A stretch of DNA of 41,148 bases. Origin: Gemmataceae bacterium. Its GTDB lineage: Bacteria > Planctomycetota > Planctomycetia > Gemmatales > Gemmataceae. Numbering within the stretch: position 1 is the first letter of the stretch; each line of letters begins with the position of its first letter. The position numbers and the translations under genes were made by a program. This document shows positions 1 through 41,148 of this stretch, piece after piece. The stretch is from NCBI GenBank assembly GCA_009692005.1, contig SHZZ01000032.1:1-41148 (forward strand). Direction: 5' to 3'. Below the pieces are notes generated by a model. That model did no database searches. It was not told where the DNA came from and saw only the letters and a list, made by a program, of their open reading frames with translations.

Positions 1-1732
1 TATCGACATAGTAAAAGTCTATGTAGCCGATCATCATCTCTTCCCAGGTCTGTTCGCCCCAGAAGACCGGTTTTTTCGGGTCGGGGTTGGCCGGGTTGGC
101 CGCCGAGTTGTCGAAATGAGCGAGGCACTTGATCAGTGTTCCCTTGGGCAGGTGCAACGGTTCCTTCAAACGGTAGGTGCTCTGCCAGCCAAAGTCGTAA
201 TGGGGGACAGAAAGGAGAGTGACCTTTTTCCCATCAGGGTAGTGTGCCTGGTACTCAAAATCCTTGCCCCGCAAATGCATGTGGGGAAAGAAGGCGAGAA
301 CAACAGCGTCACGGGACAATGGGATAAACGATTGCACCTCGTAGCTGTTGGCCCCCGGTGGAATCATGAAGAAATTATTTTGAATTCCGAAAGTGGTGAC
401 ATTCTTCTTGGGCGGTTCCTTGCAAAAGATCAGGCCAATTTCAGAGCGGTCGACCTCTTCCTTGCCGTTTGGGGTGTAATGAATTTGCCAGATGAGGTCA
501 GCGCCGGCGGGGATTTTCCTGCCCAGGCCTTCAGGAAAGCGCACGGTTTCCGCCCCCGGTGCGGTGGCCGCGATCCACACTGGTTGCTTCTTCCCGGCCT
601 CGCGGTAAAGCACAATAATGTGGTGCACCACGGCGCGGTTACCCGGGCGAATTTCCGCTGCCTGGATGAACTTGTCTTCCGTGTACCCGGTCTTGGTCAT
701 GAAATACTTGTAGCGAACGGTTCCCTTGGCAGGGACTTCAAATTCCTTGGGCGTTTGAAAAACGACATCGGGTTTGCCAATCCGCCAACCCTCGACAAAC
801 GAAGGGGGCTTGGGCGCCTTGGCCATGTCGCCTTTCGGTGCGCCCGATGCCGCCCATTCCACCAGGGTGTCAATTTCGTTTTGCCCCAGCCGCCTTTCAT
901 TGTGGAAAGAACCAAAGCGTTGATCGGCATGCCACGGTGGCATGCGTCTTTGCCCCACCACCTCGCGGATCATGGCTGACCAATTTTTCGCGTCGTCGTA
1001 AGTCAAAAGAGAAAAAGGCGCCGCCGTACCGGGGTGATGGCACTCGGCGCAGCGGTTGTACAGAATTGGCGCCACATGCTCGGCGAAATTTACCTTCCCG
1101 GTTTTCTCCGAGCGTTTTAAGGTGACCAGACAACCAGCAGTCTCCGTCGAGGCGACCGTAACTTTCTTGCCTGCCAAGAGCTCCTCCATGGCATTGACCA
1201 AGTCCTTGGATTTCGGTTCGTCTTTGCGGTAATCGTAGCCAATTTGATCGTCGATGCGCCCGTGATAACGGACCACCCGGCGTTCATCGAGAAGGAAGAC
1301 TTCGCAAACCCTTGCGGCGCCCAATTGATTCAACGCCGCTTGCTCGGCATCAACCATAAGGGGAAAGTCGATTTTGAAGTCCTTGGCCTGGGTGGCAATG
1401 GCTTCCTTGGAATCGCCCTGGTTAGGGTAGATTCCCACGACTTTCACTTTTTTGCTGGCGTAAGTTTTTTGAATTTCGTTCAAGGTGGGGATATAGGCCT
1501 TGCTAACGGGGCAGGCGGTGCCGAGGAATACCACGGCTACCAGGCGGTCGTCTTTAAAATCCGCCAAACCAACTTGCTTGCCATCTGGACCTGGGAGGAC
1601 AAAATTGTGCATTCTTTGGCCAAGTACCGGGTCGGGTTTTTTTTCAGCGGCAGGCATTGGGATTGGGAAGAAGACTAACAAGGCCAACGGCACAACCTGG
1701 GCCAAGCCAACTATCCGGCAGATCCATCCCAT
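1..1732 (-). CDS. Redoxin / cytochrome c / copper type II monooxygenase-like fusion, 3' end cut by window edge
   Basis: A continuous minus-strand frame opens at ATG 1732 and is still open at base 1 (about 577 residues). AAAGGAG lies about 6 nt before the ATG and decides the start. A signal peptide (hydrophobic stretch ending PMPAA, about residues 1-28) is followed by an AhpC/TSA-type thioredoxin fold with one cysteine in CPVS (about residue 74). A heme c motif CAECHH sits near residue 228, preceded by the usual N-F-A-E-H-V-A-P-I-L region. The C-terminal 280 residues, rich in His pairs (AVVHHIIV, IWQIHYTP, FPHMHLRG), resemble the dopamine beta-hydroxylase-like copper domain. The order matches a fusion known from planctomycetes and acidobacteria. 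It probably acts outside the cytoplasmic membrane as a redox protein; the substrate is unknown. It follows the 8164-1889 operon by 156 nt and has its own promoter candidate. Only the last few residues should be missing. Confidence 0.85.
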   Translation of the reverse strand, partial: MGWICRIVGLAQVVPLALLVFFPIPMPAAEKKPDPVLGQRMHNFVLPGPDGKQVGLADFKDDRLVAVVFLGTACPVSKAYIPTLNEIQKTYASKKVKVVGIYPNQGDSKEAIATQAKDFKIDFPLMVDAEQAALNQLGAARVCEVFLLDERRVVRYHGRIDDQIGYDYRKDEPKSKDLVNAMEELLAGKKVTVASTETAGCLVTLKRSEKTGKVNFAEHVAPILYNRCAECHHPGTAAPFSLLTYDDAKNWSAMIREVVGQRRMPPWHADQRFGSFHNERRLGQNEIDTLVEWAASGAPKGDMAKAPKPPSFVEGWRIGKPDVVFQTPKEFEVPAKGTVRYKYFMTKTGYTEDKFIQAAEIRPGNRAVVHHIIVLYREAGKKQPVWIAATAPGAETVRFPEGLGRKIPAGADLIWQIHYTPNGKEEVDRSEIGLIFCKEPPKKNVTTFGIQNNFFMIPPGANSYEVQSFIPLSRDAVVLAFFPHMHLRGKDFEYQAHYPDGKKVTLLSVPHYDFGWQSTYRLKEPLHLPKGTLIKCLAHFDNSAANPANPDPKKPVFWGEQTWEEMMIGYIDFYYVD

Positions 1733-1796
1733 GGAAAGCTCCTTTGTATTCAATGCTTCAATACCTGAGGAGATTTTACCCAACAATGATTGGAAA

Positions 1797-1826
1797 ATAA
1801 TGAAAATTCTCACTCTGGTGAGTCAA
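1797..1826 (-). promoter_or_regulatory. Sigma70-like promoter candidate for the redoxin gene, with a small palindrome
   Basis: On the minus strand a TTGACT -35 (1826-1821) is followed after 18 nt by CATTAT (1802-1797). That gives a transcript start near 1790 and a leader of about 58 nt. The spacer holds CTCAC-CAGA-GTGAG (1809-1822), a 5-bp inverted repeat placed where a repressor could bind. This is motif matching by eye. The rest of the 156-nt gap (1733-1888) shows nothing else. Confidence 0.45.
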
Positions 1827-1888
1827 TAACACACCCGGCCGCCCTTTTTTACAAGGCAAACAATGGGTTTATTATGGGCGCTGGGGCA

Positions 1889-2878
1889 TCAACCGGCGGC
1901 CCTGGTAGTGAATTCCTCTAATCCCACAATCCGGCCCTTCCCGGATTTCTTTACCAATTCGCAAATCAATTCAATGGTTTTGAATTCCGGGTCTACCACA
2001 TATAAACAGGAGGGGTGGCCAAGGAAATCGAAAACGGCGCGGTTTTCCAATGCCCATTCCACCCCCGCCCGCACCGCTTTCAAAAACCAATCCAACTTCC
2101 ACCGCCCGGTGCGGAATGCGCCAATGTCGCTGATCGGGCTCATGGGGATTTCCACCAAGCCATCGGGGTAACGGAAAGGTTGAGCCGCGGTCTGCGCCTT
2201 GACCAGAGCCTGAAAAAAATCATTGTCAGGTTCCACGCCGGGTTTTGCAGCAGGGTGGGAAGGATATTTGGAGCTGACCCAGGAGTAGCCAAGTTTTTTC
2301 AGCAGGGCGCGGACCTTGGGCTTGTCGCTTAACCCCTGGGCAAACCCACCGGGCGTGCGAAAACCGCTGGGCCGGATGCCCAACCGGGTGTTGATCGCCG
2401 TGGCTGCCAGGCTAATGTTTTCCTCAATGACCTGGGGAACACTTTTTCCTTCGATCAGCCAGGGGGAGCGGCTGAAACGGAATTGCAAGTCTTGGTGTTT
2501 TTCAGCCAGCAAATACACATGATCATAGGTGTGGTTTCCCACAAAGTGGCCATCCTGAATAATTCGCTTTAACCAATCGACATTTTCCTGTTCCATGGTT
2601 CTGCCGAGGGCAAAACAGTGAACCACGCCCCCGCTGGCTTTCACCCTGGCGCAGGCTTCCTGGGTGTACTTTTTAGTTTGTTCGTTGAGGTTTCCTTTTT
2701 CGTAATCCCAGAAAGTGTCTTCCCACTTGGGAAAGTTTCGGCTCATTTCCAGATCGAGAGAAATGGCGATGAGCGCCTGTTTGTCGTTTGGTTTCTGGAT
2801 GTACCTGGCGCCGGCGGCGAGGCCGAAAGCCGAGGCCGCCGTGCCCGCCAGGAACGCCCGCCGAGTCTGCTGGTTCAT
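1889..2878 (-). CDS. Polysaccharide deacetylase (NodB-like), Tat-exported
   Basis: 329 residues. The start is the ATG of an ATGA overlap (2878-2875) with the upstream hydrolase; the frame stays open upstream to 3082, but that part lies inside the neighbour. The N-terminus has a Tat-like signal (TRRAFLAG, residues 5-12, then an Ala/Gly-rich stretch). The NodB fold shows SLDLE near residue 40 (Asp42 and Glu44 in place of the common FDDG pair), the metal-binding HTYDH (His116 and His120), and FRTPGG further on. Members remove N- or O-acetyl groups from polysaccharides such as chitin, xylan or peptidoglycan. The substrate here cannot be told. It is the last gene of the ATGA-coupled operon. Confidence 0.85.
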   Translation of the reverse strand: MNQQTRRAFLAGTAASAFGLAAGARYIQKPNDKQALIAISLDLEMSRNFPKWEDTFWDYEKGNLNEQTKKYTQEACARVKASGGVVHCFALGRTMEQENVDWLKRIIQDGHFVGNHTYDHVYLLAEKHQDLQFRFSRSPWLIEGKSVPQVIEENISLAATAINTRLGIRPSGFRTPGGFAQGLSDKPKVRALLKKLGYSWVSSKYPSHPAAKPGVEPDNDFFQALVKAQTAAQPFRYPDGLVEIPMSPISDIGAFRTGRWKLDWFLKAVRAGVEWALENRAVFDFLGHPSCLYVVDPEFKTIELICELVKKSGKGRIVGLEEFTTRAAG

Positions 2879-3927
2879 TTTTTCCCTTTCACTTTGGCAT
2901 CCGGGCGAACCCAGGAAATTTGCGTGATCAATTGATTCAAAGCAGCAAAGGAGATGGCGGCATTGGTGGCGAAACGCGGGCTGGAATTCGATGGGAAAGT
3001 CGCCAGCGAGGCATCGCCCACCAGAAAGACATTGAAATCTTTTGACAGATTTTCGTACCCCGCGGTGGTTTTGCAGTAACACATATCCGTGGCGTAACCC
3101 GTGAGAAGAATATTTCGTATGCCCTCTTTCTTCAGAAAATCCCTCATGAGCGGATAGCCTTCGCCATCGTAAATGACCACATCCTGCAGGTGATAGGTAA
3201 TGTCTTTGGTAACCGGGATGGGCAGGTTCCAGAAGCCAGCGTTGTTGTACCTGGGGCCGGCGTCCAATCCGGGGAACTGCTTGAAGTAATCGCGAACCGG
3301 CAACTCCACCGACAGCTTCATCTCCTTGGGCAAGGGTTCACCCTGGTAGATGAACGACTCCAGTTTCTTTTTCAGTTCGGCTTTGCCCTCGTCGGCAGTT
3401 TTGGCATCGGGCTGATTTCTTACCGACCTGTACATTTTGGCCCGAATGGGGTCCTCCTTGCCCGGCAAGCTAAAAAGGGTGAGTTTCGCTTTCCCACGCA
3501 GCGATTGCAAAAACGGGTTGATGACCTGCGAGGTGTGTTTGGCAGCCAGGTGGTTTTTCTCCGGGGTGCAAAAGTCGCAAACGCCCGCGGGTTCAGGGGT
3601 TTTCCACCCTTGGCCATCGTCGATTCCCCAGGGGTGCACCATGACCACGGCAGTGTGTTGCAGCGACAGGCGGTTCAGCATCTCAATGATGCCGCGGGCA
3701 TTGTAGGAAAAGCGCCAGGCGCGAATGGTCATGTCAGAACCGGCATCATGCACCAGCATGGGGGCCTGAAATCTGCGTGTCTCCCGAATGGGCTCGATGA
3801 ATTCCGGAAAATCGGCGAGTAATGGCGCCGGGTCCTTCAACTCAATCAACTGATTGGCATAGACCTTTTCTGCTGGGGCAGTTTGTTGAAAACTCAAAAG
3901 CAGGAGGAGTGAAATGGCCGTGTTCAT
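2875..3927 (-). CDS. Isochorismatase-fold (cysteine hydrolase) family protein, exported
   Basis: 350 residues with a short signal peptide (residues 1-19). The C-terminal half carries the family signature: a strand, then LLTGYATDMCYCKT (nucleophile most likely Cys283), then FLVGDASLATFP. In typical members the first strand ends in the catalytic Asp (V-I-D-M-Q). Here the matching strand appears to be AVVMVHPWG, with His98 at that place and Asp103-Asp104 a few residues later, so the triad may be altered. It is much longer than the usual 180-220 residues because of an N-terminal extension and a middle insert. ATGA overlaps join it to the genes on both sides. A hydrolase of amide or vinyl-ether bonds is the family expectation; the substrate is unknown. 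Confidence 0.75.
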   Translation of the reverse strand: MNTAISLLLLLSFQQTAPAEKVYANQLIELKDPAPLLADFPEFIEPIRETRRFQAPMLVHDAGSDMTIRAWRFSYNARGIIEMLNRLSLQHTAVVMVHPWGIDDGQGWKTPEPAGVCDFCTPEKNHLAAKHTSQVINPFLQSLRGKAKLTLFSLPGKEDPIRAKMYRSVRNQPDAKTADEGKAELKKKLESFIYQGEPLPKEMKLSVELPVRDYFKQFPGLDAGPRYNNAGFWNLPIPVTKDITYHLQDVVIYDGEGYPLMRDFLKKEGIRNILLTGYATDMCYCKTTAGYENLSKDFNVFLVGDASLATFPSNSSPRFATNAAISFAALNQLITQISWVRPDAKVKGKK

Positions 3928-6908
3928 GGCTTGCTTCCTTTATCCAGGTTTTGCTGCAAGTAGCTGAAGAGGTCTCGCAGTTCTTGCGGCTTTAGTTCTT
4001 TCCACAAATTGTCGGGCATGAAGGACACTTCCGATTCGTGCAGCGAGCTGATTTTCTCCCGCGCCACGGCGGTCCTTTCGTTCTTGGCATTGGCCAGAAC
4101 GATCCCGGCAGCGGTATTCTCCACCACCAGGCCGGTGAGCACTCGCCCATCTTTGAGCTCCACCACATAATTCATGTACTCTTTGCGGATGATCGAACCG
4201 GGGTCCACCAGGCTAACCAGGAGGGCATCGCGGTCGAAGCGGTTGCTGGTGGTCAGATCGGGGCCCAGAGTGCCGCCTTCGGCCAGAAATTTGTGACAGG
4301 AGGCGCAGGCCTTGGTGAAGAGCACTTTGCCGTTAATTGGGTTGCCTGGCCCGGCCCTCAGGTCGTTGTTCAACCGGCGGACATCGGCCAGGCGCTCCTC
4401 CGGGGTGCGGGGTCGAATGTTGCCCCAATAATTCCTCAGCAGTTGATTGATGCGAGGGTGGTTATGGAAGCTGGCCAGGCGAAGTTCCTCCAGGGAGAAA
4501 TCCGTGGCGGCGATTTTCTTTCCTTCCACTTCCTGAAGTATTCTTATTGCCCATTCTTTTCTGCCCAACATGCCGTCACGGATGGAAGAGCGAGCCTCGG
4601 CCGACACCCTTTGATAAACAGTCAAAAGGGCCGTGCCCGCCTCGGCTGTGCCCAGCTTAATTAAAGCCTGGATTGCCTGCAGTTGCACCGCTTCCGATTC
4701 AGCCCGGTTCAAGAGCCGGGAGAACAGATTCAAATAATTCACATGGGAAGGCGCTTCGGCCAGCGCCTGGATCAATTTGACCCGGTCCGCGAGCGGCATT
4801 TTTTGGTCCAGGATGATTCCTTCGCCTTTTGTCAAAGCGTTGGCCTCTCCCCAACGAACCAGCAGGATTAAGCTGGGAATGGACTGTGGATTTTCTTGGA
4901 TAATCTCCCGGACGCTTTTCACCAGCACTGGGGCTGAAGCCTTGGCGTTTGTCGGTCTTTCCTCCCAGCCCAGGGCAACTGCAAGCAACAAATGGTCCGT
5001 CCAATTACTGGGCATCAATTCCAGCAACTTGGCAACCTGCCCATCGGCGCTCCCCGCGGCGGCATAACGGCGAACCAGACGCGGCAGGATCTCCTTGTAA
5101 ACCATCAAGTTGGTTTGACAGTGGCGCGCGGTCAGGGCAATGACCTCTTCAGAGTGAGTCTGCGAGAATTTTTCAACAGCCCACCAGAGCAACAAGGGAA
5201 TGTGCGGGTCGGCTTGATCGGGAAAACTCAGGAGGGTATCAAGCAAAGGCAATGCCACCTCGGGGCGCAACCGCCTGGCGGTCGAGGCGAGTTGGCTGCG
5301 CACCCTGGCGCTACTTTCTTTTTTGGCCATGAATAAAAGTTGCTTGCCCAGGGACTCGGGCAGGAAATCCTCGTCTCCCAGGAAGCGGACCGCCCAGGCG
5401 CGGATGTCCTCGTTTTCGTGCCTCAGGGCGAGCGGGGCGAAATCCGGGGTGAACCCGCCGGAGACATAAGCAGCCCAGAAAGCCTTCACTTGTAAATCGG
5501 GGTTGGGTCCATTCAGGGCCAGGTGGCGCAGGGGGAAAATCACTTCGGGGTCGCGCCGTTGAGCCAGCAATCTGGCGGCCGTGCGGGAGTGCCAGCCGTT
5601 TGAGTGGCTCAAAAGGGAAACCAGTTCCTTGGAAGGCAAGCGGGACAGGTCGGGAATGTCGCGCGGCTTTCTACCGTGATGATCGATGCGAAAGACCCGG
5701 CCATTGGAACGGTCCCAGTCGGCATCGGGGTCGGGGTGGGCGGTGCGCTTGTCGTGCCAGTCGGCGGTATAAACGCAGCCATCTGGGCCAAGGCAAAGGT
5801 CGGTGGGCGCGAACCAGGAATCGTTGGCCAGGAGCAATTTTTCGGCATGAGCAGAGCGAAAAGAGGCGCCGTTGGCTTGAAGGGAGTTGGAATAAACGCC
5901 ATGGCCGAGTAAGTCGGCGGCAATGTACTGGCCGCGGAAGGAATCGGGATAGGCGTCGCCGTTGTACACGACTCCGCCCACGGAGACATGCCCGCCAAAG
6001 AAGTTTTTGTGAGGCACATGATCGAAGTAGCCGTAGGCGCGGGGGTGGTGGAGTGCGCCGTGCTTGCCGAACGATTTCCAATAGTAACCGCCCTGAACGC
6101 CATGGAGCATGACGAAGCCGCCATGGTTTGTGGAGTAAAGGAGGTTTCCATGTCGGTCAAAATCGAGTCCCCAGGAATTCCCCCCGCCTTCACAAAAGAG
6201 CTCAAATTTTCGGGTAATGGGGTGGAATCGCCAAACACCCTGTTGAAACTCGATGCCGCGAATGTTTGCCGTTACCGTGCTTCCCTGGCAGCCGTAGAGC
6301 CAGCCGTCCGGCCCCCAGGCGAGTGAATTGGCAACCGAGTGAGCGTCCTCCATGCCGAAACCAGTGAGGAGCGCCTCCGGGTCGCCATCGGGAATGTCGT
6401 TGCCATCGCGGTCTGGGTAAAAGAGTAGATAAGGCACTTGTAGGATATAAACGCCGCCGTGGCCGAAGGCGAAACCGCTGGCGAGGTTCAAGCCGGTGAT
6501 GAAGTCCTTGGGGCGGAGTTTCTGCGGGGCTTGGGGGTCGGGTTCAAGGATGGTCAGTTTGTCGGCGCCTTTTGGCCCGCGCGGAGGCGGCTCGGGCACG
6601 CGGTCGTATTGCGTGCGGGAAAAGCGATCAACTCTGGCGCGCTTCAACCCTTCAGGATTCGGATATTGAAGGTATTGCAAAACCCACAAACGGCCCTTGT
6701 GATCGAAATCAATGGCCACGGGCTGGCGGATCAAGGGCTCGGCCACCACCGCCTCGGCGAAAAATCCCGCCGGCAGCGTCATGCGCCTGGCGGCATCTAC
6801 GGGTGATAAAGGCTGGGCGGCTGAAAATGGACACAGCAGAATGCAGGCCCAAAGGGGGCCCAGGGCAACGGTCCTCCAAAAGAAACCGTTGATTCGCATT
6901 CCACTCAT
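3924..6908 (-). CDS. PVC-type heme-binding protein: membrane-bound dehydrogenase domain, HEAT-like repeats, cytochrome c
   Basis: 994 residues with a signal peptide (about 1-32, FSAAQ). Residues about 35-430 match the PVC N-terminal dehydrogenase-like beta-propeller (AIDFDHKGRLWVLQ, YTADWHDKR). Helical repeats of HEAT type follow (430-820). The C-terminal cytochrome domain has the heme motif CASCHKF near residue 867, and a later Met in VSFMPDNLW could be the second heme ligand. The family is abundant in planctomycetes and verrucomicrobia and is thought to oxidise sugars or alcohols in the periplasm, but no member's substrate can be assumed here. ATGA overlaps at both ends couple it to the PQQ-type propeller gene upstream and to the hydrolase downstream, which argues for one functional unit. 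Confidence 0.9.
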   Translation of the reverse strand: MSGMRINGFFWRTVALGPLWACILLCPFSAAQPLSPVDAARRMTLPAGFFAEAVVAEPLIRQPVAIDFDHKGRLWVLQYLQYPNPEGLKRARVDRFSRTQYDRVPEPPPRGPKGADKLTILEPDPQAPQKLRPKDFITGLNLASGFAFGHGGVYILQVPYLLFYPDRDGNDIPDGDPEALLTGFGMEDAHSVANSLAWGPDGWLYGCQGSTVTANIRGIEFQQGVWRFHPITRKFELFCEGGGNSWGLDFDRHGNLLYSTNHGGFVMLHGVQGGYYWKSFGKHGALHHPRAYGYFDHVPHKNFFGGHVSVGGVVYNGDAYPDSFRGQYIAADLLGHGVYSNSLQANGASFRSAHAEKLLLANDSWFAPTDLCLGPDGCVYTADWHDKRTAHPDPDADWDRSNGRVFRIDHHGRKPRDIPDLSRLPSKELVSLLSHSNGWHSRTAARLLAQRRDPEVIFPLRHLALNGPNPDLQVKAFWAAYVSGGFTPDFAPLALRHENEDIRAWAVRFLGDEDFLPESLGKQLLFMAKKESSARVRSQLASTARRLRPEVALPLLDTLLSFPDQADPHIPLLLWWAVEKFSQTHSEEVIALTARHCQTNLMVYKEILPRLVRRYAAAGSADGQVAKLLELMPSNWTDHLLLAVALGWEERPTNAKASAPVLVKSVREIIQENPQSIPSLILLVRWGEANALTKGEGIILDQKMPLADRVKLIQALAEAPSHVNYLNLFSRLLNRAESEAVQLQAIQALIKLGTAEAGTALLTVYQRVSAEARSSIRDGMLGRKEWAIRILQEVEGKKIAATDFSLEELRLASFHNHPRINQLLRNYWGNIRPRTPEERLADVRRLNNDLRAGPGNPINGKVLFTKACASCHKFLAEGGTLGPDLTTSNRFDRDALLVSLVDPGSIIRKEYMNYVVELKDGRVLTGLVVENTAAGIVLANAKNERTAVAREKISSLHESEVSFMPDNLWKELKPQELRDLFSYLQQNLDKGSKP

Positions 6909-8164
6909 TCCTTCGGGCGGCTACTGATGCAATAAAGGTGCTGGAAAGTGCGGATGAAAATCTCACCGTTGGAAATGGCAGGGGTGGCGTCGGTATGTTC
7001 CCGCAGGCTGTTCTTCCCAAGGATTTTGAACTCCGGGCCGACAGCCACGATATAAGTGTCCCCGGCCTGGTCCGTTGCCAGGAGTTTCCCATCCACGAGA
7101 AGAGTGCTGGCCCAGTGGCTGCCCCCGAGGCGCTGCGATTTCCACAGGTCCTCGCCCGTCTTCAGGTCAAGGCATTGAACTGTGCCCGGGCCGGCGTTGG
7201 CCATGTAGCAATGGTTCCCGCTGATGATCCCCGAGCCGATCCGCTGCGGGTTTTGGGTCTTATGATGCCACAACCGCGTTGGTTTTTCCCCCTGGGCCAG
7301 GGTTTCCAAGTTCAGAGCCATGGCCGATCCATGAAAACCCGACATGGCCACCAGAGTGTTCCCCGATGCAATGGGTGAAGTGTAAACCAGCTTGGTCAAA
7401 CCCTCGGCGGTCCACAGGCATTTTCCTGTGAGAGGGTCGTAACCCTTGACGGCGTTGGGCCAGCTCATGAGCAATTGATCCTTGCCCTGGACTTTGTGGA
7501 TAATAGGCGTGCTCCAGGAACCGATCCACTCCTGGCCCTTTTCCAACGCCGCCTTGCCCCCCGTTTCCTCGGCCCGCCAAACTTCTTTACCGGTTTCCTT
7601 TTCCATGGCGATCAGGAAAGTCTGGGTGCCGGGACCGCAATTCAAAAGCACCAGGTTCTTGTACAACACCGGCGAGGAGGCGTTGCCCCAGATGTGGATA
7701 AACGACCCCAGGTCTTTTTTCCAAAGCTGGTTCCCCTCAAAGTCGTAACAAACCACCCCGGCCGAGCCGTGAGAAGCAATCACCAGTTTCCCATCAGTAA
7801 CCGGCGTGGCGGAACAGTATGGGTTGGTGCCATGCGTCGGTTCGTTCCCTTGAAAAGGAGTAACTTTCTCCCAGAGAACTTTGCCATGCTTCCGGTCGAT
7901 GCAAAGAACAGCCCGCTGCATTCCCTTTTTATCAATCGACTGGGTAAGAAAGATTTTATCTTCCCAAACGATAGGGCTAGAAGAGCCAGGTGAAGGGAGT
8001 TTCAGCTTCCAGCGGACATTTTCCGTCGCTGACCATTTCCAGGGGATGGCGGTTTCCTGGCAGGCCCCATTTCCCCCCGGTCCGCGAAAGGCGGGCCAAT
8101 TCCCGGCGGGAGAGGCAAGAGTCATGGTCAACATGAATAAAAAAGGAACAGCAAAGAATCGCAT
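6905..8164 (-). CDS. PQQ-like (BamB-type) beta-propeller protein, exported; first gene of operon
   Basis: 419 residues with a signal peptide (about 1-20). The mature start NWPAFRGPGGNG is characteristic of the planctomycete PQQ-like repeat family. Repeated blades carry the G-K-x-x-W signature (HGKVLWEK, TGKEVWRA, TGKCLWTA, TGEDLWKS). Such proteins are eight-bladed propellers; some bind pyrroloquinoline quinone, many serve only as scaffolds, and no catalytic residue can be assigned here. AGGAG lies 8 nt before the ATG. The stop overlaps the start of the PVC heme gene by 4 nt. The 60-nt stretch upstream, after the NTF2 gene's terminator, holds at best a weak promoter (TTGAAC, 17 nt, GAGCAT). 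Confidence 0.87.
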   Translation of the reverse strand: MRFFAVPFLFMLTMTLASPAGNWPAFRGPGGNGACQETAIPWKWSATENVRWKLKLPSPGSSSPIVWEDKIFLTQSIDKKGMQRAVLCIDRKHGKVLWEKVTPFQGNEPTHGTNPYCSATPVTDGKLVIASHGSAGVVCYDFEGNQLWKKDLGSFIHIWGNASSPVLYKNLVLLNCGPGTQTFLIAMEKETGKEVWRAEETGGKAALEKGQEWIGSWSTPIIHKVQGKDQLLMSWPNAVKGYDPLTGKCLWTAEGLTKLVYTSPIASGNTLVAMSGFHGSAMALNLETLAQGEKPTRLWHHKTQNPQRIGSGIISGNHCYMANAGPGTVQCLDLKTGEDLWKSQRLGGSHWASTLLVDGKLLATDQAGDTYIVAVGPEFKILGKNSLREHTDATPAISNGEIFIRTFQHLYCISSRPKE

Positions 8165-8225
8165 GGTGGAACTCCTGGCGGGTTACACCCCATGCTCAGC
8201 TTTTTTTGGTTGAAGTTCAAGAGGG

Positions 8226-8268
8226 AAAAAACCAGGGCCGCCGGGGAGGGGAGATGGCGGCCCTGGTT
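8226..8268 (-). terminator. Strong rho-independent terminator of the NTF2-like gene
   Basis: Perfect 12-bp stem ACCAGGGCCGCC (8231-8242) / GGCGGCCCTGGT (8256-8267), extendable by one A-T pair, with a 13-nt loop. On the minus strand the distal arm runs into six Ts (8231-8226). A second perfect 10-bp hairpin (8270-8279 / 8288-8297) straddles the gene's stop codon just before it. It separates the NTF2-like gene from the PQQ operon downstream. Confidence 0.85.
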
Positions 8269-8284
8269 GGATTGGGAATCTTGT

Positions 8285-8716
8285 TTAATTCCCAATCTTG
8301 GTTTCCTGGTAGCAAGCTTCTTTCCAAAAACCATTTTGCCTGCACCACAGCGCTGACACGCGAAAATCGCCGCTAATATCCTTACTGCCAAAATGCCCAT
8401 GAATGTGGGCCTTGTAGTTCACCAAAACTGTTACGGGGGAAAGAATGCGAAATTCCTCATCCTCGGTTTGGTATTCCCGGATCTGGTAGTTTTCCATCGA
8501 TTCCAAAACCTCGGCAGCGGAACCAAGGTAAACAATCGGAGTAATCGTAACATGATCAGAAGTCATGGAATCACGGACAATGGCTCGGTTATGGGTCAGA
8601 TAAGCGTTATTAAGCCTTTTCAGCCTACCGTTTATCTCCATCTGAATCGTTTGTTCGGCCTCATTGTTGAAACTGTGAAATTGACCAGTGTTTCCGTGTA
8701 CAAGTACCAAGGCCAT
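8285..8716 (-). CDS. NTF2-like / SnoaL-like (DUF4440-type) small protein
   Basis: 143 residues, no signal peptide. The start at ATG 8716 is set by AAAGGAG 7 nt upstream; the frame stays open to 8935, but that part is low-complexity leader. The sequence ends FWKEACYQETKI, after a long region that reads as curved beta strands (ILSPVTVLVNYKAHIHGHFG, then FRVSALWC). This is the usual ending of DUF4440/SnoaL-like cone-shaped folds. Members are ligand-binding or stress-related proteins of diverse and often unknown role. It stands alone, is divergent from the MFS transporter, and is closed by a strong terminator. Confidence 0.65.
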   Translation of the reverse strand: MALVLVHGNTGQFHSFNNEAEQTIQMEINGRLKRLNNAYLTHNRAIVRDSMTSDHVTITPIVYLGSAAEVLESMENYQIREYQTEDEEFRILSPVTVLVNYKAHIHGHFGSKDISGDFRVSALWCRQNGFWKEACYQETKIGN

Positions 8717-8742
8717 GACCTTCTCCTTTTTGGCAATTTTTT

Positions 8743-8755
8743 CGCCAGGCTGGCG
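8743..8755. promoter_or_regulatory. Short perfect inverted repeat in the NTF2 gene leader
   Basis: CGCCAG-G-CTGGCG (6-bp arms around one base), flanked by A/T runs, lies 27 nt upstream of the NTF2-like start codon and just before its ribosome binding site. It could be an operator or a small leader hairpin. The rest of the 249-nt divergent gap (8717-8965) shows no clear promoter to the eye. Confidence 0.3.
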
Positions 8756-8965
8756 TTTTATTCTCAGCCTCGAAATCTTTTCGCCTGTTTTGTTTACGAG
8801 CCGAGAAGAGTGAAAGTTCAGTATTTTCTTGGTTGTTTCAGGAAAAGTTGGGAAAGTAAGCGATTCTTTGGGCCTTGATGCAATGTAAATGTCTTGGGAA
8901 GGTGCCACCAACAGATGGTGAACCGTGGTCTTCACGGGGCTTTGACGCCAAATTCAGGAAAAAAT

Positions 8966-10258
8966 GTGAGCCAGCAAATAAACCTTAACCCAAGAGAAAT
9001 CAGGAAAGTAGTTGTTGCCGGGTTTGTGGGCACCGCCATCGAGTGGTACGACTTCTTTCTTTATGGCGCCGCCGCCGCCCTTGTTTTCAATGAAATCTTT
9101 TTCCCTTCGCTCGATGCCTTTGCCGGCCAATTGGCCTCATTTGCCACATTTGCCGTGGGGTTTTTCGCCCGGCCGGTGGGTGGCATGGTCTTCGGACATT
9201 ATGGCGACCGCATTGGTAGAAAATCGATGCTGGTGATTTCCCTGGCCCTTATGGGGGTGGCGACCTTTCTCATTGGTCTGTTGCCTACCTACAACCAGAT
9301 TGGGATTTGGGCTCCGGTTTTCCTGGTGGCCCTGCGTTTTATTCAGGGCTTTGGCGTCGGTGGAGAGTGGGGAGGAGCGGTGCTGCTGGCGGCGGAACAC
9401 GCCGAGCCGGGCCGCAGAGGCTTTTATGCCAGCTTTATTCAGATGGGCGCTCCCGCCGGACAGTTGCTGGCTTCGGGTGTTTTCGCCGCCTTCGCCGCCT
9501 TGCCCCGCGAGCAATTCCTTGCCTGGGGTTGGCGGGTTCCCTTCTTGTTGGGAATTTTTCTCCTGGCAGTGGGCATGGTAATTCGCTTACGGATCTTGGA
9601 GAGCCCGCTGTTTTCTCGGGTTGCCGCCGCTGGGCCACCACCGAAAATCCCCCTCTTCGAAGTCCTGGCAAAATACCCTAAAAATGTCGTTTTGGCCATG
9701 GGCGCCCGCATGGCCGAAAATGTCTCCTTTTATCTATTCACCGTTTTTATTCTCAGTTACGCCAAAACCATGAAGTTGTTCGACAGCCAGGTAGTTTTGA
9801 ACGCGATGCTGGTCGCCTCGGTTTCGCAGATGATCGGCATCCCGTTTTTCGGCGCGCTGTCGGACAAACTTGGGCGCAGGCCGGTCTACCTGTTCGGCGC
9901 CGCCGGCATGGCCCTGTTTATTTTTCCCTTTTTCACCATGGTGCAAACCGCAAACCCACTGGCGCTGACCTTGGCCCTTTGCATCGGTTTGGGGGTTTTT
10001 CACTCAGCAATGTATGGCCCGCAGGCGGCATTCTTTTCGGAACTGTTCGGAACGCGGGTGCGTTATAGCGGCGCATCGCTGGGGTATCAATTGGCTTCTC
10101 CATTGGCTGGCGGCATCGCACCCATGATTGCCACTTCGCTTTTGCAGTCCTCGGCGGGAAGCCCTTCTCCGGTCGCCTGGTATTTGATTGCCATGGTGGC
10201 AATTACCCTCTTGGCGGTTTATTTTTGCAGGGAAACCTCGAAGGAAGAACTGGGGTAG
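8966..10258 (+). CDS. MFS transporter, metabolite:H+ symporter (MHS) family
   Basis: 430 residues from a GTG start chosen because AGGAA lies 5 nt upstream; an upstream ATG at 8894 would add 24 residues that look non-coding. Twelve hydrophobic segments are readable. Family marks are FVGTAIEWYDFFLYG in helix 1, the loop 2-3 motif GHYGDRIGRK, and RFIQGFGVGGEWGGA in helix 4, all typical of the MHS group (ShiA, KgtP, ProP relatives). A second loop motif SDKLGRRP lies in the C-terminal half. These symporters import organic acids or osmolytes with protons; the substrate cannot be read from sequence. Inner membrane. It stands alone on its strand, with the broken kinase gene 140 nt downstream behind its own promoter. 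Confidence 0.9.
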   Translation: MSQQINLNPREIRKVVVAGFVGTAIEWYDFFLYGAAAALVFNEIFFPSLDAFAGQLASFATFAVGFFARPVGGMVFGHYGDRIGRKSMLVISLALMGVATFLIGLLPTYNQIGIWAPVFLVALRFIQGFGVGGEWGGAVLLAAEHAEPGRRGFYASFIQMGAPAGQLLASGVFAAFAALPREQFLAWGWRVPFLLGIFLLAVGMVIRLRILESPLFSRVAAAGPPPKIPLFEVLAKYPKNVVLAMGARMAENVSFYLFTVFILSYAKTMKLFDSQVVLNAMLVASVSQMIGIPFFGALSDKLGRRPVYLFGAAGMALFIFPFFTMVQTANPLALTLALCIGLGVFHSAMYGPQAAFFSELFGTRVRYSGASLGYQLASPLAGGIAPMIATSLLQSSAGSPSPVAWYLIAMVAITLLAVYFCRETSKEELG

Positions 10259-10284
10259 GGTCCTTTTGGGTAAGAAAAGATCAA

Positions 10285-10325
10285 GGTGATAATTATCACC
10301 ACTCATGATTGGCCATGGGTATAAT
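10285..10325 (+). promoter_or_regulatory. Candidate class II CRP/FNR-type activated promoter
   Basis: A perfect 16-bp palindrome GGTGATAATTATCACC (10285-10300) has the GTGA-N6-TCAC architecture of CRP/FNR-superfamily operators. A perfect -10 hexamer TATAAT lies at 10320-10325 with no recognisable -35. If transcription starts near 10332-10334, the palindrome centre sits about 40-41.5 bp upstream, the classic class II activator position. The leader to the kinase/H-NOX start at 10398 would be about 65 nt. The remaining 10259-10397 sequence shows nothing else. Confidence 0.55.
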
Positions 10326-10397
10326 CCTAAAGTTTCTGCAGCTTCTGAGGCGATTGGATTTCCCCACATCCCGCAGGTTGCTAATTGGCGTATTTCC

Positions 10398-11541
10398 ATG
10401 CATGGATTAATTTTTCTCGAGTTGTAAAGGTTTGTGGATAAAAAAGCAGGCCCAAAAGCCTGGGGCGCTTTATTTACCGAAGCGAATTTGGCCTTTAAAC
10501 CGTATGTCGCCATCAAAGTCTATCCGGATGAGGAAGTTTTAGCCCTAATTGGCGCCACCTGCCGAATTTTCAAACAGCCCAAGGAAAAAGTTGAAACCGT
10601 TTCTTACAGATCAGATGGTATTTCCAATCCGCCAGGCAACGAAAATGGGTCGCCGAGTTCCGAAGAATATGCCTTTTTAAAACCCCCAATGGAATCAGGA
10701 GAATTGGGCGCGATAGGGCACTACAGAATTTTGCATGCCCTTGGAAAAGGGGGCATGGGCATTGTTTTCCGAGCGGTCGATGTTCGCTTGAAACGGGTGG
10801 TGGCTTTAAAAATATTGGAGCCCAGTTACGCTAATGAAGCGCCAATGAAACAGCGTTTTCTTCGGGAAGCTCGGGCCATGGCCGCCATTAAAAGCGAATA
10901 TGTAATTTCCATTTATGAAGTGAATGAAATAGAGGAAATGCCCTTTTTGGTGATGGAATTTCTTGAGGGAAGTTCCCTGGAAACCCAGCTACAAGGAGGT
11001 AGGAAACTTGCCTTTTTCCCAGGTGATGAAAATCGGGAAAGAGGTTTGCATCGGTCTGGCAGCCGCCCACGCCAAGGGATTGATTCATCGAGACATCAAC
11101 CCGTCCAACTTGTGGCTGGAAAAGCCGCATGGCCGCGTCAAAATCCTCGACTTTGGCCTGGCCAGAAGTAATGCCGACACCGTTGAAATAGCCAAGGTGG
11201 GTGAAATTCTGGGAACACCGCCCTTCATGGCGCCAGAACAAGCCTACGGTAACCCCCTGGATTTCCACACCGATTTGTTTAGCCTCGGTTGTGTTTTGTA
11301 TTGGCTTACCACAGGCGTCCTCCCCTTCCAGGCAAAAGATGACTTTTCCACCTTGGTGGCATTGTCAAAAGACAAATCTCCTTCGCCCAAGTCGATCTGC
11401 AAGGATCTGCCTGAGGAATTTTCCGATCTGGTTCTTTGGCTACTGGAAAAAGTCCCGACTGAGCGGCCGGAATCTGCCATGGCCGTTTTTGACAAGCTGT
11501 CTGAAATCGAAACCAGGATGGCCAATGAATCCAAGGGGTGA
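10398..11541 (+). pseudogene. Broken gene: truncated H-NOX (heme NO-binding) domain fused to a Ser/Thr protein kinase
   Basis: From ATG 10398 the frame reads MHGLIFLEL, an in-frame TAA (10425-10427), then RFVDKKAGPKAW and, later, VYPDEEVLALIGA. This is the N-terminus of the HNOB/H-NOX family. Homology stops near residue 65, before the region that holds the proximal heme His and the Y-S-R motif, so heme binding is not expected. A 40-residue linker leads to a kinase domain: Gly loop GKGGMGIVF, VALKIL (Lys), then HRDINPSN, DFGLA and APEQ. The kinase needs a shift of one base near 11008-11015; one extra T in TTTTT restores RKLAFSQVMKIG. The invariant Lys of HRDxKxxN is Asn. A GTG at 10434, with AAAGG 4 nt before it, could restart translation after the stop. 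There is no transmembrane segment or C-terminal extension. Confidence 0.72.
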
Positions 11542-11732
11542 GGCTGAATCCCGGTTCTTTTCAAATCCCGAGAATGGAGAAAGGTGAAAGTGCGGGCGCC
11601 GCTTCGAGGCCATCATTCATTAAGGAGATAACGAAATTGTTGGATAATTTAAGGGAAAATCACCATTCCTTTGCCAGGGTCGCTTTTTCAAAACCCCGCT
11701 CGTCAACCTATTTCCCTGTAAATTGTGTAGTT

Positions 11733-11760
11733 TTGTTAAGAAAAACCGGGTATCTATTAA
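11733..11760 (+). promoter_or_regulatory. Promoter candidate for the orphan DUF1501 gene
   Basis: TTGTTA (11733-11738), 16 nt, TATTAA (11755-11760) gives a start near 11767 and a leader of about 30 nt that contains the gene's GGAGG. The rest of the 255-nt gap (11542-11796) is A/T-rich, with no gene or hairpin that I can support. Confidence 0.35.
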
Positions 11761-11796
11761 GAAAAGTTAGGATGCCGCCCAGTGGAGGGAATTGCC

Positions 11797-13231
11797 ATGC
11801 TGACCCTTTTAGGAAACACCCGGCGATTTTGCAACGGCGTCACCCGGCGGGATTGTCTTACTGCCGGAGCCTTGTCCGTCCTCGGCGGTGGGTTCAACTT
11901 GCCCGCCCTCCTGGCCTCGGAAGAGCGCCAACCAATCCGGGCCAAGGCGAAAAATGTCATTCTCCTTTACCTGCATGGCGGGGCTCCCACCCAGGATATG
12001 TTTGATTTGAAGCCAAACGCTCCGGTGGAAATCCGTGGCGAGTTCAAACCGATCGCCACCAAAGTTCCCGGGATTCAAATTTGCGAACACCTGCCAAAAA
12101 TGGCCTCATGGATCGACCATTGCGCCTTGGTCCGCTCGGTGCACCACAAGGCTGGCTGCCATAATACTCTGCCCGGCTTTTCCGGTAGCGAGCAAGCGGT
12201 CGATATCAACGATCCCAATCCTAAAGACAGTTTCCCCCCTGGCATGGGTTCCGTGGTGGAATTTTTGAAACCCCATGGAATTGAGATTCCTCACTACATG
12301 GCGGTTCCGAATTATCTTGGTTGGGGCTGGGCCTTGCGGCGGCCCGGCCCCTGGGGCGGATTTCTAGGCCGGAGGTTCGACCCGGTCTGCGGCGAATACA
12401 AGCCCCTGCTCGATCCCAAACCAGGCGAGGGACGCCGTCCCATGTGGCTCGGCGCGCCTTTCCTTGCCGATACCAACCTGCGGCCCGAAATCACTCTCGA
12501 CCGCCTCAAATCCCGCCGGTCTCTTGTAGAGCAGTTGGATTACCAGCAGCAAAAGCTGGAATCGCAGGCCGCCCCCGATTCCTATTCCCGCGTCAGCAAA
12601 AGGGCCTATTCCCTTCTCACTGGCAGCAAAATGAAATCTGCCTTCAACCTCGAACAAGAAGATCCCAAGCTTTGGGACCGCTATGGCCGCCATGTGGTTG
12701 GCTCCAGCACCTTGATCGCCCGACGGTTAATCGAAGCGGGCGTGCGCTTCGTGGATGTTTACTGGGATGGCTACAGCTATCGCGCCCCCAATAATAATCT
12801 CGACCCTTACTGGGACACGCATTCCAATAATTTCGTTCAGCTCAAGCAGGCGAATTTGCCCAACCTGGATCAGACCTACACCACCTTATTGGCCGATCTG
12901 AAGGAGCGCGGACTGCTGGAAGAAACGCTGGTGGTGATGATGAGCGATTTTGGCCGCACCCCCCGGGTGAACGGCGCGGCTGGCCGTGACCACTGGACCG
13001 ATTGCTACACGGTGGTGTTCGCGGGCGCGGGAATCAAGGGAGGCGCGGTGTGTGGCGCCAGCGACGGTCAGGCGGCCTATGTCAAGGACCGGCCAGTCCG
13101 CCCCGCTGACATTTGTTCAACCATTTACCGCTTAATGGGGATTTCCCCGGAGACGCTCATTCGCGACCGTTCCGGCCAGCCCCGGGCCATTTCCCACGGG
13201 GGGGGAGCCAATCCGCGAGATTCTCGCCTGA
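11797..13231 (+). CDS. DUF1501 family protein, Tat-exported, frameshifted at a G8 run near the C-terminus
   Basis: ATG 11797 is chosen for GGAGG 8 nt upstream. The N-terminus holds a Tat-like signal (VTRRDCLTAG), then the DUF1501 (sulfatase-like fold) landmarks YLHGGAPTQDMFD, RGEFKPIAT, a His-rich region, DFGRTPRVNGAAGRDHW and GAGIKGG. The frame stays open to 13611, but its last 130 residues lie antisense to the next gene and look random. Removing one G from the run 13198-13205 gives SHGGEPIREILA and a stop at 13229-13231, the normal DUF1501 ending. So the gene is either misread by one base or has a very recent frameshift. DUF1501 proteins usually pair with DUF1549/1553 cytochromes; this one has no such partner. 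Function unknown. It converges on the next gene with 5 nt between stops. Confidence 0.85.
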
Positions 13232-13236
13232 TTTTC

Positions 13237-14037
13237 TCAGTTCTTTTGCTGCGAAAAGAGCCAGCGGTGCATGGCCGGGTCGGCGTAAGCCCGGTTCCAG
13301 GAATCGTGCCCGACATCGGGGTATTCCGTGTACTTGGGGGTGGCGCCAGCCTTTTTCAAGGCTGCGATCATGTTGCGCGAGCGATCAGGCGGCACGGCAG
13401 TATCCTTGCTGCCATGAAATGCCCAAACAGGAATCTTGGCCGCCTTGGCCGCCGTCTTTTCATCCCCGCCGCCACACACCGGCGCCGCCGCCGCGAAGCG
13501 CTCCGGCCAACGGCTGATCAGGTCCCAGGCGCCATACCCGCCCATCGACAGCCCCGTGACATAAACGCGCTTGGCATCAATGGGATATTCTTTTTGCACC
13601 TTATCCAGTAGCTGATAAAGCAGCGCGAACGATTCGCTTGGCTCCTCGGGCATGGCGTGCGCCTTGGCGCTCCAGTTGACCTCGACCCATTTTTTCCCAT
13701 TGGGGCATTGCGGCGCGATCAGGAAACACGGGTTGGTTTTTCTCGCCTCGGCGCTGGCAAAATCCTTCACCCCATGAACCAGTTGCGCTTCGTTGTCGGA
13801 ACCCCGCTCACCCGCGCCATGCAGGAATATCACCAGCGGATATTTTTTTCCCTCTTCGGTTTTCACAGGCTGCATGAAGCGGTAAGAGAGTTTCTTTCCC
13901 TTGGATTCGATGGTTTCCCTGGAAAGCAGCTTTCTCCATTCCATGTCCGGCCTCCCCTTTTTTTGCTCTTGTGCCTGAGTGAACTGGGACAAAATCCCCA
14001 GGGCAGTCAGCGCCATGATCCAAGTTGTTGCTTTCAT
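13237..14037 (-). CDS. Secreted alpha/beta hydrolase (predicted peptidase / feruloyl- or PHB-depolymerase-like esterase)
   Basis: 266 residues from ATG 14037, preceded by AGGAG; the frame runs open to 14526, but the signal peptide (residues 1-22, ending TQAQ) fixes this start. Catalytic triad candidates are Ser164 in GLSMGG, Asp212 in SKDTAVP and His244 in VGHDSW. FLHGAGERG forms the oxyanion loop. The sequence matches the COG4099-type predicted peptidases, many of which act as esterases on plant-wall esters or polyesters. It is divergent from another hydrolase gene across a 149-nt gap. Confidence 0.85.
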   Translation of the reverse strand: MKATTWIMALTALGILSQFTQAQEQKKGRPDMEWRKLLSRETIESKGKKLSYRFMQPVKTEEGKKYPLVIFLHGAGERGSDNEAQLVHGVKDFASAEARKTNPCFLIAPQCPNGKKWVEVNWSAKAHAMPEEPSESFALLYQLLDKVQKEYPIDAKRVYVTGLSMGGYGAWDLISRWPERFAAAAPVCGGGDEKTAAKAAKIPVWAFHGSKDTAVPPDRSRNMIAALKKAGATPKYTEYPDVGHDSWNRAYADPAMHRWLFSQQKN

Positions 14038-14134
14038 TGCCTCTCCTGACAAGGTGATCCAGTGGGCGTTTTTTAGCACATCCCGCGGGCCGGGGCCACA
14101 TGCAATTGAAACTTTTTTCTTGGCAAGGAAAACC

Positions 14135-14151
14135 GCGAGGATTAATCTCGC
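14135..14151. promoter_or_regulatory. Near-perfect palindrome between the two divergent hydrolase genes
   Basis: GCGAGGATTAATCTCGC contains the exact 8-bp palindrome GATTAATC, with GCGA/TCGC arms offset by one base. It lies 36 nt upstream of the plus-strand hydrolase, overlapping a weak promoter-like pair (TTGGCA, 17 nt, TAATCT), and could be an operator. Confidence 0.35.
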
Positions 14152-14186
14152 TGCCTGGTAAATGCTTCGTTTCACGAGTAAACACC

Positions 14187-15350
14187 ATGCGAAAAAATCC
14201 CGTGGCCTTGTTGATCGCTCTGCTGGCATTCCCCATTCCGGCTTTTGCCGATGTTTGGGACATGCCGGCCTTGAAAAAAACCATTGTGGAACCCTCTTGG
14301 GGCGAAACCACAAATGGCGTGAAAGAGGTTTATTACCCGGGTGAAAAGTACCAGGGAAAAGCGACCCGGGTCTTTGCCTACTACGGAAAACCCGAAGGGA
14401 AGGGACCTTTTCCCACCATGCTGCTGGTGCATGGCGGCGGTGGCAAGGCCTTCCCCAATTGGGTAAAACACTGGGTCGGCCGGGGCTACTGCGCCCTGGC
14501 CATGGACCTGGCGGGAAACGGGCCAAAGGGCAGGTTGCCTGATGGCGGCCCAGGGCAGGGCGATGACACCAAGTTCAAAAATTTCAACAACGGCCCACAG
14601 ACCGATATGTGGACCTACCAGGCGGTGGCTGCCATTGTTCGAGGCCACAATTTATTGAAGTCGTTTTCTGAAGTGGATACCAACCGCGTAGGCGTGACCG
14701 GGATCAGTTGGGGCGGATATTTGACTTGCATCGTGGCCGGCCTGGATGACCGCTTGAAGGCCGCGGTCCCGGTCTATGGCTGCGGTTTCCTGCAGGATAA
14801 TAGCGCCTGGAAGGCCAATTATTTTGACAAAATGGACCCCGCCACACGGGATAAGTGGGTCAAGGCCTTCGACCCATCGCAGTACCTTCCCGGCGTGAAA
14901 TGCCCCATTATGTTTTTGAATGGCACCAATGACTTTGCCTACCCGCTGGATAGTTATTTAAAGTGTTTTAACCTGGTGAAGTCGGAAAAAATCCTTTCGG
15001 TGCGGGTACGGCTGCCGCACGGCCACATCTGGACCTTTAAAGAAGTCGACACTTTCATCGATTCGCACTTGAAGGGGGAAAAACCTTTGGTGGCGCTTAC
15101 CAGTATGATCGTGACTGATAGTAAAGTTTTCATTCAATTCCCAGCTCCGGTAAAAGTGGTCAAAGGGCAATTGCATTACGCCCTGGCCGAGGGCCCCTGG
15201 CAAAAACGGGAATGGAAAACCCTGCCGGCTGAAATCGAAGTGGGAAAGGTGTCCGCGCCGCTGCCCAAGCAAAAGCCACTGGTCTTTTTTCTTTCCGTAG
15301 TGGACGAACGCGGCGTGGAAACCAGTTCCCCCCACCAGGTGCGGGAATGA
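14187..15350 (+). CDS. Secreted alpha/beta hydrolase (acetyl xylan esterase / dienelactone hydrolase-like)
   Basis: 387 residues with a clear signal peptide (MRKNP, then a hydrophobic run to AFA-DV). ATG 14187 is chosen because the signal peptide starts there; the ribosome binding site is weak (CGAG). The core shows LLVHGGGG (oxyanion region), Ser174 in GISWGG, Asp249 in NGTNDFAYP and a His in LPHGH (278 or 280). About 90 residues after the hydrolase domain form a beta-rich tail (KVFIQFPAPVKVVKG, HYALAEGPW) that may be a small carbohydrate-binding or sandwich module. Likely a periplasmic carbohydrate esterase; the substrate is not visible. Confidence 0.85.
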   Translation: MRKNPVALLIALLAFPIPAFADVWDMPALKKTIVEPSWGETTNGVKEVYYPGEKYQGKATRVFAYYGKPEGKGPFPTMLLVHGGGGKAFPNWVKHWVGRGYCALAMDLAGNGPKGRLPDGGPGQGDDTKFKNFNNGPQTDMWTYQAVAAIVRGHNLLKSFSEVDTNRVGVTGISWGGYLTCIVAGLDDRLKAAVPVYGCGFLQDNSAWKANYFDKMDPATRDKWVKAFDPSQYLPGVKCPIMFLNGTNDFAYPLDSYLKCFNLVKSEKILSVRVRLPHGHIWTFKEVDTFIDSHLKGEKPLVALTSMIVTDSKVFIQFPAPVKVVKGQLHYALAEGPWQKREWKTLPAEIEVGKVSAPLPKQKPLVFFLSVVDERGVETSSPHQVRE

Positions 15351-15455
15351 GTTTTGACCTGATGATTTAAAGAATTCAACCCCGGAACTTGAACGGAAGG
15401 CTCGGAAGAAAAGGAAATCCCACTTTACGATTTGGCTTTATTTAAGTGAAAACAA

Positions 15456-15484
15456 TTGCGAAAGCTGTGTAAAAATGGTATTGA
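15456..15484 (+). promoter_or_regulatory. Weak promoter candidate for the DUF1549/DUF1501/PPC operon
   Basis: TTGCGA (15456-15461), 17 nt, TATTGA (15479-15484). It is the best fit in the 189-nt gap 15351-15539, but the -10 is poor. The gap holds no hairpin terminator that I can see. Confidence 0.28.
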
Positions 15485-15539
15485 ATAGGTAGTAGTATCC
15501 TGCCTTGTCCGCCTTTAAAATCCCACCGGGAGGCGGTTT

Positions 15540-17927
15540 TTGTTAACGATTTTGACGGCATCCATGATGTTCCTTGCCGACGGACAGGAGTCCTTGCGGG
15601 CTGTTCCTCCGTCGTTTGACCTTTCTGGTCCAGGCCAGTACGCCACCGTGCGCGTGGAAGGGTTATCCGCCCAAGGAAATCCCGTCGACTTTTCCAGCGA
15701 AGCGGCGATAGAGGTGGAAAATCCAGGCATCGCCATGATTTTCCAGGGCCGGGTTTACTCTTTGGCCGCGGGGAATACCGCCTTGAGAATCAGGGCGAAC
15801 AACCAAGAAATTAAAGTACCCGTTCGAGTAGGCGCCGTTGCCCCCCCGGTTCCCGCCTTTGAGCAGGATATTCTTCCCTTGTTATCACGCCATCATTGCA
15901 ATTCCTCCGGCTGCCATGGCAAGGCAGAAGGGCAAAATGGATTCAAGCTTTCCGTGTTTGGCTCCGACCCCGAGGCCGATTACGAATCCCTGGCTTTTGA
16001 AGCACGCGGACGGCGGATTTTGCAAACGGGTTCAGGCGATAGTTTAATGGTCAAGAAAATGTCCGGCCGGATGGCTCACGGCGGCGGTTCCAGGATTCCT
16101 TCCTCCCATCCCGATTACCAAACCGTGCTACGCTGGATCTCCTCCGGGGCAAAACAATCCGACCCCAGCCGACCTGCGGTCGGCTCCATCCGCATCGACC
16201 CTCCCCAGGCAACCGTGGGTTCCGGGACCACCAGAAAGTTGCAGGTATTCGCACGCAACGCCAACGGCACAGAAAAAGAAATCACCGCACATTGCAGGTT
16301 CTATTCCAACCAGGAATCCCTGGCCTTGGTCGATCAGCACGGAACCGTGACCATGGGAAACCTGCCTGGCGAGGCGGTGGTCGTGGCCACCTACATAGAC
16401 AAGACTGCGGTTTTCCGGGCGGAGATCCCGCGCCAGGGAAGTTTCCAACCCGGCACGGCCAATGCCGGTTGGATTGACCTGCCCATTTATCAGAAGCTGG
16501 CGCGTTTGAAAATCCCCAAATCGCCCCGCTGTTCCGACGAAGATTTTTTGCGCAGGGCTTACCTCGATTTAATTGGCCAACTGCCCACCCCCGAGGAGGC
16601 CCGGCGGTTTATTAACAACAAATCCGCCAACAAGCGGGCGCAACTGGCGGATGAACTGTTGGAGCGCCCGGAATACGCTGACTTGTGGGCCCTGATCTGG
16701 AGTGATCTTTTGCGGGTGGATCGGCAGGCCTTGGGGATGAAAAATGCCTATGCCTATTATCGCTGGATACAACGCGCCTTTGCCTCCAATAAGCCGCTGG
16801 ATGAATTCGCCCGCGAGTTGATTTCCGCCCAGGGAAGCCTGGCGAATAATCCCCAGGCGGCGCTTTTTAAAGTAGTCAGCAAGCCGGGGGAAATTTCCTC
16901 CACCGCCTCGCAGGTGTTTCTCGGCAGGCGCATCACTTGCGCCGAGTGCCATCACCATCCCTTCGACCGCTGGAGCCAGTCTGATTACCTGGGCATGCAG
17001 TCGTTTTTCACCGGGCTGCAATGGAAGTCGCAAGGGAAAGTGGAAATGCTCTCCAGCGGCGCGACCACGCCGGGATCAAGCGCGCGGATCAAAAGGCAGG
17101 TATTTGCCTACGCGCTTGGGGAAGCGATGCCGGACAAGCAACCCCAAGGGGATGGGCGGGCTCTGGTCGCACAGTGGATGACCAAGCCGACAAACCCGTT
17201 TTTTGCCCAGGCCATGGCCAACCGGATTTGGGCGCATTTCCTGGGGCGCGGCCTAGTGGACCCGGTGGATGATATGCGCGACACCAATCCGCCGACGCAC
17301 GGAACCCTGCTCGATGATCTGGCCAAGTATTTGATTACAAACCGCTTCGACCAAAAGGCCCTGATTCGGGCTCTGGTTTTATCCGATGCCTACCAGCGTT
17401 CCTCGGCGGTGTTGCCGGGCAACGAAGGGGACGAATGGAACTATTCGCGATATCCTTTAAAGCCAATAATGGCGGAAGTGCTGCTGGATGCGATTTCCTC
17501 GGCGACGGAGGTACCGGAGATTTTTCCCGGAATGCCTTACGGCACGCGAGCCACCCAGCTTTGGGACAGCCGCCAGGGGAATTATTTTCTCAAGGTGCAT
17601 GGGCGCCCGGCGCGAGTCAGTTCCTGTTCCTGTGAAAGGCTGAAAGAGGGAAACATCGCCAGTGTGCTGCATGAGCTGAATTCCCCCGGACTGCAAAGGA
17701 AGCTTAGCCATGCCAACGGGCGGGTGGCTCGCCTGGCGCAATCCCCGGCGACCGCGCCTGAAAAAGTCGATGAACTCTACCTGGCTTTTTTATCCCGCAT
17801 ACCCTCGCCTGAGGAGCGGGAAACCGCCGTGAAGTCCCTGGATAACTCCAAAGGATCGGCGAAAGAGAATTGGGAAGACTTGGCCTGGAGTTTGATGAAC
17901 TCCGTGGAATTTTTGTTCAACCATTAA
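15540..17927 (+). CDS. Planctomycete cytochrome (PSCyt) with Ig-like domains, DUF1549 and DUF1553
   Basis: 795 residues from TTG 15540: GGGAGG lies 6 nt upstream and an in-frame stop (15516) rules out a longer form. The N-terminal 14 residues are a short hydrophobic export signal. Then come an Ig-like (BIG2-type) segment (about 20-95), a heme-binding region with CNSSGCH near residue 120 (a CX4CH spacing common in this family), a second Ig-like segment (about 215-300), DUF1549 (about 305-500) with a second heme motif CAECHHHPFDRW near 467, and DUF1553 (about 545-790). The role is thought to be periplasmic electron transfer linked to polysaccharide breakdown, but it is not proven for any close relative I can name. 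It is the first gene of a three-gene operon. Confidence 0.88.
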   Translation: MLTILTASMMFLADGQESLRAVPPSFDLSGPGQYATVRVEGLSAQGNPVDFSSEAAIEVENPGIAMIFQGRVYSLAAGNTALRIRANNQEIKVPVRVGAVAPPVPAFEQDILPLLSRHHCNSSGCHGKAEGQNGFKLSVFGSDPEADYESLAFEARGRRILQTGSGDSLMVKKMSGRMAHGGGSRIPSSHPDYQTVLRWISSGAKQSDPSRPAVGSIRIDPPQATVGSGTTRKLQVFARNANGTEKEITAHCRFYSNQESLALVDQHGTVTMGNLPGEAVVVATYIDKTAVFRAEIPRQGSFQPGTANAGWIDLPIYQKLARLKIPKSPRCSDEDFLRRAYLDLIGQLPTPEEARRFINNKSANKRAQLADELLERPEYADLWALIWSDLLRVDRQALGMKNAYAYYRWIQRAFASNKPLDEFARELISAQGSLANNPQAALFKVVSKPGEISSTASQVFLGRRITCAECHHHPFDRWSQSDYLGMQSFFTGLQWKSQGKVEMLSSGATTPGSSARIKRQVFAYALGEAMPDKQPQGDGRALVAQWMTKPTNPFFAQAMANRIWAHFLGRGLVDPVDDMRDTNPPTHGTLLDDLAKYLITNRFDQKALIRALVLSDAYQRSSAVLPGNEGDEWNYSRYPLKPIMAEVLLDAISSATEVPEIFPGMPYGTRATQLWDSRQGNYFLKVHGRPARVSSCSCERLKEGNIASVLHELNSPGLQRKLSHANGRVARLAQSPATAPEKVDELYLAFLSRIPSPEERETAVKSLDNSKGSAKENWEDLAWSLMNSVEFLFNH

Positions 17928-17951
17928 AACGGGTTTGGCAAGGAGGTTGAC

Positions 17952-19256
17952 ATGGACCGGAAACTTTGTGATGGCCAAAGCAGGCGCGACCTGATCCGCC
18001 TGGGCGCGGCGGGACTTTTCGGATTCCAGTGGCCCTTGGCACGGTTGCTGGCTGCAAAAAATAGCGAATGCAACCTGATCTTCCTCTTCCTCCACGGGGG
18101 AATGAGCACCATCGACACTTTTGATTTGAAGCCCGACGCACCGGCGGAATACCGCGGGGAATTCAAACCCGCCGCCACCAATGTACCGGGCATTCAAATT
18201 TCCGAGCACCTGCCGATCCTGGCCAGGCAAATGGACCAGTTCAGCCTGATTCGCTCTTTCCGCCATCACAACTCCGACCACGGCCCGGCGGATCATTACA
18301 TGGTCACGGGGTATTTTCCTCAAGCGGGGTTCAACGGCGGCATCATTCCCAACAATCAGCGCCCCTGTTTTGGTTCCATGGTGGCGGGCAAGCTGGGCCC
18401 GCGTGGCGCAGTCCCTCCTTTTGTCTGTTTGCCGAAAATGCACGCCAGCTTTGGCAGCGCCTTTCTCGGCCCGGCCAATTCACCCTTCATCGTTGACGCC
18501 GACCCCAACGCTCCGCTGTTTGAAGTTCCGGATCTCGAGCCCCCGATGGAAATTCGAGCCGACCGGCTGGAAAACCGCAAGTCTCTCATGGGGAAAATCG
18601 ACCGCTTTAGAAAACGGGGGGAAGTGCGCGCCAACCCAGCGGCGGGCGGAGTCGCCGCTTACCAGGACAAAGCCTTCGAATTGATGACCTCTTTAGCCAC
18701 CCGCGCGGCTTTCAACCTTTCCGCCGAGAAAGATTCCCTCCGCGACGAGTATGGCCGGAACACCCTTGGGCAATCCTGCCTCTTGGCCAGGCGGCTGGTG
18801 GAAAAAGGCGTGCGCTGCGTCATGGTTGATCACAGCAATTGGGACACGCACGACAAGAATTTTCAGACATTGAAAAGAGAATTGCTGCCTGCCTTTGACA
18901 AGGGCGTGGCGGCGCTGTTTCGCGATTTAAAGGCCCGGGGGCTTTTGGATAACACTTTGGTGGTCATGACTGGTGAGTTCGGCCGCACGCCGAAAATTAA
19001 TGCCAACGCCGGCCGCGATCACTGGGGCCCTGGGTTTACCGTTGCCCTGGGCGGAGGCGGGATCAAAGGAGGCATTGCCCTGGGAAAAACCGACGCCAAG
19101 GGAGAACGGCCCGCCGCCGACCCCTACGGCCCGGAAGACTTGGCCGCCACCATCTGCCATTGCGTGGGAATCAATCCCAACGATGAGTGGATCATGCCGG
19201 ATGGGCGACCGACCATGATTGTAAACCAGGGTCGGAAAATCGAGGAACTTTTGTAA
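17952..19256 (+). CDS. DUF1501 family protein, Tat-exported
   Basis: 434 residues; AGGAGG sits 5 nt before the ATG. The Tat-like signal is SRRDLIRLGAAGLFG. The landmarks are LFLHGGMSTIDTFD, RGEFKPAAT, a His cluster (FRHHNSDHGPADH), WDTHDKN, GEFGRTPKINANAGRDHW and LGGGGIKGG. It is close in sequence to the 11797 protein (shared FDLKPxAPxExRGEFKP core) but is intact. It starts 24 nt after the DUF1549/1553 gene, the partner it has in most planctomycete genomes, so the two products probably work together outside the cytoplasm. DUF1501 has an alkaline-phosphatase/sulfatase-like fold; no activity is established. Confidence 0.9.
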   Translation: MDRKLCDGQSRRDLIRLGAAGLFGFQWPLARLLAAKNSECNLIFLFLHGGMSTIDTFDLKPDAPAEYRGEFKPAATNVPGIQISEHLPILARQMDQFSLIRSFRHHNSDHGPADHYMVTGYFPQAGFNGGIIPNNQRPCFGSMVAGKLGPRGAVPPFVCLPKMHASFGSAFLGPANSPFIVDADPNAPLFEVPDLEPPMEIRADRLENRKSLMGKIDRFRKRGEVRANPAAGGVAAYQDKAFELMTSLATRAAFNLSAEKDSLRDEYGRNTLGQSCLLARRLVEKGVRCVMVDHSNWDTHDKNFQTLKRELLPAFDKGVAALFRDLKARGLLDNTLVVMTGEFGRTPKINANAGRDHWGPGFTVALGGGGIKGGIALGKTDAKGERPAADPYGPEDLAATICHCVGINPNDEWIMPDGRPTMIVNQGRKIEELL

Positions 19257-19269
19257 GGGTTGTTCAACT

Positions 19270-21597
19270 ATGCGGACGGGAATCGCATTCTTAGCTGCCT
19301 TGATTTGGGGATTAATTTTTCTGGCGCCAGTTCCCCGCGCTTGGGCCAACCCGCCGGTGCTGTCTTACTTGTTCCCTGCCGGTTGCCAGCGGGGTAAGGA
19401 AGTGGAAGTGCGGCTGGGCGGGCTGTTTTTGCATGAAACCTGCGGCGTGGATATTTCCGGCCAGGGGTTAACCCGCCTGTCCCTGCCAAAACGACTGCCC
19501 TTTCATTGGTTTGAAGGGCCGGTCCTGCCCTTGCAGGAATCCCAACAAGCCGAGGATTACCCCAAGGAACTCGCCTTCCGACTGCGCGCCGATGCCCAGG
19601 CCAGGAAGGAACCCCGACTGATTCGGGTCTTCACTTCTGAAGGGGCGCATGGCAATTGCTGGTTCGAACTGGGTGACCTTTCGGAAATTATTGAGAAGGA
19701 ATACGAAGATCTGGAGCGACCAGTGGGGGTGACTCTGCCCCTGACTATCAATGGCCGCATCTTTCCTCGCGGCGATTTCGATGACTGGGAAGTGACGCTG
19801 GAAAAAGGCGCCCATATCCGCGCCGCCATCTCCTCGGATAAACTTGGCTACCCGCTCGATGCACGCCTGGAAGTGAGAAATGCCCTCGGGAAAATCTTGT
19901 CGGAAAATGATGATTTCTACAGCGAAGACCCGGCCCTGTTTTTCACCGCCCCAGCCAGCGGGAAGTATTGCATCAGGGTTTTGGATTCCCAGGGCAAGGG
20001 CAGCCCGGCGCATGTCTATCGTTTAACTTTGGAAAAAACGCCCGCCATTCTGTCGCATTTCCCCTTGGGTGGCAAAGCGGGGGAAACCGTTTCATTGGAA
20101 ATGCAACTTGCTTCGGGCCAACCCGAAATCAAAAAAATCCAATTGGCAGATAGCCCCGGCGTGCATCTTCTGCCCTTGCAAGGGGAATTGTTGGTCCCTT
20201 TCGATTTCTCAACTTTTCAAGAATTGCTTGAACCGGCCAGGGAAATCCCCGCCGAGCAATCTGTGGTTCTCAATGGCAGGATTTCAACCAACGGGCAAAC
20301 GGATGAATGGCTAATTCCCCTGGGCAAGGACGAAACAGTGTCAATTGAATCGCAAGGGATGAGCCTGGGGTCATCGTGCCGGCCTGTGCTTGTTCTGAAG
20401 GATGCGACGGGAAAAGATGCCGCCCGGGGAGCGCCGCAAGGCAGCATCGACCCCATCCTGGCCTTTAAAGCGCCCAAACAAGGGATGTATAAGCTGGCCA
20501 TTACCGAGGAAAATCCCGCCGCTGCTGGACCGGAGTTTGCTTACCGGGTGAAAGTGATTCGCGGCAAAAACCAGGGAGTTTCCCTTTCCATCAACCAATC
20601 TTCCCTGACGCTCCCAAGGGAAAAAGGCCAGGCGGCAGTCCAGGTCAAGCTGGTCCGCCATGGCGGGTTCGACGGCCCCGTCCGATTAGAATGGGATGCC
20701 CTTCCCAAGGAAGTGGAAGTCACCCCGGCCAAGCCGGTGCTTGCCAAAGGGGCAAATCAACTGGAATTGAAATTGAAGGCTGGGCCAGGGGCGAGAATAG
20801 AACATTTCTCTTGGAAGATCCGCGCCATTCCGGAAGGGGAGACAAAAGCATTGCCAGCGGCGGGGATTTTTTCACCCAGCCCGGGCTTTTTTCCCGTGGA
20901 TAACCTTTTGCTTCAGGTGGCTTTGCCTTGCCCTTTCAAGCTCACCGGCGGCTACGACATGAAGTGGGCGCCACGCGGCGGGCCTCTCACCCGCACTTAC
21001 AAAATCCAGCGCAATGGCTTCGATGGCCCCATCGAAGTGGAACTGGCCGACAAGCAAATGCGCCATCTGCAAGGGGTGCGCGGAGGTAAAATTATTGTCC
21101 CGGCTGGACAGGATCAGTTCGAATATTCCGTGCAACTTTCCCCCTGGATGGAAATCGGCCGCACCAGCAGGTCTTGCGTGGCCGCCACGGCTTTGGTGAA
21201 GGACGGCGATGCCACCCACCGGGCGAGTTTCAGCTCGGTTGAATCGAATGAACAACTGGTGGCGGTGGTGGAAGCGGGCAAATGCGATATAAAACCGCTG
21301 GTTTCACTGGTCGGCTTTTCTCCAGGGGAAAAAGTGGAGATCCCCGTTGAGGTCTTTCGTGCGCCCGGTTTTTCCGGCCCCGTGCGACTGTCTGCTGTGG
21401 TGCCCCCCTGGCTTCATGGCTGTGAGGCAAGCAAGGTCGTGCTGGGGCCGCAAGAAACCCTGGGAAAAATCACGATTCAAACCGGGAAGGACGCCACGGA
21501 ACAGTTTTTCTTGAAAATCAATGGCGCCCTGGAAACTCCCCAGGGCAAGCATGAAGCGCAGGTCCAGGTGGAAATGGTTCCCCGAAAAACGCGCTGA
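19270..21597 (+). CDS. Secreted protein with pre-peptidase C-terminal (PPC) type domains
   Basis: 775 residues with a signal peptide (about 1-26, RAWA). It opens with PPVLSYLFPAGCQRG, typical of proteins that close DUF1549-DUF1501 operons. One PPC-like beta-sandwich spans about 155-255 (RGDFDDWEVTLEKG through GKYCIRVLD), a second about 330-430 (NGQTDEWLIPLGKDE through GMYKLAI). The later part has Ig-like repeats with the G-F-x-G-P-V/I-x-L/V-E signature at three places. PPC domains usually bind surfaces or carbohydrate. It lies 13 nt after the DUF1501 gene and is the last gene of the operon. Confidence 0.82.
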   Translation: MRTGIAFLAALIWGLIFLAPVPRAWANPPVLSYLFPAGCQRGKEVEVRLGGLFLHETCGVDISGQGLTRLSLPKRLPFHWFEGPVLPLQESQQAEDYPKELAFRLRADAQARKEPRLIRVFTSEGAHGNCWFELGDLSEIIEKEYEDLERPVGVTLPLTINGRIFPRGDFDDWEVTLEKGAHIRAAISSDKLGYPLDARLEVRNALGKILSENDDFYSEDPALFFTAPASGKYCIRVLDSQGKGSPAHVYRLTLEKTPAILSHFPLGGKAGETVSLEMQLASGQPEIKKIQLADSPGVHLLPLQGELLVPFDFSTFQELLEPAREIPAEQSVVLNGRISTNGQTDEWLIPLGKDETVSIESQGMSLGSSCRPVLVLKDATGKDAARGAPQGSIDPILAFKAPKQGMYKLAITEENPAAAGPEFAYRVKVIRGKNQGVSLSINQSSLTLPREKGQAAVQVKLVRHGGFDGPVRLEWDALPKEVEVTPAKPVLAKGANQLELKLKAGPGARIEHFSWKIRAIPEGETKALPAAGIFSPSPGFFPVDNLLLQVALPCPFKLTGGYDMKWAPRGGPLTRTYKIQRNGFDGPIEVELADKQMRHLQGVRGGKIIVPAGQDQFEYSVQLSPWMEIGRTSRSCVAATALVKDGDATHRASFSSVESNEQLVAVVEAGKCDIKPLVSLVGFSPGEKVEIPVEVFRAPGFSGPVRLSAVVPPWLHGCEASKVVLGPQETLGKITIQTGKDATEQFFLKINGALETPQGKHEAQVQVEMVPRKTR

Positions 21598-21605
21598 TAA
21601 AATTA

Positions 21606-21633
21606 TTGCACACAGAAAGAGATCATGTATAAG
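21606..21633 (+). promoter_or_regulatory. Good sigma70-like promoter before the membrane-protein operon
   Basis: TTGCAC (21606-21611), 16 nt, TATAAG (21628-21633), 80 nt upstream of the first start codon and just after the stop of the PPC gene. Both hexamers match the consensus at four or five positions. Confidence 0.5.
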
Positions 21634-21713
21634 TCAGTCGCAAGTTCCCTTCCTGGGACTAATTCGGTATCATCATTCCGTGTTTCCTGTGAACAACCCT
21701 TGGAGCCAAATAC

Positions 21714-22280
21714 ATGCCCGATCACCCCAATGACGAGAGCGGATTAGGAAGCCTTTCCGAGAAGAAAAACGCGAATCCGCCAGCGACTGGCCTTGGCAGC
21801 CTGGCGCAGGCGGCCCGGGGAAAAACTTTAGGCACCGCCCGGGGAATACTCATCTTTGTTGGGGTTTTAACTGCGGTGGTCAACCTGGCTGGATTTTTCA
21901 TGGCTGAAAAATCCGCCCAGGAAGCCATTGACATGGAAATTAAAGGGCTTCCTCGGGGGAATGTTCCCCCTGAGATACTCGCTGAGGCCAAGGCGACTTA
22001 CATCAAAATCATCTATCTCATTTCCGGCGCGACAGTCGGCCTCGGTGTGGTTTTTATCATCCTGGGGATTTTCATTTACCAAATCCCCGTAGTTGCCACC
22101 GTTTTGGGGTTGGTCCTTTACTTGGGCGGCAATTTGGTTTTTGGTTTTCTTGATCCCGCCACATTTGTCAAAGGGGTCATCATCAAAATCCTCATCGTCG
22201 TTGGCTTGGTCAAGGCGGTGCAGTCAGCAATTGCCTATCAAAAAGAAATGAAGTCGCAAACCCCGGTCGAGGGCAGTTAG
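21714..22280 (+). CDS. Membrane protein of unknown function, four predicted helices
   Basis: 188 residues; GGAG lies 8 nt before the ATG. A polar N-terminal tail of about 40 residues precedes hydrophobic helices at about 44-62, 97-120, 122-140 and 148-166. A charged loop between helices 1 and 2 may face outside. The family is not recognised. It is the first of three overlapping or abutting genes; the next start codon follows its stop directly, so the two are translationally coupled. Confidence 0.75.
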   Translation: MPDHPNDESGLGSLSEKKNANPPATGLGSLAQAARGKTLGTARGILIFVGVLTAVVNLAGFFMAEKSAQEAIDMEIKGLPRGNVPPEILAEAKATYIKIIYLISGATVGLGVVFIILGIFIYQIPVVATVLGLVLYLGGNLVFGFLDPATFVKGVIIKILIVVGLVKAVQSAIAYQKEMKSQTPVEGS

Positions 22281-23126
22281 TTGGAACCTGGTTATCCCAA
22301 TTCCTTTGAAGGGTTGCCACCCGGTCCGTCGGAAAACCCCACTGGAGGGGAACCTCAGGGGGTCGCCGGTCCAAGCCCATGCCAAAGGTGCGGTTTACCC
22401 TCCGACCCTGCTTTGCCCTGCCCCCATTGTCTGTTGCCACCCCGGATTCCTTTCAGTGGCTTAACTCTTCTGGCCAGGGAGGAGAATCATTACCAAATAT
22501 TCAAATGGATAATCGCCGGGTATGTTCTGCAACTGGTCCCGGCCATGGTGCTGGGCTGGTTCATGGTAAAAGAAAAAAACCCAGACCCGGACCATTGGCA
22601 GTTTCCCATTTTGATTCTAGAAATCTGGGATTTCCTTTTAGTTTTGGGCATTTGGGGAATTGTTGGCAGGGTCATTTTGAAAAAACCGTCGAAGGGGGTC
22701 CGCTGGACGGTCTGGCTTGTTAGCCCATTGCTATTGGCCGCTGTGTTGGTTTTGAACATTGCTTACCACATGGCGCTAAGGGAATTTGTGGAATTGCCAG
22801 AGGAGATTAAGCAAAATTGGACGCTACTGTGGATTGCCCTGGCCGCGGTCCAACCGGCCTTGGTTGAAGAGCTTTTTTTTCGCTATCTGGCTCTGGGGGC
22901 TTTTTCCCGCATCATGGGAATCCACGCAGCGGTGTGGATTTCCTCGGTGCTTTTTTCCCTGGCCCATATTTACTCCCCACTGAGCATGCCCTACCTTTTC
23001 CTGGCTGGACTAATGCTCGGATACTTGCGCGTGGGCAGCGGGGGTTTGCTACTCCCCATGGTCGCCCACTTCCTACATAACCTCTTTGTCATCTGGTATG
23101 AAGCGGGACCCCAATGGATGAATTAG
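22281..23126 (+). CDS. CPBP-family intramembrane metalloprotease with N-terminal zinc ribbon
   Basis: 281 residues from TTG 22281, directly after the previous stop, with GAGGG 7 nt upstream. A short zinc ribbon CQRCG...CPHC (residues 34-50) precedes eight or so membrane helices. CPBP/Abi motifs are complete: EELFFR (Glu196, Glu197, Arg201), FSLAH (His229) and HFLHN (His263, Asn267). Bacterial members are CAAX-protease relatives implicated in bacteriocin self-immunity or membrane-protein processing; the target here is unknown. Inner membrane. Confidence 0.85.
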   Translation: MEPGYPNSFEGLPPGPSENPTGGEPQGVAGPSPCQRCGLPSDPALPCPHCLLPPRIPFSGLTLLAREENHYQIFKWIIAGYVLQLVPAMVLGWFMVKEKNPDPDHWQFPILILEIWDFLLVLGIWGIVGRVILKKPSKGVRWTVWLVSPLLLAAVLVLNIAYHMALREFVELPEEIKQNWTLLWIALAAVQPALVEELFFRYLALGAFSRIMGIHAAVWISSVLFSLAHIYSPLSMPYLFLAGLMLGYLRVGSGGLLLPMVAHFLHNLFVIWYEAGPQWMN

Positions 23127-24058
23127 TCATTTCGGGCAAGGGCAACCGCAGTATTTGGGGGATCCTTTTATTGCTGGCGGGGAGCGGGCTCTTCATTGCA
23201 GGCGCAGTAGCCAGGAACCCGGATTGCCTGATCGGGTCGGCGGTTCCATTGCTTTTGGGCCTTACTTTGTGGTTAAGCCATGACCGCCCCATCAGGATTC
23301 ATTTAACCGAAGAATCCTTGGAGGTTCACAACCCCGCGATCATCATTCCTCTGGCGGAAATCCAGTCCGTGGTTGTGATTGGGCAATTCCAATCCGCCCG
23401 CTTTGCCATCGAAGTGGCTTACCCAGGTGGCACCCTGTTTATTCCAGCCGCAACCACCATCCCCTCGAGGGAAATATTTGAATTCCTGAACCGCGTTGTT
23501 GGCCAATCCCTTTCCCTTTCAATGCCGGATGGGCTGGAAAAATACCGGACCATTCAGGAGAACAAATTCGGGAGTGAGAAAATCCTGGAAGCGGGCATAA
23601 GCAAGGGACTAAGCCAGCAGAAAAGGAGCCTTCGACCGGCGGCCTTTTGGCTTGGCCTGGCCGCTGGAGGAATTCTTTGGATCATTGGTGGAACCCAAAT
23701 TCAGCCAGAGAATACGGGCCTGTTTTATTGGGGTATCGGTTTCACGATCCTGGGCGGATTGATTGGCAGCTTGCTTTTCTTTATGAGGTCCCTTAAGCCG
23801 CGAAATTTACCTGCAGAAGGCGGCATCGTGGTCTCCCCCATGGGCTTTGCTCTGATAGACGGGCAATTGAAAGGAGAAATGGCCTGGGGCGCGGTTCTGG
23901 ATCTCATGCTGCACCAAGGAAAAACCTGGACTGGCGAGGTGTCCCGCCTGGAAGTCAAGGTGGCGGGGGCGACCATAGTGATCCAGGATATCTTCAGCAA
24001 ACCCTTGAAGGAAATCTACCCGCGCATGTTTCGTCTATGGAAGCCAGACTCCCTTTAG
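23114..24058 (+). CDS. Membrane protein with two helix pairs and PH-like cytoplasmic stretches, unknown function
   Basis: 314 residues; the ATG lies 13 nt inside the end of the CPBP gene, so translation is coupled. Helices at about 14-30 and 38-54 and again at about 175-192 and 203-222 each precede a beta-rich segment (IRIHLTEESLEVHNPAIIIP, and GFALIDGQLKGEMAWGAVLD). This layout, repeated twice, resembles bacterial PH-like (DUF304/YdbT-type) membrane proteins, but I cannot name a family. It is the last gene of the operon and ends 12 nt from a convergent gene. Confidence 0.72.
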   Translation: MDELVISGKGNRSIWGILLLLAGSGLFIAGAVARNPDCLIGSAVPLLLGLTLWLSHDRPIRIHLTEESLEVHNPAIIIPLAEIQSVVVIGQFQSARFAIEVAYPGGTLFIPAATTIPSREIFEFLNRVVGQSLSLSMPDGLEKYRTIQENKFGSEKILEAGISKGLSQQKRSLRPAAFWLGLAAGGILWIIGGTQIQPENTGLFYWGIGFTILGGLIGSLLFFMRSLKPRNLPAEGGIVVSPMGFALIDGQLKGEMAWGAVLDLMLHQGKTWTGEVSRLEVKVAGATIVIQDIFSKPLKEIYPRMFRLWKPDSL

Positions 24059-24070
24059 AGAAACCCACTT

Positions 24071-25513
24071 CTAAGCCAGGATTTCCTTCACCACCCGCGC
24101 CGAGGGGTTTTCCACCAGGCTCATATGTTGCCCATTTCGTTGGTAGGTCAGTTTCTTTGGATCCAGCCCGAACAAGTGCAGCAGCGTGGCCAGCAAGTCG
24201 TAGTGGTTGACGACATCCTTAACTGCATGGTGGCCGAAGTCATCGGTGGCGCCATGGACATGGCCTTTTTTGAAGCCGCCGCCAGCCAGCCACCAGGAGA
24301 AGCCGTAAGTGTTGTGGTCGCGGCCGATTTTTTCCCTGCCGGTGTCGTTTTGAATCACCGGCAAGCGGCCCATCTCGCCTCCCCAAGTGACCGCCGTGGA
24401 ATCCAGCAATCCGCGGCGTTTCAAATCCAGCACCAGGGCCGCAGAAGGGCGATCCACCGCCAGGCAATTGGATGGTAAGCTCGACAAGATGGCGCCGTGA
24501 TTATCCCACATTTGATTGCGCGAGAGGATCTGCACGAAACGGACGCCTCGTTCGATCAAGCGTCTGGCGATCAGGCAGCGGGCGGCATACTCCGCCGATT
24601 GAGGGATGTGGAACCCGTAAAGTTTTTTGGTTTCCTCGGTTTCCTGGCTTAGATCCAGGGCCTCGCGCCCGGCGCTTTGCAACCGAGCCGCGAGTTCAAA
24701 GCTGGCAATGCGGGCCTCAAGGTCGGTTTCCAAAGGATGCCCTTGGGAAAAGGACTTGTTCAATCCGGACAAATACCCCAGCAGGTTTTCCTGAGGTTTG
24801 CCTTTCAAATGGACCGGGGGGTCGAGGTTGAGAATCCGCGGTTCCTTGGCCCGCACCACGGTCCCCTGAAAGAGGGAAGGGAGCCAACCATTGGAGAAAT
24901 TAGAAACGCCCAAGACCGGCAAACTGGCCGAGTCCGTGAGAACGACATAGGCGGGAAGACTTTGATTGAAAGTTCCCAGACCGTAGGAAAGCCAGCTTCC
25001 CCAAACGGGCCGACCTGCCGTGATTAGCCCCGTATTCAAGGCCGAAATCGATTGCCCATGGTTGTTCACCCCGGTGTGCATGGAGCGGACCAGGGTGATT
25101 TCATCCACCGCCTTGGCCAGGCAGGGAAGGAGTTCAGAAATTTCCGTGCCACACTGTCCATGTTTGGAAAATTTCCACGGGCTGGCGAATATTTTGCTGC
25201 TGGCCTGATCGGTGGAATCGTACTTGATGGTTCCGGGAAAAGGCTTCCCGTTCATTTTTTCCATGACAGGCTTGGGATCGAACAGGTCGTGGTGACTGGG
25301 CCCTCCTTGCATGAAAATGGAGATCATGGCCTTGGCTTTGGGGACATGATGAGGTTGCTTGGGGGCGAGATCGAAATGGCGCTCCTCCAATTCCGGGCGG
25401 ATCGGGGCGCCCAGCAATCCTTCCTGGTGGAGAAGCCAAGCAGCAGCGACCCCGCCAATTCCCAAGCCGCTTTGACTGAGGAAGTGTCGGCGGTTGTGTA
25501 AATCATTCCTCAC
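24071..25513 (-). CDS. DUF1501 family protein, Tat-exported
   Basis: 480 residues from GTG 25513 with AGAGG 7 nt upstream; the nearby ATG at 25506 is out of frame. The N-terminus NRRHFLSQSGLGIGG is a Tat-like signal. Landmarks: FMQGGPSHHDLFDPKP, VRSMHTGVNNHG, WGGEMGRLPV, GRDHNTYGFSWWLAGGG and GHHAVKDVVNHYDLLATLLH. It belongs to the longer DUF1501 subgroup that follows DUF1549/1553 genes in planctomycetes and verrucomicrobia, as it does here, 15 nt downstream of its partner. Role unproven; probably periplasmic. Confidence 0.9.
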   Translation of the reverse strand: MRNDLHNRRHFLSQSGLGIGGVAAAWLLHQEGLLGAPIRPELEERHFDLAPKQPHHVPKAKAMISIFMQGGPSHHDLFDPKPVMEKMNGKPFPGTIKYDSTDQASSKIFASPWKFSKHGQCGTEISELLPCLAKAVDEITLVRSMHTGVNNHGQSISALNTGLITAGRPVWGSWLSYGLGTFNQSLPAYVVLTDSASLPVLGVSNFSNGWLPSLFQGTVVRAKEPRILNLDPPVHLKGKPQENLLGYLSGLNKSFSQGHPLETDLEARIASFELAARLQSAGREALDLSQETEETKKLYGFHIPQSAEYAARCLIARRLIERGVRFVQILSRNQMWDNHGAILSSLPSNCLAVDRPSAALVLDLKRRGLLDSTAVTWGGEMGRLPVIQNDTGREKIGRDHNTYGFSWWLAGGGFKKGHVHGATDDFGHHAVKDVVNHYDLLATLLHLFGLDPKKLTYQRNGQHMSLVENPSARVVKEILA

Positions 25514-25528
25514 CGGATTACCTCTACC

Positions 25529-28105
25529 CTATTCCACATAAAGAAATCTGTTGGAAGCCAAAATAGCCTGTGTGAAGCTGGCCAAGGACAACTCTCCGGC
25601 CAGGACGGAGCTCTTGATTTTTAGTTCCTGAAACACTTTTTCCTGCCGGGCGATAAACTCCAGGGCCAGGGCTTTTTCTTGAGCGCTCGGCCTGGCCGAA
25701 TAGGCCAGCAACCAGGATTGTTCCACTTGCTGGGTTCTGTCTTTGGGGAACTCCTTGAGCAACCGTTGGGCAAACCACTCGGCATGATCTTGGATGAACT
25801 GACTGTTGAGCATGAGGAGCGACTGGGTGGCAGAGGTGGAAAAATTTCTGTTTTCGCAATTGGGCGCCTGCATGGGGGCGTCAAAACTTTCGAAAACGGC
25901 CAGGGGGGAACTGCGCAGCACCTGAATGTAAATACTCCGCCGGAATTCTTCTCCCCCCAGCGGGCTTTTTTTATTGGTGAAGCGGCCGGCGGCATCGCGA
26001 GTGTCTTTGCCAATTATGATCTGGCCATAATCATCTGGGGTGACGGGCACGGGCGGGCCGAACATTTTCGCATTCATTTTTCCTGCCACTGCCAGCGCAG
26101 CGTCACGAACGATTTCCCCTTCCAGCCGCTTAACTGGCATCCTGCCGAGCAATTGGTTCTCGGGATCCTTGGATTGCAGCAGCGCGGTTTTGGCGCTGGT
26201 TTGGCAATAAGCCTGGGAGAGCATGATGCGCTTGTGCAGTTCTTTCAAATTCCAGCCGGATTCCCTGAATGTGTAAGCCAGCCAATCGAGCAATTCCCTG
26301 TGAGAGGGCGATGCCCCGAGTTTGCCAAAATCCGCGGGGGTGGAAACAATCCCTTTGCCAAAATGATGCATCCAAATCCGGTTGACAAAAACCCTTGAAG
26401 TAAGTGGATGGTTTTTCGCCACCAGCGACCTGGCCAAAGCCAGCCTTCGGCCGGTGGTGGGGATAGCCGGATCGTCCAAAGGAATCGGCGCGAGCCCCAG
26501 TGGCTGAAACAATTCGAATTGCCCGGGCGGAACAATTTCTTTGGGCTGGTCCGGATCGCCCCGTTCGAACCTGCGGGTCTCCGGGGGCTTTTCCTGAGTT
26601 TCCCTTAAGACGCGGTAAGAGGTTAACAGCGGCTTCTCCGCCCGAATCTTGGCCGCATCCGCCAGGTAGCTTTTGAACTCCGCATCGAGTTTGGCGTTTC
26701 TTTGAATAACCAGCCCAGTGTTGACATTGGAATTGGGGTAGTCGGAAAGGAGTTTCACTTGCTCTTTAGTTCGTTTGGCAGGGGGGGATTCAAATGCCGC
26801 GCGAACCTTTTGTTGCATTTGCACCGGGACTTTTTCCAGCGATTTCTCGAAAATTTCTTTCTGCACCTCGGCAAATCTTTGCTGCCTTTTTTGATCCACT
26901 ACCGCCGCTGCTTTTTCCACCTGATTCGTCTTTTCTTTATCCGTTTCAGATTGAAATTTGACCTCACGCGCCGCCGGTGGCTGCCACTTCTTGCCACTGA
27001 ATGCCGGCTCAAACACTGCCCGCAACCGGAAATAATCCACCTGCGAAATCGGGTCATAACGATGGTTGTGGCATTGGGCGCAGTGCGCCGTCTGGCCCAG
27101 CAATGAGGTGGAAACAATTTGCAAGGTGTCGGCCATGGTCTGGTTGGCTGCAAGCTTCAAATCAACGCCGGCGGCGCCCGTGCCGTCTGGCGCCATGCGC
27201 AGAAACCCCGTGGCAATCATTTTTTCCCAATCAAGAGCGGTAAACTTTTCTGGCGACGGCCCCGCCATTTCATCTCCCGCCAGTTGCTCCAGGATAAATT
27301 GATCGATTGGCTTGTTCTGATTGAACGAACGGATGACATAATCACGGTAATGGTAGGCGGAAAGGCGGGGGGTGTCGGCGCCGTCATAGCCTTCGGAGTC
27401 GGCGTACCCGGCAATGTCCAGCCAATGCCTGGCCCAGCGCTCGCCGTATTGGGGCGAAGCGAGCAGGTGATCGAGCAGTTTTTCAAAGGCCTTTTCCGAG
27501 GAATCTTCAAGGAAGGAGTTCAATTCCGCGGGAGTTGGCGGTAGCCCGATCAGGTCGAAATAGGCCCTGCGGGCCAGCGCCACTTTGTCCGCGCTTGGAG
27601 AAAACCTCAGCCCTTTTGCTTCCAGCTTGGCCAACAGAAAACGGTCGATTGGGTTGCTGGCGGCAGCCATGGTAATAGGAAGCAACGGCAAGCGGATCGG
27701 TTGGTAAGCCCAATGTTCCCGGTCCCCTTGAGTAATGACAAACCCGCGGGCCAGAGTATCCGGTTCAGGCTTGGCGGTTTTCGCACCAGCAGCGATCCAA
27801 TTTTCAACGACCTTAATTTCCTTGGGACTGAGTTTCTGTTTGCCGGGAGGCATTTCACCCGATTGAATTTTTTCCACCAGCAGGCTTTTCCCGGGCTTGC
27901 CTGGTTCGATCGCAGGGCCAGATTCCCCGCCTCGGGCCATCGACTTTTTCAACCGCAGGTCTAGCCCACCGCGATTTTTTTTCCCTTCTCCATGGCATTC
28001 AAAGCAATGAGTTTTCAACAGCGGCCGAATGGAATTTTCAAAATCCAAGGCGCCTTTGTCCTGGAAACCAAGCATAAGGGAAATTAACGCCAGGGATGCA
28101 TTCAT
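25529..28105 (-). CDS. Planctomycete cytochrome (PSCyt1) with DUF1549 and DUF1553
   Basis: 858 residues. A short signal (1-14) is followed by the PSCyt1 domain with the heme motif CFECHGEG at residues 34-41 and the usual SGEMPPGKQKLS. DUF1549 follows (about 150-360), with a second heme motif CAQCHNHRYDPIS near 340, then a coiled, Lys/Glu-rich insert (about 375-450), and DUF1553 (about 545-835, FVNRIWMHHFGKGIV). Start ATG 28105 has no clear ribosome binding site but lies about 30 nt behind a promoter with a perfect -10. It forms a two-gene operon with DUF1501 (24071-25513). Confidence 0.9.
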   Translation of the reverse strand: MNASLALISLMLGFQDKGALDFENSIRPLLKTHCFECHGEGKKNRGGLDLRLKKSMARGGESGPAIEPGKPGKSLLVEKIQSGEMPPGKQKLSPKEIKVVENWIAAGAKTAKPEPDTLARGFVITQGDREHWAYQPIRLPLLPITMAAASNPIDRFLLAKLEAKGLRFSPSADKVALARRAYFDLIGLPPTPAELNSFLEDSSEKAFEKLLDHLLASPQYGERWARHWLDIAGYADSEGYDGADTPRLSAYHYRDYVIRSFNQNKPIDQFILEQLAGDEMAGPSPEKFTALDWEKMIATGFLRMAPDGTGAAGVDLKLAANQTMADTLQIVSTSLLGQTAHCAQCHNHRYDPISQVDYFRLRAVFEPAFSGKKWQPPAAREVKFQSETDKEKTNQVEKAAAVVDQKRQQRFAEVQKEIFEKSLEKVPVQMQQKVRAAFESPPAKRTKEQVKLLSDYPNSNVNTGLVIQRNAKLDAEFKSYLADAAKIRAEKPLLTSYRVLRETQEKPPETRRFERGDPDQPKEIVPPGQFELFQPLGLAPIPLDDPAIPTTGRRLALARSLVAKNHPLTSRVFVNRIWMHHFGKGIVSTPADFGKLGASPSHRELLDWLAYTFRESGWNLKELHKRIMLSQAYCQTSAKTALLQSKDPENQLLGRMPVKRLEGEIVRDAALAVAGKMNAKMFGPPVPVTPDDYGQIIIGKDTRDAAGRFTNKKSPLGGEEFRRSIYIQVLRSSPLAVFESFDAPMQAPNCENRNFSTSATQSLLMLNSQFIQDHAEWFAQRLLKEFPKDRTQQVEQSWLLAYSARPSAQEKALALEFIARQEKVFQELKIKSSVLAGELSLASFTQAILASNRFLYVE

Positions 28106-28140
28106 GGTATGTCAATTGGGTGGATTAACCGGGGGAGTGG

Positions 28141-28169
28141 ATTATAACCCCAGGTAAGCAAAAATCCAA
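28141..28169 (-). promoter_or_regulatory. Promoter of the second DUF1549/DUF1501 operon
   Basis: Minus strand: TTGGAT (28169-28164), exactly 17 nt, then the perfect -10 TATAAT (28146-28141). The predicted start near 28134 leaves a leader of about 29 nt without a Shine-Dalgarno sequence. Confidence 0.6.
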
Positions 28170-28253
28170 GTGAAATGGATGAAATTGAAGTAAACCGCAA
28201 AATATTGGGTGGGTGTTTTAGCTGGTAAAGCCAGTAGGGCCGGGAGAAAACGA

Positions 28254-28269
28254 ACCTGCCACAACAGGT
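28254..28269 (-). terminator. Weak hairpin after the aminotransferase gene
   Basis: ACCTG (28254-28258) / CAGGT (28265-28269) with a 6-nt loop; on the minus strand it is followed by TCGTTTTC. The stem is short and the T-run broken, so termination here is only possible. Confidence 0.25.
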
Positions 28270-28280
28270 AATGGGGTTTT

Positions 28281-29405
28281 TCACCTTACTTCTTTGGCCA
28301 GCGCGGCAAGGAACGATTCCACATCCTTCACCGTGTTGTACCCGTGAATGGCAACGCGCAAGCGCCCAGCCTGGTGCATCAAGTGAATGTTTTGCGCCTT
28401 TAGGCTGGCATGAATGCGGTCGGCATTGGGGTGGCGGAAAGCGAAAATGCCAGCGCGGCGATTCTCCCCCGGGGGAAGGAGCATTTCCACCCCAAATTTC
28501 TGGACACCCTGGTACGCCATTTCCACCAGCGGGTTAGCCGCTTTTTCAATGTTGGCCACGCCGACCTCGCTAATAAAATCGACGGCGGCGCGGGTCGCGT
28601 AGATGGCAGGAAAATTCGGCATGCCGACCGAGAACCCGGCTGCCCCGGGCTTGGATTCCGCCCGTTGAAACCGCTCTGGCCCGAAGGCATCCTTCAAATG
28701 GAACCAGCCCCCGGCAGGCACAACCCATCGGGCGGCTTTCTTTTCCGGCACCGCCACCAGACCTCCCCCGTGCGGGCCGAGGATCCACTTGTGCGTGCTG
28801 GAAACCACCAGATCGATGTCAGCAAGATTGAAAGAAATCCTCCCCAAAGCTTGCGTCACATCGACGGCAATTAGGGCATCAGAGCGCTGGCGAATCGCAG
28901 CCACCGTTTCTTGCAAATTGATTTTGAACCCGTTGAAGAAACTGACCAGCGACAAGGTGACTAGCTGGGTTTTTTCCCCAAGCAAGGGCAAGAGGTCTTC
29001 GGTGTGTAGAGCCCAGTCCCGCGCCTTCCAGATTCGCGTTTTCCCCCTGAAATGGGGTTGCAGCCAAGGGGTGGCGCCAGCGGGGAAATCGAGATCGTTG
29101 ATAACAACCTCATCCCCTTCCTGAAGATTGAGGGCCAGAGCCGCGAGGTTGAAAGCCTCGGAAGAACAGGAGCAAACCGCGATTTCTTCGGGGGAAAAAC
29201 CAAGCATTTTACTTACTGTGGTTTTCAGGGCATCCAGTTCCTTGAAATGAAAATCACGGCCATCCATGCCCAAAGACTTGTGATGAAAATATTGTTGCAG
29301 CGCCTTTTCCACGGTGGGGGGAGGAATTCCCTCGGCAGCCGTGTTAAGGTAAACTTGGTTTTTTAAGGAGGGAAAGTACTTTTCCCTGCTGGTTTCATGC
29401 AGCAT
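28281..29405 (-). CDS. Class V aminotransferase (PLP-dependent, cysteine desulfurase-like fold)
   Basis: 374 residues from ATG 29405. The open frame extends to 29498, but family members begin near this Met (YFPSLKNQVYLNTAAEG is the normal first strand) and the extra residues look untranslated. No strong ribosome binding site marks any candidate. PLP-site residues: Asp182 in AVDVTQALG, His205 and the Schiff-base Lys206 in STHKWILGPHGG. The flexible loop Cys typical of NifS/IscS desulfurases is not evident, so an aminotransferase, lyase or epimerase-like role is as likely as sulfur transfer. Cytoplasmic. It is divergent from the GGDEF gene across 137 nt. Confidence 0.85.
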   Translation of the reverse strand: MLHETSREKYFPSLKNQVYLNTAAEGIPPPTVEKALQQYFHHKSLGMDGRDFHFKELDALKTTVSKMLGFSPEEIAVCSCSSEAFNLAALALNLQEGDEVVINDLDFPAGATPWLQPHFRGKTRIWKARDWALHTEDLLPLLGEKTQLVTLSLVSFFNGFKINLQETVAAIRQRSDALIAVDVTQALGRISFNLADIDLVVSSTHKWILGPHGGGLVAVPEKKAARWVVPAGGWFHLKDAFGPERFQRAESKPGAAGFSVGMPNFPAIYATRAAVDFISEVGVANIEKAANPLVEMAYQGVQKFGVEMLLPPGENRRAGIFAFRHPNADRIHASLKAQNIHLMHQAGRLRVAIHGYNTVKDVESFLAALAKEVR

Positions 29406-29542
29406 GATGGAACCCCAGTTCCTTGGTTTGGAAAGCGCCATCTTGGGGGAAAAATAAAAGAAATAATAGGAAATTGTTTCTTCCGAGGTTAATTTCATGG
29501 AAGGGACAATTTGCCGCGGTTTACAGACCGAGGGTGTCGATC

Positions 29543-30439
29543 ATGAGAGTGCTGGTTGCCAACGAAAACGCGGAAGAATTAGCAAAACTTCGCGACATGT
29601 TGGTTGAATGGGGTTATGAAGTGGTTGCCATTCAAGAAGGCAATGAAGCCTGGGAGGAAATCAACCAGGACCCAGGCACCCGCATGGCGATTTTGGAATG
29701 GGGCTTGAAGGGCAGGCCCACCCGGGATATTTGCCGTCTCATCCGCTCGCGAAAATTCGCCAACTATATTTTCTTGCTAATCCTGGATGGCACTCGGGGA
29801 AAAAGCGCGCTTGTGGAGGCATTGCAAGCTGGCGCGGATGATTTTATTTCCCGCCCATTCGAGCCCGAAGAACTTCGAGCCCGCTTAAAAACCGGCAAAC
29901 GCATTCTCGATTTGGAAGAGCACTTGATGGCCTCCTTGGAAGTCATGCGGGTGCAGGCCAGCCACGATTCCTTAACCGGAATTCTCAACCACGGCATGAT
30001 TTTGGAAACCCTGGAAAAAGAAATCTCCCGTTCCGCCCGCCAAGGAAATCAGTTGGGAGTCCTTTTTGCCGATTTCGATTTCTTCAAAAAAATTAACGAT
30101 CAATATGGCCACCAAGCCGGGGACGAAGTGCTGGCTGAAGGTTCCCGCAGAATGAAAAAGTGTTTGCGGCCTTATGACTCGCTCGGCCGTTACGGGGGCG
30201 AGGAGTTCCTCCTGGTTTTGCCCATGGTAACCCTGGATGGCCTTATGGGAGTGGCCGAGCGGGTCCGCGCTACCATCGCCAACCAACCCTTTGAAGTGGA
30301 TGGCATGAAGTTGCAGGTGACGACAAGCGTGGGCGTGAGTTTGGGAGAAGGAAAAACCAGCGTAACTGAAATGCTCAAGGCCGCGGATGAAGCGCTCTAC
30401 CGGGCCAAAAAAGGCGGGCGCAACCAGGTCTGCCGTTAA
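29543..30439 (+). CDS. Diguanylate cyclase (GGDEF) with a degenerate receiver domain
   Basis: 298 residues; ATG 29543 follows GAGGG by about 9 nt. Residues 1-118 have the receiver fold, but its chemistry is gone. The acidic pair after strand 1 is N-E-N, the phospho-acceptor position reads AILEW (Glu for Asp), and the switch Lys before the conserved Pro is Arg (DDFISRPFEPEELRARL). The GGDEF domain (about 138-298) is complete: FADFDFFKKIND, YGHQAGDEVL and the active-site GGEEF near 219-223. The product-inhibition I-site RPYD lies five residues before it. It should make c-di-GMP, controlled by something other than phosphorylation. It ends 9 nt from a convergent gene. Confidence 0.9.
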   Translation: MRVLVANENAEELAKLRDMLVEWGYEVVAIQEGNEAWEEINQDPGTRMAILEWGLKGRPTRDICRLIRSRKFANYIFLLILDGTRGKSALVEALQAGADDFISRPFEPEELRARLKTGKRILDLEEHLMASLEVMRVQASHDSLTGILNHGMILETLEKEISRSARQGNQLGVLFADFDFFKKINDQYGHQAGDEVLAEGSRRMKKCLRPYDSLGRYGGEEFLLVLPMVTLDGLMGVAERVRATIANQPFEVDGMKLQVTTSVGVSLGEGKTSVTEMLKAADEALYRAKKGGRNQVCR

Positions 30440-30448
30440 ACCACTTTC

Positions 30449-31606
30449 CTATTTCCTTTTTGCAGCAATCTGGCCGGCAATTGTTTGGTAAGCCAATTCC
30501 CTCATCTCGGGGGGGAAATCGTGGGCGCATTCGGGGTGTTCCAATTGCAGGTTTCCTGGTTTGCCATAGAGCTTGAACACCTGGCTGGCGGCAGCGGCAA
30601 CACGATCCACGCTTTCAGCACGGAAGTTGTTGTCCTTTACCGGCGCCAGGATTAGGACTTTTCTGGGCGCCAGAGCGCCAATCATTTCGTGAAAATCAAA
30701 GGGAATCTCGGCCAAACGCCCCCGGTATTCAGCCAATTTAAGCATGTAGCGGGTTTGGCACCAACCTTTTTCGGGAAACCAGTGCTTTTCATCTCCCTGG
30801 AAATAATCCGAATAGGAATCGAGGCCGCAACTCGTCACCACGCATTGAATCCGCGGTTCAAAAACGGCGGTATAAACGGAGTTGTGCCCACCGAGAGAAT
30901 GGCCAATTGCAGCAAACCCCTTGCTAGAATCGACCATGGAGAGAGACTCAAGCAAATCAAGTCCGCGAATATTGTCCCACACCGCTTTCAAGGTGCCGCT
31001 CTCCCAGCCAAGGTCCTTCAGGTTGGGCTGGTACTTTGCCAGCAGGGGATAGTTTGGCGCCAAGGTGACGAAACCACGCTTGGCCAATTCCATGGCGTAG
31101 CCCCGGTTAGGATTGTCCCCCAGTCCGACAATCGTCCCATGGCCGATGACATTATTGGTGCCGTGCAGGCAAAGGACGGCGGGGGCCCTGGCTTTGGAAC
31201 TGGCGGTTTTTGGGATCAGCAGGTAAGCGGGAACCAGCGACCCCGGTTCCGATTCATAATGAATCAGCTGGCGGACATGGTCCCCACAATCGGCCTCTTC
31301 AACTACTTTCATTTTCAACGGGCAGCGCTTTTCCTTCCCAGGAAGTTTGCCCATCACCTTTTCCATGCCCCGGACAATTTCATCTCGCCGCTTTAGCCAA
31401 TCGTCAACGCTTTTTACCTGCTGGGGTTTTCCGCCTTCGCCACGAAACAAGAGCAGATTTTCTCGCGGGAGCCTTAACCCAATTTTTTCCTTTTGAACTT
31501 GGTGCGAGAAAACAACCTGGCAAGGTTTGGTTGTCCAAGAAGTGGCAGCCAGAAAAGCAAGAAGCACTCCGCTGACAAGAGTTTTTTTATGAATCATGGC
31601 ATTCAT
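30449..31606 (-). CDS. Secreted alpha/beta hydrolase (acetylxylan esterase / dienelactone hydrolase-like)
   Basis: 385 residues; AGGG lies 7 nt before ATG 31606. A signal peptide (about 1-27) is followed by a helical lead-in (about 65-90, WLKRRDEIVRGMEKVMGKLPG) typical of the planctomycete 'alpha/beta hydrolase family' near AXE1. Core motifs: LCLHGTNN (oxyanion), Ser237 in GHSLGGH, and a late His in ECAHDFPPEMR. It probably acts outside the membrane on acetylated polysaccharides; this is inference from the family. It has a leader with a strong upstream terminator belonging to the gene before it. Confidence 0.83.
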   Translation of the reverse strand: MNAMIHKKTLVSGVLLAFLAATSWTTKPCQVVFSHQVQKEKIGLRLPRENLLLFRGEGGKPQQVKSVDDWLKRRDEIVRGMEKVMGKLPGKEKRCPLKMKVVEEADCGDHVRQLIHYESEPGSLVPAYLLIPKTASSKARAPAVLCLHGTNNVIGHGTIVGLGDNPNRGYAMELAKRGFVTLAPNYPLLAKYQPNLKDLGWESGTLKAVWDNIRGLDLLESLSMVDSSKGFAAIGHSLGGHNSVYTAVFEPRIQCVVTSCGLDSYSDYFQGDEKHWFPEKGWCQTRYMLKLAEYRGRLAEIPFDFHEMIGALAPRKVLILAPVKDNNFRAESVDRVAAAASQVFKLYGKPGNLQLEHPECAHDFPPEMRELAYQTIAGQIAAKRK

Positions 31607-31697
31607 GGCGGATCCCTGGAATTCAGCTTTTGAAGGTTGTGGCTGGCCAGGGCATTATGACCAGGGGATTGAGAAATCTCAATGAGATAAAGAAATG

Positions 31698-31733
31698 AAA
31701 AAAAACGCCAACAACCGCAAGGGGTTATTGGCG
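31698..31733 (-). terminator. Rho-independent terminator of the small secreted protein gene
   Basis: Stem CGCCAA-C-AACC (31706-31716) / GGTT-A-TTGGCG (31723-31733), one mismatch, 6-nt loop, followed on the minus strand by eight Ts (31705-31698). It lies 30 nt after the stop at 31764. Confidence 0.8.
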
Positions 31734-31763
31734 CCGCAAACCATTATGGTTTGATGTAAAGCC

Positions 31764-32075
31764 TTAGTTGCCCAAGATTTTACGGCCGCGAAGCACACGC
31801 AGGCCATCGCGATTTTCCGAGCGCAAACCGCTCAACAAGCTGCCCTTCGTAGAGGAAACTCGGTCCCGAACCTTTTGAACCATCGGCACGGAAGCTTCGG
31901 TGGACACAGTGGTCCGGTTCAGCAATCCCTTGCCAAGGTTGAACCTTTTTTCCACTGCTTGCGTGGCCGGGGTCGGCTCAATCTTCTTGTCAGTTTTCAC
32001 GGCCGGCTTCTCATCGGCAAAAGCGGGAACCACAAACCAAGCAAGAGAAAGCGTCAGCGCAAAAATCTTCTTCAT
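31764..32075 (-). CDS. Small secreted protein of unknown function
   Basis: 103 residues; AAGGAG about 5 nt before ATG 32075 fixes the start. Signal peptide MKKIFALTLSLAWFVVPAFA, then a short basic, low-complexity mature part (many Lys, Arg and Thr) with no recognised domain. The mature end is strongly basic (LRSENRDGLRVLRGRKILG). Bounded by a terminator downstream and a hairpin 50 nt upstream of its start, it is a single-gene unit. Confidence 0.75.
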   Translation of the reverse strand: MKKIFALTLSLAWFVVPAFADEKPAVKTDKKIEPTPATQAVEKRFNLGKGLLNRTTVSTEASVPMVQKVRDRVSSTKGSLLSGLRSENRDGLRVLRGRKILGN

Positions 32076-32124
32076 ATCCACTCCTTGAAAAATCACCCAG
32101 GTCCTTCAGGTTTTTCCTTTAGAC

Positions 32125-32147
32125 CTTTCTGAAACCATTTCAGAAAG
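32125..32147. promoter_or_regulatory. Perfect 10-bp inverted repeat upstream of the small secreted protein gene
   Basis: CTTTCTGAAA (32125-32134), spacer CCA, TTTCAGAAAG (32138-32147). It is not followed by a T-run on either strand, so an operator or a leader hairpin is more likely than a terminator. It lies 50 nt upstream of ATG 32075. Confidence 0.5.
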
Positions 32148-32289
32148 CGCGGCCCTTTAAAACCGCCTTGCCTGCCTTTCCCGCAAAAACTCATGCGGTC
32201 AAGATAGGAAAGAATCCATGGACCTTAAGTTACGAAGTCTATCAAGAAAAAATAAAAGGGAAACAAAAAAATCAAGATTTCCATGCCCT

Positions 32290-32356
32290 TCACGGAGCCG
32301 CTTCCATGTCGTTTTGCCGGGCCCGGGGATTCTTTGAATAATGCGTTTCTCCGTGA
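32290..32356. repeat. Nested inverted repeats between nhaA and the small secreted protein gene
   Basis: TCACGGAG (32290-32297) and CTCCGTGA (32349-32356) are perfect 8-bp arms enclosing the self-complementary CCGGGCCCGG (about 32318-32327). The element could fold into an extended structure just after the nhaA stop codon. A T-run about 15-20 nt beyond the outer stem on the minus strand makes it a possible nhaA transcript end. Nothing else is seen in 32148-32375. Confidence 0.35.
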
Positions 32357-32375
32357 TCCAAGAGCAGAGGGGTTC

Positions 32376-33605
32376 TTATTTTCCGACCCCTGATGGACTT
32401 TTAGGGAGGGCAAAAAAAAGCCACAGGCACCCCAGCAAGGCGCTTAGCAAGGAACCGGCAAGGGTGCCAATTTTTCCCGCAGACAGCAAGTCCCCCTCGA
32501 GAGCCAGCCCGGCAATAAAAAGCGACATGGTGAAGCCAATGCCCCCCAAGATCCCGCCCCCCGCCAGAATTTTCCAGTTTACTCCAGTGGGCAAACGCAC
32601 TAGCCCCAGCTTCACTCCCACCCAGGTGAATAGAAAAATGCCCGCCGGTTTCCCCATTAGAAGCGACAAGGCAACCGAGAGTGCAACTGGATGGGTGATC
32701 GAGTGAAAATCGAGGGCGACCCCAGCGTTGGAAAAAGCAAACAAGGGCATGATCAAATAAGCCACCCAGGGATGGAGCCGGTCTTCCAGATCTTCCAGGG
32801 TGGAACTCCCGTTGGCGGTTTCGCCATTTCCCTTGAGTTCGCTCGAAGAACTTTTTCTGGTGGATGCCAGCAACCCCAGGAGAACCCCAGCCACGGCGGG
32901 GTGCACGCCAGATTGGGAAAAAGCCCACCAGATTGCCAGGCCAAGGGCCAGGTAAGGCAGCCAACTCCGCACCCCGGCCCGGCCAATCAAATGGATTGCC
33001 AATAAGCCAACCATCCCCAACCCAAGCCAGATAAAGGCTATTTTTCCCGAGTAAAACAGAGCAACGACGATAATTGCCCCGATATCGTCAGCGATGGCCA
33101 GAGCCAGAAGGAGGATCTTCAACCCCAAGGGCACACGGGAGCCCAAGAGGGAAAGGAACCCGACAACGAAAGCGATATCCGTGGCTATGGGGATGCCCCA
33201 ACCCTCTTGCCCGGCTTGACCATGGCGGAGTGAAATATAAATCGCACCCGGTACGAGCATGCCCCCCAACGCCGCCAGAATGGGAAGCAAGGCTTTTTTG
33301 GGATCCCGAAATTCTCCGGTGACCAGTTCCCTTTTTATTTCCAACCCCGCCACCAAAAAAAAGATGGCCATCAACAAGTCGTTGATCCAAAAATGCAACG
33401 GCTTGGCCCAATCTTGGCTCCCCGCCACCAGGCCAATTTCCACTTCCCAAAAATGAAGAAACTCCTTCGACCAGGGAGAGTTGGCAAGAAGCAATGCAGC
33501 TACCGTCATGATGAGAAGGATGATGCCGCTGGCCGATTCCAATTGAAGGAAGCGCACCACCGGTTCCAATATTTTTCTTCCGTTGATCTTGTTTAGAATT
33601 GGCAT
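32376..33605 (-). CDS. nhaA: Na+/H+ antiporter NhaA
   Basis: 409 residues, the usual NhaA length. Eleven or twelve helices; the transport site is intact: Asp143 in ATDIAF and the pair Asp173-Asp174 in LAIADDIGAI, matching Asp133, Asp163 and Asp164 of E. coli NhaA. ESASGIILL and VAGLEIKREL near the N-terminus and GGIGFTMSLFI near the C-terminus are also diagnostic. A charged Ser-rich loop (about 251-275) is longer than in E. coli. It exchanges sodium for protons across the inner membrane and supports salt and pH tolerance. Start ATG 33605 lacks a clear ribosome binding site. No NhaR-like regulator is adjacent. Confidence 0.95.
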   Translation of the reverse strand: MPILNKINGRKILEPVVRFLQLESASGIILLIMTVAALLLANSPWSKEFLHFWEVEIGLVAGSQDWAKPLHFWINDLLMAIFFLVAGLEIKRELVTGEFRDPKKALLPILAALGGMLVPGAIYISLRHGQAGQEGWGIPIATDIAFVVGFLSLLGSRVPLGLKILLLALAIADDIGAIIVVALFYSGKIAFIWLGLGMVGLLAIHLIGRAGVRSWLPYLALGLAIWWAFSQSGVHPAVAGVLLGLLASTRKSSSSELKGNGETANGSSTLEDLEDRLHPWVAYLIMPLFAFSNAGVALDFHSITHPVALSVALSLLMGKPAGIFLFTWVGVKLGLVRLPTGVNWKILAGGGILGGIGFTMSLFIAGLALEGDLLSAGKIGTLAGSLLSALLGCLWLFFALPKSPSGVGK

Positions 33606-33923
33606 TGACGGAAAATCTGGCTGCGTGCCGCCTTGAAAAGGATGAGACGGCAGTTGAAAAAAGCCAATTACCCAGGGGTGTCTTTTCGCCCGGGAATCAA
33701 TTCACTTTCGATAAATCTGGAACCCGGCCACCCATTCGGATTGATTTTATGTTTCCTCTGGAAATAAGGAAATCGGCGACTTGCCCCTGACGGTAGTCAG
33801 GCTGAATCCCGGGCCAGAAAAAGAACAGAAAAAAAATGGGGTCAGGTGTGAAAGTAGGACTTGGGTTCAGCTGGAAAAATCCGCTTACCGCCGAGTTTTT
33901 TGGGGCTCTATTGGTCCATGCCT
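33606..33923. other. 318-nt intergenic stretch without a supported gene
   Basis: It contains one clean hairpin, CCTGAC-GGTA-GTCAGG (33786-33801), not followed by a T-run, and a run of eight As near 33830 on the plus strand. Open frames here are short and overlap coding DNA in other frames. No promoter for nhaA is obvious. Confidence 0.5.
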
Positions 33924-34961
33924 TCAAGAGGAAAATTGCCAGCCCCAAACCTCGGGTGAACGGACCCCAGGGCGAATCTCTCCACCGGGAATGATCCAGA
34001 TTGAATTCCATTTCACACAGGGAACAGTAACTCGCGGAGCAGGAATTTTTCCTCTTTCCTGCCATTGGTCCTTGGCCGCCGCGTAAAACCAAAGTGTGGA
34101 CGAGAAACCCTTGTGCTTTTCCGGGGCGATGCCAACTTGCTTGCCGTCGTCACCGCCCAGCAAAAAAAATCCGTCCTCATTGGCTGGAGCGGGTGAAGGG
34201 GGCGCCACCGCCGGGGCGGGAAGGGAAGCGATTTTTACCCATCCTTCCCTGGTGAAAGAAAAGGCGTCGTCTAAAAAACGGCGGACCCAGACGCCGTTCT
34301 GTTTTCTCAATTCCGCCCCGCCTGCGATGATCAGCTTGCCTTGAAAGCTTGCTGCCAGTGGTAAAATCCTCCCCTGTCCCGGCAATGGCTCGCCTACGAT
34401 CCACTTGGGAGTTTTCTCTTCCAGATCCATTTGGTAATGGTTTTTCAAACCAGGGGCGTCGGGGCCTTCCTGTCCGCCAACGATGTGAAGGATGCTGCCG
34501 GTCAAAGCGCCGCCAGCATTGGCCAGAGGAATGGGCAAAGAAGGCAGATCGATTCGGAACAGTTTCCCTTCGAGCCATTCCAGGCTGAATGCTTCAGGGA
34601 AATGGCCGTCGGCATTACTGCCACCTACACAGATTACACGATTGTTAAAAGACGCGCTGATGCCATAGGCCAGCGGGCGGGCGAGTTTGCCCGCGGACTT
34701 CCACTGCCCGTTGGGTTTTTCCAGAATAAAAATGGAGTCGTGCCAGGATTTGATTCCACCTTCCCAGGGTTTTTTCCCGGGGAAATTAGCGCCCCCGGCC
34801 AGCAATAACGATCCATGGGATACCCCGGCAAAGGGTGAGGCAAATCCTTCGCGGTCTGGTAGTGGAGAGATTTTTTTCCACTCTTGGGCCGGGGAAACCC
34901 CTGGCAAGAGAAGAAAACCGGCCGCGCTAACCAGAGAAAGAAGGGTTTTCGACAAGTTCAT
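33924..34961 (-). CDS. Kelch-type beta-propeller, cyclically permuted mutarotase (NanM/YjhT-like)
   Basis: 345 residues with a signal peptide (about 1-25, SPAQ). The family signature is clear: GFASPFAGVSHGSLLLAGGA, then FPGKKPWEGG and WHDSIFILEKP, with Kelch blades marked by double glycines (VGGSN, VGGQEG, IAGGAE, LGGDD). In E. coli NanM converts sialic acid anomers or epimers in the periplasm; planctomycete relatives may act on other sugars. The start codon overlaps the stop of the YHYH gene by 4 nt (ATGA), so the two are coupled. Confidence 0.85.
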   Translation of the reverse strand: MNLSKTLLSLVSAAGFLLLPGVSPAQEWKKISPLPDREGFASPFAGVSHGSLLLAGGANFPGKKPWEGGIKSWHDSIFILEKPNGQWKSAGKLARPLAYGISASFNNRVICVGGSNADGHFPEAFSLEWLEGKLFRIDLPSLPIPLANAGGALTGSILHIVGGQEGPDAPGLKNHYQMDLEEKTPKWIVGEPLPGQGRILPLAASFQGKLIIAGGAELRKQNGVWVRRFLDDAFSFTREGWVKIASLPAPAVAPPSPAPANEDGFFLLGGDDGKQVGIAPEKHKGFSSTLWFYAAAKDQWQERGKIPAPRVTVPCVKWNSIWIIPGGEIRPGVRSPEVWGWQFSS

Positions 34962-36565
34962 TGTTTGGGCGGTCCTTTTTTCCCGCCCTTTGGGAAACCT
35001 TTCTTTTCCTTGTCCTTGCCCCCGCCAGGCGGCCCGCCCCGCATCCTGTTCTCCGGGTCGGGCACACCCCAGTACCCGCCGATGATGTGGGGGAACATTC
35101 CCGGCGTGACATGGTAGTGCCAGCCGCGTTCCTCATCGAAATGCACATTGAATTCGTTAAGGGGGTTGGATTTCGCTTCGCGCGCCAACTGCCCTTTTGT
35201 TTCATAGGGGCCATAAAGGGGGAAGCCGTCAAAAGCGAAGCCAATCACGGGTGAGTGGGCTTCACCTTCATCGGTCCAGGGTGATTTCAAACAAACGGGA
35301 TACTTGTGGTAATGATACTGTCCTTTCTGAGCGGGGTGGCCGCAGCAGCGGTCGAGCCGCCAAACGGCATCCTCGTCCAAGAGGTGATCGAAAGGGTTAA
35401 AGAAAATTATTCCATTGCAAGCGACGCCGATCGGTCCCATGGGTAGCGCCTGATCGTTGTTGTTTTTGTTTTTCATGGCCACGCGTTTGGGATTTTCCAG
35501 CGGTTGCAAGGGGAGGAACAAAGTGAAATTTTGCTCCGCAATAATGTTGGGATTCCCATCCAGGGCTCGCCAGCGGTCAGGAAAAATAGCGGTGGGGTGG
35601 TTGGGTAAGTTTTTGGAGCGGATTACCAGGCGGCCCTGATTCACGCTGATGCTCACATTGTCCTCAATGAACCGATCCTCCTGGACCAAGGCGCCAGTTT
35701 TATCCAGGTAGCCCTTGCGCAGCCAAGAGGTAGTATTCCCCGCGAAAGGGGCGATGAGTTTGTCTGATTTATAAAGCAATTGGTCGGCATTGGTGTGGTC
35801 AAATTGTTTTGGCAGGGCCTTGCCGGCCTTCCTGGGGTCGAAATACCAACGGCCGCCCAGGGGAATCAGGCTAGCAAGGATTGCTTGGGATTCCGCCGGT
35901 CCCTTTTTAAAAGAAAATTCATTCGGATCGGGGATAGGGTTTACTTCAAGCCAGTTGATATAGAATTCGCTCTTGGCCCCTTTCCCCGCGCCATTTTCAA
36001 ACCCGGCGCTGACACGAAGCGTATCGATTTCCGGAAAAGGGGTGCGGAAATCAAAAGAAAAAACCCGCCAGGTGGATGGGCCCAATTTGCGGCTGGTTCC
36101 CGAATCCAGCAGCGTTTTTCTATCGAGTTCCACCTGGGGAAAGATGAGTTTTTTTACCTGGTCGAGCGGGGTTTTTCCCTGATCTTTGAAAAACTCGGCT
36201 TTCAAGTACAAGGCGTCTTTTTCCACATGGAAATTTTCCTGGGCCAGGGCGCGAAGGGTTAGCCGGAACCAGCGGCCGGTTTTGGCGGTGATTCCTCGAA
36301 GCGTGGCGCGAATTTCCCCGGAGGCTGACTTTGCAGGACCGCTAGCTGGATCCGAAAAAAAGCGGACTCCCCAGCCGGAGGATTCCTTCTGCAATTCTCC
36401 CAGGTTGGCGTAAAGGGCGTTTCCCAAAATTTCGTAGCCCTGGGGAAACTGGCTCTGCCCTGGCAGCAGACTGGGGTTTGGATTGACAGGCTCCAGAGAT
36501 TTCCCCCCGCCAGCCAGCCACAACAAACTCCATGTAAGAAAGAAAGCCGCGACAATCTGCCGCAT
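34958..36565 (-). CDS. YHYH domain protein, exported
   Basis: 535 residues; AAGGA lies 7 nt before ATG 36565 and a signal peptide spans about 1-23. The C-terminal part contains the namesake YHYH motif (GQYHYHKYPVC, near residue 422) followed by GFAFDGFPLYGPYE and WHYHVTPGMFPHIIGGYWG. The N-terminal half is beta-rich and unrecognised. The last 30 residues are a Gly/Pro/Lys tail (basic, low complexity). YHYH domains are found in secreted proteins of unknown role; clustered His and Cys suggest metal binding. ATGA overlap with the mutarotase downstream. Confidence 0.85.
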   Translation of the reverse strand: MRQIVAAFFLTWSLLWLAGGGKSLEPVNPNPSLLPGQSQFPQGYEILGNALYANLGELQKESSGWGVRFFSDPASGPAKSASGEIRATLRGITAKTGRWFRLTLRALAQENFHVEKDALYLKAEFFKDQGKTPLDQVKKLIFPQVELDRKTLLDSGTSRKLGPSTWRVFSFDFRTPFPEIDTLRVSAGFENGAGKGAKSEFYINWLEVNPIPDPNEFSFKKGPAESQAILASLIPLGGRWYFDPRKAGKALPKQFDHTNADQLLYKSDKLIAPFAGNTTSWLRKGYLDKTGALVQEDRFIEDNVSISVNQGRLVIRSKNLPNHPTAIFPDRWRALDGNPNIIAEQNFTLFLPLQPLENPKRVAMKNKNNNDQALPMGPIGVACNGIIFFNPFDHLLDEDAVWRLDRCCGHPAQKGQYHYHKYPVCLKSPWTDEGEAHSPVIGFAFDGFPLYGPYETKGQLAREAKSNPLNEFNVHFDEERGWHYHVTPGMFPHIIGGYWGVPDPENRMRGGPPGGGKDKEKKGFPKGGKKGPPKQ

Positions 36566-36679
36566 GTTTTTTTCCTTTCGATTCGATACGGGCGAGAGAT
36601 GCTTAACTGCACTTTACCTTTTTACTAAGACTCCGGAAACAGGTTTTTGGGATAAAAGCGGGAGGGAAACGCCGAGGGA

Positions 36680-37795
36680 TCAATCTGCTTTGCTGCCTTT
36701 CCAAACCTTCATATCGCCATTCTTCCCCAGGGAAAGAAATTTTCCCCCTTCGGGGAATTCCGCCATTCCGACAATGGGGCTGTCATGTCCCTGGATTTCC
36801 AGCAGTTCATTACCCGTTGTGCTATCCCAGAAGTGATTTTTTCCATGGATGTCAAAACCTACCAGCCGGGAGGCGGTTTTTGACCAAAGAACCCCCCGCA
36901 GGATATTGGTTTGAATGGGTTGGAAATCTGCCCTTATTATCAACCCTGGCAGAGTGAAGACCTGAATTTCATTGAAACCACTCCCCACGGCTAAAAAGTT
37001 TCCCAAGGGGTCCACCGCCACTTTCCAAATCTGGTTTCCCATTTGTCCAGGGAATGGCGTCATCCTGGCTGTGTCCCAATGAACCTGGAACAAAGTCCCA
37101 TTGCGATAACTAGCAAGGAAATGGTCGTTGATGGCAGCGTAGCTCAAGTTGACCAGGGGGCTGTCCAATTGAAATTCCCCCAGGGCTTTCCCGTCGCTGA
37201 TTTGGTAAACGGCCCCCTTGCCACTGGGGAACCCCAGGGCAATTTTGCTTCCATCAGGTGAAGGAAGCATGAAGGCATTAAAGTGAGCGGAGTTGGCATC
37301 CAAAGCCAGGATTTGTTCCGCTTGCCCCTGGGCGTTGAGTTTCCACAACCGGTGGTTTTTCAGAAAGAGGAAAAACGAGGAATCCACGGTGTTGGCCACA
37401 AAAGAAATAATGGGGGAAGGGAACTGGTGGGAAAGGAGAATTTTTTTTCCCGGAATATCCACCAGGTGCGCCTGGCCCGTTTCATCCGCGATCAGGGCCA
37501 CCTGAAATTTCTGGTCTGTAGTGAATCCAATTACCGGGGTCTTTAGGTCGAGCAAGATTGGCAATGGCCCTTTGACCATGGCATTCCCGGAATCGAGGGA
37601 AGATTTTGGTGGCGAAATCTGTGAGGAAAGTTGCCACAACCGCCCATCACGGTGCCATTTCGTATCCCGCGTTTGCGCCTGACCTTGGCCGGGAAATTGA
37701 GATAGCTCGCTGCCCGAGCATTGTAGCAACGTCAGGGAGTTCGAAATCTGCAAAACCCCCAACACAGCGACCGTAGAGTTCACCCGCGTCATCAT
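36680..37795 (-). CDS. WD40-like beta-propeller protein, 5' end uncertain
   Basis: 371 residues as drawn from ATG 37795. Blades are weak but regular: LVNLSYAAINDHFLASYRNG, IWKVAVDPLGNFLAVGSG, and a final GHDSPIVGMAEFPEGGKFLS with GDMKVWKG, which is WD40-like. The first 60 residues are dubious. There is no good ribosome binding site, the base composition changes, and the start lies 29 nt from an attC-type half-site. The native N-terminus may have been lost at a junction between about 37700 and 37800. An internal Met (VKGPLPILLDL, about residue 73) is an alternative start. It is probably transcribed with the YHYH gene 114 nt downstream. Confidence 0.65.
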   Translation of the reverse strand: MMTRVNSTVAVLGVLQISNSLTLLQCSGSELSQFPGQGQAQTRDTKWHRDGRLWQLSSQISPPKSSLDSGNAMVKGPLPILLDLKTPVIGFTTDQKFQVALIADETGQAHLVDIPGKKILLSHQFPSPIISFVANTVDSSFFLFLKNHRLWKLNAQGQAEQILALDANSAHFNAFMLPSPDGSKIALGFPSGKGAVYQISDGKALGEFQLDSPLVNLSYAAINDHFLASYRNGTLFQVHWDTARMTPFPGQMGNQIWKVAVDPLGNFLAVGSGFNEIQVFTLPGLIIRADFQPIQTNILRGVLWSKTASRLVGFDIHGKNHFWDSTTGNELLEIQGHDSPIVGMAEFPEGGKFLSLGKNGDMKVWKGSKAD

Positions 37796-37800
37796 ACACG

Positions 37801-37830
37801 CCCCGGGGACTCTGCAGCACGCGGTTCGGT
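37801..37830 (-). repeat. attC half-site after the DUF4190 gene
   Basis: Minus strand: R'' ACCGAAC (37830-37824), 5-nt spacer, L'' GCTGCAG, then a CCCCGGGG core. It starts 10 nt after the DUF4190 stop. No matching L'/R' arm (GTTCGGT) follows within 120 nt, so the site is cut at the array's distal end. Confidence 0.55.
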
Positions 37831-37840
37831 TTCACATGAT

Positions 37841-38119
37841 TCAGTTGAAAAGTGGATGTTGTCCTGTTGCACCCAGGTACGCGCCGATTGCGGCATTTGC
37901 GATAGTGGCGACAAGACCGATTATAGACAAGACGATGCCAGCAACAGCCAAGCCGCCATTCCGAGAAGGCATCCCTTTGATACTGAGGACCAATCCTGTA
38001 ACTGTTACTGGTAGCCCGAAAAGAGGAATGAACCACGCAATCAGGCCAATGATGCCGAGGCAGAAGCCCGCTATCGCTTTTCCGCCCCCAGGTTGTTGTG
38101 CCACGCTTTCAGCATTCAT
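37841..38119 (-). CDS. Small DUF4190-type membrane protein (cassette gene)
   Basis: 92 residues from ATG 38119, fixed by AGGAGG 7 nt upstream; the frame reads on to 38239, but that part is attC sequence. Two long hydrophobic helices (about 14-48 with GFCLGIIGLIAWFIP, and 55-82 with AGIVLSIIGLVATIANAAIGA) flank a short polar turn GMPSRNGG. This is the DUF4190 pattern. Function unknown; inner membrane. It is a complete one-gene cassette: R' box at 38142-38136, leader of 16 nt, gene, 10 nt, next R'' box. Confidence 0.8.
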   Translation of the reverse strand: MNAESVAQQPGGGKAIAGFCLGIIGLIAWFIPLFGLPVTVTGLVLSIKGMPSRNGGLAVAGIVLSIIGLVATIANAAIGAYLGATGQHPLFN

Positions 38120-38135
38120 GCTCCGACCTCCTAAA

Positions 38136-38232
38136 GCCGAACGACCCAGCTCAGCAGCGGCGGGGCGCCGGAGAGCGATGAAGTCCCAGAAACGAATCAT
38201 GCCCCGCCGTCGGCTGCAGCGCATTGTTCGGC
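38136..38232 (-). repeat. attC site (complete, 97 bp)
   Basis: Minus strand: R'' GCCGAAC, 5-nt spacer AATGC, L'' GCTGCAGCCG, a GC-rich stem continuing ACGGCGGGGC, a loop region, the complementary arm, L' ending GCTGAGC, 6-nt spacer TGGGTC, R' GTTCGGC. R boxes pair perfectly. The L arms pair with one extrahelical G (GCT[G]CAGC against GCTCAGC read as the complement). The unpaired spacers and extrahelical base are the marks that integron integrase reads in the folded bottom strand. Confidence 0.82.
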
Positions 38233-38242
38233 GTGCCATGAC

Positions 38243-39778
38243 TCACGGGGCGCTGCGGCCACTTGTCTTGCTGGATTCCAGCAACGACTTCAACTTCCTC
38301 ACCACGTCGGGATGCTTGAAGTAGAGGTTGTTCCTTTCGCCTGGGTCGGTGTCGAGATTGTAGAGTTGGCCAGGCGCTGTGGGCGCGGCATCGGGAAGCG
38401 CGAACGGTTGGAGCGCCCCCTTGCCGTAGCTGTTCCCGCCGGAATCGCGATGGTCGAGATACTTCCAGGAGCCTTGGCGAATGGCCAGCGCGAGGCTGAT
38501 CGTCTGGTGCAAGGTATATTCACGAATGGGCTTCCCGCCGTCTTTGCCGAGCAGAACGGGAAGAATGTTCACACTGTCCTCAGCGGCGTTCTCGGGGAGT
38601 TTCGTGCCCGTGATCGCCGCGCAAGTCGCCATGACGTCCGTGAGGCAAATCGTCTGCGTGCTCGTGCTGCCTGGCGAGATGTGTCCTTTCCAACGGGCGA
38701 TCAGCGGCACGCGGTGGCCGCCTTCCCACTGATCCCGTTTCATGCCGCGCCAAGGGCGTGCGCCATCGTGCTGGTGATCGGCTCGCATGCGAACCACGCT
38801 CGTCGTCTCGGGTCCGTTATCGCTCGTGAAGATGACAAGCGTGTTGTCGGCCACACCGAGCTTCTCAAGAGTTCGCGTCAGTTCGCCGACGGTGTGATCG
38901 AGTTGATGAATGAAATCTCCATGTGGCCCAGCCTTGGTGATTCCATGAAACTGCTTCGCGGGAAACGACGGCAAGTGAACGGCATGCATCGAGTGAAGCA
39001 GGAAGAACGGCTTCTCGGGTGATCGCTTCACATGCGTTTCCAAGAACTCCCGGCTCTTCCGCAAGAAGACCATGTCCACGTCTTCGAGGTCGAAGTCCGG
39101 CGCAATCATCCCGGGGCGATTGTCGTATGAATAGGGATGTTTCGGCAGTTTCGACTTGTCCAGCATCTGGGTCGGCGGCACGGGAATGCGGTCGCCGTCG
39201 ATGTAGGCGTAAAGAAAATCCGTGGCCGGACAACAGGCCGTGCCGAAGAAACGCTCAAAACCTCGGTGAATCGGCGAGTCGGGAATCGCTCGCGAGCAGT
39301 CGATGAGCTTCACGCCCTCAACGCCCCCTTTCGTGATGCGTTGTCCGTCCTTGTCCAGAAAAGTCAGCCCGACATGCCACTTGCCCGTCAAGGCCGTGGC
39401 GTAACCCCGATCGCGAAGCATTCCGGGCAGGGTGAGGCGGTTTTCCTTGATGAGGCACGGCCCACCCACGCCCGCGAACACGCCACGATAGTTGATGCGG
39501 AACGCCATTTGCCCAGTGAGCAAGCTATACCGAGTGGGCGTGCAAACCGTGGACGGGGAATGGGCATCGGTGAACCGCATCCCTTCCCGAGCCAAGCGGT
39601 CGAGATTCGGCGTGGGCGCTTTGGATTCCGCGTTGTAACAGCCGACATCGCCGTAGCCGAGATCGTCGGCCAGGATGACTAGGATGTTGGGCCGCACTGG
39701 CTCAGTCGCGGATCCGGAGGCGAGCGGCGCCATCAACATCGTGGCGACCAGCATGACGAGGATATCGGGAAGTTTCAT
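38243..39778 (-). CDS. Arylsulfatase (S1 family), exported; cassette-borne
   Basis: 511 residues with a signal peptide (about 1-24, ASGSA). Active site: Cys79 in CTPTR, the CxPxR motif in which Cys is oxidised to formylglycine. Metal ligands are in LADDLGYGD (Asp38, Asp39) and TSDNGPE. TGKWHVG and the C-terminal YNLDTDPGERNNL are also typical. It hydrolyses sulfate esters, in planctomycetes often those of algal or animal polysaccharides; the substrate is unknown. The stop lies 10 nt before a complete attC. At 1.5 kb it is large for a cassette gene. The upstream 39779-39896 stretch has a recognisable half attC only and no other feature. Confidence 0.9.
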   Translation of the reverse strand: MKLPDILVMLVATMLMAPLASGSATEPVRPNILVILADDLGYGDVGCYNAESKAPTPNLDRLAREGMRFTDAHSPSTVCTPTRYSLLTGQMAFRINYRGVFAGVGGPCLIKENRLTLPGMLRDRGYATALTGKWHVGLTFLDKDGQRITKGGVEGVKLIDCSRAIPDSPIHRGFERFFGTACCPATDFLYAYIDGDRIPVPPTQMLDKSKLPKHPYSYDNRPGMIAPDFDLEDVDMVFLRKSREFLETHVKRSPEKPFFLLHSMHAVHLPSFPAKQFHGITKAGPHGDFIHQLDHTVGELTRTLEKLGVADNTLVIFTSDNGPETTSVVRMRADHQHDGARPWRGMKRDQWEGGHRVPLIARWKGHISPGSTSTQTICLTDVMATCAAITGTKLPENAAEDSVNILPVLLGKDGGKPIREYTLHQTISLALAIRQGSWKYLDHRDSGGNSYGKGALQPFALPDAAPTAPGQLYNLDTDPGERNNLYFKHPDVVRKLKSLLESSKTSGRSAP

Positions 39779-39896
39779 GGTGTTGTTCGGGACGCCAAGA
39801 CCGCTCCGGCTGCAATGAGCGCTGTAACCGGGAACTGGCCTGCAAGCGTGAACCCTCGCTCACTGTTTCGGTGATCCCTTCTTGCCTCCACGAATC

Positions 39897-39930
39897 ACGC
39901 CCCGCCGTCGGCTGCAGCGGCTGGTTCGCC
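39897..39930 (-). repeat. attC half-site after the DUF3592 gene
   Basis: Minus strand: R'' GGCGAAC (39930-39924), 5-nt spacer CAGCC, L'' GCTGCAGCCG, then ACGGCGGGGC, identical in its L''/stem part to the complete 38136-38232 site. No convincing L'/R' arm with GTT follows before the sulfatase start, so the site is degenerate or rearranged. Confidence 0.6.
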
Positions 39931-39938
39931 GTCTGCGG

Positions 39939-40439
39939 CTACTGCAACAAGAGGTTCTCGAGCAGCACCGCGTCCCGGCGGGAGAACAGCCAGAACAACA
40001 GGGTGAACCCGATCACGAACAGCAGCCAAGTGGCCGCGAACGCCAGCGTGAACTGGATCGAGCGATGCAACCCGAACGACAAGCACGAAACCGACGGGTC
40101 GGCCGGATCATACCGCACGGAGACGGCCTTCGCCTCCTTCAGCTTGCGATGGATCTCCTCGTGGGCCTCCCGGCCGCTGCTGCTGGCGTACCCAAACGCG
40201 AGGCGCGAGCCCTTGTGTGCGACCCCATCGACCGCGTAAGCGTACTGGACCTTGACCTCAAAAGAGGAGCCGTCGCTGTCCGAACTCTCGCGGACCTCAA
40301 GTTGAGTCACCGTCGCGGCTGTGGTCGGCCACGACGCCGCCTGTGTTGACCGACGGGCGCTCCACAAGCCGTACCCGAGCAGGCCGAAGCCCACCACGTA
40401 GAAGACGCTTATGAAGAGCGCAAAGCAGCCGAATTCCAT
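39939..40439 (-). CDS. DUF3592-type membrane protein (cassette gene)
   Basis: 166 residues from ATG 40439, with AAGGGTG upstream. The frame is open to 40592, but that extension is translated attC sequence. Helix 1 (about 5-25, VVGFGLLGYGLW) and helix 2 (about 128-152, FTLAFAATWLLFVIGFTLLF) enclose an extracytoplasmic beta domain: SWPTTAATVTQ, VQYAYAVDGVAHKGSRL and VRYDPADPSVSCL, the pattern of DUF3592. Function unknown. Its stop is 8 nt before an attC half-site. Confidence 0.82.
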   Translation of the reverse strand: MEFGCFALFISVFYVVGFGLLGYGLWSARRSTQAASWPTTAATVTQLEVRESSDSDGSSFEVKVQYAYAVDGVAHKGSRLAFGYASSSGREAHEEIHRKLKEAKAVSVRYDPADPSVSCLSFGLHRSIQFTLAFAATWLLFVIGFTLLFWLFSRRDAVLLENLLLQ

Positions 40440-40464
40440 TTTCACCCTTCGACCACCTTCTGCC

Positions 40465-40563
40465 GCCGAACGATAAAGCTCAGCAGCGACGGCCGCGCCG
40501 AGAGCCGCCAAGCCACGAGAAGCCAGTATCGCGGCCGCCGTCTGCTGTAGCGCCTGGTTCGGC
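40465..40563 (-). repeat. attC site (complete, 99 bp)
   Basis: Minus strand: R'' GCCGAAC (40563-40557), 5-nt spacer CAGGC, L'' GCTACAGCAG, stem ACGGCGGCCGCG, loop, CGCGGCCGTCG, L' CTGCTGAGC, 6-nt spacer TTTATC, R' GTTCGGC (40471-40465). L'' has one extrahelical A against L'. It lies 10 nt after the HNH gene's stop. Confidence 0.85.
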
Positions 40564-40573
40564 GTTTTACCCG

Positions 40574-41122
40574 CTATGCCAACGGCACGCACCAGAGGAC
40601 CAATTCGGCCGGGGCCGGAAACGACTTCGGAATCGCGTCCAGAGCGAACGGCAAGTCGGGTGCCTCAGCCAGTGGGAGCCCAAGCAACGCCTGACCCTCG
40701 CAGTAGCTGATCGCCAGTTTCAGGTACCGCCGCAGCAGCAACAGGGGCGGGAATTGACCCCTGGTAGCGTACCAGTCCAACAGGTCCCGGACCCCCTTGG
40801 AGCTGTTACAACTGACGCACGACCACACGATGTTATCTCCCGTATCCCTTCCGCCTCGGTCGGACGCGAACAGGTGATCGACCGACAGCCGGTCGCGGCC
40901 CCCGCAGTAACTACATGCCTGGGGAAGGACCATCTTCAGGCGCTCGTCCTCCACAAGCGAGCCAACGTTCATCGTCCCATCCCGTAGCCCCTTCAGCAAC
41001 CGAGCCCGGATCATGAAGTGGACTCGGCCATAGGACGTGGCCCGGTTGGTGACCGCGGCGTGTGCCATCGCCAGGTTTGCGTAGCTCCAGTACAGCAACT
41101 CTCCGATCGTCGTTGGACTCAT
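40574..41122 (-). CDS. HNH endonuclease family protein (cassette gene)
   Basis: 182 residues; AGG 9 nt before ATG 41122. The HNH domain is compact: CSYCG (Cys70, Cys73), LSVDHLFASDRGG (Asp82, His83), DNIVWSCVSCNSSKG (Cys102, Cys105, Asn106). Two CxxC pairs bind zinc and the D-H...N set is the catalytic core. The helical N-terminus (1-65) and C-terminus (110-182) are not recognised. HNH proteins of this McrA-like type include restriction and anti-phage nucleases as well as homing or repair enzymes. In a cassette array a defence role is a fair guess but unproven. The cassette runs from the R box at 41147-41141 to the attC at 40465. Confidence 0.85.
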   Translation of the reverse strand: MSPTTIGELLYWSYANLAMAHAAVTNRATSYGRVHFMIRARLLKGLRDGTMNVGSLVEDERLKMVLPQACSYCGGRDRLSVDHLFASDRGGRDTGDNIVWSCVSCNSSKGVRDLLDWYATRGQFPPLLLLRRYLKLAISYCEGQALLGLPLAEAPDLPFALDAIPKSFPAPAELVLWCVPLA

Positions 41123-41140
41123 GGGCGTTCACCTGTTGCC

Positions 41141-41147
41141 GCCGAAC
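41141..41147 (-). repeat. R' box of an attC/attI continuing beyond the window
   Basis: Minus strand GTTCGGC (41147-41141), 18 nt upstream of the HNH start, identical to the R' boxes of both complete sites and followed by GGCA as at 40465. The rest of the site is outside the window. Confidence 0.6.
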
Positions 41148-41148
41148 G

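Follow-up and report, generated by a model that had tools for sequence, protein, structure and literature searches.

Genes for a PVC-type heme protein, an isochorismatase-fold protein (Isoch) and a NodB-like protein recur together, in several orders, in Planctomycetota and in some Verrucomicrobiota, and this linkage is well supported. The three proteins probably work together, because their genes lie side by side in scattered planctomycetes and a few verrucomicrobia. In the window, by which we mean the whole stretch of 41,148 nucleotides analysed here (contig SHZZ01000032.1 of a Gemmataceae bacterium), the three genes follow a gene for a PQQ-type propeller which, within the loci examined, looks like a local addition to this lineage. 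As to what the proteins do, we tentatively favor a module of exported enzymes that oxidises and deacylates a substituted carbohydrate, joined here by one lineage-local propeller gene. The first-pass annotation had suggested one pathway or complex for all four genes, perhaps for oxidation and deacetylation of a carbohydrate; adjacency, co-occurrence and a clade of PVC proteins support the idea of one pathway or complex for PVC, Isoch and NodB, whereas none of the other loci examined has a PQQ-type gene beside the set on the same strand.

Layout of the operon

The operon consists of the following parts, given in the order of transcription.

6905–8164, minus strand: BamB/PQQ_2-like propeller gene, first in the operon (419 aa; PF13360)
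6905–6908, minus strand: ATGA overlap of the PQQ and PVC genes (read in the sequence)
3924–6908, minus strand: PVC-type gene with DUF7133 propeller, HEAT and c-type heme (994 aa; TIGR02604, TIGR02603, tree)
3924–3927, minus strand: ATGA overlap of the PVC and Isoch genes (read in the sequence)
2875–3927, minus strand: isochorismatase-fold (Isoch) gene (350 aa; alignments, AF2, fold search)
2875–2878, minus strand: ATGA overlap of the Isoch and NodB genes (read in the sequence)
1889–2878, minus strand: NodB-like protein gene (329 aa; PF01522, alignment, AF2, fold search)

None of the four reading frames (1889–8164, all on the minus strand) contains an internal stop. The initial description of four genes sharing a 4-nt overlap at each junction is borne out. 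By profile matches and predicted structure, the four products belong with PQQ_2/BamB-like propellers, PVC heme proteins, the isochorismatase fold and Polysacc_deac_1. Three successive 4-nt overlaps are unlikely to have arisen by chance. In a gene list of the window that was picked by hand with some genes skipped, 4 of 21 codirectional pairs overlap by 4 nt; three of these are in the operon, so that 1 of 18 remains elsewhere. Such an overlap is an ordinary mark of an operon and not of a complex. The strict coupling first claimed holds for the three junctions of the window but not for the relatives, where a usable ATGA was seen in 13 of 72 unique adjacent core-gene pairs (the window's two counted); in three of the 13 cases (L052, L059 and L068) the matched region begins 75–198 nt downstream and the start is uncertain.

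Linkage and co-occurrence of the three core genes

The 72 unique same-strand adjacent pairs comprised PVC followed by Isoch (22), Isoch by NodB (28), NodB by Isoch (13), PVC by NodB (7) and NodB by PVC (2). Among the 43 unique Isoch loci of at least 19 kb, 17 contained both partners, 10 only NodB, 2 only PVC and 14 neither. These counts, like that of the 94 unique Isoch loci, were deduplicated by sequence with the window counted. Counts lean to close relatives, since one round of selection took the best 80 of 164 loci; an earlier adjacency table of the core genes included duplicates. The order PVC–Isoch–NodB was kept in five verrucomicrobial loci (L036, L052, L076, L082 and L085), and in the planctomycete locus L032 the three genes stand next to one another. 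The set is thus conserved in relatives as far as PVC, Isoch and NodB are concerned, with same-strand adjacency across two phyla. In the other neighborhoods examined the three core families recurred, whereas the PQQ member was absent from its same-strand place. DUF1501 was considered as a fourth partner and rejected: an ORF cluster of this family is present in 27 loci, but on either strand and at variable distance, and it lies on the opposite strand in the window.

Across 294 genomes of the phylum, Isoch was detected in 10 and NodB in 9, the latter all within those 10, which leaves one genome with Isoch alone and none with NodB alone (Fisher 2.5e-16, by genus 1.8e-9). In the family sample of 61 genomes, 8 had both genes, 1 had Isoch alone and 2 had NodB alone (Fisher 1.3e-7, by genus 1.8e-5). 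The source genome is counted in both samples, the tests handle descent by genus pooling only, and weak Isoch matches in G087 and G326 (36–37% over 60–76 residues) were excluded. Isoch occurred without NodB in G291 and G333 and NodB without Isoch in G328 and G347; the two were jointly present or absent in genera g235, g241 and g242, as against single presence in g223 and g224. Of 387 Verrucomicrobiota genomes, only 3 gave a strong Isoch match. PVC relatives of at least 44% were also found in G216 and G200 of the phylum sample, both of which are without Isoch; in the family sample the PVC search hit paralogues in 40 of the 61 genomes, and it was left out of the co-occurrence counts.

The PVC-type heme protein

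The PVC protein has a DUF7133/TIGR02604, HEAT and TIGR02603 architecture, and it exceeded the cut-offs of both TIGR02604 (224.9 bits against 122.2) and TIGR02603 (105.7 bits against 68.15). Its CxxCH motif is located at 868–872, and C868, C871, H872 and M964 were invariant in the 22 rows of alignment A3 (the window protein and 21 of 24 PVC proteins, L047, L055 and L059 being omitted). The heme domain matches 7zs0. PVC-type heme proteins at large are numerous in the source genome, where 26 stretches match (a hand count gives about 20 frames). The tree puts this protein among PVC proteins whose genes are linked to those for NodB and Isoch: all 30 linked rows fell inside one 35-row clade with support of 100. 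The "linked" label was assigned manually; it takes in partners as far as several kb away and two rows tied to NodB only (L115 and L158). The tree took only matches spanning at least 700 positions, and partial pieces, for example L032, L034, L071, L074 and L081, are absent from it. A published purified protein of TIGR02604, HEAT and cytochrome c parts, Lac161_ORF7 (AGW45552), hydrolyses lactose (PMC5342196); in its three-part make-up of propeller, HEAT and c-type heme it resembles the PVC protein.

The NodB-like protein

The NodB-like protein scored 44.1 bits against PF01522 (Polysacc_deac_1), above the cut-off of 23.1, and all the equivalog models that it matched were below cut-off. Proteins of the CE4/NodB type have Asp-His-His metal ligands and catalytic motifs, to which D42, H116, H120, R174 and H288 correspond; these residues, together with E44, were invariant in the 41 rows of alignment A2 (the window protein and 40 of 50 NodB proteins). 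In a fold search, the AF2 model (pLDDT 91.2) gave VIA Z values of 23.6 to 3rxz, 23.1 to HP0310 and 21.4 to PuuE. The protein therefore resembles the CE4/HP0310-PuuE branch in its fold (Z 21–24), the D, H, H metal-site residues and the Arg and His motifs, but differs from it in a Tat-type signal (read by eye), in a D-x-E metal motif instead of the TFDDG of CE4, and in remaining below the equivalog cut-offs.

The isochorismatase-fold protein

Isoch scored 26.2 bits against the Pfam Isochorismatase model (PF00857; cut-off 27), or 27.3 together with its neighbors in frame, and relatives from five other genomes reached 31–43 bits. The AF2 model of the 350-aa protein (pLDDT 93.3) shows the isochorismatase fold. 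By sequence no solved relative is close; by fold, RutB, TrtA and BiuH come nearest among solved structures (VIA Z 15–16, 12–16% identity), with RutB 8bln_F the closest (Z 16.0, 3.0 Å, 187 residues). Isoch has in common with these enzymes the fold and the nucleophile Cys in the GxxTxxC region, but it is unlike them in its longer chain and Sec-like N-terminus (read by eye), and probably in its active site. H98, D103, D254 and C283 were present in 61 of 61 rows of alignment A1 (the window protein and 60 of 97 Isoch proteins), and C283 aligns with the canonical nucleophile in profile and multiple alignments. BiuH uses an Asp-Lys-Cys triad with the Asp as the general base (PMC5806882). The invariant His98 probably replaces this catalytic Asp, although other alignments give Asp103 or Asp61. 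Via a bridge family, the canonical Asp was placed on His98 in all 56 cells, whichever of three MAFFT modes was used; when the three sets were aligned together, His98 took 112, 48 and 112 of the 128 canonical Asp cells, depending on the mode. With the bridge family left out, alignments placed the Asp on D103, D61 or D39, and a full-length forced profile alignment with canonical isochorismatases assigned it to D103, behind a gap of five residues. At the position expected for the triad Lys, Isoch has no aligned Lys; in a local alignment the invariant D254 lies nearby, with gaps.

Neighboring genes

Genes around Isoch provide mixed hints about the substrate. A Gfo/Idh-type gene precedes Isoch in L019, L026, L033, L037 and L056, where neither PVC nor NodB lies within the piece; for L019, L033 and L056 the best NCBIfam model was glycoside 3-dehydrogenase, at 132–150 bits against a cut-off of 750. 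L026, L033 and L037 belong to one Isoch clade, so these pairs represent few independent cases. The strand run of Isoch includes an FGGY kinase and a fucose-isomerase-like gene in L069, an FGGY kinase in L087 and a 3-keto-disaccharide hydrolase in L079. We scanned 37 hand-picked neighbor proteins against Pfam; 10 were without a match and most of the others were not sugar genes (among them Nramp, ceramidase-like, LysR, radical SAM, gyrase B, aminotransferase, 5'-nucleotidase-domain and signal peptidase genes), and for this reason no one substrate stands out.

A possible exported module and its alternatives

The PVC, Isoch and NodB proteins all appear to be exported, as judged from signals read by eye. 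In the module that we tentatively favor, all three enzymes would share one substrate beyond the cytoplasm; the likeliest candidates are sugars or short glycans that are N-acylated or substituted in another way. The metalloenzyme of the NodB type would take off an acyl group; the heme-propeller protein would oxidise the sugar, or cleave it by transient oxidation, its c-type heme handing electrons to the respiratory chain; and the Isoch cysteine enzyme, whose catalytic Asp has probably given way to a His, would hydrolyse the remaining amide or a similar bond. We infer the substrate and the reaction order from the mixed neighbors and from the one published lactose-hydrolysing PVC-type protein (PMC5342196), and the sequence of steps is conjecture. 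Counting against the module are the mixed neighbor genes, the 14 of 43 long Isoch loci with neither partner, the four genomes with only one of Isoch and NodB, and the nearest folds, which include HP0310 and PuuE, an enzyme of a small imide, for NodB and are ureide enzymes for Isoch. A more specific version, rather unlikely in our estimate, is an undescribed exported pathway for the oxidative deacylation of a substituted sugar, in which the Isoch triad would have become Cys-His(-Asp) (C283, H98 and perhaps D254) and the PVC protein would oxidise or cleave the sugar and pass electrons to its c-type heme; we rated it lower because H98 finds no support in alignments that leave out the bridge family. 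If true, it would assign a role in the cell to one clade of the PVC-type heme proteins, which occur in many copies.

The strongest alternative, which we consider somewhat unlikely, is the breakdown of a small cyclic imide or ureide, where the NodB-like protein would open the ring as PuuE allantoinase does, Isoch would cleave the ureido or amide bond in the manner of BiuH, RutB or N-carbamoylsarcosine amidase, and the PVC protein would oxidise the product. The nearest solved folds of both hydrolases favor it, as does a 5'-nucleotidase-domain gene after Isoch in L020; moreover, HP0310, inactive on the compounds tested, is related to PuuE, whose small substrate is a cyclic imide, according to PMC3084791. 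However, a common fold does not show function, and the same paper separates the two proteins by metal binding: PuuE, unlike HP0310, binds no metal, whereas the NodB family here keeps D42/H116/H120. Furthermore, the active site of Isoch is probably unlike those of BiuH and RutB, all three proteins look exported, and among the hand-picked neighbors scanned, sugar-type genes turned up at more loci than genes of nucleotide or ureide type did.

Export would also suit the modification of the cell's own envelope or secreted glycan, in which exopolysaccharide or peptidoglycan would be deacetylated and oxidised and Isoch would serve as a processing or binding subunit. The NodB superfamily includes peptidoglycan and exopolysaccharide deacetylases, and the probably changed active-site residues of Isoch leave its activity not assured. 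We nevertheless find this quite unlikely: the patchy presence of strong Isoch matches (10 of 294 genomes in the phylum, 3 of 387 in Verrucomicrobiota) fits an accessory catabolic trait better than envelope upkeep, and no glycosyltransferase or polymer-export gene was among the 37 neighbors scanned.

That all four genes, the PQQ propeller included, form a functional unit, as first worded, is very unlikely. The third ATGA and the single unbroken strand run speak for it, and distant PQQ-type genes do occur near the core genes: at 22–29% identity they adjoin Isoch in L012 and L013 and NodB in L215, all on the opposite strand, and in L020 one lies 5.5 kb past Isoch on the same strand as Isoch. However, no other locus examined has a PQQ-type gene beside the PVC/Isoch/NodB set on the same strand or preceding PVC, and of the 21 loci with a listed gene before PVC (greedy ORFs), 11 had that gene on the opposite strand; we therefore rejected the propeller as a conserved partner. 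The propeller scored 83.2 bits against PF13360 (PQQ_2) but far below the cut-offs of the curated models for PQQ-dependent dehydrogenases (TIGR03075; 36.2 bits against 480.05) and BamB (TIGR03300; 58.3 against 285.2), and it is one of 29 matching stretches in the source genome. Adjacency by chance, or by a general clustering of genes for exported proteins with no common substrate, is the least probable of all, since repeated adjacency in different orders, the single clade of linked PVC proteins and the joint presence or absence in three genera (against single presence in two) outweigh the abundance of PVC-type genes and the limited treatment of descent in the Fisher tests.

No description of the trio as a unit was found in the open-access full text searched, in agreement with the first-pass annotation. 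The PVC-type heme families, of which one genome may hold many copies (26 stretches here), brought up one paper by family name in that literature, and a PVC clade tied to two hydrolases offers a small concrete system for substrate hunting. Isoch, in turn, could show how the isochorismatase fold changes its catalytic residues. A second planctomycete isochorismatase-like family (L175, L176, L183–L185, L188 and L190) has, like Isoch, signal-like N-termini, a Trp after the catalytic-Asp position and the Cys, but it keeps an Asp at the position of His98; its member L190 has a ThuA domain.

Organization of the operon

The interval 1889-8164 is filled by four minus-strand genes.

8164-6905, minus strand: PQQ-type propeller gene, first in the operon
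6908-3924, minus strand: PVC-heme gene (PVC), second in the operon
3927-2875, minus strand: isochorismatase-like gene (Isoch), third in the operon
2878-1889, minus strand: NodB-like gene (NodB), fourth in the operon

The first-pass annotation had described a four-gene operon with three ATGA overlaps, and ATGA is indeed present at each junction; the family names it gave were likewise confirmed by Pfam and NCBIfam. The weakest family assignment by sequence was that of Isoch (Pfam score 26.2 bits against a cut-off of 27), whose predicted structure (pLDDT 93.3) had BiuH, RutB and TrtA as its first structural matches. Outside the operon, 4-nt overlaps were found in 1 of 18 other codirectional pairs of a hand-made gene list. 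Three successive overlaps are unlikely to have arisen here by chance, and the operon is real; the overlaps mark an operon and nothing beyond that.

A further ATGA overlap lies at 34958-34961 (minus strand), between 34958-36565 and 33924-34961. The next gene downstream of the operon (1-1733, minus strand) starts with an AhpC/TSA redoxin domain and has a CxxCH-like motif further on; a terminator-like hairpin (1822-1809) separates it from the operon, such matches being no rarer in shuffled sequences. At 10434-11541 (plus strand), the overlapping frames 10434-11171 and 10963-11541 each encode part of one protein kinase domain, owing either to a genomic frameshift or to a mistake in the assembly.

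The conserved unit consists of three genes

A search of named genomes for Isoch relatives gave 164 encoding stretches, and the best 80 of the 164 loci were retained. Matching the four window proteins against the loci showed that relatives of PVC (mostly 41-57% identity) and NodB (mostly 48-64%) repeatedly adjoin Isoch. Among unique sequences there were 72 same-strand adjacent pairs of core genes, in five ordered types, and the 43 loci of at least 19 kb contained both partners in 17 cases, NodB alone in 10, PVC alone in 2 and neither in 14. A NodB-PVC pair is divergent from Isoch in two genomes (G324, locus L147; G341, L146), and in G048 PVC adjoins a second NodB copy at a separate locus.

No PQQ-type gene was found before PVC at any other locus seen. 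Distant PQQ-type genes do occur on the opposite strand, next to Isoch at L012 and L013 and next to NodB at L215, and one lies 5.5 kb after Isoch at L020; the window genome has 29 stretches matching the propeller, itself included. Because the core trio recurs while the propeller is many-copied and was not seen before PVC elsewhere, the conserved unit comprises three genes rather than four, and the fourth is probably incidental. The suggestion that all four genes serve one pathway is supported for the repeatedly adjacent PVC, Isoch and NodB but not for the propeller; across the loci seen, the three core genes recur in varied orders, without a PQQ-type gene before PVC. The three-gene link is well supported.

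Of 294 phylum genomes, 10 had a strong Isoch match and 9 had NodB, all 9 belonging to those 10 (Fisher 2.5e-16); an eleventh Isoch match (G087), weak and over 60 residues, is not counted. In 61 genomes of the family, 8 had both, 1 Isoch only (G333) and 2 NodB only (G328 and G347, completeness 82% and 79%; Fisher 1.3e-7); G326 also gave a weak Isoch match. Pooling by genus, the sole correction for descent, gave 1.8e-9 and 1.8e-5 for the phylum and family samples, the window genome being counted in both. Three genera (g235, g241, g242) each include genomes with both genes and genomes with neither, while one genome of g223 has Isoch alone and one of g224 NodB alone. Isoch was also found in 3 of 387 Verrucomicrobiota genomes (G354, already known to have it, and additionally G592 and G726): NodB adjoins it in G592, and neither PVC nor NodB was seen in 10 kb in G726.

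The presence of PVC alone says little, since genomes have many such proteins; 26 stretches of the window genome match it, about 20 frames by our count. In a FastTree phylogeny of 54 rows (local support only), all 30 rows that we labelled as linked fell inside one 35-row clade with support 100, the other 19 rows lying apart. Of the genomes behind the five unlinked rows of this clade, G181, G227, G238 and G266 have Isoch and NodB at other places than the clade-member PVC, and in G216 neither Isoch nor NodB was found.

Possible function

The CxxCH and Met964 of PVC are kept in 22/22 rows, and the heme domain of PVC has a match in 7zs0, a diheme protein of solved structure. In NodB, D42, E44, H116, H120, R174 and H288 are kept in 41/41 rows and the N-terminus has a nearly invariant RR; the structures closest to its predicted one (pLDDT 91.2) are 3rxz, HP0310 and 3s6o, followed by 1z7a and PuuE. 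Putative export signals, read by eye, would place the three core proteins outside the cytoplasm, and their folds suggest deacylation, amide-type hydrolysis and oxidation.

The substrate may be a carbohydrate, judging from some neighbour genes and one paper. A Gfo/Idh-type gene precedes Isoch at five loci (L019, L026, L033, L037, L056), three of which (L026, L033, L037) represent one Isoch clade. For the three genes scanned (L019, L033, L056), a glycoside 3-dehydrogenase was the best NCBIfam model, with scores of 132-150 bits where the cut-off is 750. Near Isoch there are also a fucose-isomerase-like protein with an FGGY kinase (L069), an FGGY kinase (L087) and a 3-keto-disaccharide hydrolase (L079), and purified Lac161_ORF7 (TIGR02604, HEAT and cytochrome c) hydrolysed lactose, according to PMC5342196. 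This reading is weakened because, of 37 hand-picked neighbours that were scanned, most were not sugar genes and 10 had no Pfam match, and because the near folds of both hydrolases include ones acting on imides or ureides. Searches of open-access texts listed no paper on the unit, in agreement with the earlier remark that such a unit had not been seen described.

At L009 (2610-3968) and L073 (11055-12404), the gene after Isoch encodes an Nramp-type metal transporter; genes comparable to these in length come after Isoch at L005-L008. A ceramidase-like gene lies beside trio members at L021 (5599-7044), L070 (6819-8225) and L078 (7422-8837).

The active site of the isochorismatase-like protein

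The canonical nucleophile aligns with Cys283 of Isoch (hhalign E 2.9e-8). For the catalytic Asp, a forced direct alignment with canonical proteins puts it on D103, and MAFFT alignments lacking the bridge family, a second planctomycete isochorismatase-like family, put it on D103, D61 or D39. The bridge family (7 sequences, aligning with the window Isoch family at E 7.1e-6 and with canonical proteins at E 4.1e-10) keeps the Asp, which corresponds to the canonical Asp on one side and to His98 of Isoch on the other, with a common Trp two residues further. Under each of the three MAFFT modes used, the bridge Asp fell on H98 in 56/56 cells; when all sets were combined, the canonical Asp did so in 112/128, 48/128 and 112/128 cells by mode, and a merged canonical and bridge profile gave the same position (E 1.2e-9). 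From these alignments H98 is the favoured, though tentative, candidate for the Asp position, although the direct alignments differ. H98, D103 and D254 are each kept in 61/61 Isoch rows and in at least 97% of 98 rows. Unlike BiuH, whose triad is given as Asp36, Lys142 and Cys175 in PMC5806882, Isoch shows no aligned Lys at the expected place, near which D254 lies in a gapped alignment.

The bridge family (L175, L176, L183-L185, L188, L190) has signal-like N-termini and keeps Asp and Cys, with Lys not evident; its L190 member carries a ThuA domain.
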